Part shown: positions 1 through 64,000 of the stretch, piece by piece | Layout: each line of letters starts with the position of its first letter | Numbering within the stretch: position 1 is the first letter of the stretch | Notes under the pieces: model-generated | Told to the model about the DNA's origin: nothing | The model's database searches: none | What the model saw: only the letters and a program-made list of their open reading frames with translations | Made by a program: the position numbers and the translations under genes | Source of the DNA: Puniceicoccaceae bacterium K14 | GTDB lineage: Bacteria > Verrucomicrobiota > Verrucomicrobiia > Opitutales > Opitutaceae | Reading direction: 5' to 3' | Length of the DNA stretch: 64,000 nucleotides | NCBI GenBank assembly: GCA_022538095.1 | Contig: JAKYXN010000006.1 | Location: 1 to 64,000, forward strand

Positions 1-78
1 CTGGCCGATGCGTTGAGATCCATCACGAAACAGGATTGCGAGGCATTCTTCAAGCATGCCAATTATGCGACTGAATGA
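1..78 (+). pseudogene. IS630-family transposase, C-terminal end only (cut by window edge)
   Basis: Reading frame 1 is open from the first base to a TGA at 76-78 and ends in a peptide containing LRSIT, DCEAFF and KHANYATE. This resembles the extreme C-terminus of IS630/Tc1-type transposases, where an RSIT..DC...F.H.GY tail follows the last catalytic acidic residue. No catalytic DDE residue lies inside the window, so it is not possible to say whether the element is intact. The bases after the stop (79-274) carry no gene; the element's terminal inverted repeat should lie close to the stop, but I could not define it without the other end. Confidence 0.6.
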
Positions 79-274
79 ATGAAAGATGCTCTAATAGCCT
101 CTCCCAAGAAGGTATCTAAGTAATATTTACGCTACGAATCACATTGACTCACCGGGTAAATTTTAATTTTTTCCTCCGACGATTACGTTAATTGAGTATT
201 AACCCCGAACTACTACTTAAGTGCTCTTTTGACGCGGAAATTTTCTTACACAACCATCAACTTAATATACCCAA

Positions 275-499
275 ATGCTTCACTTAAAGACTTTCAAAGC
301 ACCCAAGAGCTTTTACTTCGTCGGGATGGGATGCCTTGTTACAGGTTCAGTAGCGTTTGCAGCGATTCTGTTCTACGCAATTCTTAATGCTGACAAACAA
401 ACGAGCTTTGATACGACCCTCAACACTATGGGTAGTTCAGTCTTTGCTGCGATAACTCTAATGATCCTTGGAACAATTTTCCGTGGCGTAAAGAGTTAG
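275..499 (+). CDS. small two-helix membrane protein, unknown function
   Basis: A 74-residue protein with two clear hydrophobic segments (about residues 17-38 and 53-69) joined by a polar loop containing Asp, Lys and Thr. The N-terminus is basic (HLKTFKAPK), and the protein ends in a short basic tail. I do not recognise a family. It is preceded by an AT-rich stretch without an obvious Shine-Dalgarno sequence, which is common for other genes here. It converges on the rhomboid-like gene on the opposite strand, with about 40 bp between stops. It is probably an inner-membrane protein. The hydrophobic pattern and intact frame support a real gene, but conservation has not been checked. Confidence 0.5.
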   Translation: MLHLKTFKAPKSFYFVGMGCLVTGSVAFAAILFYAILNADKQTSFDTTLNTMGSSVFAAITLMILGTIFRGVKS

Positions 500-541
500 C
501 ACAGCAAGAAGAACATAGATACCCAACTGATTTTCAAGCGG

Positions 542-1354
542 CTATTCCTTCTCAGGAATACCGCTTTTTTCATTTTCAGATATGCACTCTGAGCAAATCG
601 CTTCTTCCCCACGGTAGCGAAACTCGCGATCAGGGTGACTTAAGTCAGTAGCGCCACACTGAGCGCAAACGTGAAAAGGTGTTTCAGCGTCCTTGTTTTT
701 CTCAGCCACTCGCTTTCTCTGGCGACTTCCTGATTGAATTCGATTTTTCAATTCGCCGCCAAAAAAGAGGAAAAAGTTCATCAAGCCAGCTAAGGTCAAA
801 AGCTTAAGCGGCAATGGCAAAGCGAACAACTGCAAGACAAGGATACCTGCAAGAAAGTACCCCATCCACTTAACTTTGACAGGTAAGATGAAATAGATCC
901 GCATTTCAAAGTCGGGAAACAAGCATGCAAAAGCAAAGAATATGGATGAGCCCATCAATGCATTGGTTACAGGATATCCTTGAATCCCAAATACGAAGCC
1001 AACCAAAAACGCAGATACGACCACGATCACCAGGCTGAGTAGAAGGTAGATGGTATATTTGAAGGCCCCCCACGCTCCTTCGAGCGAGCTACCAATAAAA
1101 TAAAACACATACCACCCCACCAACATAAAAATCGGGTGCTTTAGTGGCGGGATAAAAACAAACGAAAGCAACCTCCAAAACTCGCCTTGCAGGACCTTCG
1201 CTGGAATAAGACTCATTGTACCGCGAATTTCCGGAGTGCCCCAATACTCGTTGCTTAAGGCATAAGCTAAGACTTGGCCGGTTATGATGTAAATTGTTAG
1301 GTTAGGAATCGCTAGCCAACCTAGCTTCCGTTCCATTTTGTGCAGTAGATCCAT
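542..1354 (-). CDS. rhomboid-like integral membrane protein with C-terminal zinc ribbon
   Basis: A 270-residue polytopic membrane protein. About six hydrophobic segments fill residues 15-205, in the layout of the rhomboid-like superfamily (long first loop with RLLSFVF, then NALMGSS at the start of a helix). The C-terminal cytoplasmic tail holds a zinc-ribbon-like motif, CAQC followed about 23 residues later by CSEC. Active rhomboid proteases need a GxSG serine in TM4 and a histidine in TM6. Here the TM4 segment reads MGSSIFF and I see no matching histidine in the late helices, so the protein is more likely a non-proteolytic rhomboid-like scaffold. It lies 24 bp downstream of queF on the same strand and may be co-transcribed with it. 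Confidence 0.7.
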   Translation of the reverse strand: MDLLHKMERKLGWLAIPNLTIYIITGQVLAYALSNEYWGTPEIRGTMSLIPAKVLQGEFWRLLSFVFIPPLKHPIFMLVGWYVFYFIGSSLEGAWGAFKYTIYLLLSLVIVVVSAFLVGFVFGIQGYPVTNALMGSSIFFAFACLFPDFEMRIYFILPVKVKWMGYFLAGILVLQLFALPLPLKLLTLAGLMNFFLFFGGELKNRIQSGSRQRKRVAEKNKDAETPFHVCAQCGATDLSHPDREFRYRGEEAICSECISENEKSGIPEKE

Positions 1355-1378
1355 GCAGGTACTATTGAGCTTTCTCTT

Positions 1379-1759
1379 CTAATCATTGTTCCGAGGATAT
1401 TCGGAAACAATTTCGAGTGTTATTCCACCCCGTGCCTTTTGCACTGTGGTAACCTTGCAACGTTTCGGCTTAATGTCCTCAACAACACGGTCACATATTA
1501 CCTTTGTCATTTTTTCAGCAAACATCTGCTTTGCTGCAAAGCCCCAAAGGTAAAGCTTTAAACTCTTCGATTCGATACAAAGCTTATTGGGTGCATACTC
1601 GATTGCTATAGTATAAAAATCTGGTTGCCCAGTTATAGGGCAGGAACTCGCAACTTCATCAGAAGTCATTGTCACTGTCGAAACGCCTTCGGGCGCAGGG
1701 AATGCATCCAGTTCTGATACGGGCTTTCTGACGGTCTTACCTAAATATTTGGCTTCCAT
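1379..1759 (-). CDS. queF: NADPH-dependent 7-cyano-7-deazaguanine reductase (QueF, short type)
   Basis: QueF reduces preQ0 to preQ1 in queuosine biosynthesis, in the cytoplasm. The family signature is clear: SCPITGQPDF with the nucleophilic Cys at about residue 40 and the proton-donor Asp at about 47, then ESKSLKLYL with the substrate-binding Glu at about 63. I chose the ATG at 1759 (126 aa); an upstream GTG at 1807 would add 16 residues that do not look like the family N-terminus. One oddity is that the block that usually reads FHE (substrate-binding His-Glu) reads FAE here, so the His is missing while the Glu is kept. gluQ, which acts at the end of the same modification pathway, lies about 6 kb away. 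Confidence 0.9.
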   Translation of the reverse strand: MEAKYLGKTVRKPVSELDAFPAPEGVSTVTMTSDEVASSCPITGQPDFYTIAIEYAPNKLCIESKSLKLYLWGFAAKQMFAEKMTKVICDRVVEDIKPKRCKVTTVQKARGGITLEIVSEYPRNND

Positions 1760-1899
1760 AATTTGATAAGAACAGGCTATGCATTTCGTACTGTGAACCG
1801 CAAGCACAGTATAAAGTTCGGTTTCCCTGTAATCACACTTCCAAACCTACCAACTTTCGATGTTGCCAGTTCCAAAATACCAATCCTAAGTCTCAAAAA

Positions 1900-2799
1900 A
1901 TGAAACCAACATTGCTAGTACTCGCCGCTGGTATGGGAAGCCGCTTCGGCGGCATGAAACAAATGGAACCCGTTGGCCCCTCTGGAGAGTGGATTCTCGA
2001 CTACTCCGTTTACGATGCTCTACAGGCCGGTTTCGGGAAAATTGTTTTCGTCATTCGCAAGGAAATGGAAGCGGATTTTAAAGATGCAGTTGCTTCAAAA
2101 TACAGTGGTATTATCCCAACCGTTTGCTGCTTCCAATCACTTGATGATTTGCCTGCAGGTTTCACCGTTCCCGAAGGACGGCAAAAGCCATGGGGTACGG
2201 GTCATGCAGTCCTAGCCGCACGGCATGAAATTAAAGAGCCTTTCGCCGTTATCAATGCAGACGATTTTTATGGGAGAGAAGCTTACCTAGCGTTAGCGAA
2301 AGCGTTTTCAGCCAACTCTGAATCATCGTACACACTTGTCGGTTACAAACTAAGCAATACGCTATCAGATAAAGGAAGTGTCTCACGAGGGATCTGCAAA
2401 GCTGATTCTAACGGCCAGTTAATAACTGTCGAAGAGCACAGCGAAATCCAAAGTCAAAATGGATCGCTACAAGGCAAAAACCCACAAGGCGAAACTGTTA
2501 ACCTGAGTGGCGACGAAATCGTATCCTTAAATTGCTGGGGATTCGAAGCGAAATTTTTCAGCAGCCTACAAAATCAGTTTGAATCATTCATGGCCGACCA
2601 AGGAACCGAGGCTAAAAGCGAATTTTATCTCCCCACTGCAGTTGATCACCAAGCTAGCCAAAAGGAAATCAAAGTAGAAGTTGTAGCTTGCGGCAGCCAG
2701 TGGATCGGAATGACCCACAGAGACGACCTCGTAACCGTCAAATGCTCAATCTCGAAGCTTATTGACGACAAAACCTACCCGAGCCCGCTTTGGCACTAG
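1900..2799 (+). CDS. NTP_transferase-family sugar nucleotidyltransferase
   Basis: A 299-residue cytoplasmic protein that starts with a classic nucleotidyltransferase loop, LAAGMGSRFGGMKQ (residues 8-21), which binds the nucleotide triphosphate in UDP-glucose, dTDP-glucose and mannose-1-phosphate transferases. PWGTGHA (about 100-106) and the NADDFYG segment (about 123-129, metal/substrate-binding Asp) fit the same Rossmann-like fold. It lacks the left-handed beta-helix domain of GlmU- or GlgC-type enzymes, so it is a short single-domain form. The sugar substrate cannot be read from sequence. Its stop codon overlaps the stop of the convergent HlyD-like gene within one palindromic CTAG (2796-2799). 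Confidence 0.8.
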   Translation: MKPTLLVLAAGMGSRFGGMKQMEPVGPSGEWILDYSVYDALQAGFGKIVFVIRKEMEADFKDAVASKYSGIIPTVCCFQSLDDLPAGFTVPEGRQKPWGTGHAVLAARHEIKEPFAVINADDFYGREAYLALAKAFSANSESSYTLVGYKLSNTLSDKGSVSRGICKADSNGQLITVEEHSEIQSQNGSLQGKNPQGETVNLSGDEIVSLNCWGFEAKFFSSLQNQFESFMADQGTEAKSEFYLPTAVDHQASQKEIKVEVVACGSQWIGMTHRDDLVTVKCSISKLIDDKTYPSPLWH

Positions 2800-3911
2800 A
2801 GTTCTTTGATCGATGTCTTCACTCGGTCGCCATCCCGGAACGCATCCAAATCTTCAACGATCACATGCGTTCCTTCTTCGACTCCGGAGAGGATCTCGAC
2901 ACTTACCATGTTTTCGTAGCCTTTTTTCACCTCAACGACCTCCACTATTCCGTCTTTAACCGTGAAAACATACGAGCCGCGAACTGCTGTTGCAGGCAGC
3001 ACTAAGGCGTTCTCCCTCTGATCAACAACGATATTTGCTTCTCCCGTTAGCCCCGGAAACAACAAATTATCTTCAACTGACAAATCAACGTGGACTGCAT
3101 AACGCTGCGTATCAGGGTCCGCGACAGGAAGAACTTTACTGACAGCCCCATTAAACTCTGAACTACCATAGCCCAAAAACTTCACCCTAACACGTTGCCC
3201 TTCCGCAATACCGGTAAAATTCTCTTCGCTTATCCGAACTTCAACTACACGATCATCAGATATAACGAGAGCTATCGGATTTCCTGCTTCCAGCAAATCT
3301 CCTTTGAATGCGTACACCTCTGAAACGACTCCAGAAATTGGTGATTCAATGCGCATCTTCTCCTTACGCCGTTCCAATACTCGAATAAAATTCTCTAAGC
3401 CTTGGATACTCTTTTCGACATTTGCCGATTCTCTCTCAATATTTTCTTCTGTGAGTTTTACATCACGTTTTTTCGCATTTACGCTAGACAGGCTTGCAGA
3501 GCCAAGCTCAAGCATACGCTCCAAGTCCTCTAAGTCCTCCTTTTTCGCCGCAAGCGAATGTTTATGCTGAGAACCAAGTGCAGCCAATTTTTTAGCTGCA
3601 TCTAAATCAATTTGAGCTTTTTCTATCTCTAAATCAACGTCTTCAGTATCTAGCTGGGCAAGCATTTCCCCCTCTTGAACAGCGCGACCTACATCTACTT
3701 TGGTCTCAATGACTCTTCCGCTTTCGGCGCTCCTCAACTGCATCGTCTTACCAGTCAAAACTCGAACAGTCCCTGAAACCGACTTTACTGCGTCCGTTCG
3801 CTCGACTTTCACGACTACCGCCTCAGGTTTCACCGTCTCGATCGCAAAAAACACAAAAACAGCCAACAATACAATTGGGACAAAAATTTTAAGAATAGTC
3901 GTAAACTTCAT
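2796..3911 (-). CDS. HlyD/RND-type periplasmic adaptor (membrane fusion) protein
   Basis: A 371-residue adaptor. An N-terminal hydrophobic helix (about residues 6-24) anchors it in the inner membrane. Next comes a biotinyl-lipoyl half-motif near ESGRVIETKVDVGRAV, a charged coiled-coil hairpin (about 95-185), the second lipoyl half (about 190-215, IESPISGVVSEVYAFKGD), and beta-barrel and membrane-proximal domains. Such proteins link an inner-membrane pump to a TolC channel. It follows the TolC-like gene by only 3 bp, so the two form an operon. No inner-membrane pump is encoded next to it, so the partner must lie elsewhere. The adaptor family is certain; the substrate is unknown. Confidence 0.88.
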   Translation of the reverse strand: MKFTTILKIFVPIVLLAVFVFFAIETVKPEAVVVKVERTDAVKSVSGTVRVLTGKTMQLRSAESGRVIETKVDVGRAVQEGEMLAQLDTEDVDLEIEKAQIDLDAAKKLAALGSQHKHSLAAKKEDLEDLERMLELGSASLSSVNAKKRDVKLTEENIERESANVEKSIQGLENFIRVLERRKEKMRIESPISGVVSEVYAFKGDLLEAGNPIALVISDDRVVEVRISEENFTGIAEGQRVRVKFLGYGSSEFNGAVSKVLPVADPDTQRYAVHVDLSVEDNLLFPGLTGEANIVVDQRENALVLPATAVRGSYVFTVKDGIVEVVEVKKGYENMVSVEILSGVEEGTHVIVEDLDAFRDGDRVKTSIKEL

Positions 3912-3914
3912 TTA

Positions 3915-5303
3915 TCAATTTCCTGAATACTTGTTAGACAATCGAACGTCTTGAGAAGACGCGTAGCGTTTCACATAAGGGTCGAAGCCTAAATCTGAAA
4001 CTAGACTCACTAAATCATTGATATAGGACACACGAGCTCGCTGAGTTTGAGTATCTTTCGCAAGTAAAACTTCACTAGCTTTTTTAAGCTCATTTTCAGA
4101 AACCTTCTCTAGCTCGTAATTCTGTGCTACCTGTTCGTATTCTTTACCAGATCTCTCCAAATACGTTTCTTGAATCTGTAAGTTTTTGAGCGAAGACCGT
4201 AGCCTCATAATTGAGCGTTTATAGTTGCGAGCGACAGCTTCTTTGGTTTCACGATAAGCGTTTTCTCTTTGCTGAACACGGCTTAAGGTAGACATTTTTA
4301 TCCCCGATGTTTCTCTGCCATCAAAAATATTCCAATTCACTACCAACCCTGCATAAAGCAACTGTTCCTCACGAACGCGACCATCGATGTCTCTCTCATT
4401 CTGAGTAATTCCGGTTGCAAAATCCAACTTCGGCAAATGTCTTTTTTTCACCTTTTTCAGTGACAAACGCTCCATCTCCAGTGCTGCTTTAAAATTCCTA
4501 ATACCTTCGTTCGCTCCGATTGCCGTGTCGACCAAAGACTCCAACAATTGGAAGTCCTCATCGTTTAAATAATCCGGCTTGGGTATAGATTTCGGCAGTA
4601 AAGCAACCAATTCATTAGCCTCCAAACCGTAAGCTCTGGCGATGTCTTCCACCGTGAAATCCAAATTCATCTTCCTTCGGTTCACACCGATTTCCACCTG
4701 ACTAAATTGGAGCTCAATCAGCTCCATTCGATCATTAGATACCAATCCACTTTCGTACCGTTTTTGCTGAAGGTTCAGATCCTTTCGCCTTAGCTCCAAT
4801 GCCTCCTCCTCCTTTCGCAATTCAATGAAACGGACAGCTAAATCCAGAATTTTCGCACGGACAGCCTTAGACAAATTTCTAACCGTCAATTTACTCATGT
4901 CTAATTCGGCTTGATAGGACAACTCACGAAACTCGAGCTCCGCTGCTAGCGCTCCCCAGTGAAATATTGGCTGTTCCAAGGAAACATCAGCAATTGTTCG
5001 ATTCTGCCAATCTGATCCCAAATCGCTAACCTCGTCCTCTCCACGATAAGCCGCATACACATCTAGGTTAGGTCCCAACAGAGATTTCCCAACTTCTACG
5101 ACTCCGTAAGATTCACGCTCTTTCAATTTGCGATCCCTCACATCGTTCGAATGCAAAATGGCACTCTCCAATATTCGAACCAAACCAGGCATTTTATTCT
5201 CCGGCAGTCGCTCAACCAAGCTTGGATCTGCATTTACAGCACAAACGCTCACAATAAAGAGCAAAAAACACGCAGTCACGCGTCTACGGACGAAATCTAT
5301 CAT
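3915..5303 (-). CDS. TolC-family outer-membrane efflux protein
   Basis: A 462-residue protein with a signal peptide (hydrophobic residues about 8-25, ending CAVNA) and the repeated long-helix pattern of outer membrane efflux proteins. Two stretches of heptad-rich helices (about 140-230 and 330-430) are each followed by short beta segments such as LVVNWNIFDGRETS, which match the OEP repeat. It would form the trimeric outer-membrane/periplasmic channel that works with the adaptor encoded 3 bp downstream. The 247 bp upstream (5304-5550) hold no gene that I can support. The pair is most likely an export system for a small molecule or a protein; nothing in the sequence tells which. Confidence 0.88.
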   Translation of the reverse strand: MIDFVRRRVTACFLLFIVSVCAVNADPSLVERLPENKMPGLVRILESAILHSNDVRDRKLKERESYGVVEVGKSLLGPNLDVYAAYRGEDEVSDLGSDWQNRTIADVSLEQPIFHWGALAAELEFRELSYQAELDMSKLTVRNLSKAVRAKILDLAVRFIELRKEEEALELRRKDLNLQQKRYESGLVSNDRMELIELQFSQVEIGVNRRKMNLDFTVEDIARAYGLEANELVALLPKSIPKPDYLNDEDFQLLESLVDTAIGANEGIRNFKAALEMERLSLKKVKKRHLPKLDFATGITQNERDIDGRVREEQLLYAGLVVNWNIFDGRETSGIKMSTLSRVQQRENAYRETKEAVARNYKRSIMRLRSSLKNLQIQETYLERSGKEYEQVAQNYELEKVSENELKKASEVLLAKDTQTQRARVSYINDLVSLVSDLGFDPYVKRYASSQDVRLSNKYSGN

Positions 5304-5550
5304 TATTTATAAAACAGGTAGCGAGGCGAGAGTAAGTCATGAGGGATAAAGCCCATGGTTCTGGTTGACGCAAAGAAACGAATCAACTCAAAACATACTA
5401 CGAACACAATACTTCAAAGCGGTTCCAGAAGTTTCTTAACTGCAAGATGCCTCGCAAATTAAGGCACAAACTTAAGCTCAGAAAAAATTTGAAATAAAGA
5501 GTTGATCTTACCCTAAAAAAGCCTCTTCTTTCTCGACTTTCCAACCGAGT

Positions 5551-5635
5551 GCCTAGGTGGTGGAATTGGTAGACACGCTAGACTTAGGATCTAGTGTCGC
5601 AAGGCGTGGGGGTTCGAGTCCCCCCCTGGGCACCA
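5551..5635 (+). tRNA. tRNA-Leu (anticodon UAG), CCA encoded
   Basis: An 85-nt class II tRNA. The 7-bp acceptor stem pairs GCCTAGG (5551-5557) with CCTGGGC (5625-5631), followed by discriminator A and an encoded CCA (5633-5635). The D-arm reads TGGTGGAATTGGTAGACA. The anticodon stem CTAGA/TCTAG encloses the loop CTTAGGA, giving anticodon TAG. A long variable arm (TGTCGCAAGGCG) and a canonical GGTTCGAGTCC T-arm follow. It reads CUA and probably other CUN leucine codons. Confidence 0.98.
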
Positions 5636-5717
5636 TTTTAATTAAGTCGGTACCAACGAAATTCCTTTCAGGAATAACAATGTGACCGATTTTTTTGTGT
5701 CTAAATTTTTTGCCCTC

Positions 5718-5746
5718 AAAAAAAGGGAGAGTCTCACCCCTCCCCT
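5718..5746 (-). terminator. intrinsic terminator after the large exported protein
   Basis: On the minus strand a GGGAG...CTCCC hairpin with a short loop is followed by a run of seven T. It lies about 40 bp beyond the stop of the gene ending at 5784 and suits that gene's transcript. Confidence 0.7.
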
Positions 5747-5783
5747 TAAATCGAAATTGAAGTCCTCGAAATCCGTACCCGGT

Positions 5784-7847
5784 CTATTCGCTCACGTCGT
5801 ACACTTCAACCAAAGCAATTCCCTCTGAGCCGTTGGCTCCGGAAACAACTACCGTATACCCACCTGGTTCCAGTTCAGCAACTGCAGCCGCTGACGTACT
5901 ACCGGTCGTAAGTAAAGTCGCTCCAACAGACGACGCTAGCATCGTAATCTCAGCTGCATCGTTAGTAACACTCGACCAATCATCATTAAAAATATGAGTA
6001 TTTACGTCATCTGTAGTGGCAACAGGAACGATGAGTATTTGAGGATCTAAGAGAAGCTTATCCGACGGAATCCCCCCAAGCTCTGACGCCACCGCCTGTG
6101 CCAATATTTTCTTCGGGCTTGACCCTCGAATCACAAATCCTCCGATCATCACCTTATCGGCAGTACCCACTTTCCCTCTAGTAGAAATATTAACGAACTT
6201 TGCCTCATCACCACTTTCACCTCCTGAAACAGGATCACCACAATGAGTATAAGCTAACTCATACCTCTCTAGTGGCACCGTTGTAGGCTTCAAGGTAGTC
6301 GAATGTTCTGACACAGACACATCAATTATTGATACATTGAGCCCAAGCTCTTCGATTGCGATGTTCGGATCCTGAATAGTCAGAGTTTTAGAAGTGAAAA
6401 TGTCACATCCGTCGCTCAACAAGCTGAAATCATTGTCCAAGGTATAGGCCCCGATTTCAACGGAGTCAAAAATTTGGCTGGCCAAAATCAACTTATCATC
6501 AAGCGCCGGACTTAAGGTCGCAAACGCATTTTCAACGTTATAGGTTACTGCCGAAACACTATCCAAGTTTTCGTCGAATCTAAAAAGATTTACCAAATAC
6601 GTATCAGATCCAGGAGTCTTCTCAGACCTAATAGTACCAACCAAGTTTTCAGAGTCCCCTGCAAAGAAATTAAATGTACCAACAGCTAGAGTCTCATCAA
6701 ATGAAGCCTCAGCTTCTAACTCTCCCGTACTCGAATTAACCTTTAAGAAAACAGGAGTATTATGCAAGAAATCACTCTCACTAGATTGGTAACCTGTCAG
6801 GTATAAACCTAGATCGTTTGTAGTTGTTGTATTGAAACCGACAAATACGTCTTGGATAGATTTTGAAAACTCTAATTCCCCATCACTTCCAAGCTTCACC
6901 AGGTGAGTCGTGTTTTCGATTGAGAAACTAAAATCGTCCAAGTTAAAGGCCCGCGTTGTCTCCCCCAATGTATAAACAATCGAATTATTGGGGCCCTCTG
7001 TCGGAATCCATGGGATAGCAGTCTCAACGGGAATTTCAAATTTTCTCGACCACAAAACCGAGCCATCAACTCCCAGCCTAATAGCAATATTTTTTGACTT
7101 ACCCGTAGGGCTTAAAGGGTCCGTGAAATCATTCTCTAAAACCTGAACTGACAAAAGGTACCCAGAGAGATCTTCAAATTGCTGCAAATATGCACTTTGG
7201 ATCTCTGACACGCTCGTTCCCCCATCAACTCCAACATCTTCAGCCAAAAATTCGCTAGATGTGTAGCTCTTATCGAAAAGTTTCTGTCCTGTAGAATCAA
7301 GCATGAGAATCTCAATTGAAGAGCCACTGTCTTGCAGCAGTCCGAGGGTTCCATCCCGAGATGGGCTAATCGTCGCCTTAATCACGTCTACATCCAAATC
7401 AACCTCAAAAGCGTACTCCGAAGACAGATCGAAACCATCGTTCAGGCTTAAAACAGCTCTTGGACCTTCTTCTACAAGTGCTGCAAAAAAATTGTCAGTG
7501 CCGTCGAAAGTCGGAATCAAAAAGTAATTTGAGATTAGGCCACTTTCCTTCATAGTGACAGACCACACATCTTCTCTTGACTCTCCAAATTTTGAAAGAA
7601 TAGGAGAACCCACAGATTCCACACCCGAGCCCGGCTCTAAATAGTAACCCATTAAATACGCACCTCCATTTCGATCCGAAACCATTGTGCCAAAACTCAA
7701 CTCTGGCAGGTCTGAGTTTTCGATCGAGTATTGCCCACTAAAAATCGGTGTCGAAGTAAGCTGGTTACTAAAAATCGTAATCAAAATAATGCTGATTAGT
7801 GATTTCTCGATTTTGGTAAATTTGAATAAATTAAACTTTGAGTTCAT
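5784..7847 (-). CDS. large exported protein with Opitutae-type C-terminal STRG/GGFVI domain
   Basis: A 687-residue protein of unknown function. I chose the ATG at 7847 because GAAAGGT lies 5-11 bases upstream and a signal-peptide-like helix follows (KSLISIILITIFSNQ); a reading start at 7925 would add 26 residues before it. The body (about 40-530) is a series of beta-rich segments with Gly/Asp turns, reading like repeated propeller blades (for example DRNGGAYLMGYY, NDLGLYLTGYQ). The last ~139 residues form the domain beginning NISTRGKV, continuing MIGGFVIRG and ending GIALVEVYD, which also occurs twice on the subtilisin-like protease near 30 kb. It is probably secreted or cell-surface; no enzyme motif is visible. 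Confidence 0.75.
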   Translation of the reverse strand: MNSKFNLFKFTKIEKSLISIILITIFSNQLTSTPIFSGQYSIENSDLPELSFGTMVSDRNGGAYLMGYYLEPGSGVESVGSPILSKFGESREDVWSVTMKESGLISNYFLIPTFDGTDNFFAALVEEGPRAVLSLNDGFDLSSEYAFEVDLDVDVIKATISPSRDGTLGLLQDSGSSIEILMLDSTGQKLFDKSYTSSEFLAEDVGVDGGTSVSEIQSAYLQQFEDLSGYLLSVQVLENDFTDPLSPTGKSKNIAIRLGVDGSVLWSRKFEIPVETAIPWIPTEGPNNSIVYTLGETTRAFNLDDFSFSIENTTHLVKLGSDGELEFSKSIQDVFVGFNTTTTNDLGLYLTGYQSSESDFLHNTPVFLKVNSSTGELEAEASFDETLAVGTFNFFAGDSENLVGTIRSEKTPGSDTYLVNLFRFDENLDSVSAVTYNVENAFATLSPALDDKLILASQIFDSVEIGAYTLDNDFSLLSDGCDIFTSKTLTIQDPNIAIEELGLNVSIIDVSVSEHSTTLKPTTVPLERYELAYTHCGDPVSGGESGDEAKFVNISTRGKVGTADKVMIGGFVIRGSSPKKILAQAVASELGGIPSDKLLLDPQILIVPVATTDDVNTHIFNDDWSSVTNDAAEITMLASSVGATLLTTGSTSAAAVAELEPGGYTVVVSGANGSEGIALVEVYDVSE
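5787..6203 (-). repeat. C-terminal STRG/GGFVI domain, copy 1
   Basis: About 139 residues at the C-terminus of the exported protein. Shared marks are (N)STRG.V, (L/M)IGGFVI, a KK(I/V)L segment, L.DP(Q/K)I, NDDW, a G.YT..V segment and the ending ALVE(I/V)YD. The same order of motifs occurs at 29841-30245 and 29412-29840. Confidence 0.8.
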
Positions 7848-7931
7848 GGGTGACCTTTCATTTGCGATCTTTGGTAGCGACCAAGGTCGCATTACAAAAC
7901 GAACGCATTGCGTACCCTTACTCAAGTATAT

Positions 7932-8789
7932 TTACTTATAAATGAGTTTATCCCCCAATCGAGCATTGCCCAAAACATCTTGAATACTCACTTCTCTTTC
8001 TCTCAAAACCCTCAATCCCAAAGACTTGCTTCGCTTTGCTAAACGGTTGCCCTTCTCATCCAACACAAGTGGACAATGAAAAAAATTCGGGCTCTTCGCT
8101 TCAAACGCTTCGTATAAAAGAATCTGTCGAGCCGTAGAGAGCAGTAAGTCTTCGCCACGGACCACCTCACTAATCTCCATCGCTATATCGTCCACGACCA
8201 CTGCCAATTCATAGGATGGCAAACCGTCTTTACGCCAAACGAGAAAATCACCAAAATCCTTGTCCGCTGTGTATGTACAATTCCCACAAACGGCGTCATT
8301 GAATGAGATAGCCTGACCATCGGAAACACGAAAACGCCAGTTTACCGCAAAGGGATTCATCTCACTACCAAGATCATTGTTCCTACAAGTACCAGGATAA
8401 ATCGTCTCCCCGGACTCTGAGTGGGGAGCGACTATTGAATTAGCTATATCCTTCCGCGAACAAAAACATGGATACACCAGTTCTTTATCAATCAACGAAC
8501 ACAATGCTTTTTCAAAAAATGGTAATCGTTCGCTTTGATAATAACTTCCATATTCCCCTCCTACGTCGGGGCCTTCATTCCATTCCAGACCAACCCAAGA
8601 CAGGTCTTCAACTAGTGCATCAACATACTCCTTCTTACACCGTTGCTTATCCAAATCTTCTATACGTAATACCAAATCGCCCCCAGCTTCCTGTGCACGC
8701 CTTTGAGCCTCTAAAAAGGTGCGAGCGTGTCCCAGGTGCATATAGCCCGTAGGCGTAGGAGCAATTCTTCCTCTGTATCGCTTTCTCAT
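7932..8789 (-). CDS. gluQ: glutamyl-Q tRNA(Asp) synthetase
   Basis: A 285-residue truncated glutamyl-tRNA synthetase paralogue. It activates glutamate and attaches it to the queuosine base at position 34 of tRNA-Asp. The HIGH-type motif is TGYMHLGHART (residues 14-24), and a KMSKS-like RLAKRSKS lies near residue 245. Conserved IEDLD, the zinc-site segment YPCFCSR with a downstream YPGTCR, and EVVRGEDLLLST are all present. Its length fits GluQ-RS, which lacks the anticodon-binding domain of full GluRS (about 470 aa). It starts 17 bp after the oppC-like stop and could be read through from that operon. The presence of queF in this window agrees with a queuosine pathway. Confidence 0.93.
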   Translation of the reverse strand: MRKRYRGRIAPTPTGYMHLGHARTFLEAQRRAQEAGGDLVLRIEDLDKQRCKKEYVDALVEDLSWVGLEWNEGPDVGGEYGSYYQSERLPFFEKALCSLIDKELVYPCFCSRKDIANSIVAPHSESGETIYPGTCRNNDLGSEMNPFAVNWRFRVSDGQAISFNDAVCGNCTYTADKDFGDFLVWRKDGLPSYELAVVVDDIAMEISEVVRGEDLLLSTARQILLYEAFEAKSPNFFHCPLVLDEKGNRLAKRSKSLGLRVLREREVSIQDVLGNARLGDKLIYK

Positions 8790-8806
8790 TCTATGACGAT
8801 CCCACC

Positions 8807-9559
8807 TTATGACAGCTTATCCGGATAAGAAACACGACGAGTAATTAGCAATATTGAACACAAAAAGACGCCCGGCCAAACAACTAACCACGGTTGGTTG
8901 AGCAAGAATTTTTGATGATAACGCAACAAACTACCAAGCTCAGCCCAGTTCGGATCTCCCGCTAGTCCCAAAAATGTGAGAGCGCTCATTTCAAGAATTG
9001 AGACACCCAAAACAATTTTCCAAATTTCAAAAAACTGCGGTGCCAAATTTGGCCACAAAGCGAAATGAAACATATGCCACTTACCGGCACCACTATTGCG
9101 ACTCGCTAACACATGATCAGCGCTCGATTGCTCCAACCAAAGAACGCGTACTTGGCGAAACGCGAAAGGAATTGTCGATATCGCAATCGCCATCGACACG
9201 ACTAAAGGTGAAGGAGGCAGAAAAACCATTAGTAACAGACCAAGAAATATTACAGGCAGTGCGATACCAATCGACACCAATGATCGAATACAAAGTCTTA
9301 CAATTCGAGGCGAGGCCTGCTCTGCAACCAATAATATAGAAGCGAGTAGCAAAGAAACGAAGCTCGCCCCAAATGAATAGAAAAAACTGTTCGCCGTACC
9401 CAACCACACACGTGAAAAGACGTCCTGCCCTAACTCATCTAACCCCATCAAATGCCACATCCCACTCTGCGACGAATGCCCCTGCTCGTATGGATCATAA
9501 GGCAGCCAAAAAAAGCTGACCGAAGCCCAAAGTAATAACCCGAGAGCGAGTCTATTCAT
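8807..9559 (-). CDS. peptide ABC transporter permease (OppC/DppC-like)
   Basis: A 250-residue inner-membrane permease with about six hydrophobic helices. Near the N-terminus HLMGLDELGQDVFSRVWLG is the usual DppC/OppC family feature. The EAA-type cytoplasmic loop that docks on the ATPase is near residues 145-175 (ASRNSGAGKWHMFHFALWPN). It overlaps the upstream oppB-like gene by four bases (ATGA), which implies translational coupling. It is slightly shorter than typical OppC (about 290-300 aa), lacking the long N-terminal cytoplasmic extension. With OppB-, OppA-, OppD- and OppF-like genes nearby it completes an oligopeptide/dipeptide importer; substrate preference cannot be told. Confidence 0.9.
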   Translation of the reverse strand: MNRLALGLLLWASVSFFWLPYDPYEQGHSSQSGMWHLMGLDELGQDVFSRVWLGTANSFFYSFGASFVSLLLASILLVAEQASPRIVRLCIRSLVSIGIALPVIFLGLLLMVFLPPSPLVVSMAIAISTIPFAFRQVRVLWLEQSSADHVLASRNSGAGKWHMFHFALWPNLAPQFFEIWKIVLGVSILEMSALTFLGLAGDPNWAELGSLLRYHQKFLLNQPWLVVWPGVFLCSILLITRRVSYPDKLS

Positions 9560-10572
9560 CTAACCCCTCCGCTTGTTTCAGGCTCAGGATCAAGAAATTT
9601 CGCAAGGACGTCCGAAATCGAAGCGACGACAACGACCAACATAATCAAAAAGAGCAACAAATTTTCAACTACATATACATCTCTCTCCAAAATAGCGGTC
9701 ACCAAATACCGCCCAATTCCTGGCCAAGAAAAAACGGTCTCTGTCAAAAAAGCTCCTCCAAGCAATCCGCCAAAAGTCGTCCCAACAACAATTACAACTG
9801 GTGGGCTCGCCACCCGAAGCATATGCTTCGCATACACCCGAGCCTTGCTAAATCCTCGAGCCGCTAACGCTATTTTCAATTTTTCAACACCCGGTTCCTG
9901 CAAGCGGGCAAACAAGACCGAAGAAACATTCGCTGCAGGATAAACAGATAAACACAACGACGGGAGAGCCAAATACCATAAGCTCACTCGAAGCGATTCA
10001 ATGTTCATCGCTATCAAACTATCAAAAATCAAAAAGCCACTTACAGCCGGCGGCCCAATTCGAGCAAAGTCAAAGCGGCCGCCCAAAGGAAACCAATTTA
10101 GGAGTAAAGCGCCGACCCCCAAAGCTAACAAGCCAATCCAAAATATGGGCACAACTAAACCGACTTGGGAAATCGAAAGAAGCGTAGTCTTCTGAAAACG
10201 ATTGGGGATCGAATCAGCCAATAACGAAAGCGTAACTCCAAACAGCGCCCCCATTACAAGGGCCGACAAGGCAAGCTCCAAAGTTGCCGGGAAATAGGCC
10301 GCAACATCATCGCGAACCAGCCTACCCGTTGACAAGCTACGCCCCCAACTTCCACTCAAAAAATGCTTTTGATAACGAACAAATTGCTGCGGGAGAGGCA
10401 AATTCAGCCCAAGGCGTTCTCGCTCCAATGCAACTCTCTCTGGATCGGGATACTTGCTGAAACGCAACATGACAGGATCTCCCGGCATCGCCTTCACCGC
10501 TAAAAAGACCCCCAAACTTGCGACTAAGTACAGAAGACCAACTACAAATATTTTCCGAACGATAAAAAGCAT
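9556..10572 (-). CDS. peptide ABC transporter permease (OppB/DppB-like)
   Basis: A 338-residue inner-membrane permease with six predicted helices. The N-terminus has the OppB/DppB hallmark: helix 1, then the VKAMPGDPV motif, followed by a periplasmic segment ending RYQKHFLSGSWGRSLSTGRLV. The cytoplasmic coupling loop is near AARGFSKARVYAKHMLR (about 240-256), and FSWPGIGRYLVTAI near the end is typical of the family. It starts 23 bp after the oppA-like stop and overlaps the oppC-like start by four bases. It is one half of the translocation pore of the peptide importer. Confidence 0.92.
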   Translation of the reverse strand: MLFIVRKIFVVGLLYLVASLGVFLAVKAMPGDPVMLRFSKYPDPERVALERERLGLNLPLPQQFVRYQKHFLSGSWGRSLSTGRLVRDDVAAYFPATLELALSALVMGALFGVTLSLLADSIPNRFQKTTLLSISQVGLVVPIFWIGLLALGVGALLLNWFPLGGRFDFARIGPPAVSGFLIFDSLIAMNIESLRVSLWYLALPSLCLSVYPAANVSSVLFARLQEPGVEKLKIALAARGFSKARVYAKHMLRVASPPVVIVVGTTFGGLLGGAFLTETVFSWPGIGRYLVTAILERDVYVVENLLLFLIMLVVVVASISDVLAKFLDPEPETSGGVR

Positions 10573-10595
10573 TTACCAAGAAGAGGATACTGAAT

Positions 10596-12200
10596 TCATT
10601 CAGGACGAATCCACCCCAATCGTAAATCACCAATTTTTTGCAGTTCAAACCCAGTCAAGCCTGAGCGCAACGCGATCATGTTGTCGCCATGAGCCAATGG
10701 AACGAGCGGAATATCGCGGTCGCTAAGCATGAGCGCTTCGGAATATAAGCGAGCGCGTTCCCCACTGGATGAACTTTTCCGAGCTGCGAGCAATAATTCA
10801 TCCATTTCCGGGTTTCTATAAAAACTGTAGTTCGTCGCCGAACCTTTCTTTGCCGCCCAGCTGGCAAAAAAGGTACTTAGAAAATTATCGGTGTCACCAT
10901 TATCGCCTATCCAACCAATCAGTCCCAATTCAAAATCTCCGTTGCGCAGGTCATTCAACTGTGACTTGAAATCACTCGAAACGACCTCACAGGCGATTCC
11001 CACATTCTCAAGCTGTCCCTTGATAAAAGTCGCAGCCACGATAGGGTCTGGGAAATATGCACGTGGAGCATTCATAACTCGAATTTTCAAGGGAGCTTCC
11101 AAAACTCCCTCTCCTAATTCATCAACGATTTTTCGAGCTTCCTCTGGAGCGTAAGCGAAATCGCCCCCACTCTCCGGGTATCCTAAAAAACCTGGAGGCA
11201 AGGGAAACTGCGCTGCCGTCCCCGCTCCATTTAGTGCCACTCGAGCAAATGCGTCTCGATCAATTGCTAGGTTTATCGCTCGTCTTAATGCCAGATTTTG
11301 CAAGCGTTCATTCTCCAAATTGAATACCAAATAACCTACATTCAATCCGGTTTCTCGATACAAATTTACAGAAGCATCATCCGATAAATTTTTCAAATCG
11401 CTAGGGCGTACGCCATCCATTCCATGGATTTCTCCCGACTTCAGTTGAAGCGTGCGAACCGTACTATCCGGAACCACCTTCATTATTAATCGCTCAAAGT
11501 GCGATCGCTCACCCCAATACGACTCATTACGCTCTAAGACAATCGCTTCATTGGGGCGCCATTCCACAAACTTGTATGGACCTGTTCCAATTGGATAACG
11601 TTGAACCTGGTCGCCATATTTGGCCAACGCATTCGGGCTTACCAAAGCAGCTGGAAAGATCGCCAAAGAGTAAAGGAGAGAGGAATTGGGTTTCGAGAGG
11701 CGAATCTCCAAACTCATCTCACCTACAACATCGACAGATTCGATATCCTGATACAGATAATTCCAATAGGAATAAGCGGCTTCGGCCAAATGCCCTGGAT
11801 GGTTCGAGTCCATTTGCCGGCGAAAACTATAGGCCGCCGTCGCCGCAGTCAGAGGTGTTCCATCGTGAAATTCTACTCCCGAACGAAGCTCAAACCGATA
11901 CCGTAGCCCCTCGTCCAAAATTGAAAATGACTCTGCTAGAGCTGCCTCGATCTCCAGTGTACCGCTTTTGAAGCGCACAAGCCCCTCGCAAATTTGAGCA
12001 AGCGTGTTGACCGATTCTCCATCATCGACATCTGCCGGATCCAATTTGTGAGCGTCGCTTCCGCGAGCAAAAATGAATACACCTCCATTTTCTCCTGCCT
12101 CTTCCTTATTCGAGCACGCTGTGATTAGGCAACAAACAACGGCTAGCAAAATCACTTTAAAGTGATCAAGGTGGGATACGTAGAAATGGTATTTTTTCAT
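10596..12200 (-). CDS. peptide ABC transporter substrate-binding lipoprotein (OppA/DppA-like, SBP_bac_5)
   Basis: A 534-residue solute-binding lipoprotein. The ATG at 12200 is preferred because it places a lipoprotein signal peptide at the N-terminus: basic start MKKYHF, hydrophobic core VILLAVVCCL, lipobox LITAC with the lipidated Cys at about residue 29. A longer frame from 12308 would bury the signal. GGAGAG lies about 14 bases upstream. Family 5 marks include HDGTPLTAATAAYSFRR, IGTGPYKFVEW and AINLAIDRDAF. The protein would sit in the periplasm, captures peptides and delivers them to the OppBC pore. An intrinsic terminator at 12284-12321 separates it from the small gene upstream, so the oppABC part appears to be transcribed independently. 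Confidence 0.93.
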   Translation of the reverse strand: MKKYHFYVSHLDHFKVILLAVVCCLITACSNKEEAGENGGVFIFARGSDAHKLDPADVDDGESVNTLAQICEGLVRFKSGTLEIEAALAESFSILDEGLRYRFELRSGVEFHDGTPLTAATAAYSFRRQMDSNHPGHLAEAAYSYWNYLYQDIESVDVVGEMSLEIRLSKPNSSLLYSLAIFPAALVSPNALAKYGDQVQRYPIGTGPYKFVEWRPNEAIVLERNESYWGERSHFERLIMKVVPDSTVRTLQLKSGEIHGMDGVRPSDLKNLSDDASVNLYRETGLNVGYLVFNLENERLQNLALRRAINLAIDRDAFARVALNGAGTAAQFPLPPGFLGYPESGGDFAYAPEEARKIVDELGEGVLEAPLKIRVMNAPRAYFPDPIVAATFIKGQLENVGIACEVVSSDFKSQLNDLRNGDFELGLIGWIGDNGDTDNFLSTFFASWAAKKGSATNYSFYRNPEMDELLLAARKSSSSGERARLYSEALMLSDRDIPLVPLAHGDNMIALRSGLTGFELQKIGDLRLGWIRPE

Positions 12201-12283
12201 AAAATTCGCACAGACTCTCCTGCTTTTGAGAGGAAAACGTACGCCCCCAATTCCACGGTTACAAGCCTTATGGCGTGTGTGAA

Positions 12284-12321
12284 AAAATTGGCTAGGACAG
12301 GCACCCACCCTGTCCTTAGCC
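12284..12321 (-). terminator. intrinsic terminator between the small exported protein gene and oppA
   Basis: GGCTAGGACAGG (12290-12301) pairs with CCTGTCCTTAGCC (12309-12321) with one bulge. On the minus strand the hairpin is followed by TTTTTT. Confidence 0.8.
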
Positions 12322-12335
12322 GACTAATAATATCA

Positions 12336-12554
12336 CTATCCCGTAATCGAAATCTGAAACTTTCTCGTAACAAGCAGCCCCAACAAAAGGATTGCTCCCG
12401 CGAGTCCGAAGATCTCGGTATATTTATCACTGATGTATGAAAAAAGGATCGTTGCATTGCTTGAACCTTCGAATTGACTCGCATGTGCAATCTCTAGAAA
12501 TACGAAAAGCATTCCCAAAGCGCATACCCCTGTTTTAAACAATTTAATGTTCAT
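12336..12554 (-). CDS. small exported protein with C-terminal membrane helix
   Basis: A 72-residue protein from the ATG at 12554, chosen because CAGGGG lies 8-13 bases upstream and because it yields a clean signal peptide (MNIKLFKTG, hydrophobic core, cleavage near AHAS). The mature part has a short polar segment, then a hydrophobic helix (about 50-64, IFGLAGAILLLGLLV) and a basic tail TRKF. This signal peptide-spacer-helix-basic tail layout resembles a CTERM/sorting substrate, but no VPDSG or PEP motif precedes the helix. It sits between two terminators, so it is probably its own transcript, embedded in a split peptide-transporter locus. Function unknown. Confidence 0.6.
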   Translation of the reverse strand: MNIKLFKTGVCALGMLFVFLEIAHASQFEGSSNATILFSYISDKYTEIFGLAGAILLLGLLVTRKFQISITG

Positions 12555-12623
12555 CTTAATTACCCCTGATTGCCATTTTAGCATCAGGCAGGCCAAGTCC
12601 AGGTTTTGTTAAAAATTACACGC

Positions 12624-12656
12624 AAAAAACGCCGTTCTCCTAAAAGAGAACGACGC
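12624..12656 (-). terminator. intrinsic terminator after the 1158-residue protein gene
   Basis: CGTTCTC (12633-12639) pairs with GAGAACG (12646-12652). On the minus strand the hairpin is followed by GTTTTTTG. It lies about 35 bp after the stop at 12691. Confidence 0.85.
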
Positions 12657-12690
12657 TATTGCTTATTTGTAAACGCCTAGAGAAATCAAA

Positions 12691-15600
12691 TCACTTGTAT
12701 AGACTCGGGTCTACCCCAATGCATCCGTTGAGCTTTTCGCGGTATTCAGAGGACTCAAAGGTACTTAAGCGCTCCTTAATCACTTCGCGAAGGCTCGTTT
12801 CACTGTCAGGTTCAACCGCATCAGCGTAGAGCGGGTCCTCTAGATGAGCTTCGAGATAGTCAAGGTGTCGTTTCCACAGTCTACACTCGTTTAGTTGTTT
12901 CATGTCCAACCGCTTTTGATACCATTCGCTGTTGATCATATTTTCATAAGTGAAGAGCTCTCGAATTGCTGGATCATCGATTTTCTTCCCTTCGAACTCA
13001 CCATAAGCCATTATGTGAAGAATCGCTTTAATAGGAGGACACGCATCATCAATCGATCCATCTTTAAAATAATTTAGAGCGACACTTCGCTGCGTTTCCA
13101 CAATGTTTTTAATTCCGTCCACGTAGCATGCGAGATCTTGCACTTCAGGCTTAAGAATAAAGTCCGGGAAAACAGACTGAGGATTGCTGAAGATACGCCC
13201 TCCAAAGTTTTGCACAAAACGGCTATTGATACGAGAGCCAAGGCGACTCGCTTCTACCACTTCTCCTTCGAACTCAAAGTCCTCCAGTTTATCCAAGTAG
13301 CCCTGCTCCTCCATATAAGCGGCTTTTCGCTCAAATGGTTTCATACGACACCAGATCTCAGGAACGAGTAAGCTAATATCGTGATCCACCTTAAACTTTG
13401 GCCCAATACAACCAGCAGATGTCGTAAAGCACTCGTATCCACTTACTAAGTAAGAAACCAACGCATTGTTGATATCCACCACCGGAAGCAACGCATTAAA
13501 AGGTCCTTTCGTTAAAGCTCCCTCCGAGCCCGCACCGGTTGTCGAAGGCGATTTCCCAGTCAAGCTCGCAATAAAGTCCATGAACGCTTCAGGCAATTCC
13601 TGGTAGTGGATAGGGTTATACACTGCCAACGCACGAACATTCTTTTCCGGTGGATTATTACGACGGCCCGGCAATACTGCATCTACGGGAAATACGGCAT
13701 CGATGCTCTTATCCAATTTCCGATAGAGCTTGCTACAGACACCTGCCAAATAGACGCTCTTGCCATCTTCCATATCCAAACGATTTTGTAGGTAGCGTGG
13801 ATTCTTGGTTGGTTTGCCGTCTACAAGTCGTGGATCAGAAGAAGAAATTACATACTTCGGAGACTCTTCTTTATTGAATTCTCTCAAGACACGTTGCATC
13901 GGCTCTGTATAATTCCCAAAACGAATCGCGTCACCTTCCATCTCTTGCGTGGTCTCACGCTCCAACTGTTGGTAATTAGAGAAAAACACAGCGTTGCGAG
14001 AAAAATCGCTTTCCGTAGTCTTATCGTAACCACGATGAATCGCTTCATCCGGACGCTGGAAAAGACGGTATTCGCAGTTGACGATAAACTTAAGAGAACG
14101 ATCGAGCCCCACATCTTTATCCAATCCTTTGACATGAGTCGCAGGAACAATAATCGACGCAGAAATATCGTCTTCCGTTTGGATCTTGCTGGCGGGGAAA
14201 AAATCCTTTCTCAAACTAAAGATTCTCCAGGATCCATCTTCTTCAAATCCAACACGAAGGTATTGGCTAAGAAGTTTTTGATCACGGTACTTTAGCTCGT
14301 TACCGGGCTTTCCGTTCACAACGTCCACGCTGAATCGATTGCGCCAATCGGCCCCCCAATCCGATTTATAGAAACGCTTTACGACCAATACGATATCAAT
14401 CACGTATCCAGGGATCCCTGCTAGCCAATCGCTGTATTCTCTAGTGTACTCATCAGAAGGCGAAAGCAATTTTATCACCGAACCGAGCGAACGCTCTTCC
14501 GACAATAAAGGGCGTGGATTCGATTCATTCAAGCTAGCGTCGACAAAACGCCCACCGAAGTCCTTGTTAACGATTTCCTCGACGATATCGAAATCCGTTT
14601 GGATATCCGCAGTAAACACAGGACCCACTACGATAGCGTCCATAAGAGACTTGGAAATTTCCGATTTACCACCGCCCGACACTGTACAAGGCTTGTGACA
14701 ATAAGTGGCACGCGCACTTGTACCAATAAGCCTCCAGCGCCTATTTTCATTGGGACGAATCATTTGCACGCGATAACCAGAAGGCATCACATAAGTGACA
14801 TCTGGCTGCAGCTGTATGCTTTGTGAAGATCCACCTTTTTCCCACGTAACCTTCTGGTCATGTAATGTAAAGTGAGCATCTTCTGGAACGTAGCGAATAC
14901 ATCCATACGTGTTATCAGTCGCGTATCCTTCCTCAAACACCTCCACACTGTCACCAAGTGACGTTTGAAGTTCTTTGAACGTGCTGTCCACTTCCCTTAC
15001 ATAGCTGCTTAGACGAAAATCCTCTCCTAAGTCATAACTCGCAAAACCGATCGCCCCCCCTGCATGCTCCTCCTCAACATTACCCATGAGATTAGCAGCA
15101 TAAGAAAGCTGCGTCTTCACTTCCTTTTTGCAGTAACCGTAGTAGTTGTCTGAGATTAAAGTAACGACAACACCACGACTGTCGCGCGACGTAATCTTGA
15201 ATGAACCGCCATTATTGTAGCACTCATCCTCGGACTCCCAACACATACTGTCCCGTTTTTGTCTCTCAGTCGCCTCGGAAATATGCGGTAGCCCGAGGTC
15301 CTTTTTCTTCATCTTATTCAAATGGGGAGCAAGAATCACACATCCAGTATGACCTGACCAATGCTTCACATCCAAAGCAGAGTCATTTTCCACCAAGAAT
15401 GGATCGCCTGCGTTCCCAAAGATCGACTCAACGAAATCGAGATTGCTCACCAAATTTCCTGGGGCAAAGAATCGCACTTCCATACGCTTCTCCTCAGCAA
15501 CCCCCAACACGCTAGGACCTACTAAAGGTCTTAGCATTAAGGATACAAAAGTACAGGCCTTATCCTCTTGGTGAGAAGTAAACGGCAACTCAAGTAGCTT

Positions 15601-16167
15601 TTCCGGTGGCTGCAAAGCTGCATCCAAAAGCTTAGCAAACACGGACAAAGGTACTTGCTTCTTGTCATCAGCTATTGGCAAGCCGCCTTCGGCAACATGA
15701 AAGACTCCCTTTGTCGTACGACGGTCTGCTTTCGGATTGTTTAAAATTCCTTGCTTCACGCGGTATGAGCTCACGATGTCCGATTCAAATTTATCGCTAT
15801 TAGGCGGAAGCGATAAAGTGCGAGCCATTCCATGCCTCTCAAGCACCATCGCATTGGTAGGCACCCAAGTTTTACGATCCATATCAAAATCTTTAAACAG
15901 ATCTTCTAGATAATTTTGGATACGTTGATCAATCGGGCACAAATAGCTTTTCAAAAGACGGTTTTTCTCAGCCACGCTGCGTAGAAGAGCGCCTCCCATT
16001 TTCAAAAACGGAAAATCATCCTCATTCCCGTAGATTGGACTACCTCTTGATCGAAGTTTTATATTTAAATATTCGATGAGGCTAGCCTCATCATATTCAT
16101 TTTCCCCTGTTTCCGGGTTGAACCCAATTTTGGTCCTTAGTTCGGTACTTTCTTTGATCTTAGCCAT
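12691..16167 (-). CDS. 1158-residue conserved cytoplasmic protein; candidate PPi-type PEP carboxykinase
   Basis: A very large soluble protein without signal peptide, membrane helix or repeats. Charged and hydrophobic residues are evenly mixed, as in a metabolic enzyme. Notable segments: HWSGHTGCVILAPH (about 269-282), an MCWESEDECYNNGGSF block (308-323), a glycine-rich Lys loop SGGGKSEISKS (about 497-507), and near the C-terminal third a KGPFNALLPVVDINNALVS block. Its size and lack of ordinary domains recall the pyrophosphate-dependent PEP carboxykinases (about 1150 aa; described from Propionibacterium and Entamoeba), which interconvert PEP + CO2 + Pi and oxaloacetate + PPi. The match is from memory of size and general character, not a motif-by-motif proof. 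It begins 54 bp after the oppF-like stop and ends at its own terminator, so it may be co-transcribed with oppDF. Confidence 0.45.
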   Translation of the reverse strand: MAKIKESTELRTKIGFNPETGENEYDEASLIEYLNIKLRSRGSPIYGNEDDFPFLKMGGALLRSVAEKNRLLKSYLCPIDQRIQNYLEDLFKDFDMDRKTWVPTNAMVLERHGMARTLSLPPNSDKFESDIVSSYRVKQGILNNPKADRRTTKGVFHVAEGGLPIADDKKQVPLSVFAKLLDAALQPPEKLLELPFTSHQEDKACTFVSLMLRPLVGPSVLGVAEEKRMEVRFFAPGNLVSNLDFVESIFGNAGDPFLVENDSALDVKHWSGHTGCVILAPHLNKMKKKDLGLPHISEATERQKRDSMCWESEDECYNNGGSFKITSRDSRGVVVTLISDNYYGYCKKEVKTQLSYAANLMGNVEEEHAGGAIGFASYDLGEDFRLSSYVREVDSTFKELQTSLGDSVEVFEEGYATDNTYGCIRYVPEDAHFTLHDQKVTWEKGGSSQSIQLQPDVTYVMPSGYRVQMIRPNENRRWRLIGTSARATYCHKPCTVSGGGKSEISKSLMDAIVVGPVFTADIQTDFDIVEEIVNKDFGGRFVDASLNESNPRPLLSEERSLGSVIKLLSPSDEYTREYSDWLAGIPGYVIDIVLVVKRFYKSDWGADWRNRFSVDVVNGKPGNELKYRDQKLLSQYLRVGFEEDGSWRIFSLRKDFFPASKIQTEDDISASIIVPATHVKGLDKDVGLDRSLKFIVNCEYRLFQRPDEAIHRGYDKTTESDFSRNAVFFSNYQQLERETTQEMEGDAIRFGNYTEPMQRVLREFNKEESPKYVISSSDPRLVDGKPTKNPRYLQNRLDMEDGKSVYLAGVCSKLYRKLDKSIDAVFPVDAVLPGRRNNPPEKNVRALAVYNPIHYQELPEAFMDFIASLTGKSPSTTGAGSEGALTKGPFNALLPVVDINNALVSYLVSGYECFTTSAGCIGPKFKVDHDISLLVPEIWCRMKPFERKAAYMEEQGYLDKLEDFEFEGEVVEASRLGSRINSRFVQNFGGRIFSNPQSVFPDFILKPEVQDLACYVDGIKNIVETQRSVALNYFKDGSIDDACPPIKAILHIMAYGEFEGKKIDDPAIRELFTYENMINSEWYQKRLDMKQLNECRLWKRHLDYLEAHLEDPLYADAVEPDSETSLREVIKERLSTFESSEYREKLNGCIGVDPSLYK

Positions 16168-16221
16168 TGGTTTGTATGGTTTCTTTCGATTTGTGGGTAA
16201 TATAGGCGTTGTTCTGAAATA

Positions 16222-17055
16222 CTATTCGAATGCGTTAGACTTAACAATTGTAGGCATCTTTGGAACTGCGTTCAAAAGCTTGCGTGTGTATGGATGTTGT
16301 GGGGTTTTATAAATTGCTTCTGCACTAGCGGATTCAACAAGTTCACCGGCACTCAAAACCAACACTTGCTCGCTCATGTGTTCAACAACCGCAAGGTCGT
16401 GTGCAATAAACAAATACGTAATTCCAAATTCATCTTGAATATCCTGCAATAGATTGACGATTTGAGCCTGAACACTCACATCGAGAGCACTCACACACTC
16501 ATCGCAAATAATGAATTCTGGTTGGCTGCTTAATGCCCTAGCAATGCAGATTCGCTGCCTTTGACCTCCGCTAAATTGATGCGGGTACCGTTTCATCATA
16601 TCCGGAGACAACCCAACCTTCTCAAGCAAGAAGGCGACTCTATCGTCCCGTTCGCCCTTGCCCAAACTTTTTTCATGAATCATCAAAGGTTCGGCCACGA
16701 TGGATGCAATATTCATACGAGGATTCATAGAAGCATAGGGATCTTGAAAAATCGTCTGTATCTTCTTTCGGTAGGGCAAAAACTCTTTTTCCGTTAAGCC
16801 ACTGATTTCTATTCCGTCATAAAGAATGGTTCCTCCGGACTGCGGAGCGATACGAGTAATTGCCTTCCCAATAGTGCTTTTTCCACTACCACTTTCGCCA
16901 ACTAACCCAACAGTTGTTCCTTTCTCAATCGTAAAACTAACAGACTTAACAGCTCTAACAATCGACTTTCGTCCCCCGAATGCACCGCTAGAGCTTTCGT
17001 AATTCACGACAAGGTTCTCCACTTCAAGTAAAGGTTTTGTGCGCTTGCTATTCAC
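16222..17055 (-). CDS. peptide ABC transporter ATP-binding protein (OppF/DppF-like)
   Basis: A 277-residue ABC ATPase. Walker A is GESGSGKST (about 55-63), the signature is FSGGQRQRICIARAL (about 162-176), Walker B is FIICDECVSALD (about 184-195), and the H-loop is IAHDLAVVEH. The Walker B-proximal DEPVSALD of most family members reads DECVSALD here, a tolerated change. The C-terminal PQHPYTRKLLNAVP tail is the OppD/DppF extension. It overlaps oppD by four bases (17052-17055), so the two ATPases are coupled and would form the heterodimer that energises the OppBC pore encoded about 6 kb downstream. Confidence 0.93.
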   Translation of the reverse strand: MNSKRTKPLLEVENLVVNYESSSGAFGGRKSIVRAVKSVSFTIEKGTTVGLVGESGSGKSTIGKAITRIAPQSGGTILYDGIEISGLTEKEFLPYRKKIQTIFQDPYASMNPRMNIASIVAEPLMIHEKSLGKGERDDRVAFLLEKVGLSPDMMKRYPHQFSGGQRQRICIARALSSQPEFIICDECVSALDVSVQAQIVNLLQDIQDEFGITYLFIAHDLAVVEHMSEQVLVLSAGELVESASAEAIYKTPQHPYTRKLLNAVPKMPTIVKSNAFE

Positions 17056-17921
17056 GCCATCCCCCTTCCACCTTGTAAGTCCAAAGTCGGCAAGCGATTT
17101 AGATTTTCTCCGATTCTTGGTATACAGCGAATCAATGCTTTCGTGTATTCGTGCTGCGGATTCACCAATATACTTTGAGCAGGCCCAGACTCGACGATTT
17201 CACCTCGATACATAATGGCTAGTTTGTCAGCAAAGCCATCCACAATGCCAAAGTTATGGGTGATCAAAATGATGGACATATCCTGCCTCTCTTTCAGCTC
17301 CCGTAGAAGCTCTATAATTTGAGCTTCGATAGTGACGTCGAGAGCAGTAGTCGGTTCATCCGCGACCAAAATGCTAGGCTGGCATGCCAACGCTATCGCA
17401 ATCATCACGCGTTGCTTCATCCCACCACTCATCTGATGAGGGTAATCACCACTCCGCGCTTTTGCGTCTTTGATCCCAACCTGGTCCACCAATGAAACGA
17501 CCTCTCCCCACACATCTTTTACATCTTGGCGGTGAACCCGAATTGCTTCTGCGATTTGGCTTCCCACAGAAAAATATGGATTTAGTGAAGTCGAAGGTTC
17601 TTGGAAAATGTAAGCGATTTCTTTCCCACGCACTCGTCTTAATTCTTTTTCAGATAGATCAAAAAGATTTGTGCCATTTAAGTGAGCTTTTCCTGAGACA
17701 GAGCATAGCGGTTCTTGGGGCAACAAACGAGTCAATGCCATAGAGGTCACACTCTTTCCGCTGCCGCTCTCCCCTACGATCGCCAAAGTTTCACCTTTTT
17801 CTAAAGTAAAAGAAACGCCCTTCACAGCCTCGGTTTCACCCTCGCGAGACTTAAAGGTAATGCGCAAATCCTCTACTTCTAATAACATTTCTTGGTCAAT
17901 TAGTTGTTCGGTCGCCATCAA
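17052..17921 (-). CDS. peptide ABC transporter ATP-binding protein (OppD/DppD-like)
   Basis: A 289-residue ABC ATPase. Walker A is GESGSGKSV (about 54-62), the signature [15 protein letters not shown], Walker [13 protein letters not shown], and the H-loop ITHNFGIV. The C-terminal [17 protein letters not shown] segment is the oligopeptide-transporter extension found in OppD/DppD; these domains often carry an Fe-S or Cys motif, of which only one Cys is seen here. It is the first gene of a minus-strand unit, continuing into the oppF-like gene by a four-base overlap and then into the 1158-residue protein. The 277 bp upstream (17922-18198) are AT-rich and contain no gene. Confidence 0.93.
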
Positions 17922-18198
17922 TGGCTAGCTGAATCCAGACACCATAGATTGGCAACGTAGAACATATAAAAGCATTAGAATTCTTGATTCAAGATAATTA
18001 AAGATATTCTTATATTTTATTTAACTGATATTAGCAACTGTTTCCTTAAATTATCGTAGGTCTCGCCCTCCCTTTCCTCACAATGCCGTTGATTTTTTCT
18101 AATCCATACCTTATCAACTATTCATCTGTTACAACTGTGGCGCGATGGATTCGTCACGCCTGAAACCTCAAACAACCAACCCAGGAAATACCAACATC

Positions 18199-18747
18199 AT
18201 GAAAATCAAACTGATTTGCATACTATCGATATGTTCGCTTTTCATAACTAGAGCGAATGCCTTAAGCATAAACTTCTTCGAGGACGATCCGACGACGCTA
18301 AACTTTGAAATGTCAAATTTGGGCCCGACCCCGGGCGACCAAAGCATCACATCTCCAAGTGGCACATGGTTTGTTTATGCATTTGTTCACCAATTCGAAC
18401 CAGAAGACGAATTCGCTGAAATAGGCGCTTTCGTCGCGAAGCTTCTTCCCGTACCAGAATTGATCGGAACAGATGTGATTCATCCCCATATACGTGGTTT
18501 GGCTGATTTCCCGGTTTCCGAATCAGCAATCGGAGAATTTGGTGACATGTACACCGGCACATTTTCTCTAGACCCAACTTCAGGAAGTAATGCCCAACAA
18601 TGGAATTGGACTATGACTTTGAAAACAGCAACTGCAGGAAGCGGCGGAAGCAATCCTGTATCCGTTCCCAACACGGCCAATACTCTGTCTATGTTCGCAG
18701 TAGCCTTTCTATTCATGCTAACAATACGCAAAAATAGACTGCGATAA
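18199..18747 (+). CDS. exported protein with VPDSG-like CTERM sorting signal
   Basis: A 182-residue protein from the ATG at 18199; an in-frame ATG at 18145 would place 18 polar residues before the signal peptide, which is less likely. The N-terminus is a signal peptide (MKIKLICILSICSLFITRANA). The mature part is acidic and beta-rich, without a known domain. The C-terminus reads SVPNTANTL, then a hydrophobic helix and a basic RKNRLR tail. This is the verrucomicrobial VPDSG-CTERM layout, with VPNTA in place of VPDSG. Such proteins are sorted by an exosortase-like enzyme, not encoded here. It has its own downstream terminator. Function of the mature domain unknown. Confidence 0.72.
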   Translation: MKIKLICILSICSLFITRANALSINFFEDDPTTLNFEMSNLGPTPGDQSITSPSGTWFVYAFVHQFEPEDEFAEIGAFVAKLLPVPELIGTDVIHPHIRGLADFPVSESAIGEFGDMYTGTFSLDPTSGSNAQQWNWTMTLKTATAGSGGSNPVSVPNTANTLSMFAVAFLFMLTIRKNRLR

Positions 18748-18770
18748 ATCTATTCTTGAACTAATTTCTC

Positions 18771-18805
18771 GAAATACCCGCAACCTTCAAGGTTGCGGGT
18801 ATTTC
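18771..18805. terminator. strong inverted repeat, bidirectional terminator
   Basis: GAAATACCCGCAACCTT (18771-18787) is perfectly complementary to 18789-18805. It lies 24 bp after the CTERM gene stop and is followed by a short T-rich stretch. The gene on the right (18920) runs in the same direction, so it serves the CTERM gene. Confidence 0.8.
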
Positions 18806-18919
18806 TATTTACAGCCAATGCACTAACATCGAGCCGTAACAATAATGTCACTGCTTTCTCTTTGCCATAATGTGAATGCAGGTAAACCTTAGCGTGAGTA
18901 GCAACCAACTTACCAAGTA

Positions 18920-20056
18920 GTGAAAATCGCCCTCGTAACTGAAACCTACCCACCCGAAATCAATGGTGTCGCCATGACTCTCAGCCAGCTCGCTTCTAGC
19001 ATGAGACAACGAGGTCACTACATTCAAGTTACCCGGCCGCTGCAAAGAGACGAAGAACAAATCACCTACACAAACGAGTCTGAGGTACGCGTATACGGCT
19101 TTCCAATACCGAACTACCCTGAAATGCGCCTCGGCATTCCAAGTCAAGTAAGGCTCATTCGAGAATGGCGAAACAACATGCCAGACATTGTCCACGTCGC
19201 CACAGAAGGCCCTCTTGGTATCTCCGCAATCAGAGCCGCAAAAAAATTGGGACTTCCCGTAATCTCCTCCTTCCACACAAACTTTCATAACTACAGTGAA
19301 TATTACGGGGCTTCGTTCTTATCACCGCTCGTTCTCGCATTCCTACGATGGGTTCACAACAATACCGAATGCAGTATGTTTCCCACTCAAGAACTCGCTG
19401 ATCAACTAGCAAACAAGGGATTCAATGATACTTTTGTTTTCGGTCGTGGAGTAAATCTCAACACGTTCAACCCCCAACGTCGCAGTCTAAAGCTTCGGGC
19501 AAAATGGAAAGCAAATGATGACACACTCGTAATCGTTCACGTTAGCCGTCTTGCGGCTGAAAAGAACTACGATTTACTTCTTCGTTGCTACGAAGCCATT
19601 TCACGGAGAAAACCGGATACACGCATCGTCATTGTTGGCAGCGGCCCAGTTGAAAATCAGCTGCGACGCATGTTTCCCAATGCCATTTTTACGGGCCCGA
19701 TCAGCCTCGATAATCGCGAAGCCTTAGCAGAAATCTACGCATCTTCAGACTTCTTCATCTATCCAAGCACGACCGAAACATACGGCAATGTTCTCACTGA
19801 ATCGATGGCCTGCGGAAATGCTGTGCTTGCATACGACTACGCTGCCGCAGCCATGCACGTTCGCTCACAGGAAAATGGAGTGACCGTCCCACTTGGCGAT
19901 GAAGACGCTTTCATTACAGCAAGCATCGAAATCGCAACAAATGAGAAGAAGCGAAAAAAACTAGGTATCGAAGCGGTCAAAACTTCAGCAAACTTCGAAT
20001 GGGAGCCAGTCATTGATCGCTATGAAGCGCTGCTGAAGAAACACCTCGCCCTATAG
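18920..20056 (+). CDS. GT4-family glycosyltransferase
   Basis: A 378-residue GT-B fold glycosyltransferase. The N-terminal Rossmann half starts MKIALVTETYPPEINGVAMTL, the form seen in the family that includes SqdX-, MgtA- and PimB-like enzymes acting on lipids or nucleotide-sugar acceptors. HTNFHNYSEYYG follows at about 115-126. The C-terminal half has VHVSRLAAEKNYDLLLR and the retaining-GT EX7E motif ETYGNVLTE (about 290-298), which binds the donor nucleotide sugar. No signal or transmembrane helix is seen, so it is a cytoplasmic or peripheral membrane enzyme, probably transferring a hexose to a lipid or glycan. The precise acceptor cannot be deduced. Confidence 0.87.
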   Translation: MKIALVTETYPPEINGVAMTLSQLASSMRQRGHYIQVTRPLQRDEEQITYTNESEVRVYGFPIPNYPEMRLGIPSQVRLIREWRNNMPDIVHVATEGPLGISAIRAAKKLGLPVISSFHTNFHNYSEYYGASFLSPLVLAFLRWVHNNTECSMFPTQELADQLANKGFNDTFVFGRGVNLNTFNPQRRSLKLRAKWKANDDTLVIVHVSRLAAEKNYDLLLRCYEAISRRKPDTRIVIVGSGPVENQLRRMFPNAIFTGPISLDNREALAEIYASSDFFIYPSTTETYGNVLTESMACGNAVLAYDYAAAAMHVRSQENGVTVPLGDEDAFITASIEIATNEKKRKKLGIEAVKTSANFEWEPVIDRYEALLKKHLAL

Positions 20057-20065
20057 CCCCAAAGT

Positions 20066-20830
20066 CTAACTCAAGAACGGACGGATATCTGGGATTGGAG
20101 ATTCTTTTTTCGCTGAAACAACAAATTTCAAATATGCGTCCTTTTCAGGATCACCCGCAATAGAGGGCTCCAATTCTTCCTCAATCACTTCCTCTTCATC
20201 GTCATCAACGTATCCGACATATTCTTCCTCTGGCTCCGCTTCCTCGAAAACCATAGATATCCGTCTTGTCTCTCGGCTCAAGGCCAAGGCTGGGTTAGCC
20301 AAGCGGCCTTTCTTTACATATTCGAAGAGACAAGGAAAGCAACGCTTCTTGTTGTATTCGTCCTTCAATTCTCCGATCCATTTATTGGAAACATTTTGGC
20401 GGTTTGAAAGCAAAACAATGTCGCTAAAGTGGATACAGCAATCAAACCACCCTTCCAACTCCTTCTGCTTACTCATCAATTCGCAATCAAGAATCGTTAG
20501 CACGCGACCGAGTTCATAACCCGTCTTCTTTAGCCATAAGGAAAACGAATACACAGACTCTGCCGGACTCTGGGCGCCATCAGCCATCACGAAGACAATA
20601 TCCGCCGCATCCGGAACCTCAAAATCTAAAGCTCGAGCATCCAAGGAATACTCAACAGTCGTAACCTCGCGCTTGCGAACATCGAAAGCTGACGTGTCAG
20701 GCTCATCTGGAGAAAGAGCAATCACCGATTTTTCAGACTCTTCAGTGCCAAACTCTACCAAATCCGTTAACACAGCACGACGCCCCGCGTTCCTGGAACC
20801 TAATATCAAATATACGATTGGATCAGACAT
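20066..20830 (-). CDS. CobW/P47K-like protein with degenerate P-loop
   Basis: A 254-residue cytoplasmic protein. The N-terminus looks like a CobW-type GTPase core (IVYLILGSRNAGRRAVLTDLV), but Walker A GxxxxGK(S/T) is GSRNAGRR, so the phosphate-binding Lys and Ser/Thr are replaced by Arg. Later segments match the CobW layout: VTILDCELMSKQKELEGWF and CIHFSDIVLLSNRQNV, with SNRQ where NKxD recognises guanine. The C-terminal third is strongly acidic (DDDEEEVIEEELE). It is therefore probably a non-hydrolysing relative, perhaps a scaffold or metal-handling partner. It starts 24 bp after aroC in the same direction and may share its transcript. I do not know a named family. Confidence 0.6.
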   Translation of the reverse strand: MSDPIVYLILGSRNAGRRAVLTDLVEFGTEESEKSVIALSPDEPDTSAFDVRKREVTTVEYSLDARALDFEVPDAADIVFVMADGAQSPAESVYSFSLWLKKTGYELGRVLTILDCELMSKQKELEGWFDCCIHFSDIVLLSNRQNVSNKWIGELKDEYNKKRCFPCLFEYVKKGRLANPALALSRETRRISMVFEEAEPEEEYVGYVDDDEEEVIEEELEPSIAGDPEKDAYLKFVVSAKKESPIPDIRPFLS

Positions 20831-20854
20831 AGCTGGCTCGCCTTTTATTAATTG

Positions 20855-21943
20855 TTAAAATTTGAACGAATCATTTTGAGCGATATGCCGCATCCAATGA
20901 TCCAATACTACCAAATTCGCCATTGCTTCTACAATTGGAACAGCTCGTGGAAGGACACACGGATCATGTCGACCCCGCCCCATTAATTCCGTCTCGTTGC
21001 CCTCTAAATCCACAGTTTTCTGCAATTGGAGAATCGTTGCTGTAGGCTTAAACGCCACCCGAAAATATACCTCTTCCCCATTTGTGATCCCCCCTTGGAC
21101 GCCACCAGAACGGTTGCTAGAAGCGCGAATTTCCCCATCGCGATTTTCAAACGCATCGTTGTTTTCCGAACCTTTCAATAAAGTACCTTCAAACCCGCTA
21201 CCGATTTCGAAACCTTTGGTTGCCGGCAAAGAAAGCATCGCTTTCGCTAAATCCGCTTCGAATCGATCAAACACTGGCTCACCTAAGCCAATCGGCAAAT
21301 TACGGATACGGCACTCAACAATGCCTCCCACTGAATCACCTTGAGAACGCAGCTCTTTGATTCGATCGATCATAGCATTCGCCGTTTCTTCGTGTGGACA
21401 CCGAACGATATTTGCCTCAATTGCTGCCGAACTGATAGCATCCATTGATGGCATGGCGATGTCTTGAATTTTTTGAACAAAAGCCAAGGTTTCCACGTTT
21501 GATTTCAACGTAAGGATTTTCTTGGCAATCGCTGCAGCAGCGACTCGACCAATCGTTTCGCGAGCTGAAGAACGTCCACCGCCTTCTGGGTTGCGATGTC
21601 CGTACTTCGTTTGATAAGTATAATCAGCGTGAGAGGGGCGAAATTTCTCCTTCATCTCAGCGTAGGCCCCCGGACGCGCATCCTTGTTAAATACAAGCAT
21701 CGATATTGGCGTACCGGTCGTTTTGCCTTCGTAAACCCCAGACAAAATCTGTACTTGGTCCGCTTCCTTACGAGGGGTTGTTATTTCGCTTTGCCCGGGA
21801 CGACGACGATCCAACTCAGGTTGGATGTCTTCCTCTGACAAAGGTAGATTCGCAGGACATCCATCCACAACGACGCCAACGCCGCCGCCGTGGCTTTCGC
21901 CCCATGTGCTGATAGTGAAGAGTTTGCCGAAAGTGTTAGGCAT
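20855..21943 (-). CDS. aroC: chorismate synthase
   Basis: A 362-residue enzyme that converts 5-enolpyruvylshikimate-3-phosphate to chorismate using reduced FMN, the last shared step of aromatic amino-acid biosynthesis. Family signatures are present: TWGESHG near residue 13, DRRRPGQ (about 46-52), the [20 protein letters not shown] block (about 121-140), and [12 protein letters not shown] near residue 278-289. Length matches the usual 355-390. It is followed by the degenerate CobW-like gene 24 bp downstream. trpA, also chorismate-derived, lies 2 kb away but in a separate unit. Confidence 0.97.
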
Positions 21944-22046
21944 GGCGACGAACTTACAGTCCGGTCTATCGGAATCAAGCAGAGAGTGAGCTTCGATTTT
22001 CGAAATAATTTCGAAGCAGTTTTCGCCTTGAAGGCCTTAAAAATCG

Positions 22047-22862
22047 CTAAATCATCGGATCGAAACCAGCAAAATCAGCTGGATCGATTTGTTGATTCAT
22101 ACCCAAGGCCGGCAATTTCTCGCCGCAAGCTCCAAGGTTTTTCGCAGGAACGCCAACCACAGTGCAGTGCGGTCGTACATCTCGCAAGACGACGCTCCCC
22201 GCACCCACTTTGGCTCCATCGCCAATCTTGATATTTCCTAAAACCTTCGCTCCCGCTGCAATTAAGACGCCATCTCCCACTTTCGGGTGGCGGTCTCCGC
22301 ACTCCTTGCCTGTTCCACCAAGTGTCACATTGTGCAATAAGGAAACGTTATTTCCAACCACTGCAGTTTCCCCAATTACCACACCAGTCGCGTGGTCAAT
22401 TAAAATTCCTTTCCCAATTCTCGCAGCAGGATGAATATCCACCCCAAACGTCTTGGATATCAAACTTTGTAAGTACAAGGCGAGCTCCCGGCGATTTTCG
22501 TGCCATAAGTAATGAGCAAATCTATAGGAAGATAGTGCGCTGAATCCTTTGAAAAACAAAAAGGGAGACATGTAGCCAGCCGCAGCCGGGTCTCGCTCCT
22601 TAACTGCATGAAGGTCGCTTCGAACATACTCTCTCAATTCTTCATGTTCATCCAAGATTTCCAAAAACAAATCACGAAGTGTAATACTTGGTAGAATATC
22701 GTCCTTCAATTTGCTTGCTAAGGTATAGCTCAACGCGGATTCCAACGATTTCTGTCCCAAAATCGTCTCCTGCAAGTAAGCTACCAATAGCCGTTCTTTA
22801 GAAGCCGCTTCCTCAGCTTCCTCTCGCAACGACTCCCAAATATCATCTAACGACGCACTCAT
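22047..22862 (-). CDS. cysE: serine O-acetyltransferase
   Basis: A 271-residue enzyme that acetylates L-serine with acetyl-CoA to O-acetylserine, the first step of cysteine biosynthesis. The N-terminal SATase helical domain (about 1-140) is followed by a left-handed beta helix of hexapeptide repeats (HPAARIGKGILIDHATGVV, IGETAVVGNNVSLLHNVTLGG, then VLIAAGAKVLGNIKIG). Active-site Asp/His are in IDHATG, and the GTGKECGDRHPKVGDG loop is typical. The terminal region is short, ending FAGFDPMI, and ending in Ile as in many CysE that dock on CysK. Two AT-rich palindromes lie in the 224 bp upstream (22863-23086) and might be operators. Confidence 0.95.
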   Translation of the reverse strand: MSASLDDIWESLREEAEEAASKERLLVAYLQETILGQKSLESALSYTLASKLKDDILPSITLRDLFLEILDEHEELREYVRSDLHAVKERDPAAAGYMSPFLFFKGFSALSSYRFAHYLWHENRRELALYLQSLISKTFGVDIHPAARIGKGILIDHATGVVIGETAVVGNNVSLLHNVTLGGTGKECGDRHPKVGDGVLIAAGAKVLGNIKIGDGAKVGAGSVVLRDVRPHCTVVGVPAKNLGACGEKLPALGMNQQIDPADFAGFDPMI

Positions 22863-22891
22863 AAGTTAATTCCAATCACCTAATATTTCTC

Positions 22892-22906
22892 ATTCAATGA
22901 TTGAAT
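22892..22906. promoter_or_regulatory. 15-bp palindrome upstream of cysE
   Basis: ATTCAAT G ATTGAAT is a perfect inverted repeat located 30 bp before the cysE start codon. It could be a repressor site; this is inference from position and symmetry only. Confidence 0.3.
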
Positions 22907-22973
22907 ACATATAAAAAGCCACCCAATAATGAGGAAGACTCTGTCATTGAGAGACTATTAGCCCCGAATAATG

Positions 22974-22995
22974 CATTTATTCTATCAAATAAATG
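22974..22995. promoter_or_regulatory. inverted repeat in the cysE/DUF481 intergenic region
   Basis: CATTTATT and AATAAATG are separated by six bases. It is AT-rich and lies between the divergent cysE and DUF481 genes, about 90 bp before the latter. A chance occurrence is possible. Confidence 0.25.
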
Positions 22996-23086
22996 TTAAC
23001 CTCTACCCCGTCGTTTCAAAATAGTCGCAATTCACCTTGTTACATTATTTTTAATCACACAGTTAACAATCAACTACCCACTGCAC

Positions 23087-24136
23087 ATGAAAAAGCTTCT
23101 TACAACATTTGCCCTATCGCAGCTCGCGCTCTCACCCATAATTGCGGATACAGTAATCACAAAGAACGGTTCGTCTATTAATGGAACGATTGTTGAGCTA
23201 GATGGAGGCGCATTAACCATTGATACCCCGTTTGGTGGTAAAATTACGATTGATCAAAAAAACATCGAGCGTCTTGAAACAGACAATCCCATCTTCGTAT
23301 CCACAAAAGACGGGAGCACTTTCCAAGGAACTGTATCCAGTGAAAACGATGCGATTGTCGTGTCATCATCAAACGGCGACACGAACACCACAGACCTCGA
23401 TTCACTCACAGAAAGCTGGCAACCGGGCAAGACAAGCCCGACAGAACGACGTCAACTCGCAGCGATGAAAGATCTAGGCCGCGGTTGGGCCCACGAAGCC
23501 AGTTTCGATTTAATAGGTAAAACCGGGAATTCCGATTCTCAAGCTCTGGCAGCTAGCTACCGTGCGACGCTTGACGGCCAATCAGACAAACTCGAGTTTT
23601 TTGCCAGTTTGAACTTCCAAGACACAGACGAATCTGAAAACCCGACTACAGACGACGCTAGAGGTGGCATCCAGTATACAAACAAATTTAGTGAAAAATG
23701 GAATTGGTACGCACGCAGCGAGTTCGGAAGAGACGCGGTCAAGGAAATCGACTTGTTCACGAACGCTGCTCTTGGATTTGGCCGCGTCCTCGCGAATACA
23801 GATACTCGTAAACTAGATGTACAAGCAGGCCTTGGTTACCGTTACGAAGCCTACGAAGATAAAGACGACCTAAGCACTGCGAGTTTGGACTTCGGAATCT
23901 CCCACAAAGAAACATTCAAATGGGGAGACCTCGTAAATAGATTCACTATCACACCTTCTATTGAAGAGCTTAGTAACTTCCGCGCTGTACACGACACAAG
24001 TGTCCAACTCCCTTTGAAAGCTGATGGTTGGTCTTTACGCTTTGGATTCAACACAGACTACGATAGCGAAGCCGACGATGACTTGGAAAAATTGGACCTA
24101 ACTTACTACACTCGCTTAGTACTCAACTGGAAATAG
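23087..24136 (+). CDS. DUF481-family (YdiY-like) outer-membrane beta-barrel protein
   Basis: A 349-residue exported protein with a signal peptide (MKKLLTTFALSQLALSPIIA). Residues about 22-110 hold two short beta modules (DTVITKNGSSINGTI and VSTKDGSTFQGTV) of the kind found before the barrel in this family. From about 135 on, alternating hydrophobic/polar strands and turns form a DUF481 barrel (ASFDLIGKTGNSDSQA, NKWNWYARSEFGRD-like strands), ending in an aromatic YYTRLVLNWK as usual for outer-membrane proteins. Function unknown; homologues are described as salt- or acid-induced porin-like proteins. An intrinsic terminator follows. Confidence 0.87.
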   Translation: MKKLLTTFALSQLALSPIIADTVITKNGSSINGTIVELDGGALTIDTPFGGKITIDQKNIERLETDNPIFVSTKDGSTFQGTVSSENDAIVVSSSNGDTNTTDLDSLTESWQPGKTSPTERRQLAAMKDLGRGWAHEASFDLIGKTGNSDSQALAASYRATLDGQSDKLEFFASLNFQDTDESENPTTDDARGGIQYTNKFSEKWNWYARSEFGRDAVKEIDLFTNAALGFGRVLANTDTRKLDVQAGLGYRYEAYEDKDDLSTASLDFGISHKETFKWGDLVNRFTITPSIEELSNFRAVHDTSVQLPLKADGWSLRFGFNTDYDSEADDDLEKLDLTYYTRLVLNWK

Positions 24137-24165
24137 CCTTAGTCTAAAACGATTTAAAAATTGTG

Positions 24166-24193
24166 ACGCCTTGGACTTTCCAAGGCGTTTTTT
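24166..24193 (+). terminator. intrinsic terminator after the DUF481 gene
   Basis: ACGCCTTGG (24166-24174) pairs with CCAAGGCGT (24180-24188), loop of five bases, followed by TTTTTT. The trpA gene ends at 24211 on the other strand, so the structure could also stop its transcript. Confidence 0.9.
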
Positions 24194-24210
24194 GTATCCG
24201 AATCGTTTTG

Positions 24211-25017
24211 CTAGGAAACTTTCGTCCCTCCAACTAGCCCAGAAACAAGCGTCTCCATTTTTTCTAGAGTTGTATTCTTATCGCCTAAGTTATCCTTAAT
24301 CGTATTAACGATCGCGCTACCGACTACTACTCCATCAGCCAACCGGCAAATTTGCTCTACCTGCTCAGGCTTCGAAACGCCAAAACCAACTACTAGAGGT
24401 TTATCAGTCGCTGTTCTTAAGAGTGCCACTTTCTCCTGTAAATCTGCCGCAAGATCGCTGCGAACCCCAGTTACCCCTGTCCTAGATACGTAGTATACAA
24501 AACCGGTTGCATGACTGGCGATATATTTTGCTCTCTCCGGTGGCGTCGTTGGCGCGAGTAAGAACACCGTTTTCATCCCATACTTTTCGCATGCATCCAT
24601 ATGATCTTCTGCTTCCTCTGGAGGCAAATCGAGCACTAGCAACCCATCCACACCTGCAGCATTGGCCTGCTTTATGTACTCTTCGAGACCATTGCTGAAC
24701 ATCAAATTATAGTAAGTATAAAAAACGATAGGGACCTCATCGTTTTCTTTCCGAATTCCACGTACAAGGTCGAAAACATCTTCCTGCGTAGTCCCCGCCT
24801 CTAAAGCTCGCTGAGCCGCGAGTTGATTGGTTAACCCATCAGCCAATGGATCAGAAAATGGTACTCCTAACTCTAAGATATCAACACCTGAACGAATCAA
24901 TGCTCGGCACACGTCCAACGAAGTTTCCTGATCCGGGTCGCCCGCACAAACATACGAAACAAAGGCTCCTCGCCCCTCCGATTTAGCCTTGGCAAATGCA
25001 TTTTCGATTCGGTTCAT
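24211..25017 (-). CDS. trpA: tryptophan synthase alpha subunit
   Basis: A 268-residue TIM barrel that cleaves indole-3-glycerol phosphate to indole and glyceraldehyde-3-phosphate in complex with TrpB. Catalytic Glu and Asp lie in ILELGVPFSDPLADG (about 47-61); phosphate-binding segments are VGFGVSKPEQ and DGVVVGSAIV near the C-terminus. Length is standard. trpB is not adjacent, so the pair is split in this genome or trpB lies elsewhere. No attenuator or T-box-like leader is visible in the 130 bp upstream. Confidence 0.97.
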   Translation of the reverse strand: MNRIENAFAKAKSEGRGAFVSYVCAGDPDQETSLDVCRALIRSGVDILELGVPFSDPLADGLTNQLAAQRALEAGTTQEDVFDLVRGIRKENDEVPIVFYTYYNLMFSNGLEEYIKQANAAGVDGLLVLDLPPEEAEDHMDACEKYGMKTVFLLAPTTPPERAKYIASHATGFVYYVSRTGVTGVRSDLAADLQEKVALLRTATDKPLVVGFGVSKPEQVEQICRLADGVVVGSAIVNTIKDNLGDKNTTLEKMETLVSGLVGGTKVS

Positions 25018-25154
25018 AGAGAGTAGCCATAGATGAACTTAGCCAATTGCGTCAATGAATGATTCGTCAAAGCCTCCTTCAATTTTTTGGCTAATTTAAC
25101 ATTGACAGATCTCCACGCTGATGGAGAGTACACGACTCTCATTTATTACAGCAT

Positions 25155-25232
25155 GGTGGCTGTAGCTCAGTTGGTTAGAGCATCGGATTGTGATTCCGAG
25201 GGCCGCGGGTTCGAGTCCCGTCAGCCACCCCA
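25155..25232 (+). tRNA. tRNA-His (anticodon GUG), CCA encoded
   Basis: The acceptor stem pairs GTGGCTG (25156-25162) with CAGCCAC (25222-25228), with the extra G(-1) at 25155 opposite C73 as required for histidine tRNAs. The anticodon arm CGGAT-TGTGATT-CCG gives anticodon GTG. The T-arm is GGGTTCGAGTCCC, and CCA is encoded at 25230-25232. A T run (CTTTTTG) follows directly and may end the transcript. Confidence 0.98.
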
Positions 25233-25257
25233 CTTTTTGTGGAAGCCTTTTATTTAG

Positions 25258-25569
25258 TTGGCTTATCAAACTCGTTTTAAAGAGTTAATGGAAGAAGGAC
25301 GCTATAAACCTAATGATGACGGATTCATAAACGATCACGTACGTGAAGCTGCCAAACAAGTAAGCAAAGCAATCCACGTTTTTTGCGAAGGCCACTACGC
25401 CCACAGTAATGCCAAGGATATTCCTGACGAGCACGAGCTCGTTAAAGTCCTCAACCTTCTAGAGATTCTCGATCAAGAGACCGCAGAGCACGCCAACCGC
25501 ACTCACGATCCGAAATTGTTCAAAGTCCATAAACCAACCAAGGCAGCCAAAACTCGCTGGAATATTTGA
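25258..25569 (+). CDS. small conserved-looking soluble protein, unknown function
   Basis: A 103-residue charged, soluble protein with no signal peptide. The frame starts at a TTG (25258) 25 bp after tRNA-His. An ATG at 25288 preceded by AAAGAG would give 93 residues, and I cannot decide between them. Helical, His- and Lys-rich segments (EAAKQVSKAIHVFCEGHYAH; EHELVKVLNLLEIL) and a basic C-terminus (KPTKAAKTRW) are visible. There is no recognisable domain. It is followed by a strong terminator. It may be co-transcribed with the tRNA only if the T run fails to terminate. Confidence 0.55.
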   Translation: MAYQTRFKELMEEGRYKPNDDGFINDHVREAAKQVSKAIHVFCEGHYAHSNAKDIPDEHELVKVLNLLEILDQETAEHANRTHDPKLFKVHKPTKAAKTRWNI

Positions 25570-25571
25570 AT

Positions 25572-25610
25572 AAAAAAATACCCATCTATAAATTCTAGAT
25601 GGGTACTTTT
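25572..25610. terminator. bidirectional intrinsic terminator
   Basis: TACCCATCTA (25579-25588) pairs with TAGATGGGTA (25596-25605), loop of seven, with an A run on the left and CTTTT on the right. It can end both the small plus-strand gene and the parvulin gene coming from the other side. Confidence 0.9.
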
Positions 25611-25632
25611 AATAAAAAGACTTGATCGAATT

Positions 25633-25914
25633 CTAATCCGTGCGGCTGGTAACTTCTAAAAGATGATAGCCGAATTGAGTCTTAACGGGGCCTTCCACGC
25701 TTCCCACCTCGGCGGAAAAAACAACTTCGTCAAATTCTTTAACCATCATTCCTGGGCCAAATTCACCGAGCTCTCCTCCGCTACGACCAGATGGGCATTG
25801 AGAGTGCTCTTTCGCCAAATCCGCGAAATCCGCCCCAGCTTCAATTTTAGATTTAAGAGCAGAACACTCTGGTTCAGTTGGAACGAGGATATGTCTAGCA
25901 GTTGCTTTTGCCAT
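25633..25914 (-). CDS. ppiC: parvulin-type peptidyl-prolyl cis-trans isomerase
   Basis: A 93-residue single-domain parvulin, close in length to E. coli PpiC (93 aa). It catalyses cis-trans isomerisation of Xaa-Pro bonds. Hallmarks are ARHILV at the start, FADLAKEHSQCPSGRSGGELGEFG in two adjoining motifs (residues about 31-54), MVKEFDEVVFS, and VKTQFGYHLLEV at the end. There is no signal peptide, so it is cytoplasmic. It is a single gene, with its terminator at 25572-25610 and the ATPase gene about 120 bp upstream on the same strand. Confidence 0.93.
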   Translation of the reverse strand: MAKATARHILVPTEPECSALKSKIEAGADFADLAKEHSQCPSGRSGGELGEFGPGMMVKEFDEVVFSAEVGSVEGPVKTQFGYHLLEVTSRTD

Positions 25915-26036
25915 AATAATTCAGAAATGTAAGGTTATCTATCTATTCGAATCGATGACTTCGACGCATCGACACATAAATGCCTAGAGTTCCTTCAAAT
26001 TTAGTAAAGCGCGGAATTCCCAGCTTTTCGTGATCA

Positions 26037-27746
26037 TCAAAGATCGGCCGGCACCGTACTGAGAGCTTCCGCAATCGTAGTGACTCCCTCTTTGACTTTC
26101 AGCATACTATCTTGGTGCAAGGATTTCATGCCATCTGACATCGCGATCTTTTTCAAATCCGCCGTTTCCTTACCTTTGTTGATAGCTTCAACTAAATCCT
26201 CGCTCACAGTCATCAATTCATGGATACCAATTCTGCCTTTATAGCCCGTTTTATTACAACGAGGACACCCCTTAGGGTTGTGCTTAAAGATTGGGCCAGA
26301 CCAATCAATTCCTTGTTCGATAACTTCTTTTTCCCGTCCCTCCGGCTCATACTGGATTCGACACGTCTTGCAAACACGACGCATCAAACGCTGAGCGCAA
26401 ACGCACAAAAGCGATGAAGATATCATAAACGGTTCCACACCCATATCCGTCAGACGAGCGACAGTCCCGGGCGCATCATTCGTGTGCAACGTGCTAATTA
26501 ACAAGTGACCGGTCAAAGCGGCCTCAACTGCGATACCAGCGGTTTCAATGTCACGAATTTCTCCTACCAAAATGATATCTGGATCCTGACGCAAAAACGC
26601 TCGCAGAGCGTTCGCAAACGTCAGGCCAATTTGGCGGTTCATCTGCATTTGGTTCACGCCATTGAGAGTGTATTCGATTGGGTCCTCTGCAGTACGAATT
26701 ACAATTCCTGCTGAATTGATTTCATTTAGCGCAGAGTACAAAGTCATCGACTTACCCGATCCAGTAGGACCGCAATGCAAGATCATTCCGTAAGGCTGCT
26801 TTATCACCTCACGATAACGACCCAAATTAGCTTCAGAAAATCCAAGCGCAGGAAGTGGCAACGTAGACTTTTGCTTATCTAGAATACGCATGACAACGCC
26901 TTCCCCGTGGTTCAGGGGAGCAGTGGATACACGCAAATCAATATCGATATTCTTTTTCGTATACTGCTTGAAAACAATACGCCCGTCTTGAGGCAAGCGA
27001 CGCTCTGCGATGTCCAGATTCGACATAATCTTAAGGCGAGCAACCAATGAACCCGACACTTTCGGAGGGAGTTTCAATTTTTCCTGACAAACCCCGTCTA
27101 CTCGATAACGGACAACCAATTCTTTTTCGCGCGGTTCTATATGAATATCACTCGCTCCCAAATAATACGCATCTTCGATAATCCGATTTCCTAATTGAAT
27201 AATCGGAGCCGAATCTTCCGAGTCATTTTCTTCGTCGATATCGACATCATCATCAGCAAAGTCAGCCCCCATTGCTTCGACGACATCATCGAAATTGGGA
27301 TCCATTGGCGCTTGATCTTGCTTGAGAGCATCCTTGATGTCCGACTCCGGACTAAGGAGTGGAACCACTTGCTTTCCACAGGATTCGGTAATCCGAGCAG
27401 ATACAGTTAGCTCAAATGGGTTCGCAAACGCGACTACGATATAGTCACCGACAACACTCACCGGGACCACTAAATGATTGGAGCAAAATTCCTGATCGAC
27501 ATACTCAAACGTCTCTTGAGTAACAGAATACGATCGAATATTAAAGGGCGGCACGCCAAAGGCTTTCGCTTTGGCCATGTTTAATTGGTGCGACGAAACG
27601 TTGTATTCCAGGCTCAGGAGCTCGTCGAATGCGACACCATTATAATCAGTTTCTAAGGTTAAAAGCTCCTCAGCCTTATCCTTGTCGAGATAGCTTAAGT
27701 TATCGAGGTGATTGACAATCGACTTCTGTAGTCTTCCTAAGCCCAT
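26037..27746 (-). CDS. type II secretion / type IV pilus assembly ATPase (GspE/PilB-like)
   Basis: A 569-residue secretion ATPase. The N-terminal MshEN-like domain (about 1-150) precedes the core: Asp box around [15 protein letters not shown], Walker [11 protein letters not shown] (about 328-337), Walker [15 protein letters not shown], and His box [10 protein letters not shown] four-Cys zinc motif (CKTC ... CPRC) sits between residues about 470 and 510, as in GspE and PilB. It powers pseudopilus or pilus polymerisation on the cytoplasmic face. It starts three bases after an accessory gene (27750-28265). Secretion or pilin genes are not adjacent except for a pseudopilin about 11 kb away, so I cannot say which machine it serves. 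Confidence 0.92.
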
Positions 27747-27749
27747 CCT

Positions 27750-28265
27750 CTAATTTCCATTAGCTACCACAAGCTTGGCTCTATCTGCTTCAACACCTTC
27801 TAAAAACTCTGATATACTTTCGATAGTAGAGGCGTACCAAACAATCTTGCCATTGAATTTTTCTTCCCAGAACTCCCTAACGACAGGGCTCAAATAATAT
27901 GCACTGGCAAGATAAAGGGTATCTTCAACTGAGTCGAAAGGCACAGTCCACGTAGACCAACATTCGTCTAAGCGGATAAGGTCCTTCACATCCTCAGGCA
28001 CCTCAAAATTCCTGATATCTACAATGCCCAAGCCCTCGTCTTCTACCAAATGCGTCATAAGCTTCTGCTCACTGAGGCATTGTTGTTCATTTAGCAATAT
28101 GGACAGCAAGCTAACCTTTTGAACTTCATTGCCTTTCACAGACATCAATTCAAGAAGGCGTTCGTTCGCCAAATCAAGATCATCGATTGAGACAAGTTGT
28201 TTCTCAACCAAAGTTGCCCCCAAAAGGCGATTGGCTCTCATAATAACGGGCTTAAGTCTGGCCAT
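27750..28265 (-). CDS. GspE/PilB N-terminal-domain-like protein (MshEN-type)
   Basis: A 171-residue protein with the fold signature of the GspE/PilB N-terminal domain: MRANRLLGATLVEKQLVSIDDLDLANERL, then a SLLSILLNEQQCLSEQKLM helix pair, but no ATPase core. MshEN domains in other proteins bind c-di-GMP, so a regulatory role is possible, though the conserved RLG..L signature is only partly present. It ends three bases before the GspE-like start, a tight operon. It could be a detached regulatory module for that ATPase. Confidence is moderate because this rests on short matches. Confidence 0.6.
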   Translation of the reverse strand: MARLKPVIMRANRLLGATLVEKQLVSIDDLDLANERLLELMSVKGNEVQKVSLLSILLNEQQCLSEQKLMTHLVEDEGLGIVDIRNFEVPEDVKDLIRLDECWSTWTVPFDSVEDTLYLASAYYLSPVVREFWEEKFNGKIVWYASTIESISEFLEGVEADRAKLVVANGN

Positions 28266-28282
28266 GATATACTAATATTCTG

Positions 28283-29344
28283 CTATGGATTCGCTGAGTC
28301 GTCAGTAGCGATAGTTTCGCTATTAGATTCCTCGGCTTCTTTCTCCGCAGCTTTAGCAATCGAAACCTTTTCCCATAAAAGATTTTTTAATTCTTCGATC
28401 CCTTCTTCAGTGAGGCACGAAATCGGCTGGACAGTCACATCCGCCTCTTTTTTGAAGACTTTGAGGTTCTCCTCGGAAATCTCCTCATCCATTTTGTTCG
28501 CTACAACTAATCGTGGCTTTTGCAGGAGCGACTCATCGTAGGACCCAAGTTCGTTAATCAAATGCTTATAATCCTCAATCGGCGAGCGCCCGTCGATTCC
28601 AGACATATCAACGATCAAAACCAAAAGGAAACAGCGCTCAATATGCCTCAAAAAACGATGACCCAATCCACGGTTTTCACTCGCTCCGTCGATCAAACCG
28701 GGGATATCAGCTAACTGCAATCGATCGTACCGTTCTTTGTACTCTATAATACCAATCTGTGGATGGAGCGTCGTAAATGGATAAGCCGCCATCTTAGGAT
28801 GAGCGTTAGTAATCATGTTCGTCAAAGTGGACTTCCCTGCGTTGGGAAACCCAACCAAACCAAGATCAGCGATACTTTTTAGAATAAGGCGATACTCACC
28901 ATCTTCCCCCGGCTCACCAGGATTCCAGCGTTCTGGAGCTCTGTTGACCGAGCTTTTGAACTTCAAATTCCCCCAGCCCCCGTTGCCGCCTTTCAAAATT
29001 CGCTTGCGCTCACCCACTTCAAGAATTTCGGCGACAATCTCGCCCGTCGCTGGATCTACCATGATCGTACCTGGCGGGACAAGTAGAACACAGTCTTTGC
29101 CACCTCTTCCATTTTGTTGTGATCCACGACCTGGCTCGCCTGCTTGAGCCTTCCAAACAGGCTGAAACTTATATTTTATCAGGTGGTTTTCGTTATTCGA
29201 ACCTTCTAAATAAACGTCTCCGCCTTTTCCGCCATCACCTCCATCGGGACCACCAAATGCCTCGTATTTTTCCCGGCGGAAGCTTGAACAACCACGCCCG
29301 CCATCACCTGCTGAAACGATAATCTTTGTTTCATCTATAAACAT
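28283..29344 (-). CDS. obgE: Obg-family GTPase (ObgE/CgtA)
   Basis: A 353-residue ribosome-associated GTPase involved in large-subunit assembly and stress signalling. The glycine-rich Obg fold fills residues 1-158 (GGPDGGDGGKGGDVYLEG, GKDCVLLVPPGT). The G domain follows: G1 GFPNAGKSTL, G3 DIPGLIDGA, G4 NKMD, G5 near SCL. The C-terminal extension is short and acidic. Its start is 18 bp upstream of the MshEN-like gene on the same strand, so the three genes obgE, the accessory gene and the ATPase gene may form one transcript. This is unusual since rpmA-obgE is the common order elsewhere. Confidence 0.96.
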   Translation of the reverse strand: MFIDETKIIVSAGDGGRGCSSFRREKYEAFGGPDGGDGGKGGDVYLEGSNNENHLIKYKFQPVWKAQAGEPGRGSQQNGRGGKDCVLLVPPGTIMVDPATGEIVAEILEVGERKRILKGGNGGWGNLKFKSSVNRAPERWNPGEPGEDGEYRLILKSIADLGLVGFPNAGKSTLTNMITNAHPKMAAYPFTTLHPQIGIIEYKERYDRLQLADIPGLIDGASENRGLGHRFLRHIERCFLLVLIVDMSGIDGRSPIEDYKHLINELGSYDESLLQKPRLVVANKMDEEISEENLKVFKKEADVTVQPISCLTEEGIEELKNLLWEKVSIAKAAEKEAEESNSETIATDDSANP

Positions 29345-29408
29345 AAGATGACACTAGACAGTTCCCACCAAAAGATGCAACTCCAGTAAATCAAGTGCCG
29401 CTTAGATA

Positions 29409-32400
29409 TTAAGGGAGATCGTATATCTCAACTAAAGCAACACCTTCGCCATTTCCTTCGTCGCTGACGAGCACTGTGTAAGCTCCCGGGTCTAGCCAGA
29501 GCACCATCGCTGCATCCTTCGAGCCTTCACTCAAGTCGAATGCTCCCGCATTCTGCGCTGCTTCTTCAATAATCTCAAATGCTCGGTAACTCGCATCCGA
29601 CTCGTTACTCACACTCGTACCGCCCATCCAGTCATCGTTAGAAGCAATGACTTTAGATTCACGGATTAATGAAATTTTGGGGTCTGGCAAATAGCCCTCA
29701 ACATTTTGAGCCATCAAGCCCGGCCCGACTCCACGAATTAAGACTTTCTTCGGCTCGGTCCCGGATATTACAAATCCTCCAATTAGATATTCGTCACTCT
29801 TGCTCACAAAGCCACGCGTCGAAACGTTCACCAAAGCTTTTTCTTCTCCTCGATCTAAATCATAAATCTCAACCAACGCTTCACCCGTTTCACCAATTAC
29901 TTCGCTCGTTACTAGAGCCGTGTAGGCCCCGGGGGACAACGCCACCTCCAACGAAGAATCTGTACTACCAGCCTGCAGAGCAAACGCCCCAACGCTCGAG
30001 AACACAGATTCCAAGATACTAGAGGCTAGGTGCCAATCAGTGTTCGAATTAACGATTGCTGAGTTGCTTAAGATTTCGACTTTAGGATTAAGCAGAACGT
30101 TCTGAACCCCCTGGGCTTCCAGCGACGGTCCCACTGCACGCACCAAAATATTTCGATCCTCACCTTCCGGAATAACAAAACCGCCTATCAATAATTGCTC
30201 TCCCGTCTTTACATTTCCACGCGTCGATAGATTCGCAAACTCCGAAGAGGAACTATAGCCTGACTTCAACAAAAAGATCGGATAAGTAGTCCCTTCTGTA
30301 GTTATCGTGCCCGAAAACGAACTTCCATCATCAGAAAAACTTCCAACGTAATCAGAACCTCCATCTAATGCAGAACTCAACAAAGCGTTATCAAGCGTGC
30401 CCATTAGAATTTCATCGTGACGACCACGCCTAGCAAGCAAATAGCCGCCCAAGTCGTTTACAATAATGTCTAAATACGAATCCGAGACTCCGACAACCCC
30501 GCCGGAATAGCTTCCAGAATAAGAAGATACATCCACAGTTTCCTCCACCAAAGCCGCGGAGGCGATAATGCCGAGCTCATTTACACTGATCGACACGTCT
30601 CCACGAGCGATCCCAGATAAGGTTCCACCGACATTATCAGTCGCTGATATCACGCCAAAAGAATCTATCAATATTTCCTTTCGAAATCTCGAGTAGCCAC
30701 TTTCCTCATCAAATATCGAAATATATCCAGTTTCTAATGACTCGTCGACCTCAACCCAAAGCAACGTCTCGCTTCCATCTGCACTGACGAAAGTGCCTGC
30801 TTGTACGGGCTCAGTATTTAGCTCTAGCGGGTAGTAAAAACTCTCCGAAGCCGCATCATCGTACACACGAACCTGTAGCACGGCACGATCTAGCAACTGA
30901 GTATTAAGGACGATTGAGTCACTCCCATCTCCCAAAAAATTCGCTGATCCGATTGTATCCACTAGACTCCAATCATAATTCGCATTTGGGCTTTCGCCCA
31001 ACCCGTTAGCAAAGCGAAATACTAGGCTTTTTTCATCCTCCGACTCCAACTGTTCTATCCCATACCCGTTCCATCTGTCCTTGAAGTATTGTGACGCGAC
31101 AATAGCAAGTTCTTTGGAACTCAACACACGATCATAAAGACGAACTTCATCAATCAAACCATCCCATGGGCGTTCTCCATCGTCACGATCTCCAATGTAG
31201 GCAGTTCCCCCGCTCACGCTTTGACTGCCAGTAGGAAAAATTTGATTTCGAACCGTCTGGCTTTCCCCATTCAAATAGATCAACGGAAAATTGCCTAAAG
31301 AAGAACTGTCATACGTAGCGGCGACATGAACCCACTCGCCTACAATTGCCGATTTTGGTTCCGTGTTCCAAACCCCAAAGTCACCATCAATACGGTTTGA
31401 ATAAAACTTATAAACATCACGATTCCCGTCTGGGGTATCGATGCCTCCATCGCTTGAAACATACAAATAGTAATCAGGTGTGTTTACGATGCGTGGATGA
31501 GCATTGTGAGAAATCTGATCGGCGTTCACGAGTGCCGTCACAGTGATTTGCGACGAAGATTCCGATTCAAACTGCATAAAGCTATTTGAACCTGTCAAAC
31601 GCACACTATCCCCAAGCCCACCTTCTTCTACAATTGCATTCGTGAGGACCCCATTGTCGCCACCAGCAGAATCAGTGACTTCTGTGCCCACATCCTCAAA
31701 TGAGTAGTAATGCAGCAGTCCATCCAAAACATCTCCTGTTTCGCCAACAAGCACGGTTCTATCCAAGCTCCTCACTGTATCAGAAATAAAGGCGTTAAAT
31801 CGTACAGTATACACACCCTCGCCTTCGAAATAACACGTAACGTTCGATCCAGTAATTGAAGCGGTAGACTGCCCCCCTTCCAGTATTTCGACGCTCAAAC
31901 CAACGCCTTCAGGTACCAAAGTTTCAAACTCAACAGGATAGCTGGAATTCGGCACAATCACTAAAGCCCCCGGGTGGCTTGTTATCTCAATATCAAAATT
32001 CAAAAATTCGGAATCGACTGCTGCGAATGCATTCAGGCGACCTCCAGTTAGAACTCGACCTTGCAAATTATCTACTTCATCGACCGTATCCAAAATCCTA
32101 TTCTTAATATCCTCCCAGGAAAGTTCTGGATCATAGCTAGCGACCAATGCAACCGTTCCTGCCACCAAAGGCGAAGCCATCGATGTTCCAGAAAGATAAC
32201 CAATTGACCCACCTGTGAGAGTAGAATATATGCTTGTACCTGGAGCTGCTAAATCAACACTTTGCGTCCCATAATTAGAAGACGAAGAAAGCGAATCGCT
32301 TTGGGTTGAATTTGCCACTGAAATTATGGTATCAACAGCATAACTCGCTGGATATTGTGTAAAACCACCATCTAGGTTACTACCGTCATTTCCAGATGCA

Positions 32401-33572
32401 GCAACAAACAAAATCCCCGCATCTTCTTGGTCTTGAATAACACTTTGCATACCTCTACTAGAAGAAGAACCGCCATAGGAGTTATTCGTTGCGACAACAT
32501 TCACACCACGCTCCCTCATCGCTTTTGCATATCGCAACGCCTCCGCTATCGCCTGATTAGAAAGGCCGTCATTATCACCAGTTCTCAAAATCATAACCTT
32601 AGACCGCCATGCAATTCCAGTTGTACCCAATGAATTGTTACCTGTTGCAGAGACGATTCCGGCCACATGCGTTCCATGCCCATCAGTATCATTCGGGTCA
32701 TTGTCGTCATCCAAAAAGTCCCAACCATTTACGTCGTCTACAAAGCCGTTATTGTCATCGTCTATTCCATTACCAGCTATCTCGAGTTCGTTCACCCATA
32801 TATTATCTACAAGATCGATATGGTCCGTCTCTGCTCCCGTATCAATAATTGCAACTACCACATCCGGCGAGCCCGTTTCGACTCCCCATGCCTCCACCGC
32901 TGATACCTGGTCTAAATGCCACATCCTTGCCGAATTGAAATCGTTGGGGACTTCGCTAGTAAAATTGATATAATCTGGTTCAACAATTACACTCGCAAAA
33001 CGAGTCGCAGCCATTGTCGAAATATCCTCAAACCGGCTCAGAGATGAATTATAAATCTTAATTTGAACAAAATCTGATAATCTGGATTTCCAAGAAACAG
33101 CGAGGTTTTCACTCTTCAAAAATTCTTCAAACTCGACCGACGAAACGCGAGATTGATCATATTCAAAAGTCAACTCATCCCCTTTCATGTAGGCATCCTT
33201 AATCAAGATCCAATCACCTGCTCTAGCATCCAGTGAAAAGGTTTCCTCCTTACGGATAAGCGACCTTCGAGATTCAAATAAGGTGATCCGATTCACTTCT
33301 GTTTCACTTACGCGAACCGTTTTTGATTCGATTGTTGAAAGGTACGATTTCGGAAAGCTCAAAACAGGTAGATTCAGCAAAACGTCACTAACTGTATTAG
33401 GGCGAACTTCATCTGTAATCGGGATTACCGCAGCATCCTTGGCCGACTCATCAATAAACTCATGCTCTACACTAGTAAGACTTTGAATTTCGGTAGACGA
33501 ATTTCGATTGCCAACCATCGACAGAAAGACGGTTCCAAGGAGCACAACTCCGATAAGTAAAATTCGCTTCAT
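29409..33572 (-). CDS. secreted subtilisin-like (S8) serine protease with LamG-like domain and two C-terminal STRG/GGFVI domains
   Basis: A 1387-residue exported protease. I chose the ATG at 33572 (starting MKRILLIGVVLL, a signal peptide); an upstream ATG at 33605 adds 11 residues. The prodomain (about 25-205) is followed by the S8 catalytic domain: Asp near 244 in AIIDTGAETDH, His near 299 in DGHGTHVAG, oxyanion Asn in ASGNDG, and Ser near 464 in SGTSMASPLVAG. A concanavalin/LamG-like segment follows (about 630-800; YYSFEDVGTEV, LIDEVRLYDRVLS), then beta-rich repeats. The two C-terminal domains span about 1110-1244 and 1245-1387. It probably digests external protein at the cell surface or outside the cell. 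It is preceded by 124 bp without a gene and the clpC terminator. Confidence 0.93.
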   Translation of the reverse strand: MKRILLIGVVLLGTVFLSMVGNRNSSTEIQSLTSVEHEFIDESAKDAAVIPITDEVRPNTVSDVLLNLPVLSFPKSYLSTIESKTVRVSETEVNRITLFESRRSLIRKEETFSLDARAGDWILIKDAYMKGDELTFEYDQSRVSSVEFEEFLKSENLAVSWKSRLSDFVQIKIYNSSLSRFEDISTMAATRFASVIVEPDYINFTSEVPNDFNSARMWHLDQVSAVEAWGVETGSPDVVVAIIDTGAETDHIDLVDNIWVNELEIAGNGIDDDNNGFVDDVNGWDFLDDDNDPNDTDGHGTHVAGIVSATGNNSLGTTGIAWRSKVMILRTGDNDGLSNQAIAEALRYAKAMRERGVNVVATNNSYGGSSSSRGMQSVIQDQEDAGILFVAASGNDGSNLDGGFTQYPASYAVDTIISVANSTQSDSLSSSSNYGTQSVDLAAPGTSIYSTLTGGSIGYLSGTSMASPLVAGTVALVASYDPELSWEDIKNRILDTVDEVDNLQGRVLTGGRLNAFAAVDSEFLNFDIEITSHPGALVIVPNSSYPVEFETLVPEGVGLSVEILEGGQSTASITGSNVTCYFEGEGVYTVRFNAFISDTVRSLDRTVLVGETGDVLDGLLHYYSFEDVGTEVTDSAGGDNGVLTNAIVEEGGLGDSVRLTGSNSFMQFESESSSQITVTALVNADQISHNAHPRIVNTPDYYLYVSSDGGIDTPDGNRDVYKFYSNRIDGDFGVWNTEPKSAIVGEWVHVAATYDSSSLGNFPLIYLNGESQTVRNQIFPTGSQSVSGGTAYIGDRDDGERPWDGLIDEVRLYDRVLSSKELAIVASQYFKDRWNGYGIEQLESEDEKSLVFRFANGLGESPNANYDWSLVDTIGSANFLGDGSDSIVLNTQLLDRAVLQVRVYDDAASESFYYPLELNTEPVQAGTFVSADGSETLLWVEVDESLETGYISIFDEESGYSRFRKEILIDSFGVISATDNVGGTLSGIARGDVSISVNELGIIASAALVEETVDVSSYSGSYSGGVVGVSDSYLDIIVNDLGGYLLARRGRHDEILMGTLDNALLSSALDGGSDYVGSFSDDGSSFSGTITTEGTTYPIFLLKSGYSSSSEFANLSTRGNVKTGEQLLIGGFVIPEGEDRNILVRAVGPSLEAQGVQNVLLNPKVEILSNSAIVNSNTDWHLASSILESVFSSVGAFALQAGSTDSSLEVALSPGAYTALVTSEVIGETGEALVEIYDLDRGEEKALVNVSTRGFVSKSDEYLIGGFVISGTEPKKVLIRGVGPGLMAQNVEGYLPDPKISLIRESKVIASNDDWMGGTSVSNESDASYRAFEIIEEAAQNAGAFDLSEGSKDAAMVLWLDPGAYTVLVSDEGNGEGVALVEIYDLP
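29412..29840 (-). repeat. C-terminal STRG/GGFVI domain, copy 3 (protease repeat 2)
   Basis: The last about 143 residues of the protease. It begins NVSTRGFV, then YLIGGFVISG, KKVLIRGVGPGL, NDDW, GAYTVLV and ends VALVEIYD. It is in tandem with the copy at 29841-30245. Confidence 0.85.
29841..30245 (-). repeat. C-terminal STRG/GGFVI domain, copy 2 (protease repeat 1)
   Basis: About 135 residues beginning NLSTRGNV, then LLIGGFVIPEG, NILVRAVGPSL, a GAYTALV strand and ending EALVEIYDL. Same motif order as the copy that follows and as the exported protein at 5.8 kb. Confidence 0.85.
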
Positions 33573-33667
33573 CTTAAGCATATGGGTATGAATCCAGCTA
33601 AACAATATATCTATCGATTGTTAACTAACTGACTTAAACATATTACGAACAAAGGCCTGAAGAGGAT

Positions 33668-33706
33668 TCAAAAAAAAGCCGCTCATGTAATACACGAGCG
33701 GCTTTT
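33668..33706 (-). terminator. intrinsic terminator of the mcsA-mcsB-clpC operon
   Basis: AAAAGCCGCTC (33674-33684) pairs with GAGCGGCTTTT (33696-33706). On the minus strand the hairpin is followed by a T run of at least eight. It lies about 25 bp after the clpC stop. Confidence 0.93.
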
Positions 33707-33729
33707 CCAAAGTTTATTCGTAGTTTAAA

Positions 33730-36231
33730 CTACTTTTCAGTTTCAGAAGAAACTTCTTCAGTCTTATCCAAAACCTCGAATTTCAATTCTTCGCCGTTTC
33801 GAGCTACCTTAACATCGTCGCCTTCATTAATCTCTCCACCAAGCAAGGCCTCAGCCATTGGATCTTCAAGGAATCGCTCGATAGACCTTCTGAGAGGACG
33901 AGCCCCGTATTTTTCATCGTAGCCATTATCGATAAGTAATTCCTTTGCTTCATCAGAAAGATCGATTGTGATTTTCTTATCAACAAGACGCTTCTGCAAT
34001 TTGCTGATTTCCAAGTCAACAATGCGAACCAACGACTTCTTTTCCAAACTATGGAATACTATCAAGTCATTTAAACGATTCAAAAACTCTGGCTTAAAGA
34101 CTTTCTTCGCTTCGTCCAAAACTTTCTCTTTGATCGCATCATAGTTATCCGTCAAATCACCGGTAGTCCCAAATCCCATACTTGTCTGGCGTTGGATAAC
34201 TTCAGCGCCAACGTTGGTCGTCATTATGATGATTGTATTACGGAAATCAACTACACGCCCCAAGCTATCAGTTAGGTGGCCTTCTTCAAATATTTGAAGC
34301 ATGATCTGCACTACATCAGGGTGAGCCTTTTCGATTTCATCGAATAAAACAACTGAGTATGGCTTGCGGCGAACTTTCTCGGAAAGTTGCCCACCTTCTT
34401 CGTGACCTACATAGCCTGGAGGAGAACCAATCATACGTGACACAGAGAACTTCTCCATGTACTCAGACATATCGACTTGAATAATTGAATCGCGGTCCCC
34501 GAACATTTTCTCGGCCAATGTACGAGCTAAGAAAGTTTTACCTACACCAGTGGGGCCTAAGAACATGAATGAACCAATAGGACGATTTGGATCCTTCAAA
34601 TCAGCACGGCTCCGTCGCAGCGCCTTTGAAATCGAAGTACAGGCCTCGTCTTGTCCAATAATAATTTCTTGGAGCTCTGCTTCCATACGAAGTAAACGCT
34701 CTGTCTCCTTCTTTTCCATACGCTGAAGAGGAATGCCCGTCATATCAGAGACGACCCTCAACATATCTTCCTCGGAAACTGTAATCCGCTGTTCTTCGCG
34801 GCTACTCTTCCAATCTTCTAAAATCTTCTCCTGTTTAGCCCGCAACTGCTTCTCTTGGTCACGGTACTTTGCCGCTTCTTCGAAATGCTGCTTACTGATA
34901 GCTTCTTCCTTTTTAGAACAAACCGATTCGATTTCTTCCGAAAGTGTTTCGATTTCTGGCGGACGATTCAAAGAGGCAATGCGTGCACGCGATCCTGCTT
35001 CGTCCAAGATATCAATCGCCTTATCAGGTAAATACCGCGAAGTGATATAACGTTCGGAAAGTTTAACAGCGGCCTCAAGTGCCACATCTGTGAATACAGC
35101 TTTGTGGTGATCTTCGTACTTCGAACGAATACCCTTCAAAATTAAAATCGCATCCTCGATGCTAGGTGCCTCCACTTTAACACTTTGGAAACGACGATCA
35201 AGAGCAGCATCCTTTTCAATGTACTTGCGATACTCATTAATAGTGGTTGCTCCAATACATTGCAACTCACCGCGTGAAAGCGCTGGCTTGAATATATTCG
35301 ATGCGTCCATCGCACCTTCGGCTGCTCCAGCGCCTACGATAGTATGAAGCTCATCAATGAAAATTATAACGTTACCCGCACGCTTAATCTCATCCATAAC
35401 CGCTTTGATTCGCTCTTCAAATTGCCCACGGTATTTCGTTCCTGCTACCATTAACGCCAAATCGAGCGTTACGACACGCTTGTCAGCCAAAATCTCAGGA
35501 ACCACGCCACTCGCAATCTCCAACGCCAAACCTTCGACGATAGCGGTCTTACCGACACCTGCTTCACCAATGAGTACTGGGTTATTCTTGCTACGACGAC
35601 AAAGAATTTGAATTACTCGGCTGATTTCCATTTTTCGGCCGACTACGGGATCAAGCTCCCCCTTCTTGGCCAATTCTGTCAAATCGCGACCAAATGCTTT
35701 CAACGCAGGTGTCTTAGCTTCTTTCTTTTCATCACCTGCTGAAGGCGAACTACCATGTGAAACGGCTTCTTCCGATTCGCCTGAAAATTGAGGATCGAGC
35801 TCACGAAGGATTTCATTACGCGTGCGTTCGATATCCACGTCTAGAGACTTAAGCACTCTAGCGGCAACACCTTCTCCTTCTCGAAGAAGGCCAAGTAAAA
35901 TATGTTCAGTGCCTACATAGCTGTGGTTGAGCGCCTTCGCTTCTTTCCCCGCAAGGGCTAAAACTTTCTTCACGCGCGGCGTATACGGGATGCTGCCAGA
36001 TGACTTCCCTTCCGGACCTGAGCCCACCTGCTTTTCAACAGCATTTCGTACGGTTTCGAGGTCGAGCCCCATTTTCTGAAGTACGCTAACAGCCACACCT
36101 TGGCCAAGCTTTATCAAGCCGAGCAAAATATGCTCGGTACCTACATAGTTGTGGCGGAATCTATCTGCCTCCTTGCGAGCCAAAGCAAGTACTTGCTGGG
36201 CACGTGGAGTGAAGTTGTTCATTGGTTCCAT
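33730..36231 (-). CDS. clpC: ATP-dependent Clp protease ATPase subunit ClpC
   Basis: An 833-residue AAA+ unfoldase that feeds substrates to ClpP. Two N-terminal Clp repeat domains (RQQV-type [17 protein letters not shown] and [15 protein letters not shown]) are followed by AAA1 with Walker [10 protein letters not shown] (about 215-223), a middle domain with a UVR-like helix (about 425-455; [17 protein letters not shown]) that binds McsB or MecA-type adaptors, and AAA2 with Walker [10 protein letters not shown] (about 560-568). The UVR-containing M domain marks it as ClpC and not ClpA or ClpB. In Firmicutes McsB adds phosphate to Arg residues, and ClpCP degrades those proteins. The gene is the last of the mcsA-mcsB-clpC operon; the mcsB stop lies 7 bp upstream. 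Confidence 0.96.
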
Positions 36232-36237
36232 AAATTC

Positions 36238-37368
36238 TTACTTTGTATCCTCCTGTTCAGCGTCTTTTCCCTCATCCGACCCATCGCTTTTTTTTAAGCT
36301 GTAAATGGGCTTCTCTACATTCTCAAACAGCTCTCGCATATATTGTGCCCGAAATGCATCTCGCTTCGAAGATTCGATAGTTTCCGTTGCGTGATACTGA
36401 ATATGGCCTGGCTGACATTCGATAAAAATTCCATCTACGACATTGCGGGTCTTTTCGGGGAACATTTCCAAATCGACACCAAAACGCACAAGTGAAGCCA
36501 AATTCATACATTCGCTTGAGGTAAGCAAATGACTGTTTTGCAGTATGCCATATGCCCGACCGATCTTATCGTAGAGCTTGTTGCAGTCCTTCTCTAAAAT
36601 CTTTTCCCGGGCGTTCATTTCCTGATCAATGATCGTTTTAAGAACGGCCGAAAGGCGTTTTATAATTTCTTCCTCAGACTCGCCCAAGGTTGTTTGATTC
36701 GATATCTGGAAGATACTCCCACTCGCATCAGAGCCTTCACCAAACAACCCTCGCACAGCAATCCCCAATTGGTTAACTGCTCGTACGACTTTCTCCATCT
36801 GGCTCGAAATAACCAAAGCAGGCAAATGCATCATAGCCGATGCTCGCATGCCGGTCCCTACATTAGTCGGGCAAGCCGTCAAAAAGCCGAGTTTGTTCGA
36901 AAAGGCGAATGGCAACGTGTTTTCCAACTCAGAATCGAGCCCATTGATAGCATTCCAAGCCTGCTTGAAACGGTAACCGGACTTAATCACCTGAATTCGC
37001 ATGTGATCCTCTTCGTTGATCATCACCGAAACTGACTGATCCTTGCTGATCACTACTCCCGCTTGATCCGGAGTTGACGACAATTCACGGCTAATCAAAT
37101 GGCGCTCTACTAAAATTTGTTTTTCCAGTTCACTGAGATCGCCCAACTCCGCTGTTATGCCTCGTTTCATTTGAGCCAGGGACGCAACTGCGGGTAGACA
37201 TGTCCCAAGAACTTCCTCTCGGTGTGCCGCTTTGGCCCAACCAGGAAATGGAATGTCGGCCAAATTGCGAGCCAAACGAATGCGCGTCATCAAAACAACA
37301 GGACACTTCTTCGTCGAACTGCCTGTTACCTCTGATTTCCCTCCAAATATGCTTTTGATTAGCATCAA
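36238..37368 (-). CDS. mcsB: protein-arginine kinase McsB
   Basis: A 376-residue ATP:guanido phosphotransferase-family protein that phosphorylates arginine side chains. Conserved features are all seen: NEEDHMRIQ (residues about 118-126, substrate acidic pair), TACPTNVGTG with the catalytic-position Cys at about 166, and RDAFRA at about 336-341, which matches the RDXXRA phospho-arginine-binding motif known from Bacillus McsB. Phospho-arginine marks proteins for ClpCP degradation in Firmicutes. The gene lies between mcsA (4 bp gap) and clpC (6 bp gap). It is encoded here in what otherwise looks like a Gram-negative bacterium, without a ctsR gene. Confidence 0.96.
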   Translation of the reverse strand: MMLIKSIFGGKSEVTGSSTKKCPVVLMTRIRLARNLADIPFPGWAKAAHREEVLGTCLPAVASLAQMKRGITAELGDLSELEKQILVERHLISRELSSTPDQAGVVISKDQSVSVMINEEDHMRIQVIKSGYRFKQAWNAINGLDSELENTLPFAFSNKLGFLTACPTNVGTGMRASAMMHLPALVISSQMEKVVRAVNQLGIAVRGLFGEGSDASGSIFQISNQTTLGESEEEIIKRLSAVLKTIIDQEMNAREKILEKDCNKLYDKIGRAYGILQNSHLLTSSECMNLASLVRFGVDLEMFPEKTRNVVDGIFIECQPGHIQYHATETIESSKRDAFRAQYMRELFENVEKPIYSLKKSDGSDEGKDAEQEDTK

Positions 37369-37372
37369 ATAA

Positions 37373-37885
37373 TTATTCTATTTCTTGAGCCGCTAGACTC
37401 TTTTTGAGCTCAATAATTTCGTCGCGGAATTTAGCCGCATCTTCATACTGCTCCTCTTCGATCGCCGTCTTAAGATCAAGCTCGAGCTCGTTGAGCCTGT
37501 CTTCGTAACTACGACGCTCCATCGCTTTAAGGGGCACTTTTCCACGATGGTTTTCTCCTTTGTGCATAGTCTCTAAAGCGGGACGAATCAGTCCGGAAAA
37601 GGCTTCGTAGCAAGATGGGCAACCAACGCGGCCAGTCTTTTTGAATTCACGCTGCGTGTAGCCACACTTCGAGCAAACTAAAGAACCCGCAGGTTCGCTC
37701 ACTTCTTCGTTTGCCGGCGGCTTAACAAGTAAATCCGCCAAAGAATAACCATTCGGATCCGTAATTCCTTTTGCTTCAGCGCATGATTCGCACAAATCAA
37801 TTTTGTGAATCTGGTTATTTACAATCTGAGTCAAATGCACCGTGGCCTGGCTGTCACAGAGATCGCATTTTAAAGGCTTTGCCAT
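37373..37885 (-). CDS. mcsA: McsA-like zinc-binding activator of the McsB arginine kinase
   Basis: A 170-residue protein with two N-terminal zinc fingers (CDLC ... CESC near residues 7-37 and CSKCG ... CPSC near 71-92), then a flexible spacer and a C-terminal UVR motif (about 130-165; EDRLNELELDLKTAIEEEQYEDAAKFRDE), the McsA architecture. In Bacillus, McsA activates McsB and is needed for arginine phosphorylation. Here it heads the mcsA-mcsB-clpC operon with 4-6 bp gaps; no CtsR repressor gene precedes it, and the upstream 220 bp (37886-38106) contain no obvious heptad CtsR box. Regulation must therefore differ from the Firmicutes pattern. Confidence 0.93.
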   Translation of the reverse strand: MAKPLKCDLCDSQATVHLTQIVNNQIHKIDLCESCAEAKGITDPNGYSLADLLVKPPANEEVSEPAGSLVCSKCGYTQREFKKTGRVGCPSCYEAFSGLIRPALETMHKGENHRGKVPLKAMERRSYEDRLNELELDLKTAIEEEQYEDAAKFRDEIIELKKSLAAQEIE

Positions 37886-38011
37886 AATTAGTTGGTTTAT
37901 ATTCGGTTCGAAACAATAGAATTACAGGATTCAGAACAAGACAATCACATTGCATGACTTGTGCCATTTTCCAAGATTTCGATGGTTACTTTGCTACAAG
38001 AACAAACGCAC

Positions 38012-38045
38012 AAAGGGAATCACTCATTGAGCGATTCCCCTTTTT
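38012..38045. terminator. hairpin with T run in the mcsA/ilvE intergenic region
   Basis: GGGAATC (38015-38021) pairs with GATTCCC (38033-38039), with CTC/GAG below a three-base loop and an A.C mismatch. Plus-strand TTTTT follows. The minus-strand ilvE is the only transcript expected to reach it; its T run on that strand is weak (CCCTTTG), so the function is uncertain. Confidence 0.5.
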
Positions 38046-38106
38046 AAATTTATTTTGACGAACAACGAACAGGTTGGCCAACCAATTGCCTAGTTTAGTG
38101 GGCAAT

Positions 38107-38973
38107 TTATATCATGGTTCCATGAGTGGTAACCTCATCATGGAACGCCGCATGCAGCTTTTTCGTGATTGGACCCGGACCATCTAAACCAATTTTCCGC
38201 CCGTCTAATTTCACAACCGGAATTAGTTCTGCAGCCGTACCAGTTAGGAAGCATTCATCTGCGTTCCAAATATCGTAGCGTGTGAGGTTTTTCTCTTCCA
38301 ACTTGATATCCAAAGAAGCTGCCAAATCCATCACTGCTTGACGCGTTATTCCACGAAGCGCTCCGTTCGCAACCCCCGGTGTATAAATGGCACCTTTGTG
38401 AACCACAAAGAGGTTATCTCCCGTACACTCCGCAACATAGCCATGATCGTTCAGCATGATAGCCTCTAAAGCTCCCCATTGGGCAGCTTCCATCTTTGCC
38501 ATCACGTTGTTCAAATAGTTGAGAGATTTAATACTTGGATCAAGAGCCGCTGGAGCAACACGTCGAGTCGGCACGGTCACGATTGCCAACCCCTTGGTAT
38601 AGTGCTCTTCCGGATAAAGGCGTATAGCATCTGCTATAATAATCACAGTTGGCTTCACACAAGACTCGGGCGATAATCCCAAGTTACCTTGTCCTCGAGT
38701 GACGATCAGCCTTATGTAGCCATCGGTAAGGTTATTTTGGCGACAGGATTCACAAACCGCTTCCGACATTTCTTCCATCGTCATTGGCATTTCAAGCAAG
38801 ATGGCTTTTGCCGAGTACCACAGTCGCTCCAAATGCTCTTCCAAACGGTAAATGCAGTTTTTATAGATACGAATTCCTTCAAAAATTCCATCTCCATACA
38901 GGAGACCATGGTCGAAGACCGAGATCTTCGCTTCATCCTTATCTACAAAATTGCCGTCCAAATAGATTTTCAT
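38107..38973 (-). CDS. ilvE: branched-chain amino acid aminotransferase (PLP fold type IV)
   Basis: A 288-residue transaminase of the IlvE/D-alanine aminotransferase fold, converting keto acids to Val, Leu and Ile with glutamate. The start at 38973 (MKIYLDGNFVDKDEAKISVFDHGLLYGDGIFEGI) is the family-typical N-terminus; ATGs at 38982 and an upstream frame to 39009 are less likely. PLP Lys lies in SIKSLNYLNN (about 147-156). GDNLFVV, TPGVANGALRGITRQAVMD and DECFLTGTAAELIPV are signature blocks. The gene is monocistronic. The usual caveat is that IlvE and D-amino-acid aminotransferase cannot be fully separated by eye, but GTAAELIPV favours IlvE. Confidence 0.93.
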   Translation of the reverse strand: MKIYLDGNFVDKDEAKISVFDHGLLYGDGIFEGIRIYKNCIYRLEEHLERLWYSAKAILLEMPMTMEEMSEAVCESCRQNNLTDGYIRLIVTRGQGNLGLSPESCVKPTVIIIADAIRLYPEEHYTKGLAIVTVPTRRVAPAALDPSIKSLNYLNNVMAKMEAAQWGALEAIMLNDHGYVAECTGDNLFVVHKGAIYTPGVANGALRGITRQAVMDLAASLDIKLEEKNLTRYDIWNADECFLTGTAAELIPVVKLDGRKIGLDGPGPITKKLHAAFHDEVTTHGTMI

Positions 38974-39221
38974 CGCCTTCATAACTGGAGTCTGTTTGCC
39001 TGCTTGCAAAGATTTTTTAACTCGGCTCGCAAAATTTTCTACCCCTAAGCCATGGTCAACATAGTGGATTCCCCTAGAGAAGGATAAGGTTAAGTATCAT
39101 CAACACCTCGTGCTATAGATGCTTCGCACCTCAAAGCCCAAATGTAACTTGCAGTATCAACAAAATCATACTTTTTTAACAGCCAAGTTTAAATAAACTG
39201 TACCCGAGCCACTATTTAACA

Positions 39222-39935
39222 ATGAACAAGCAAACACGCCAGACTAACTCGCTTAAGAAGGGCTTCACGCTGATCGAGCTACTAACGGTCATCGCGATCA
39301 TAGCCATTTTGTCAGCGATACTCATTCCAACTGTGGGGCAAATGCGGGAAACAGCACGTAAAACGGCCGACATTTCGAAGCTCCGTCAGATAGGCGTCGC
39401 ATCCTTGCTTTTTGCAGGGCAAAATGGGGAGAGATTGGTTCGATCTACTCACCAGGTGTCCTCAACCGGAATCGACACATCTGCAGCAACACCCGATATA
39501 AAAAATGTGGCCGCCACATTAGCTGTTGCAGTCGACATAAACGATGTGTCCATGTGGATAAGTGAGAGTGACAGCCTTGCTACTGATAAAGGTGTTATCG
39601 TAACTCGATCTACACCTGCTGGTGCTGCTACAACTTTCAGTGTTGCGACCACAGGAACATTATCATTCGATTATGTCACCGATTTAACTACGAGTGCACC
39701 ATCGCACACCCCTCTTGCATTTACACGTCAAGCAACTCTTACCAATTCAGAATGGAACGACGCCAACGCAATATACGGGGGAGATGGTGGCCACATTGTA
39801 TTCTTAGGTGGCAACGTATCATGGTTTAACACACTAAGCGGAAATCTCGTAGATGGAGGCGGATCAACTGCCAACAGCATAGATGGGGCGTTGAAAAATA
39901 TGCCGCAACAGATAACTCCTATAGTCGCACAGTAG
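39222..39935 (+). CDS. type II pseudopilin-like protein (Verrucomicrobial prepilin)
   Basis: A 237-residue prepilin-type protein. The N-terminus is [25 protein letters not shown], with the Gly before Phe as the PilD cleavage point and Glu5 of the mature protein. A long N-terminal helix runs to about residue 55, then a beta-rich head that ends with [18 protein letters not shown] and a short glycine-rich tail. This layout (H-X9-DG-like ending) is characteristic of the large pseudopilin paralogue families of Planctomycetes and Verrucomicrobia. It is probably part of a type II-like secretion or surface-fibre system. No other T2SS gene is adjacent apart from the ATPase about 11 kb away. A strong terminator follows. 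Confidence 0.82.
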
Positions 39936-39955
39936 GATACTAACACTAGATTTGC

Positions 39956-39987
39956 AAAGCCCAGCCCCTAACCCGCTGGGCTTTTTT
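39956..39987. terminator. bidirectional intrinsic terminator shared by pseudopilin and nth genes
   Basis: AAAGCCCAGC (39956-39965) pairs with GCTGGGCTTT (39975-39984), followed by T run on the plus strand. The nth stop codon overlaps its right edge. Confidence 0.93.
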
Positions 39988-40639
39988 ATGCCTTCTTCGC
40001 TGCGAACGGCTTTTTCCGATTCGGGTATAATGTCTTACATATAGGACAAATCGTTCCGTCACAACCACGCGCAGTACAATACTCTCGGCCATAGTAAATT
40101 ATCTGAAGATGCAGGTCATTCCAGCGCTCTTTAGGAAAGAGCTTCTTCAAATCCACTTCCGTTTGAGAAACGTTTTTTCCACTTGTTAAGCCCCAACGTT
40201 GGCCCAAACGATGGATATGAGTATCAACGGGAAAGCTTGGGTAGCCGAACGACTGAGCCATTACAACCGATGCCGTCTTATGCCCCACCCCTGGCAAAGC
40301 CTCTAAATCTTCGAAATTATCCGGGACCTCCCCGCTATGCTCCTCGATTAACAATTTGGATAAATCGCTTATTGCTTGGGATTTACGAGGAGAGAGACCA
40401 CAAGGCCGAATAATTGCTCGAATCTCATCAACTGGAACCTTCACCATTTCATACGGATTGTTCGCCCGCTTAAAGAGGTCAGGAGTAATTTTATTCACCC
40501 GCTCATCCGTACACTGTGCCGACAACAAAACTGCAACTAAAAGCGTGTAAGAATCAGTATGATCCAAAGGGATTGGAGGATTAGGATACAATTTCTCCAA
40601 CTCTGCATCCACGTACGCCGCTCTTTCTTTCTTCGTCAT
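39986..40639 (-). CDS. nth: endonuclease III (DNA glycosylase/AP lyase)
   Basis: A 217-residue base-excision repair enzyme from the ATG at 40639; a TTG-initiated 258-residue frame would add an N-terminus not typical of the family. The helix-hairpin-helix block LPGVGHKTASVVMAQ includes the catalytic Lys at about 121, and the Asp is at about 139 (PVDTHIHRLG). The C-terminal [4Fe-4S] ligands are present but spaced C188-X4-C193-X4-C198-X2-C201, whereas the E. coli enzyme has C-X6-C-X2-C-X5-C. A fourth Cys is therefore provided by a different arrangement. It removes oxidised pyrimidines. The gene shares a terminator with the pseudopilin. Confidence 0.93.
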   Translation of the reverse strand: MTKKERAAYVDAELEKLYPNPPIPLDHTDSYTLLVAVLLSAQCTDERVNKITPDLFKRANNPYEMVKVPVDEIRAIIRPCGLSPRKSQAISDLSKLLIEEHSGEVPDNFEDLEALPGVGHKTASVVMAQSFGYPSFPVDTHIHRLGQRWGLTSGKNVSQTEVDLKKLFPKERWNDLHLQIIYYGREYCTARGCDGTICPICKTLYPNRKKPFAAKKA

Positions 40640-40850
40640 TAATAAGAGATCAAAAGATAGATCCGATGTGTCGAGCAATTTGCCACTCTTCACAATTCTC
40701 CAATCAACATATATACTTTGTAGGGCTTCAGCTCGCTGAACGCCAAAATTAGCACTCAGCAAACTGAGACTCTTCGGACATTCACTTTCACCTCACGCAA
40801 AACTTAAGAATTCCTATTGATTCGCAGCAAAGCTCTTCTAGTTTGCCGCC

Positions 40851-43772
40851 ATGACAGATACCGCGACCGACACAGTCATTTCCAAAGCAGACAACAACGT
40901 TTCGCTAACTTCCCTAGAAAAACTAGACGCATTCGCCCCACGCCACCTCGGAGTATCTTCTGCAGAAGCGACATCTATGGCACAAAAAATCGGTTTTGAA
41001 ACTGTTGACGCACTCATCGATGAAGCAGTACCTCAATCAATTCGCATTAGCGAGATTCCGGGCCTCCCTAAGCCAACCGGAGAGTCTGCAATGCTCGCAG
41101 AACTCAAAGAAATCGCTTCGAAAAACGAAGTTAGAAGAAGCTATATTGGTCTTGGCTATGCCAATACACTGACGCCAACTGTCATATTGCGAAACATTCT
41201 GGAAAACCCAGGCTGGTATACACAATACACACCCTACCAAGCCGAAATTTCGCAAGGTCGCATGGAAGCTCTCCTGAACTTCCAAACTATGATTAGCGAC
41301 CTCACTGCAATGGATATCGCAAATGCCTCTCTCCTTGACGAAGGTACAGCCGCAGCAGAAGCGATGAGCATGGCTCATGGCATTGCCGGCAAAAAAGGCC
41401 GCAATACCCTCCTCGTTTCCCAAGATTGCTACCCGCAAACTATCGAAATCTTACGAACAAGAGCAGCCCCACTAAATATTGACGTACAACTAGTCGACTT
41501 TGCCGAATCACAAGACTTCTCTAACGCCTTCGCAATCGTCCTCCAGTACCCAAATACAAACGGACTATTAAAGAATTATTCCACAATTGCTGCCCAAGCG
41601 AAGGAAAATAAAGCCTTAACCATCGCTTGCTGTGACTTGCTTTCACTCCTCCTTTATAAGGCGCCTGGAGAATGGGGAGCCGACATCGCAGTCGGAAGCG
41701 CTCAGCGCTTTGGCGTCCCAATCGGGTTTGGCGGACCACACGCCGCCTTTTTCGCAACCAAAGACACCCACAAACGAAAAATCCCAGGTCGCATTATAGG
41801 CGTCTCCCAAGATGCTAACGGTAACCCTGCCCTAAGACTAGCGCTTCAAACACGCGAGCAACACATCCGCCGCGATAAAGCCACCAGTAACATTTGTACC
41901 GCTCAAGTTCTACTCGCCAATATTGCCTCCGCCTACGCCGTTTACCATGGTCCACATGGCCTACGTAACATTGCAAAACGTGTTCAACAACTCACTGCCA
42001 TTGCTCAAGCACAGCTCGAAACGTGGAATTACTCCATTGAAAAAGGCGTTCGCTTCGACACTCTATCCGTATCAGTCAGCCCAACACAGTGCACAACCAT
42101 CAAAGAGAAAGCGGACGAATTGCAGATCAACCTCCGCTATTCAGGTGATAATCTTGTTGGCTTCACTTTAGACGAAACTGTATCCGCCAATGACATACGA
42201 GATATCCTCAATTGCTTTGCCCCCGATGCGCCAATAGCCATTAACGACTTATCTAAGCTAGAAATCGCAACAAAAGACGAAGCCTTCGAAAGAAAGTCAG
42301 ATTTCCTAACCCACCCATCATTCAACAAATATCACACGGAAACGGAATTACTACGCTACCTCAAACGCTTGGAAAACAAAGACTTGTCCCTCACATCTTC
42401 GATGATCCCACTTGGGTCGTGTACAATGAAACTGAATGCGACGTCAGAAATGGTCCCGGTCACTTGGCCTGAATTCGGTAGTATCCATCCCTTCGCTCCC
42501 AAAGAGCAAACCGATGGCTATCGAGAAATGATCGAGCAACTTGAAGATTGGCTTTGCAAGATCACAGGATTCCAGGCCGTTTCACTTCAACCCAACGCTG
42601 GATCGCAAGGGGAGTACGCGGGCCTCCTAGCCATCAGAGCGTACCACCAGAGTCGAGGAGACAACAACCGCGACCTATGCATTATTCCCGTTTCCGCTCA
42701 CGGCACTAACCCAGCAAGTGCGGTAATGGTTGGCATGAAAGTACTACCAGTCGCGTGCGATGAACTAGGCAATATAGACGTCAATGATTTGAAGGCAAAA
42801 GCTGAAAAGCACGCCGACAATCTAGCGGCTTTGATGATTACCTACCCTTCAACCCACGGTGTCTTCGAATCTTCTATACGAGAGATTTGTACAATCATCC
42901 ACGAAAACGGCGGACAAGTTTATATGGACGGGGCCAATATGAATGCTCAATGTGGACTCACTAGCCCAGGGGAGATCGGGGCAGATGTGTGCCACCTCAA
43001 TCTTCACAAGACATTTTGTATTCCCCACGGCGGAGGAGGTCCTGGAGTTGGACCAATCGGCGTAGCCGAACACTTAAAAGAATTCCTTCCCGGTCATAGC
43101 TTAAGCGATTTCAAGCAAACAGCTGTTGGAGCTGTATCCGCAGCACCTTACGGAAGCGCTAGCATTTTACCGATCTCCTGGGCCTACATTAGGATGATGG
43201 GAACCGAAGGACTAACTGACGCGACTAAGATCGCTATTTTGAACGCTAACTACATGTCCAAGCGACTAGAGGAGCATTTCCCTATCGTTTACCGAGGAGA
43301 AAGCGGCCTGGTTGCTCACGAATTCATAATTGATTTTCGAGAATGGAAACAGAGAGCTGGAGTCGAAGTAGAAGATATAGCCAAGCGTTTGATGGATTAT
43401 GGCTTCCATGCGCCCACAATGTCGTGGCCCGTTCCAGGCACTATGATGATAGAGCCAACAGAAAGTGAATCTAAAGCAGAACTCGATCGATTGTGTGACG
43501 CCCTCATTTCAATAAAATCGGAGATGGAGAAAGTTGAGTCAGGCGAGTGGCCAGTGGATGAGAACCCACTTAAAAATGCTCCTCACACAAGCGCTAGTGT
43601 AACAAAAAATGAGTGGGATTCGCCTTATAGCCGTGAAGTAGCAGCGTTTCCGTCACCCTCATCTCTAGAATTCAAATACTGGCCGTCGGTAGGGCGCGTA
43701 GACAATGTCTATGGCGACAGAAACCTTGTTTGCTCTTGCTTGCCAATGAGCGATTACGCTGAAGATGAGTAA
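40851..43772 (+). CDS. gcvP: glycine dehydrogenase (aminomethyl-transferring), full-length P-protein
   Basis: A 973-residue single-chain P-protein of the glycine cleavage system, which decarboxylates glycine and passes the aminomethyl group to lipoylated H-protein. It has the two homologous halves fused, rather than the two-subunit form of many Gram-positive and archaeal organisms. The N-terminal half starts [15 protein letters not shown]; the PLP Lys is at about residue 720 in [20 protein letters not shown]. The C-terminal tail has the standard ending [14 protein letters not shown] and [10 protein letters not shown]. gcvT and gcvH are not next to it. The 211 bp upstream (shared with the convergent nth N-terminal region) show no glycine-riboswitch-like fold that I could recognise. 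Confidence 0.97.
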
Positions 43773-43810
43773 ACAGTTTCGGTAATGGCCGCTGCTTACG
43801 CTGAGCGACA

Positions 43811-44644
43811 CTACCCCACATTCAGATCCTCTCTTATGAAGTCAACGAGCCGGCAAAGAGATTTTCCTTTGTACACCATATGAGATGTCTTCGAACTCGA
43901 AGAAGATCCGCCTGCATCTTCTTCGAGGATAAGTTCAGTCAGGTAGCGAGCAGTAGATAGAGCAACTGCAGCGTCTTTATATTCGTGCTCAACAATAAGA
44001 TCAAACTGTCCTTCAATTGGACGCACGATTGACTCATCAAATTTCCAGGATCTCAATATCCGCCCAGCGATTTCTGCCTGGTTGTAACCAACTAAGTTGG
44101 ACTCAACCAATGCAAGTGGTCGTAGTCGAATCCCTTCGAATACATTGTGCTCCAGTCCATTTAAAACGAGATATCTATCAATGATCATCTCTCCAATAGA
44201 GTGAAGGAGGCCAATCGTGTAATAATGACTCCCCGCCTTCTCAGTCCCTCCTCCCAAATAGTCCATCGCCTTAGCGCAAACTTGCGACTTACGATAATAA
44301 GCATCCGCATCCAGGCCATAAGAATGTAGTCGCTTAGGCACCAATTTGAAAAACGAATACCGCAAACACAATCGAACCAATTCCATATAACCAATAATGG
44401 ATAGGGCTTCAGATATCGAATCGACTTTTAACCGCCCGCCATTGTTAGCCGTGTTAGCCAATTTTATTGCCTCGATTGCTAGTAAGGGATCCTCATTCAC
44501 ACACTCCTCGACTTCGTCATGGCTTATATCCTCCGACTGTAACGCCCGCATTAATCGCATCACCACTGCAGAGGGTGGACGTAGGGAGTTAATCAACCTA
44601 CCAAGCATGGCTTCATCCAATTTGTTTTCTGGAAATACTGTCAT
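43811..44644 (-). CDS. HDOD-domain signal transduction protein
   Basis: A 277-residue cytoplasmic protein with an HDOD fold. Typical elements are LINSLRPPSAVVMRLMRALQ at the start, CVNEDPLLAIEAIKLANTANN (about 47-67), ALSIIGYMELVRLCL and the HYYTIGLLHSIGEMIIDR block where a related HD protein would hold the metal His/Asp. HDOD proteins are non-enzymatic regulators linked to chemosensory and c-di-GMP pathways. No other domain is fused. It converges on the gcvP end and faces away from the rest of the signalling cluster that begins 45 kb. A poly-Ser stretch (SSSSS) near residue 250 is just a linker. Confidence 0.8.
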   Translation of the reverse strand: MTVFPENKLDEAMLGRLINSLRPPSAVVMRLMRALQSEDISHDEVEECVNEDPLLAIEAIKLANTANNGGRLKVDSISEALSIIGYMELVRLCLRYSFFKLVPKRLHSYGLDADAYYRKSQVCAKAMDYLGGGTEKAGSHYYTIGLLHSIGEMIIDRYLVLNGLEHNVFEGIRLRPLALVESNLVGYNQAEIAGRILRSWKFDESIVRPIEGQFDLIVEHEYKDAAVALSTARYLTELILEEDAGGSSSSSKTSHMVYKGKSLCRLVDFIREDLNVG

Positions 44645-45139
44645 TGCAAACTGCCCTCTAGCTCCAACCAGGCCATGCTGCAGATTACTGCAACACGCCC
44701 TTGTTTTGCTGATCTATTATTTGTCTTCATCTAATCGCTCTTTTTTGAGCGATAGAATAATACCAAATATTTGGGTTTATATAAATAGAGTTAAACGCCT
44801 GATTGTATTGAAGACCCAACTCAAAGCATAGAGGCAAAAGCAAGCTCCACGTTCTAAACGCCCTAATTTGATATGAGAAAAGAAGCTTAATGCCCTTCGA
44901 GAATACTACTGCCATACCCCTTATTTATATTCTCCGTAAGTACAGCGTCCGCGAATGTCATGATTCTTTACATGCATACCAAATCATTCAAAACGCTCGT
45001 TTCCCATGAGTTCTCGAACTCACGCTTAACCAACGAAAGTCAACTATCCTACCTACCACACCACCCGAAAAGACCACAAATTCCAGGACACGCTTAGGTT
45101 TCGCTAAAGAGCGTCGTATCCCCTGTAGGCGAACACGTT
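44645..45139. other. intergenic region with no gene that I can support
   Basis: About 495 bp between the HDOD gene and the exonuclease gene. It is AT-rich in its middle. Small open frames occur on both strands but show no coding-like composition, signal peptide or family match. It must contain promoters for the two divergent genes; I cannot assign boxes. Confidence 0.6.
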
Positions 45140-45787
45140 ATGAAACTTAGAAACCCTCTAAACATAGAAAACTATCACCCACTGATGGGTATTTGCGAGA
45201 TAGTTGTCTTTGACCTAGAGACCACCGGTTTACGCGCTAAGACTAATGAAATCACACAAATAGCGGCAGCCCGTATAGGAGGCTTGGGGATGAATACGGA
45301 AAATACTTTCTCCACTTTCGTAAACCCAGGAATGCCAATACCTGAACTCGCCCAGCAAATAACACATATATCAGATGAAAATGTAAAAGATGCCCCGCCT
45401 CCCTTAACTGCTCTGCAAAAACTTTGTTCTTTCAGCGAACAAGCCGTTCTTTTTGGGCACGATGTCTACCGTTTCGACTTTAAATTCATCAACAAACACC
45501 TACACGAAGACAACACCCCAACAAAAGAAATCCATTTTATCGATACGATGGATATCTTTCAAATTTTGTGGCCTGACTTTTCACGCCTCGACCACGGCTT
45601 GGATGAAATAGCGGATCGGCTCAACGTCAGTATAGCAAATGACCTACGGCACAGGGCGGACGGAGATGTCGAACTGTTAACCCGAATCTTTCATCGAATT
45701 CAAGCCGATGACCGTTTAGAAAGCATTACCCAACACGTACCTGTCCACACAGGAGAACTTCCCTGCTTCGACCCAAGCTTAAACTAA
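45140..45787 (+). CDS. DEDDh exonuclease (DnaQ/PolC-type 3'-5')
   Basis: A 215-residue exonuclease domain protein. Motif Exo I is VVFDLETTGL (Asp/Glu at about 24 and 26), Exo II includes the Asp in VYRFDFKFINKHL, and Exo III is RHRADGDVELLTRIF with His and Asp at about 172 and 177, giving all four metal ligands and the catalytic His. It is therefore likely active. It may be a proofreading epsilon-like protein or a stand-alone repair/RNA-processing exonuclease; the lack of a fused helicase or polymerase leaves this open. The gene stands alone, with a short overlap-free end to the minus-strand kinase. Confidence 0.85.
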   Translation: MKLRNPLNIENYHPLMGICEIVVFDLETTGLRAKTNEITQIAAARIGGLGMNTENTFSTFVNPGMPIPELAQQITHISDENVKDAPPPLTALQKLCSFSEQAVLFGHDVYRFDFKFINKHLHEDNTPTKEIHFIDTMDIFQILWPDFSRLDHGLDEIADRLNVSIANDLRHRADGDVELLTRIFHRIQADDRLESITQHVPVHTGELPCFDPSLN

Positions 45788-45804
45788 ATTCTTACCGGTG
45801 ATTG

Positions 45805-46941
45805 CTACTGGCAAAGCTTAAAACGCGTTCCAAAAAGACAGCCTTTCCCCTCGATGCTTTCACACCACACTTCTCCCCCCATGTCTTCAACAAATCGCTT
45901 AACAATCGAGAGGCCAAGCCCAGAGGAATGTTCACCTCCTGTCGGTTGAGGAGACAATTTACTAAAGCGCTGGAACAATTTATCTTGGTCACTAACAGAA
46001 AGGCCAGGCCCCTCATCTTTTACTGTGAAAACGGCATAATCTCCATCTTTCTTGGTTTCTACCCAAATTCGCTTCTCATGTGGTGTGTACTTAACCGCAT
46101 TTGATATCAAATTTTCAAATACTTGCATCAATATATTTTGATCACAATTAACGATCAATGGCTCACCGGCAGTAGTTATTATCATTTCCTGATCCTTAGG
46201 TTCCGCCATCCCAAGTTGATGTAAGTAAATTTCATTTACAATCGGAGATAAATCCAGATGGGTTCGATTATAACGAAGCTCGCCTTGATCCAAGCGGTTT
46301 ACATCGAGCAAATTCTTAATAATGTAGACCATTTTCTCACTCTGGGCCTCTATCTTGTCCACCCAAGACCTCATTTTTTCTACAGGCATCTCCTCATTGC
46401 TTTTGATGAGTTGCGAAATGCCAATTATTGAAGTCAAAGGATTTTTGAGGTCATGCGATGCAATTCCCATAAACTCATTCTTTTCTGCATTCAGATCGAC
46501 TAAGCTATCATTTGCTTTCTGCAGTTGCTCTCTCGAATGCTTCAATTCCAAATGAATGCGAACACGAGCTAGCAACTCCGAAGCATAGAAAGGTTTCCCG
46601 ACATAATCCACCGCACCCAAATCGAATGCATTGAGAAGGTCCTCCATCTCGTGGCTTGCTGTCAAAAAGATCACCGGAATGTCATAAGTACTTGGATCCT
46701 TTTTCAACTCCTTGCACACATCCAACCCACTCATTTCAGGCATCATCAAATCCAATAAGATTATGTCTGGGCGAACATTTGCTATGCGTTCAAGCGCTTG
46801 TTTCCCTGAGTTTGCAGGCGATACTCGATAGCCGCTCTTTCTCAAAACTGAACATGCCAGTTGCAAGTTCTTTGCAAGGTCATCCACGACCAATACAAAG
46901 AAATCTGCAGGATTAAATTTCTGGATGCTATATAAACTCAT
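45805..46941 (-). CDS. response regulator-histidine kinase fusion (REC-HisKA-HATPase)
   Basis: A 378-residue cytoplasmic kinase. A receiver domain occupies residues 13-130, with phospho-acceptor Asp near 64 in ILLDLMMPEM and Lys in VGKPFYA. A coiled linker is followed by HisKA with the phosphorylated His near 163 (IASHDLKNPLT), and HATPase with N box ENLISNAVKYT, G1 KDEGPGL and G2 GLGLSIVKRF. All catalytic residues are intact, so it is probably active. No membrane or sensor domain is seen; its N-terminal receiver probably receives a signal from another kinase, making it a relay. It begins 20 bp after the hybrid kinase gene upstream on the same strand, an operon. Confidence 0.92.
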   Translation of the reverse strand: MSLYSIQKFNPADFFVLVVDDLAKNLQLACSVLRKSGYRVSPANSGKQALERIANVRPDIILLDLMMPEMSGLDVCKELKKDPSTYDIPVIFLTASHEMEDLLNAFDLGAVDYVGKPFYASELLARVRIHLELKHSREQLQKANDSLVDLNAEKNEFMGIASHDLKNPLTSIIGISQLIKSNEEMPVEKMRSWVDKIEAQSEKMVYIIKNLLDVNRLDQGELRYNRTHLDLSPIVNEIYLHQLGMAEPKDQEMIITTAGEPLIVNCDQNILMQVFENLISNAVKYTPHEKRIWVETKKDGDYAVFTVKDEGPGLSVSDQDKLFQRFSKLSPQPTGGEHSSGLGLSIVKRFVEDMGGEVWCESIEGKGCLFGTRFKLCQ

Positions 46942-46961
46942 GAATACAAATTTCTAATTCT

Positions 46962-48659
46962 TCAAGACTGCTTCTCGTCAAAAGAGTCAAGCACTCGTTC
47001 GAGCGATGCCAAATCAAATTCTATCAAATATGCTTTCATATTCTCTGCAATTTTACATATCTCTTCACAATCGTTACGCAACCCAAACTCATGCAATTCA
47101 TCAGTAAATTTTTCAAGCTGATCAATATCCATTCGCTGCTTGAGGGATAACCAACTATCGTTGTTCAAACAACTAAGGCTATTTTTAATCTCGTTCCAAT
47201 CGATCGCATGAGAAACTGCTTCTTCACACTCAGTTAAAGATTCGGCATAACAAGCTGAATCCATGTCTAATATTTCAACCCCGAGTTTGTATAACTCACT
47301 CGCTAAGCTTTCTGCCTTTGGAGGCTTCTCCACGAAACCATATTCGATTTCTGGAGACACACGATCCAGCAAGCTCATCCGATCGGAGGAGACGAATATA
47401 ATCCTGGGAATAGCCTCTCCCCTCATTCGTCGAATTTCCTCCACCAACTCAACCCCGTCCTTTTCCGGCATACAAATATCGGTGATAATTACATCAGGAT
47501 TGTTACACTCAATAAAATTTAGAGCTTCTGTTGCACTTGATACCACAGTCAGCGAATGTTGTGTGGTTTCAAAAATTTTCTTAAAGACCAGTCGATTCAA
47601 AGAAGAATCATCTACAGCTAATATAGAAAGCGGTTTGTAGACGGTAAGATCATAAAAAGCTTTGTCCTTTAGATCCGCTTCTTTAAATAGTGCTCGAATA
47701 TTCAAATTTCTGAATACGATTCGAAGACAATTTTCTTTAGACTCCAAGATTTCAACTGCACCTTCCATCAACCGAAGGCTTTCATTAAGAGTAACTAATG
47801 CGAAATTGTTAGGAGTGGATGTGGCCAAGTCTCTCAAGTTCAACGCTCCCAAGATAGCATCCCCCTTCTCTGATAACTGAAATTCCAATACGAGACTTCC
47901 GAGTTCACATTCTTTATAAACTCCAAAGGTTGCTTTTAAAATTTGCCCCTCAGCGAGGCTAAATAATTTCGAAATTAGTTTTTTTAAGCGGGTACCATCC
48001 GCTTCGAACTCATAATCACTCGAAACCACCGTGAGAAACTGAGAACAGCTCCCAGTTTTCCCATTACGGTACCCTGCCTCAATTTGAAGTTCTTTAACAA
48101 GCTGATCAACCGAGCACCACTCACGATCCAGTGTAATTTTTCCTGATTCAATTTTTGCCAATTCTACCAAATCAGAAATAATAAGGAGCAAGTCACGCCC
48201 ACTCGACTCAATAGCCCTCACATACTCCCCACTCTCACTACACAACCTTGATTCACCCAATAAACTGGCAAATCCTAAAACCGAGTTGAGAGGTGTTTTA
48301 AGATCGTGCCCAATCCCAACGATCAACTCGCTCAATGACGAATTTTCCACCGACTGCCCGACTCGACTCGATGCAATAAAACAGATGAACTGATCTTTAT
48401 CGTACAACGGGCGTACGGAAAACTCTGTCTCTGACCCTTGCAAAGTCGTCTTCAAGACGAAATTCTTTCTTTTTAATATGGATTTCGCCAGCAAAGCCTT
48501 AAGATCACAGTTATCGTAATCCGCAACAAGGTCGTATACAGAATCACCCACCAAATCGCAGCCAAACAACACCTTGCATAAATTGCCCGCAACTATGACT
48601 CTTCCGGATGACGTAAATTGGAAAGTTGCCAAAAGGCTGCTATTTGTGTCTGAGTCCAT
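46962..48659 (-). CDS. hybrid histidine kinase with degenerate ATPase domain and C-terminal receiver
   Basis: A 565-residue cytoplasmic protein. Residues about 1-105 look like a PAS-type sensor. HisKA contains GIGHDLKTPLNS with His near 118. The region that should be HATPase (about 210-325) keeps the general length, but the N box (expected NLL.NA) reads KLISKLFSLAEGQI, and the G1 segment reads LSEKGDAILG, so ATP binding looks lost. A receiver domain follows (345-470), with Asp near 394 in IITDICMPEK, and a C-terminal helical region (about 480-565) may be an HPt-like or regulatory tail. It is probably a pseudokinase that receives phosphate from a partner. The next gene, the REC-HK fusion, starts 20 bp downstream and is a candidate partner. 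Confidence 0.85.
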   Translation of the reverse strand: MDSDTNSSLLATFQFTSSGRVIVAGNLCKVLFGCDLVGDSVYDLVADYDNCDLKALLAKSILKRKNFVLKTTLQGSETEFSVRPLYDKDQFICFIASSRVGQSVENSSLSELIVGIGHDLKTPLNSVLGFASLLGESRLCSESGEYVRAIESSGRDLLLIISDLVELAKIESGKITLDREWCSVDQLVKELQIEAGYRNGKTGSCSQFLTVVSSDYEFEADGTRLKKLISKLFSLAEGQILKATFGVYKECELGSLVLEFQLSEKGDAILGALNLRDLATSTPNNFALVTLNESLRLMEGAVEILESKENCLRIVFRNLNIRALFKEADLKDKAFYDLTVYKPLSILAVDDSSLNRLVFKKIFETTQHSLTVVSSATEALNFIECNNPDVIITDICMPEKDGVELVEEIRRMRGEAIPRIIFVSSDRMSLLDRVSPEIEYGFVEKPPKAESLASELYKLGVEILDMDSACYAESLTECEEAVSHAIDWNEIKNSLSCLNNDSWLSLKQRMDIDQLEKFTDELHEFGLRNDCEEICKIAENMKAYLIEFDLASLERVLDSFDEKQS

Positions 48660-48799
48660 AAAATTCGATAGAAACAGTTAATCTATCGTTACCAAGTCCA
48701 TGGACATTAAGAGATACCTTTGTTTTATACAATAAACTACACTTCATGAGGAAGTCAGCTATCGACAGACTTACAATTTGAGTATTCTCAAATAACAAA

Positions 48800-49489
48800 A
48801 TGAACAAAAGCTTAGTCACAAACTCAATCGCTCTCATTGTATGGGTAACTGGACTCTTAATACCAGAATCTAGCATCAAACCCTTTATCCTCAGCATCGG
48901 ACTTTTTGCTCTAGCTGGAGCCATAACCAACTGGTTAGCAATACACATGCTATTCGAGAAAATTCCTGGCCTCTACGGATCGGGAGTAATACAAGAACGA
49001 TTTGAGGAATTCAAATCGGGCATCCTTAAGTTAGTAATGGAAAACTTCTTCACCGAAGAAAATTTCAAAAACTTTGCAAACACCGCATTACACGAGAGTT
49101 CAACAGCAGCCTCTATCCAATCTCAGATCGACCTTAATTCACTCTTTAACGGCTTTCTTGGAGTAGTCGAAAATTCAAAGTTTGGTGGCATGCTTTCGAT
49201 GTTTGGCGGTACCAAAGCACTCGAGCCATTACGTGAGCCTTTTAAAAACGAATTCAAAAATCGCATATCAGAGGTCCTCGAGCAAATCGATCTAACAAAA
49301 GGCGATTCTCACTACGAAGACTTCTATCCTACTGTAGAGAAACTAGTTAAGGGCAAACTCGATCAATTAGAGCCTAAACAAGTTAAGCAAATCGTAGAAA
49401 AAATGATCAAGGAACACCTCGGTTGGCTTGTCATCTGGGGTGGAGTTTGTGGTGGAGCGATAGGCTTCTTTAGTGCCTTAGCATCCTAG
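48800..49489 (+). CDS. DUF445-family membrane protein
   Basis: A 229-residue protein of the DUF445 (YheB/YjiN) family. Two N-terminal hydrophobic segments (about 4-22 and 27-47, with AITNWLAIHMLFEKIPGLYGSG) are the family hallmark, followed by a long helical domain (residues about 60-200, lysine- and glutamate-rich) and a final TM helix (about 207-226). Function is not well established; membrane-associated structural roles have been suggested. It starts 141 bp from the divergent hybrid kinase. The 205 bp downstream of it (49490-49694) contain one of the two 17-bp repeats. Confidence 0.88.
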   Translation: MNKSLVTNSIALIVWVTGLLIPESSIKPFILSIGLFALAGAITNWLAIHMLFEKIPGLYGSGVIQERFEEFKSGILKLVMENFFTEENFKNFANTALHESSTAASIQSQIDLNSLFNGFLGVVENSKFGGMLSMFGGTKALEPLREPFKNEFKNRISEVLEQIDLTKGDSHYEDFYPTVEKLVKGKLDQLEPKQVKQIVEKMIKEHLGWLVIWGGVCGGAIGFFSALAS

Positions 49490-49609
49490 CAAACTTCAAT
49501 TTACTCATTACCAGCCTCTTACAAACCGACAACCTCAATCTAGGTAGTTCATCAGGGATTACCTGATGTTTGTTAAGAAAAAAATACTCTTATACCAAAC
49601 AGGTCATGT

Positions 49610-49626
49610 CCTGATTGTTAAAAAAT
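49610..49626 (+). repeat. 17-bp direct repeat, copy A
   Basis: CCTGATTGTTAAAAAAT lies 69 bp before the small exported protein gene. It recurs exactly at 51087-51103. An imperfect copy, CCTGATGTTTGTTAAG, occurs slightly upstream (about 49562-49577). A shared regulatory site is inferred. Confidence 0.5.
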
Positions 49627-49694
49627 GTAGAAAATGCTAATAATACTTATGTCAATTTAACGCATTTCTCTATTTTTTCCCAATCCCTCCTAAC

Positions 49695-50009
49695 ATGAAA
49701 AACTTAATCGCTGCCTTCCTATTCGTAATAGCATGTAGCCTGTCCTCAACAGCGATTGGCTCCACAGAAATTAGTTCTTCAATCTCAACTGCTAAAAGCC
49801 AAGAAGCAGTTGCTCACACAGCTAAACAAATTTCAGAGGAGAACATTGTAAATTTCGAAACGACTCCGGTACTAGTGGCGTCATTCGACAATAACTTCTA
49901 TCAGCTCGAAAACAAAGGAAGCAACAACGCGACAAAGTTAGCTCTCCTAGGAGCGGCTATATTAATTGGCTTCATCACACATAGAAGAATGAGCTTCTAC
50001 CAAGGATAG
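49695..50009 (+). CDS. small exported protein with C-terminal membrane helix
   Basis: A 104-residue protein with a signal peptide (MKNLIAAFLFVIACSLSSTAIGS), a Ser/Thr/Gln-rich mature part (STEISSSISTAKSQEAVAHTAKQ), and a single hydrophobic helix near the C-terminus (about 78-93, ATKLALLGAAILIGFI) followed by a basic HRRMSFYQG tail. The layout is like a sorting-signal protein, but no VPDSG or PEP motif precedes the helix. The 17-bp repeat in its leader is shared with the phospho-mimic regulator 1.4 kb away. I do not recognise a family. A terminator follows at 50038-50073. Confidence 0.65.
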   Translation: MKNLIAAFLFVIACSLSSTAIGSTEISSSISTAKSQEAVAHTAKQISEENIVNFETTPVLVASFDNNFYQLENKGSNNATKLALLGAAILIGFITHRRMSFYQG

Positions 50010-50037
50010 CATCAGCTACTTCGCTAACAATTCGCTT

Positions 50038-50073
50038 AAAGCTACACTCGACGCCGTCGGATGTAGCTTTCTT
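50038..50073 (+). terminator. intrinsic terminator after the small exported protein gene
   Basis: AAAGCTACA (50038-50046) pairs with TGTAGCTTT (50062-50070), with an inner CGAC/GTCG pair, followed by CTTTA. The remaining 250 bp to the next gene at 50323 show no gene. Confidence 0.85.
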
Positions 50074-50322
50074 TATATTAATCCTAAAAAATCACTGCAA
50101 ATAGCTGCAGTATCGCGTTTTCTTCCTATTTTTACTCGATTTACGAAAAGTAATATCTAGGAAACTCTCTAAGGGGACTAAAGAATTCCTCAATACGGAC
50201 GAATACCCATACGTTATCCTAAAAAAATCAGAATCCTAACAATCATCAGCGTCGATCAGGCTTGAGCATTTTGCTTTCTTGAACTACTTTTCAAACTCTT
50301 ACTTTTCATACATCCCGCAAAC

Positions 50323-50973
50323 ATGGCTTTCAAAATCTTTATCGTAGACGACCATCCTTTAGTACGCCAAGGACTCGCTCAAATTATTGAAAAAGAGGAA
50401 AACCTCGAAGTTAGCGGCGAAGCAGAAAATGCAGCTGAAGCGGTTAAAGCAATCAGTCAAGAAATGCCCGACGCAATTATCGTCGACATATCTCTTCAAG
50501 GGAACAACGGCCTAGAGCTTATCAAAAATATCAAAGCTCTCTCCGAAGAACTCCCTATTCTTGTATTTTCTATGCATGACGAATCAATTTATGCTCAGCG
50601 TGCTCTGCGTGCCGGAGCAAAAGCATACGTCATGAAAAAAGAACCCCCTCAAGTTATTGTCGAAGCAATCGGCCGTATCATAAAGGGTGAAATTTACGTT
50701 AGCTCTCGTGTAGCAGACCAAGTCCTGCACCAAATCGTTAGCGGAAACACAAATTCGACCTCCTCTCCAATCGAGCGCTTAACAGACCGCGAACTCGAAG
50801 TCGTACAACTAATCGGAAGAGGACTTTCAACACGCGAAATCGCTGAAAACTTAAACCTGAGCATCAAAACGATCGAATCGCATCGTGCTCACGTTAAAGA
50901 AAAACTCAGCCTCCGTAACGCAACCGAGCTCGTTCAATTCTCCGTTCAGTGGGTGGATCAGCAAGTTATCTAG
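50323..50973 (+). CDS. NarL/FixJ-family response regulator (REC-LuxR HTH)
   Basis: A 216-residue two-domain regulator. The receiver has an acidic pair at VDDHP (about 9-10), phospho-acceptor Asp near 55 (IIVDISLQG) and Lys in YVMKK (about 105). The LuxR-type DNA-binding domain is at about 152-210 (LTDRELEVVQLIGRGLSTREIAENLNLSIKTIESHRAHV). It is a normal, phosphorylatable DNA-binding regulator. The next plus-strand regulator (51143) is a paralogue with the same architecture but an altered phosphorylation site. Confidence 0.95.
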   Translation: MAFKIFIVDDHPLVRQGLAQIIEKEENLEVSGEAENAAEAVKAISQEMPDAIIVDISLQGNNGLELIKNIKALSEELPILVFSMHDESIYAQRALRAGAKAYVMKKEPPQVIVEAIGRIIKGEIYVSSRVADQVLHQIVSGNTNSTSSPIERLTDRELEVVQLIGRGLSTREIAENLNLSIKTIESHRAHVKEKLSLRNATELVQFSVQWVDQQVI

Positions 50974-51086
50974 GAACCATTTCGGTTTTATCACTACTTC
51001 TCCCGGCACATCCAATAGGCGCTAGAGGCTACACCAAAGCCTCATAGAAGTAGATTACCTATCACTAGTAGTGAATCCTGCTCAGG

Positions 51087-51103
51087 CCTGATTGTTAAAA
51101 AAT
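51087..51103 (+). repeat. 17-bp direct repeat, copy B
   Basis: CCTGATTGTTAAAAAAT, identical to 49610-49626, located 40 bp before the start of the atypical LuxR-type regulator at 51143. Confidence 0.5.
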
Positions 51104-51142
51104 CATTAAAACTGTACTATCCCGCTCTAACCCAAATACAGC

Positions 51143-51802
51143 GTGGATATACAACTAACATCAAGTAGCAGCATTCTCTTCATAGACGAGCAACCGATTT
51201 GCGGTTATGGCTTGAAGCGAATTCTCAGCAGCAACCAAAATTTTCATGTCGAAGGCATGGTCGATCATTTGAGCGACCTACGCAGTCACTACAGACCAGA
51301 CATCATTGCTCTGGAAATCTCGGTAGCAAAAAGCAAAGGCATCGCAGCCATTAAAGACCTGCGTCGCCAATTTCCCTCGACAAACGTTCTCGTGTTCACT
51401 GGGCATGACGAGCTTCTATTTGCAGAGAGATGCCTAAAAGCAGGTGCGAGAGGATACCTCATGAAAAGCGCACCAGAATCTGAGATCGTAAAAGCTTTCA
51501 AATCTGTCGCTAGCGGAAATCTTTACATCAGCGAACGACTCCGCTCACGCATTTTGAATCGCATCAGCGGAAATTCCAGCGAGGAAGAAATGCACAATTG
51601 CATCGACCAACTATCCGACCGCGAACTTCTAATCGTTCAACACATCGGTCAGTCGAAAAACAATCAAGAGATCGCATCGGAGCTTCAAATCAGTATCAAA
51701 ACAATCGAGTCCCACAGGTCTCGCATTAAATCGAAGCTCCAACTCTCCAGCCCTAACGAACTTGTGCGTTACGCGATGCGTCTTCACAACTCAACCATCT
51801 AA
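51143..51802 (+). CDS. atypical LuxR-type response regulator with Glu at the phospho-acceptor position
   Basis: A 219-residue paralogue of the regulator encoded 170 bp upstream; both share REC and LuxR HTH domains (about 150-210, LSDRELLIVQHIGQSKNNQEIASELQISIKTIESHRSRIK). The start is a GTG with no clear Shine-Dalgarno site. At the position of Asp55 in its paralogue (IIVDIS) it has Glu58 (IIALEIS). The acidic pair is DE instead of DD, while the conserved Lys in YLMKS is kept. Glu at this place often mimics the phosphorylated state, so it may be constitutively active or regulated by other means. Its leader carries the 17-bp repeat. A lone receiver gene follows 27 bp downstream. Confidence 0.88.
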   Translation: MDIQLTSSSSILFIDEQPICGYGLKRILSSNQNFHVEGMVDHLSDLRSHYRPDIIALEISVAKSKGIAAIKDLRRQFPSTNVLVFTGHDELLFAERCLKAGARGYLMKSAPESEIVKAFKSVASGNLYISERLRSRILNRISGNSSEEEMHNCIDQLSDRELLIVQHIGQSKNNQEIASELQISIKTIESHRSRIKSKLQLSSPNELVRYAMRLHNSTI

Positions 51803-51829
51803 GGTCTCCCGGACATTCCCACAAAAACA

Positions 51830-52240
51830 ATGTCTGAAAGCGCAGGAGAAATTCACTCAAAACCAAAAGTCGCCATTCTGGCGGAAGACGACGAGATGAT
51901 AAGAGAGTTGGTCACCCTCTACTTGGAAAAATTGAGTTACCAAACAATCGCTGTAGAAAATGGCAGACTCGCACTAGACGAACTAGAAAAGAGAGCCAAC
52001 AATCCCGTCGAACTATTGGTCAGCGATCTAGTCATGCCCGAATTAGGAGGAGCCGAACTCGTTTCAGAAGCGATTCAAAATCAATATTGCTCCAAAGTAC
52101 TCCTAATCTCTGGATATAGCCAAGAAACTGCTTTTATAGAGCGTGCTCTAAAAGCGGGATGCCAGTTTCTCAAAAAACCCTTTAATTTAAAGGAATTTGA
52201 AGACATCGTAAAATCACTTGGAACGATTCGATCCGAGTAG
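51830..52240 (+). CDS. stand-alone receiver-domain protein (CheY-like)
   Basis: A 136-residue protein consisting of one receiver domain with a short N-terminal extension. The acidic pair EDDEM (about 19-22), phospho-acceptor Asp near 66 (VSDLVMPELGG), Thr/Ser (SGYS) and Lys in FLKKPFN (about 115) are all present, so it should be phosphorylatable. It has no output domain and thus acts as a phosphate sink, chemotaxis-like effector or intermediate. It starts 27 bp after the Glu-bearing regulator gene; the pair may be co-transcribed. The 204 bp downstream, before rpsO, hold no gene. Confidence 0.9.
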   Translation: MSESAGEIHSKPKVAILAEDDEMIRELVTLYLEKLSYQTIAVENGRLALDELEKRANNPVELLVSDLVMPELGGAELVSEAIQNQYCSKVLLISGYSQETAFIERALKAGCQFLKKPFNLKEFEDIVKSLGTIRSE

Positions 52241-52444
52241 GCAGCCCAGTCCTTCGAAAACGCATTTTTGTATTGCGCCCTAACGAAAAACGATTCTTTT
52301 CATTCACCCTACGTTAGAAATCAGCGGCAACACCGCTCATTTCCTTGGAATGCCCGCAAGGGTTTAGCGGTTAGCTCAGCTCGGAAGCTTGGCTAGCGAA
52401 TCATCCAAACGGATCGTTCACATTCCTTGAATTAGAAAACACAA

Positions 52445-52717
52445 ATGTCTAAAACAAAATCAATCGATAAAACATCCCTCATCGCGGACTATAAAATCCA
52501 CGATTCAGACACAGGATCCAGCGAAGTACAAATCGCTCTCCTCTCAGCTCGCATCAATCACTTGACTGAGCACTTGCGCGAGCACCGCAAAGACTTCCAC
52601 ACACGCCGTGGACTCCTAGCAATGACAGCGCGTCGCCGTAAGCTCCTTAACTACCTCAAGAAGAACGATCTTCGTAAGTACACAGAGTTGCTTCAACGCC
52701 TCAACTTACGCAAATAG
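52445..52717 (+). CDS. rpsO: 30S ribosomal protein S15
   Basis: A 90-residue protein with the S15 pattern: [29 protein letters not shown] near residues 22-50, [16 protein letters not shown] and a final [13 protein letters not shown] segment. It is a primary 16S rRNA-binding protein. It is followed by a terminator and then pnp, the common rpsO-pnp order. In E. coli S15 represses its own translation through an mRNA pseudoknot; no such structure can be assigned here by eye. Confidence 0.98.
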
Positions 52718-52766
52718 TCATTCTCTTGCTAACCGCAATGCTTCGCAAGTAAAGCGAACCAATTTC

Positions 52767-52816
52767 AGGCCTGCATTTCTTCAAGTCCCATTGGACAAAG
52801 AAACGCAGGCCTTTTG
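52767..52816 (+). terminator. intrinsic terminator after rpsO
   Basis: AGGCCTGC plus TTTCTT (52767-52781) pairs with AAGAAACGCAGGCCT (52798-52812), ending in a T-rich tail (TTTTG). It lies between rpsO and pnp. Confidence 0.88.
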
Positions 52817-52871
52817 TCATAAATAACCAATCAAATAACCCAGCCGCGTAAATTGGCTACCCGTCAGGGAA

Positions 52872-52922
52872 TTTTCCGAATGCCCCCAGCCCTACCTCAT
52901 CAAACTAGAGGTATTCGGAAAA
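52872..52922 (+). promoter_or_regulatory. long hairpin in the pnp 5' leader
   Basis: TTTTCCGAAT (52872-52881) is perfectly complementary to ATTCGGAAAA (52913-52922), and an inner stem TACCTC (52893-52898) pairs with GAGGTA (52908-52913). It ends 49 bp before the pnp start. In E. coli the pnp leader contains an RNase III-cut hairpin used for autoregulation, so this could be an analogous control element; a degraded terminator is another option. Confidence 0.5.
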
Positions 52923-52970
52923 CTCTCAAAGACACCGGCCAACGAACGCTGCTACACATATAAAATACAT

Positions 52971-55211
52971 ATGATACAAAAACATAGCGTTACTGTCGAC
53001 GAAGTCGGCCTAACATTCTCAACGGGCGACCTCGCTCACCTCGCAAACGGAGCCGTTACCGTCATCACAGGCGAAACCAGCGTATTCGTTTCCGCTTGTG
53101 CCTCCAAAACAGTTCGCGAAGGCCAAGACTGGTTCCCACTCACAGTGGATTACAAAGAAAAGTACGCCGCTGCCGGAAAATTCCCAGGTGGTTACTTCAA
53201 GCGTGAAGGACGCCCTTCTGAAAAGGAAATCCTCACCTCTCGCTTGTGCGACCGTCCTTGCCGTCCACTTTTCCCGAAAGGCTTCCTAAACGAAGTTCAA
53301 ATCATCGGTCTTCTCCTTTCTTGCGACCAACTCCACGAACCAGATATCTTGATGGTTAACGGAGCATCCGCCGCTCTCGCTATTTCTGATATTCCTTGGA
53401 ATGGCCCCGTAGGCGCAGTTCGCGTTGGCCAAATTGATGGTGAATTCATCGCCAACCCATCCATCGAAGAGCAATACAACTCCGACCTCGACCTCATCTA
53501 CGTAGGCACGAAGACAGATATGCTTATGATCGAAGGAAGCGCTGATCAACTTCCAGAAGACCGTTTTATCAAAGCCCTCGAGTTTGCTCACGAGTCCATC
53601 CAACCTATCATCGCTGGAATCGAAGAACTCCGCGAAATCGCAGGTAAGGCAAAGACAGAATTCCCACTCGTGGTTGCGAGCGAAGAAGAACTCGCACTCG
53701 TTAAGGAAACAATCGAGCAAGGCGTTATCGACGCAGTTAAGCTCGGCGACAAGCAAGAGCGCAATAACAAGATTGCAGAGCTCAAGGATGTAGCCAAAGA
53801 AGCCCTCATCGCAAAGTACGGTGAAGAAAGCTTCAACGCAGCTCAACTCTCCATGTGCATGGAAGAAATCCAAGAAGCTGCTTATCGTCAACAAATACTC
53901 GATACAGGCGTACGCTCCGGCGGACGTGGACCTAAAGAATTGCGCGACATCGCTTGCCGCGTAAACCTTCTTCCACGTGTTCACGGCTCTGCTCTCTTCG
54001 ACCGTGGCGACACACAAGGCCTAGTAACAACCACACTCGGCCCAAGCAACGAAGCGCAAAGCCTCGACGCTCTCACAGGTGGACCAAGCACGAAATCATT
54101 CATTCTCCATTACAACTTCCCTCCTTTCTCAGTTGGAGAAACAGGTCGTTTCGGATTCACAGGTCGCCGCGAAATCGGTCACGGAGCGCTCGCAGAACGT
54201 TCACTTCTGCCAATCGTTCCACCTGAAGACCAATTCCCTTACTCAATCCGTCTTGTATCCGAAATCATGGGATCCAACGGATCTAGCTCAATGGCTTCCA
54301 TCTGTGGTGGTTGTTTGGCAATGATGGATGCGGGTGTACCAATCGCAGCAACAGTTGCAGGTATCTCAGTTGGCATGGTTACCGAAGCCGATGCCGATGG
54401 AAAATTCACCAAGAGCATCGTCCTCACAGACATCCTTGGAGAAGAAGATCACTTCGGAGATATGGACTTCAAGATCGCTGGTAGCCGCAAGGGAATCACA
54501 GGCTTCCAACTCGATCTCAAGGTCAACGGACTTCCGTTCGATCTCGTTCGCGAATCAGTTGCTCAATCCCGCACTGCTCGCCTCGAAATCATCGACATCA
54601 TGGAAAGCGCTATCGCTGCTCCACGTGAAGAGATCAACCCGAATGCTCCACGTATCACTACGGTTCAAATCAACCCAGAAAAGATCGGCGCTCTCATCGG
54701 TCCAGGCGGTAAGAACATTCGCCGTATCGTTGAAATCACTGGTGCTCAGCTTGATATCAACGAAGACAACAGCGGTCGCGTATCGGTTTACTCAACGAAC
54801 CAAGATTCAATGGATCGTGCCCTTCACGAAATCGACCTCGTTTGTGGCGAGATCGAAGAAGGCAAACTCTACCGCGGTGTGGTTAAAGGCATCAAGGAAT
54901 TCGGTTGCTTTGTAGAAGTGCTTCCAGGTCAAGAAGGCCTCGTTCACATCTCCGAGCTCGCTGACTTCCGCGTCAACAGAACAGAAGACGTTTGCAAGCC
55001 AGGCGATGACATGGTCGTAAAGTGCATCGGCATCGATGATCGTGGACGCGTACGCCTCAGCCGTAAAGCTGCCCTCGAAGAGCTCGAAGCACGCAAAAAA
55101 GCCAAGGAAGAAGCGGCAGCGCCAGAGCAAGCGCCAGAAGAAGAAGCTCCTCAAGCTGAAGCGACTGAAGAAGTAGCAGCAGAAGAGGAAACTCCAAAAA
55201 CTGAAGCGTAA
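52971..55211 (+). CDS. pnp: polyribonucleotide nucleotidyltransferase (PNPase)
   Basis: A 746-residue 3'-5' phosphorolytic exoribonuclease. Two RNase PH domains (about 10-220 and 325-545) flank an all-helical linker domain. Active-site-like segments [18 protein letters not shown] and [13 protein letters not shown] are present. KH ([15 protein letters not shown], about 567-581) and S1 domains ([30 protein letters not shown]) follow. A low-complexity acidic/Ala-rich tail ends the protein ([18 protein letters not shown]), common in the Opitutae. It is the main mRNA decay exonuclease, usually working with RNase E or helicases. A leader hairpin and a terminator on either side mark it as a separate unit. 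Confidence 0.98.
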
Positions 55212-55241
55212 TAACGCTTTCTAAAAAGTTAACTTTCATTC

Positions 55242-55274
55242 AAGCGACCAGGCTCACGTCTGGTCGCTTTTTTT
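55242..55274 (+). terminator. intrinsic terminator after pnp
   Basis: AAGCGACCAG (55242-55251) pairs with CTGGTCGCTT (55260-55269), loop of eight bases, followed by a T run of seven. Confidence 0.95.
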
Positions 55275-55322
55275 GTCGGTCAAACTTGACCTCGGTGAAC
55301 CAAACGCTCCTTCTCCTTCATC

Positions 55323-56087
55323 ATGAACATCCTGCTGACCAACGATGACGGCTTCCGCTCACCTCTCTTCCGCATACTCGCCGACACGCTTAAATCAATC
55401 GCAACAGTAACCATCGTCGCCCCTGCAAGCGAACAAAGCTGGATCGGCAAAGCGATGAGCCGCCACAAAACGGTTTCCGTTAAAGAAATAACAAATTTCG
55501 GTACAACAGCCTACGCCCTGGGCGGCACACCAGGAGACTGCGTCAATATCGGCTTAAACCATCTGCTTTCTCAAACTCCTGACTGGGTCGTCTCCGGTAT
55601 AAATATTGGCCACAACGCAGGACTCGCATGTATTGCATCTTCCGGCACAGTTGCCGCCGCTGTAGAAGGCTGTCTTCACGAAATTCCATCCATCGCAGCA
55701 TCCATCTATCTCCCACCCGAAATATTCGATTCGCTCAAAGATGGCCATGATACTCAGCTCCCAGCCGAAGCCGCCAAAATCGTCAAACAGGCGGCTCAAA
55801 GCCTAGCTCGCTTTATCCAGAATACAAAAGTCGAGCCGGACGAAAGCTATGGGGTCGTTCACAATTTCAATTTCCCCTACAAAGACCTCTCTTCATCCCA
55901 AGTCAAAGAGACGACCATGGCTTCAACCATGACTCGGTCGCTCTTCGAAAAAAATGAAAATGGGGAATATCAATTCACCTACCATGAGATGACCGAGCTC
56001 CCAAAATCGAGCTACACCGACCGCCAATGCCTAAAAGATGGCCAAATCAGCTACTCAAAAATCAACTATACCGATCTTTCAAAATAA
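55323..56087 (+). CDS. surE: 5'/3'-nucleotidase SurE
   Basis: A 254-residue metal-dependent phosphatase of the SurE family that hydrolyses nucleoside monophosphates and some polyphosphates. The N-terminal LLTNDDGFRSPLF has the paired Asp metal ligands; APASEQSWIGKAM, GGTPGDCVNIGL and SGINIGHNAG (with the conserved Asn metal ligand) are family hallmarks. Cytoplasmic, no signal peptide. It often lies near pcm or rpoS in Proteobacteria, but here it follows pnp after a terminator. Confidence 0.95.
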   Translation: MNILLTNDDGFRSPLFRILADTLKSIATVTIVAPASEQSWIGKAMSRHKTVSVKEITNFGTTAYALGGTPGDCVNIGLNHLLSQTPDWVVSGINIGHNAGLACIASSGTVAAAVEGCLHEIPSIAASIYLPPEIFDSLKDGHDTQLPAEAAKIVKQAAQSLARFIQNTKVEPDESYGVVHNFNFPYKDLSSSQVKETTMASTMTRSLFEKNENGEYQFTYHEMTELPKSSYTDRQCLKDGQISYSKINYTDLSK

Positions 56088-56177
56088 GTATTCTGTCATT
56101 TGCAGTTCTCTCCTCACCTCTGTTGACACCGCCAAACAAACACGCTTAATCGCGATCTTCATTTCAATCGAAATATC

Positions 56178-57329
56178 ATGAAACCGTCACTCAAGCCAAG
56201 CAGACCCTATTTCTCATCAGGTCCGTGCTCAAAACGTCCAGGTTGGTCGTTGCGCGCGCTCGAAAACGCACTCGTGGGCCGATCCCATAGAGCAAAGCCT
56301 GCCAAGGCTCGCATCCAAGAAGTTATCGAACGTTCGAAATCCATTCTTGGAATTCCAGAAGGTTACGTATGCGGCATCGTTCCCGCCTCCGACACCGGTG
56401 CAATGGAAATGGCCATGTGGTCGCTCCTCGGAGCACGCGGCGTAGACATGCTCGCTTGGGAATCATTTGGTTCCGGTTGGGTTACCGACGTAAAAAAGCA
56501 ACTCAAACTTGAGAACGCTCGACTCCTCGACGCCGGCTACGGTGACCTTCCAGACCTTTCCTCAGTCGACTTCAAAAACGATGTCGTCTTCACTTGGAAC
56601 GGTACTACTTCAGGCGTAAAGGTTCCTAACGGAGACTGGATTCCAGCCGACCGCGAAGGACTCGCTATTTGCGACGCCACTTCTGCAGCCTTCGCCATGG
56701 AACTACCATGGGACAAACTCGATGTAGTTACTTGGTCATGGCAAAAAGTTATGGGTGGCGAAGCCGCTCACGGAATGATCGTTCTTAGCCCACGCGCCAT
56801 CGAACGCCTCGAAAGCTATACTCCATCTTGGCCAATGCCAAAGATCTTCCGCATGACAAAAGGCGGCAAACTCATCAAAGGCATCTTCGAAGGCGCCACC
56901 ATCAACACAGTTTCCCTACTCAGCGTAGAGGACGCAGTTGATGGGCTCAAGTGGGCTGAAGAAATTGGTGGACTTAAAGGGCTCATCGAACGCTCCGAGG
57001 CTAACCTCTCAGCCGTTTCAGAGTGGGTAAAGAAATCCGACTGGATCGACTTCCTCGCAAATGATGAAGCCACTGTATCCAATACCTCAATCTGCTTGAA
57101 GATTGTTGACGATTGGTACACCGCCCTTCCAGCTGAAGAACAAGCAGCTATCGCTAAGAAAATCGTAAGCATGCTCGAAAGCGAAAACGTAGCCCTCGAC
57201 TTCGGCGGCTACCGCGACGCACCTCCAGGCATTCGCCTCTGGGGTGGAGCAACTGTTGAGTCCGAGGACATGAAGCTCCTCCTTCCATGGCTCGATTGGG
57301 CATTCAACGAAATCAAAGCTAACAGCTAG
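56178..57329 (+). CDS. serC: phosphoserine aminotransferase
   Basis: A 383-residue class V PLP transaminase that makes phosphoserine from 3-phosphohydroxypyruvate and glutamate in serine biosynthesis. The N-terminus [21 protein letters not shown] and the [19 protein letters not shown] block match the SerC type common in alphaproteobacteria and related bacteria. PLP Lys is near residue 190 in WSWQKVMGG, and the C-terminal [16 protein letters not shown] closes the active site. Serine feeds CysE (encoded in the same window) and GcvP links serine and glycine, though the genes are not one operon. It has its own terminator. Confidence 0.93.
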
Positions 57330-57356
57330 AGATTCCGTCCAAAAGATTTTCGAAAC

Positions 57357-57390
57357 AAAGGCGTACTCCTAAACCGAGTACGCCTTTTTG
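57357..57390 (+). terminator. intrinsic terminator after serC
   Basis: AAAGGCGTACTC (57357-57368) pairs with GAGTACGCCTTT (57376-57387), loop of seven bases, followed by TT and G. Confidence 0.95.
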
Positions 57391-57525
57391 CACCCTGATT
57401 CTTAGACCACTCACCTCACAGCCCATAGAGCCGATCTGTCAGGCACATTAGTTTGATAACAAGAGCACTTACGAATTTCCCAAGAATTCTGTAACAATGA
57501 ACAACCCAGCTAGTATCCAACAAAT

Positions 57526-58293
57526 ATGAAAATACCATTACTAAAATCGATTCTTCTAATCTTCCTCGGTGCCGTTTTCTCCAAGGCAGAAGACAGTTCA
57601 AAAATATTAATTATCGCTTCGAATATTACCAACATGGGAAACACAGAAGAGCATGATGCAAGAAACAACTTATGGGAATACGCACCGCCCTACCATGTTT
57701 TTGTCTCTCACGGATATGAAATCGACTTTGTTTCGCCCTTAGGAGGGAATGTTCCCTTCATGATGGACCCAATTGGCATCTCCAGCTATACTATTAAATA
57801 TGAAGGATTTCTAGAAAAGGCGAATAATTCTCTCAGTCCGACAAATATTGACCCCCTTGCTTATTCCGCTGTTTTTGTGGGAGGTGGATACGGAACCCTG
57901 TTCGATGGCGCATCCCACCAGGAACTATTAGAAATCATAGCTCGCATCTATGAAAACGGCGGAATAATCGGCAGCTGTGGTCACGGAGCAGGAGCATTTG
58001 CCAATGCAAAACTCAGCAGCGGAAATTATCTCGTTCAAGGAAAACGTATCGCAGGATTCCCCAATTCAACCGAGAAAGAAAAATCGTGGGCAAAGCAAGG
58101 CGCGCTATTGCCATTTCTCGTAGAAGAACAACTCAAACGAAATGGAGCGATCACAATAAACAAAACAAGCATAGAAGATAAACACGACGTAATAATCGAT
58201 AAGCGAATCGTATCGACAATGTTCCTACCCTCCTCCGCAATCGTTGCTAAGGAGATGCTCATCCTGCTTGAAAAGAAACTCCACAAACAATAA
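57526..58293 (+). CDS. secreted DJ-1/PfpI-family protein
   Basis: A 255-residue DJ-1/PfpI fold protein with an N-terminal signal peptide (MKIPLLKSILLIFLGAVFSKA), unusual for a family whose members are usually cytoplasmic. The catalytic-elbow motif IGSCGHGAGAF (about 153-163) contains the nucleophile Cys and following His, as in Hsp31-type proteins. NNLWEYAPPYHVF near residue 47 and the VGGGYGTLFDG segment fit the Hsp31/YajL subgroup. It may act in the periplasm on glyoxal-like aldehydes or as a chaperone or peptidase; the family covers all of these. It stands alone, with no visible operon. Confidence 0.78.
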   Translation: MKIPLLKSILLIFLGAVFSKAEDSSKILIIASNITNMGNTEEHDARNNLWEYAPPYHVFVSHGYEIDFVSPLGGNVPFMMDPIGISSYTIKYEGFLEKANNSLSPTNIDPLAYSAVFVGGGYGTLFDGASHQELLEIIARIYENGGIIGSCGHGAGAFANAKLSSGNYLVQGKRIAGFPNSTEKEKSWAKQGALLPFLVEEQLKRNGAITINKTSIEDKHDVIIDKRIVSTMFLPSSAIVAKEMLILLEKKLHKQ

Positions 58294-58571
58294 TTACCTC
58301 CAAAAGAATATTGCAAAATCCCGCACACGATACCCTAAAAGTGAAGTTGAGACAAAACATACTCACTTCATAACGACATACAAATCCACAATCTCTGCCT
58401 AAAGCCTTATCCAAAGTTTGACCAAGTAGCTCCTCCGCTCCCGCCTAAGAATCATACTCTCCCGGTCCAAGCCCAAACAGCCGGGACGCCTCGTTCACCC
58501 TTAGACACACTCTACGAGGCAACATCCAATAGAAATTCCTCCTCTGTCTCTCAACCAACAGCGACAACGAC

Positions 58572-60848
58572 CTATATCGTAAACCCTTCCTTAGAAATCG
58601 GCATCGTTCGTATCCGTTTTCCAGTGGCATCAAAAATCGCATTCGTCACTGCTGCCGTTAATGGTGGAAATGCTGGCTCGCCCAACCCCGTTGGGGAATT
58701 ATCCGTTTCGATCCAATGAATCTCAATCGGAGGCTGAGACGCCATGCGGAGCAACGGGTAATCATGGAAGTTCGATTGCTGTACAGCTCCATTTTCTACG
58801 GTGATTTCTTGCCCTGCCAAAGTGCTAATCGCATCGACCACAGAGCCTTCCACTTGGTTTTCACCTCCACTCTTATTGAGCAACATGCCGACGTCTCCGA
58901 CAACAACTACTCGATCAATCGTAACGTGATTCGTCTCAGAGACCGTCAATTCCGCAACTTCTGCAAAGTAACCCAAGTGACTAAAATAAAACGATAGCCC
59001 TCGTCCTCGTCCTTCTGGTATCGGCTTGCTCCAATCACTTTTTTCTGCGGCAAGCTTAATCACATCAATTGCTCGAGCCGTATTCAAACTCCTCCTATTA
59101 CCTTCTTCCAGCCAACGCGGCTCGCCCAATTGCTCGAGCAAAAAATCGAAATGATCCCTTCCGGCAGCAACTGCCATTTCATGAACGAAACTCTGGAAAA
59201 CCCATGCTAAAGAACACGAGCCCGGAGCCCGCCACCAACCAGTTGGCGTATTCAACGGTAGAAACGTTTTACCAAAGCTCACATTGGGTATAGCAGGTAG
59301 CTGCATACTCGCGCCACTCGCATTGCCACCTTTGACCGGCTTAGCAGGCCTCTGATCCTTTTGGCTAAAGGTTATAAAATGATCCTTTAACCCAGTCCAT
59401 TTTCCACTGTCATCAAGAGTGCCTGTCATTTGGTGAAAGCCTCCTACACGGTAAAGGTCGTGCGCCATATCAGCTTCACGTGTCCATACAAGCTTCACTG
59501 GTTTATCAATTCGATGAGCAATCGCACACGCTTCGGCTGCAAAATCGTTCATCAATCTGCGACCAAATCCACCGCCTATCCGCAATTGATTAACAACTAC
59601 GGAAGATTCCTCGATTTTCAGCAAGCCAGACAACAAAGCAGCGATCCGCTGCGGATTTTGCGTGGGAGCCCAAACTTCCATCTTACCTTCCTTAAACCAA
59701 GCCGTACAGTTTTGCGGCTCCATATTGGCATGAGACAAAAATGGGTATGTGTAAAAGGCTTCAATCGTCTTAGATGCAGATTCTTGAGCTCCCGAAAAAT
59801 CTCCTTTTTCGTCTGACTGCGCCGCAGGTTCTTTTGCAAGCTTAGCTGCCTCCGTCGAAAAACCGCCCCAAGATTCCTGATCAAATTCACTGGAACCCCA
59901 TTCAACCACCAATTGCTTCTCCGCTTGAAACGCTTCATAAGTAGACTCCGCCAAAATCGCAACGCCCGGCATAAGCGATTCCGCGCTCCCATCGCCTTCC
60001 AACGAGAACGCATCTATCACGCCCGGCAACGCCTTCACCTTTTCCAAATTTGCCGACTTAACTTTAGCACCAAATATAGGGCACTTAACGTAAACGGCAT
60101 AAACCATCCCTGGCAGCACTTGATCGTAACCAAAGAGAGGCTGCCCCGTTACAATCGCATGATTGTCGACGCCTGGAATCCATTTGCCAAGAATCTTGTA
60201 TTCGCTTCGTTCCTTCAGCTGAATCGATTTCTCATCAGGCAACGGAAGCTTGGCCGCTGCATCAGCCAATTCGCCATAGCTCAAGCGACTTCCATCTTGA
60301 GAGTTAATTACAAAGCCTTCGCTTGTATTGCACTGTTTTTTGGATACGCCCCATTGCTTAGCTGCTATCGCAACCAACATAGCTCTAGCAGTCGCCCCCG
60401 CCATACGCAAAGGATCCCAATTTCTTGGAGTTGATTGGGATCCACCCGCCGACTGTCTACCAAATCGATCTCCATCGATCTCCGATTGCTCTACAGTCAC
60501 AGACCCCCAAGCAACATCCAATTCTTCCGCAACAATCATCGGCAAGAATGTCTTCACGCCTTGCCCAACTTCCGGGTTCTTAGCAGCGATGGTTACGTTC
60601 CCATCATTCCCTATTTTTATATAAGCATTCGGAGAAAAACCACCACTCCCATCGCTCACTGCCAACGGCTCTGGTCGTTCACCGTTTCCAAACGCAAATG
60701 CCAAAGCGAGCCCGCCGCCTGCGACTCCTGCCATCTTCAAAAAACGCCTGCGCGGCATTGGGTCGAAGGTGCGGTCTTCCTTTTCGATCAAAAAAGAAGG
60801 CAAGTCCACATCGGGAATAGGATCAAAGACATCAAAATCGTTTTTCAT
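58572..60848 (-). CDS. Tat-exported molybdopterin-binding subunit of an aldehyde/isoquinoline oxidoreductase-type hydroxylase (IorB-like)
   Basis: A 758-residue molybdenum hydroxylase large subunit. The twin-arginine signal [21 protein letters not shown] (RR at residues about 33-35) directs it to the periplasm. The Mo-cofactor-binding body has [17 protein letters not shown] and [19 protein letters not shown] (about 405-430). The conserved near-C-terminal active-site Glu lies in [20 protein letters not shown]. Xanthine-dehydrogenase-family proteins of this isoquinoline 1-oxidoreductase-beta type oxidise aldehydes or N-heterocycles. It starts within a four-base overlap of the small 2Fe-2S subunit gene, and divergent XdhC- and MobA-like genes lie beyond. 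The substrate is not apparent. Confidence 0.88.
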
Positions 60849-61321
60849 GCGACACCTCCCTTCTCAGCTACAGAGTGTATCGCTTTTCGAATACGTTGGT
60901 AGGTTCCGCACCGACAAATATTCCCAGACATCGCTGCGTCTATATCTGTGTTATTTGGTTTTGGTTTCTCTTTAAGCAACGCCGCCGCACTCATCAATTG
61001 TCCCGCTTGGCAATAGCCACACTGTGGCACATCTTGCTCTATCCAAGCATCTTGCAAAGGATGAAGTTCCTCGTTACTTTTCGCCAGGCCTTCAATCGTT
61101 GTAATTTCCTGATCAGCAGCAGAGGAAACCGGCAATGAACAAGACCGCATGGCCTTACCGCCAACGTGTACCGTGCAACTCCCGCACAAACCTTTACCAC
61201 AACCATACTTCGTGCCTACCAACCCTAAATGGTCCCGTAAAACCCAGAGCAATGGGGTGCTTGGGTCGATATTTTCTACAAAGCGATTCTCTCCGTTTAC
61301 CTGCAAAGATAATCTCGTCAT
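60845..61321 (-). CDS. (2Fe-2S)-binding small subunit of the molybdenum hydroxylase (IorA-like)
   Basis: A 158-residue iron-sulfur subunit. It has the N-terminal plant-type 2Fe-2S site ([12 protein letters not shown] with a fourth Cys after about a dozen residues, about 40-65) and the C-terminal all-helical 2Fe-2S site (CGYCQAGQL ... CRCGTYQRI). This two-cluster arrangement matches xanthine dehydrogenase small subunits and IorA. It passes electrons from the molybdenum site to a cytochrome or quinone acceptor. It has no signal peptide, so export probably depends on complex formation with the Tat-bearing partner. Translation is coupled to it by a four-base overlap. The divergent XdhC-like gene starts 76 bp away. 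Confidence 0.92.
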
Positions 61322-61397
61322 CTCTCTTGCCTCCTCTGTTTTGGGGTTACATAAAGCTAACTACTAACCGCTTCCACTGAGGCAAGTAAACTCTAAT

Positions 61398-62411
61398 ATG
61401 CACGATATTTGGTCTCAACTCAGACAATGGGTCATAGAAAAACGATCCTTCGCCTTAGCAACCGTCGTCGAAGCGAGCAAGCCAAGCCCTCGCGGAATTG
61501 GAGCAGTTCTAGCAATCTGTGAAGGGGGTCAGGATTTTATTGGTTCAGTCAGTGCAGGATGTGTAGAAAACGAAGTGATTGATCTAGCCCAATCGTGTAT
61601 CCGCGATGCTAAAACGCGATGGATAAAGTTTGGACCAGACCAAGGGATGCCTTGGGAAGTATCCCTCTCTTGTGGCGGAAAAATTTCTGTTCGCATTGAC
61701 CCATTCACTTATGATAAATCCATCACTCCTAAACTCTGCGAAGCACTGGACAACCACGTATTCGGTTTATGGATTACACAAAACGATCGCCAGTTTCTTC
61801 TCAACGCCGATGGAGAACTAACAGGCGATGCCTCCCTTTGGTCTCCGCAAGCTCTCGACCTCGCCAAAGAACACCTGAAAGCAAAAAGTGAGACTCAACA
61901 AATCGAAACACCTGACGGTACCCCCCTCTTTCGCTCATTGGAAAAGCCTAAACGCCTCTTCATCGTCGGAGCTGTCCACATCGCGATTCATCTCGTGGCA
62001 ATCGCTCGTACTCTCAACTACCAAACAATCGTCATCGACCCTCGAGAACATTACACAAATAGCGATCGCTTTGCCACTAAGCCAGAACAACTAATCACAG
62101 CCTGGCCCAGCCAAGCTCTAATAGACTTCACCCTATCTTCCACCGACTGCACAATCGCGATAACCCATGATAGAAAAATAGATGATGATGCCCTCTCTGT
62201 TTTTCTTAAAAGCGGAAGTGCTTACATCGGAGCCCTAGGGAGCAATAAAAGTCACCAAGCCCGCCTAAACCGCCTCAGCGAACTAGGATTCAGCGAGCAA
62301 TCTATCTCAAAGATCCACGGCCCTATCGGACTCGACATCGGCAGTAAAACTCCTGCTGAGATCGCTATCAGCATCATGGCAGAAATCGTGCAAAAAACGA
62401 ACGCCCGATGA
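61398..62411 (+). CDS. XdhC/CoxI-family molybdenum hydroxylase maturation protein
   Basis: A 337-residue protein of the XdhC family, which inserts the sulfurated molybdenum cofactor into apo-hydroxylase. The N-terminal XdhC-CoxI domain has WSQLRQWVIEKRSFALATVVEASKPSPRGIGAVL, SVSAGCVENEVIDLA and a sulfide-handling Cys in SLSCGGKI. The C-terminal Rossmann domain (about 190-330) contains LFIVGAVHIAIHLVAIARTLNY and GSAYIGALGSNKSHQARL. It is divergent from the hydroxylase genes by 76 bp and overlaps the MobA-like gene by four bases. It is probably specific for the adjacent hydroxylase. Confidence 0.9.
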   Translation: MHDIWSQLRQWVIEKRSFALATVVEASKPSPRGIGAVLAICEGGQDFIGSVSAGCVENEVIDLAQSCIRDAKTRWIKFGPDQGMPWEVSLSCGGKISVRIDPFTYDKSITPKLCEALDNHVFGLWITQNDRQFLLNADGELTGDASLWSPQALDLAKEHLKAKSETQQIETPDGTPLFRSLEKPKRLFIVGAVHIAIHLVAIARTLNYQTIVIDPREHYTNSDRFATKPEQLITAWPSQALIDFTLSSTDCTIAITHDRKIDDDALSVFLKSGSAYIGALGSNKSHQARLNRLSELGFSEQSISKIHGPIGLDIGSKTPAEIAISIMAEIVQKTNAR

Positions 62412-63007
62412 GCAACCATACCGATAGCCTTTTGTTCGCCATCATACTCGCCGCCGGAGCCTCGAGACGCTTTCCCGGTCAAAACAAACTCTTCGCCAAA
62501 GTACACGGCACCCCCATTCTCGAGCACGTCGTCCAAGCAATTACATACGCTTCAGTCGATAAAACAATAGTTGTCACCGGGCAAGACCACGAAGAAACGA
62601 AAACCCTTCTTTCTTCCTACCCTGTAGACTGTATCCAAAATTCAGAATGGGAAAAAGGCATGGGAAATTCCCTCGCTTTTGGAGCAAAAAGCCTCGCGAT
62701 CGAAAACCCAGGAAGTCTTCTCATCTGCCTAGCCGACCTCCCCTATTTGGATACGAAAACAGTCAACCAAGTAATAGAAGCCTTCAAGCACTCCAACAAA
62801 GCTCAAATCACAGCCCCACACAATAACAACCGCTTAGGTCACCCAATTATATTTCCCAACCGCCTTATCCCAGAACTAGCAACACTCACAGGCGACACCG
62901 GAGCCAAAAATTTAATTCAATTCGAACGAAATTCCCTCATCAAGGTTCCCATAGAAACTCATGCTATCTTCCAAGACATCGACACCCCTGAAGATATGAA
63001 CGTCTAA
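62408..63007 (+). CDS. MobA-like nucleotidyltransferase (molybdenum cofactor cytidylyl/guanylyltransferase type)
   Basis: A 199-residue NTP-transferase of the MobA/MocA group. The N-terminal nucleotide loop is LAAGASRRFPGQNKL (about 15-29), followed by GTPILEHVVQAI, an Asp-containing LADLPYLDT (about 109-117) and GDTGAKNLI, all typical of MocA, which forms molybdopterin cytosine dinucleotide used by xanthine-dehydrogenase-family enzymes. The four-base overlap (ATGA) with the XdhC-like gene implies coupled translation and shared role in maturing the neighbouring hydroxylase. The CTP/GTP choice cannot be settled by eye. Confidence 0.85.
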   Translation: MSNHTDSLLFAIILAAGASRRFPGQNKLFAKVHGTPILEHVVQAITYASVDKTIVVTGQDHEETKTLLSSYPVDCIQNSEWEKGMGNSLAFGAKSLAIENPGSLLICLADLPYLDTKTVNQVIEAFKHSNKAQITAPHNNNRLGHPIIFPNRLIPELATLTGDTGAKNLIQFERNSLIKVPIETHAIFQDIDTPEDMNV

Positions 63008-63058
63008 CACACACCTTGATACTTGTTCTTAAATATTAATTTCAATAGGCCAACAATT

Positions 63059-63652
63059 ATGAAGTGGATTACGCACAGTTTAATTTTTTTAGGAATAGTT
63101 TCCTTTCTTTCGATAAAGACCTTCGCTCAGTCGAGCAATTCAGCCCACCAACTCGCAAATTTAGGAGAAGACATAAGCCTCCTAAATGAAAACCTCGAAT
63201 CATTGCGCTTCGAAATCGAAGAAATTCGCAGAGAAAACGCTGAACTGCGTAAACAAGTTAAAAACTATAAAGAGCAATCGGAATCACAACTAACCAGCTT
63301 GGTTTCAATTACTCAATTAGAACGCGTTTTAGAAGATCTAAAAGCCAGAGACGCTGAAACGAAAAAGGAAGTTTTGGCCACCGTAAACAAATCTATGGAA
63401 TACTTGCTCCAAGAAATCAGTACAGTCTTGGGTTCAACGAATAACTCATCTGATACTCCTGTGGAAATGCCAGAGTGGCATACTAACTTTCCAGACACAG
63501 TAGCTGTCTATCATGTTAAGAACGGAGATACCTTATCATCAATAGCAGTCGCTCATAATTCCAAGGTAGAATGGATACGACATGCTAATAAGATCGTCGA
63601 CGTACGATTAATCCAGCTCGGGCAGCAACTTCTAATTCCGATTGAACAATAG
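63059..63652 (+). CDS. exported coiled-coil protein with C-terminal LysM domain
   Basis: A 197-residue protein starting at the ATG 63059; a TTG frame from 63023 would precede the signal peptide by 12 residues. Signal peptide MKWITHSLIFLGIVSFLSIKTFAQ is followed by a charged coiled-coil region (about 30-125, with heptads such as LENLESLRFEIEEIRRENAELRKQV), then a Ser/Asn linker and a LysM domain (about 150-197; YHVKNGDTLSSIAVAHNSKVEWIRHANK, ending GQQLLIPIEQ). LysM binds peptidoglycan, so the protein is periplasmic and may scaffold an envelope complex. It stands near, but not coupled to, the Mo cofactor genes. Confidence 0.85.
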   Translation: MKWITHSLIFLGIVSFLSIKTFAQSSNSAHQLANLGEDISLLNENLESLRFEIEEIRRENAELRKQVKNYKEQSESQLTSLVSITQLERVLEDLKARDAETKKEVLATVNKSMEYLLQEISTVLGSTNNSSDTPVEMPEWHTNFPDTVAVYHVKNGDTLSSIAVAHNSKVEWIRHANKIVDVRLIQLGQQLLIPIEQ

Positions 63653-63773
63653 GAATTAGTAGACCAATGCTCCTCTGAGGCTCAAGAGATCTAGAACGAA
63701 TGCTTGAAGAAGATTAAAATTACATTCGTTAAACTTTGTACTTACTCCACAAAACTTGATAGGAGCGAGCCAC

Positions 63774-64000
63774 TCACTGTTTCGGCAGCAGTTTCTTATC
63801 CCAAGGCAAGCCGACTTTTTCAGGCGTTTTGTCCCAAACTTCGAATACATCGAAGATTTTCCCAGGGTTTAGTATTCCCTTGGGGTCGAGTGCTTTCTTA
63901 ATTGCCTTCATCACTTCCATCTCCGCTGGGTTACGAGCGATCGTCATAAAAGGCGTCTTTGCTAGGCCAATACCGTGCTCGCCTGAAATGATTCCCTTCA
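63774..64000 (-). CDS. FAD-linked oxidase, GlcD-type, C-terminal end (cut by window edge)
   Basis: The minus-strand frame from the window edge to a TGA at 63774-63776 encodes about 75 residues containing KGIISGEHGIGLAKTPFM, then NPAEMEVMKAIKKALDPKGILNPGKIFD. GEHGIG and LDPKGILNPGKIF are the conserved C-terminal blocks of FAD-linked oxidases such as glycolate oxidase GlcD and D-lactate dehydrogenase. The FAD-binding domain lies outside the window. The exact substrate is open. Convergent with the LysM gene; the 121 bp between their stops contain no gene. Confidence 0.87.
   Translation of the reverse strand, partial: KGIISGEHGIGLAKTPFMTIARNPAEMEVMKAIKKALDPKGILNPGKIFDVFEVWDKTPEKVGLPWDKKLLPKQ

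Follow-up and report, generated by a model that had tools for sequence, protein, structure and literature searches.

CtsR is the textbook switch for the mcsA-mcsB-clpC operon and a known substrate of McsB. Chlamydia trachomatis belongs to the same superphylum as Verrucomicrobiota. According to the available passages of the chlamydial papers, its ClpCP2P1 degrades arginine-phosphorylated casein and not plain casein, and overexpression of ClpC raises mcsA and mcsB along with atoC (PMC10128030, PMC11708050, PMC10597470). Knockdown of sigma-54 in this organism lowered mcsA 2.27-fold, and a double knockdown of sigma-54 and sigma-28 lowered mcsA 2.71-fold and mcsB 3.93-fold; neither gene is marked, in the available parts of that source, as induced by constitutively active AtoC (PMC10597470). 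The expression of rpoN is itself lowered by heat shock, as stated in an excerpt of a further study (PMC8762339). The effect of sigma-54 on chlamydial mcsAB belongs to a whole late-gene programme and may be indirect. In Methylacidiphilum, passages of one report give increases of 3.21- and 2.26-fold on formic acid for mcsB (Minf_0242) and the clpA-like Minf_0241, respectively (PMC8024496).

The DNA analyzed here, referred to as the window, is a stretch of 64,000 nucleotides from Puniceicoccaceae bacterium K14 (contig JAKYXN010000006.1). An earlier note on this DNA had placed an mcsA-mcsB-clpC operon at 33730-37885, in the gene order of the Bacillus set; its coordinates and motifs proved correct when rechecked, and the order is indeed common to both. 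The three genes form a tight minus-strand operon with intergenic gaps of 4 and 6 bases, in which the key motifs are kept.

37373..37885, minus strand: mcsA, protein-arginine kinase activator, 170 aa, with two CxxC-CxxC zinc fingers and a UVR motif
36238..37368, minus strand: mcsB, protein-arginine kinase, TTG start, with 8 of 8 checked active-site residues present
33730..36231, minus strand: clpC, AAA+ unfoldase, with Clp_N repeats, a UVR-containing M domain and an MGF loop at 685

Both zinc fingers and the UVR motif attributed to McsA are present, as four CxxC pairs (at 7, 32, 71 and 89) and a UVR motif at 129-162, and mcsB adjoins the gene. The protein matches the solved McsA chain 8wtb_B (7.5e-23) and scores 121.8 bits with NF053706, under the cut-off of 210 for that model. 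For McsB, the best match to a solved McsB chain reaches 6.4e-79, and the phosphagen-kinase catalytic domain PF00217 matches at 9e-68. The NCBIfam equivalog NF002194 gives 403.7 bits, over its cut-off of 385; NF053707 gives 367.9, under its cut-off of 500, and three more NCBIfam models also remain under theirs. When residues are numbered from the TTG codon (an ATG three bases on, at 37365, is an equally good start), NEEDH occupies 118-122, the active-site Cys is residue 166, and RDAFRA, which aligns to solved McsB, occupies 336-341, all at the positions previously reported. In agreement with the earlier note, we take RDxxRA to be the C-terminal phospho-arginine-binding motif. Eight residues with assigned active-site roles (R29, R31, E120, R124, C166, R175, R206 and E211) are all found in the window McsB; the same positions are kept in 62 of the 63 well-scoring McsBs aligned, the 63rd (Pectinatus, L144) being gapped at one, and in 9 of ten further McsBs. 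A McsB devoid of kinase activity and acting solely as a ClpC adaptor would have parallels elsewhere in the phylum, where many lineages have an eroded site, once in a protein scoring over the cut-off (L280), but with all eight residues and RDAFRA in place such a role is very improbable here.

ClpC contains two Clp_N repeats, a pair of AAA modules and a ClpP loop that includes the MGF; the UVR-containing M domain described earlier is accounted for by a UVR motif at 432-465. Its residues E33 and E109, presumably the glutamates of the phospho-arginine pocket, are also kept in 48 of 48 ClpC N-domains found at the 63 loci with well-scoring McsBs. The same genome has four ClpP-family genes, two of them strong, clpP lying outside the operon, and three LMW-PTP genes. 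One of the latter (C243) encodes a CTANTCRS loop and is 4 kb from a clpP. A Thr in the P-loop is, we assume, the mark of phospho-arginine phosphatases of the YwlE type; across the family it occurs in 3 of 19 CTAN-type LMW-PTPs, and the rule serves as a lead only. No motif was obtained from 4 of the 22 loci in this count; another 8 LMW-PTP loci belong to a different type and all carry Ile.

The absence of ctsR, which the earlier note had recorded along with that of CtsR boxes upstream, extends to the whole genome. There were no matches with PF05848, and across 288 genomes of the phylum this model gave one marginal match (G049, 23.2 bits versus 23.1), which was set aside because a full-length CtsR model has no match there. 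It should be noted that PF05848 alone is a weak test, since its control matched Lactococcus only and not the Bacillus control genome. The full-length model, built from seven Bacillota CtsR proteins, had no match in any of the 288 genomes, that of the window included, nor in a Pelagicoccus or a planctomycete genome; it matched two Bacillota control genomes at 8.6e-67 and 3.9e-68, one of which (L141) is inside the model and the other has a near copy inside it. No CtsR box with at most two mismatches to the consensus lies within 33001-39000; the sole three-mismatch site is inside mcsA and there is none upstream. HrcA was not found in the genome by the model used, whose control matched in 7 genomes. 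Because a complete phospho-arginine writer-reader set stands here without CtsR, control of the operon must differ from that in Bacillus. The suggestion of a phospho-arginine degradation pathway under different control is supported to that extent, and a sigma-54-type candidate is now proposed for the control itself, on the basis of the region upstream of mcsA.

37951..37967, minus strand: sigma-54-type (-24/-12) promoter element ATGGCACAAGTCATGCA, GG-N10-GC, upstream of mcsA and conserved in Opitutales
38015..38039, minus strand: inverted repeat GGGAATCGC-TCAATGA-GTGATTCCC, interpreted, on inspection by eye, as terminating the aminotransferase gene upstream
38042..38060, minus strand: CGTCAAAATAAATTTAAAA, with partial conservation in some near relatives; it precedes the ATGGCACAAGTCATGCA element by about 75-95 bases

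The element lies 81 bases from the mcsA start codon and agrees in 10 of 13 letters with TGGCACG-N4-TTGCW, the sigma-54 -24/-12 promoter consensus; the transcription start of the operon is predicted near 37940. A sigma-70 promoter scan of 37800-38200 gave no match on the operon strand and one on the other strand. A terminator scan did not call the inverted repeat, and CGTCAAAATAAATTTAAAA is a possible activator site. RpoN is encoded in the genome, as it is in 282 of the 288 phylum genomes. The sigma-54 pattern shows no enrichment in the genome of the window, with 11 matches versus 17 for the reversed pattern, and three are, by the open-reading-frame rule applied, intergenic and ahead of a frame (that of mcsA and those of two proteins, one of 293 aa that looks secreted and one of 72 aa); for these reasons no sigma-54 regulon is claimed for this genome.

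Conservation of the element was examined in two samples, which overlap in taxa. In the first, split by kinship labels, a score of at least 10 of 13 was found upstream of mcsA in 24 of 35 Opitutales genomes (18 of 23 in the family and 6 of 12 in the rest of the order) versus 2 of 39 from other families (Fisher p 4.9e-9); dinucleotide shuffles reached this score in 183 of 3500 cases and the reverse strand in 2 of 35. To represent the order, 23 genomes were taken from the 24 others in the family and 12 from the 18 in the rest, those with a listed McsB location, and 13 of 55 other-family regions were left out (10 without a recognized mcsA and 3 without a start codon), with 3 of the remaining 42 removed as second copies of the same genomes. 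In the sample of named genomes, whose Opitutales side was drawn after scoring, the score was reached in 36 of 43 Opitutales versus 0 of 33 others and on the reverse strand in 1 of 43; L126, which is probably on the Opitutales side, has a score of 8 and was grouped with the others; its inclusion among the Opitutales would give 36 of 44. Of the 80 named loci, 2 were passed over and 3 contain no mcsA. With a spacing of n = 8, the arrangement TGGC-N(n)-TGC occurs in 20 of the 35 regions of the first sample and 37 of the 43 of the second; no other spacing between 2 and 19 gives more than 7 and 8, respectively. Upstream of other open reading frames at the same loci, 11 of 387 regions scored at least 10, and 5 of 387 have TGGC[AG]-N7-TGC versus 37 of 43 for mcsA; these control regions precede every ATG frame of at least 180 aa on either strand, some of which are not genes. 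The TGGC-N8-TGC core is absent from 21 of 78 Opitutales upstream regions.

The operon might work as proposed with a conserved block that serves not as a sigma-54 promoter but as an operator or as part of a sigma-70-type promoter. In 19 of the 57 core-bearing regions, those of one subclade, the core is 33-38 bases from the start codon, and a sigma-70-like TTGCCA-N15-17-xATxxT overlaps the element in 19 of 19 near-group versus 4 of 38 far-group regions; some copies also look palindromic, such as GCACG-TCT-CGTGC in L076. However, the invariant TGGC, TGC and spacing of 8 are the letters of a -24/-12 promoter and hold where no -10-like letters occur, including the window and Pelagicoccus, and six copies (L096, L163, L166, L178, L202 and L204) agree with 12 of 13 letters of the sigma-54 consensus, in a phylum in which RpoN is nearly universal. 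We regard an operator or sigma-70 role as unlikely, although it has to be kept in mind.

The earlier note had treated the operon as remarkable outside Firmicutes, which is not supported: nearly all sampled genomes of the phylum have a McsB match (281 of 288), and the mcsA-mcsB-clpC order also occurs in loci of Planctomycetota, Omnitrophota, Auribacterota and Elusimicrobiota. The five Bacillota McsBs sampled form one separate clade (99/99), so that there is no sign of recent transfer; horizontal transfer from Bacillota is without support. The deep forks of the tree are weak, and L145, L144, L138 and L139 are long-branched. The breadth of this distribution, together with the presence of ctsR in 9 of 80 named loci, every one from Bacillota records, would fit an ordinary conserved proteostasis operon in which the lack of CtsR is ancestral and no special promoter exists; this account leaves the clade-specific element unexplained and appears improbable. 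Its odds and those of an operator or sigma-70 role overlap, as the two are not exclusive.

In other Verrucomicrobiota, McsB homologues occur whose kinase site is eroded. Among 46 divergent McsB loci, from which 5 fragments of less than 250 aa were removed (13 of 59 genomes gave no locus), E120, C166 and E211 occur together in 0 of 41. These proteins show purifying selection in several genera, and clpC adjoins the divergent McsB in 9 of 16. The McsB of L280 has an eroded active site even though its score is over the cut-off. Where passages of literature on McsB as a pseudokinase were available, the pseudokinase was another protein.

The genes and their residues, the lack of matches to the CtsR and HrcA models, the conserved promoter-like element and the RpoN gene, all read from the DNA, argue for a working phospho-arginine proteolysis operon that is transcribed from a -24/-12 promoter instead of being repressed by CtsR; we assign this reading a probability of roughly 0.68. 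McsB would be switched on by McsA and would phosphorylate arginines on damaged or regulatory proteins; the N-terminal domain of ClpC would then bind phospho-arginine and pass the protein to ClpP for degradation. Transcription of the operon in this clade would start at the -24/-12 promoter and would thus depend on RpoN together with a putative enhancer-binding activator of the AAA+ class, in response to a signal. A broader proposal, which we put forward tentatively and with some doubt, is that the Opitutales pathway is sigma-54-activated and not repressor-released, maybe as an old trait shared with Chlamydia, and that elsewhere in the phylum McsB has turned into a pseudokinase more than once, retained for a function with ClpC that needs no catalysis. 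Retention of McsA, McsB and ClpC by the phylum without CtsR shows that the pathway acts on other targets and is controlled in other ways. In the lineages with eroded McsBs, nature provides a test of the McsB functions that require catalysis.

The window resembles the Bacillus ctsR-mcsA-mcsB-clpC operon in gene order, in the zinc fingers and UVR motif of McsA, in the active site and RDxxRA of McsB, and in the N-domain glutamates and UVR motif of ClpC. It differs in that the Bacillus operon has ctsR and CtsR boxes, whereas at this locus neither was found and the -24/-12 element is present instead. In Chlamydia, as described in parts of the relevant papers, mcsAB is apart from clpC, whereas in the window they form one operon (PMC10128030, PMC11708050, PMC10597470). 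Methylacidiphilum, also of the Verrucomicrobia, has neighboring locus numbers for Minf_0242 and Minf_0241, and the available passages describe no promoter (PMC8024496). In the titles and passages of the literature searched, no account of sigma-54 control of mcsAB in Verrucomicrobia was found, nor, in those on McsB, a report of phospho-arginine in a verrucomicrobium. Published work already describes, for a verrucomicrobium, mcsB next to a clpA-like gene and, for Chlamydia, phospho-arginine-dependent ClpCP; what is new here is the sigma-54-type element as a candidate for the missing control of mcsA-mcsB-clpC. If the promoter assignment is true, that control is testable, and Pelagicoccus and Opitutus would provide free-living counterparts for the connection of sigma-54 with mcsAB in Chlamydia.

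The mcsA-mcsB-clpC operon and the elements around it are arranged in the window as follows.

Features of the operon region
38042-38060, minus strand: GTCAAAA...TTAAAA/TCAAAA repeat, partly conserved in some near relatives
37951-37967, minus strand: conserved block in which ten bases separate GG from GC, as in sigma-54 promoters
37885 to 33730, minus strand: mcsA-mcsB-clpC operon, with intergenic gaps of 4 and 6 bases
29409-33605, minus strand: large subtilase that includes a laminin-G-like domain (PF00082, PF13385), a short way downstream of clpC

The gene set described in the earlier note is confirmed, and the residue numbers that it gave for McsB are correct. Four CxxC pairs and a UVR motif are present in McsA, which also matches a solved McsA structure. 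Residues 22 to 347 or 348 of McsB are matched by the solved McsBs 6fh1, 8wtb, and 6tv6 (best E 6.4e-79); five NCBIfam arginine-kinase equivalogs match the protein, which passes the cut-off for one of them. The closest named McsBs, with near full-length matches of 79-83% identity (L066-L078), are from Opitutales, including Pelagicoccus. A domain search gave the expected set for ClpC, whose N-domain can be aligned with the solved N-domains of Bacillus and mycobacterial ClpC; its Glu33 and Glu109 lie at what we take to be the positions of two phospho-arginine pocket glutamates of Bacillus ClpC.

The occurrence of the operon outside Firmicutes, previously considered remarkable, is ordinary for the phylum, since 281 of 288 genomes have an McsB match (E 0.001 or better), 149 of them above the cut-off of the model. 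Among 80 McsB-relative loci of named genomes, which include Omnitrophota, Auribacterota, Elusimicrobiota, Planctomycetota, and Bacillota, mcsA precedes mcsB in 77 and clpC follows it in 76; three loci start within mcsB (L104, L108, and L124), two stop in or just past it (L095 and L103), and no clpC was seen in L114 and L123. The reported lack of ctsR is borne out: a CtsR model derived from Bacillota loci, which found the protein in both Bacillota control genomes, gave no match in the 288 genomes of the phylum, K14 among them. It was also silent in Pelagicoccus mobilis and one planctomycete, and the nine matches among the 80 named loci are all Bacillota records. In an McsB tree of 43 rows, in which the deep forks are weak, the five Bacillota group as a single clade (99/99), apart from the Verrucomicrobiota rows. 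From these counts and the tree, the operon without ctsR is a standing feature not just of the phylum but also of the loci sampled from other phyla.

In an alignment of the 300-base regions that precede mcsA in the window and in 14 close relatives, the block at 37951-37967 was the only one common to all 15. Upstream regions were scored with a sigma-54 promoter consensus of 13 letters, in which GG and GC are obligatory. The threshold score of 10 was reached in 24/35 genomes of the same order versus 2/39 from other families (p 4.9e-9), and in the named-genome sample in 36/43 on the Opitutales side versus 0/33 others; among the controls, the score was attained by 183 of 3500 shuffled sequences, by the reverse strand in 2 of 35 cases, and by 11 of 387 regions upstream of other frames in the same loci. 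The spacing from TGGC to TGC peaks at 8 (20/35 and 37/43, with runner-up counts of 7/35 and 8/43). An RpoN gene is present in 282 of the 288 genomes, including that of K14. Sigma-54-type control of the operon is offered as a specific, testable proposal from sequence; searches of the literature on McsB, sigma-54, and Verrucomicrobia did not find it in print for verrucomicrobial mcsAB. The repeat at 38042-38060 is possibly an activator site or a piece of the upstream terminator. Both scoring genomes outside the order belong to one genus (g40, family f7), a third genome of which scores 7; in these two loci (L202 and L204), CTGGCACTCCGGTTGCT is a near-perfect −24/−12 element located some 92 bases upstream of mcsA. 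Matches to the −24/−12 pattern are found between genes elsewhere in the K14 genome (L214 and L219), ahead of two secreted-looking proteins of 293 and 72 amino acids.

When the Opitutales upstream regions of both samples are pooled (n = 78), 57 contain the TGGC-N8-TGC core and 21 have none. In a far group of 38, including the window, the core lies 81-131 bases ahead of the start codon, and a sigma-70-like TTGCCA-N15-17-xATxxT fits in 4/38, whereas in a near group of 19 (L083, L085-L095, L097, L106, L153, L154, L161, L167, and L175) its distance to the start is 33-38 bases and the sigma-70-like pattern fits in 19/19. For the near group, the leader would be of more usual length with a sigma-70-like promoter than with a sigma-54 start, and such a promoter may be overlaid on, or substituted for, the sigma-54 element. 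Based on core position and this overlap, a sigma-54 reading holds up well for the far group, to which the window belongs, but is less settled for the near group. The near-type overlap looks as if one promoter type yields to the other.

Elsewhere in the phylum, 59 genomes with weak McsB matches (16 + 43) were re-examined. None passes the equivalog cut-off, and second matches occur only in G191 and G212, where they adjoin the first, so that no intact second copy was seen. Forty-six divergent loci were aligned, and residues were counted in the 41 with at least 250 amino acids (L224-L236, L241-L257, L259-L264, and L266-L270; genera g29, g54, g57, g76, g78, g79, g81, g97, g115, g117, g118, g121, g126, g136, g143, g144, and g151). 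These retain 0 to 4 of eight active-site residues (Arg29, Arg31, Glu120, Arg124, Cys166, Arg175, Arg206, and Glu211); none has Glu120, Cys166, and Glu211 together, and one has both glutamates. All eight are present in 62/63 well-scoring McsBs and in 9/10 further ones (six of six in genus g29, three of four in family f21); in the tenth, L280 (G224, family f21), which is above the equivalog cut-off, Ser, Cys, and Lys replace Cys166, Arg175, and Glu211. Because g29 and f21 each contain both intact and eroded McsBs, the active site appears to have been lost at least twice. Many eroded genes still adjoin mcsA and clpC; in the first 16 divergent loci, mcsA adjoins in 13 and clpC lies inside the short flank in 9. 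Low within-genus dN/dS (g76, 0.07-0.16; g126, 0.08; g78 and g117, 0.12; g81, 0.16; g57, 0.07-0.60) speaks for purifying selection on the divergent McsBs of these genera; well-scoring McsBs give 0.03-0.10 where measurable. In g29, with synonymous sites near saturation, the ratio is 0.12 in one pair and 0.40-1.15 or without value in the rest, so that these values do not establish constraint in this genus. Of the 46 divergent loci, 24 yielded a ClpC N-domain; the first pocket glutamate is kept in all 24 of these and the second in 20. These putative McsB pseudokinases, a side observation here, deserve separate study.

The K14 genome has four ClpP-family genes. Two score strongly, and one of these, which passes TIGR00493, lies between genes that we take, by eye, to be tig and clpX. 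HrcA was not found in this genome. Of its three LMW-PTP genes, one, 4 kb from clpP (contig C243; L146 3128-3631, minus strand), encodes the P-loop CTANTCRS, and Thr at this place is a mark of phospho-arginine phosphatases. It is a possible phospho-arginine phosphatase, but a lead only, because Thr occurs in just 3 of the family's 19 genes of this type; most relatives have Ile.

Among related systems, Methylacidiphilum increases expression of mcsB and a neighboring gene on formic acid (PMC8024496). In Chlamydia trachomatis, mcsA falls 2.27-fold under sigma-54 knockdown, and mcsA and mcsB fall 2.71- and 3.93-fold under double knockdown of sigma-54 and sigma-28; neither is marked there as induced by constitutively active AtoC (PMC10597470). 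Heat shock lowers rpoN but raises atoC as well as 10 of 13 known sigma-54 targets; the main text of that paper names neither mcsB nor clpC (PMC8762339). GrgA deficiency reduces the mcsA transcript 2.09-fold and increases clpC (PMC10790707), and ClpC overexpression increases mcsA, mcsB, and atoC (PMC11708050). Chlamydial ClpCP2P1 degrades arginine-phosphorylated casein, but in Chlamydia, unlike K14, mcsAB forms an operon separate from clpC (PMC10128030).
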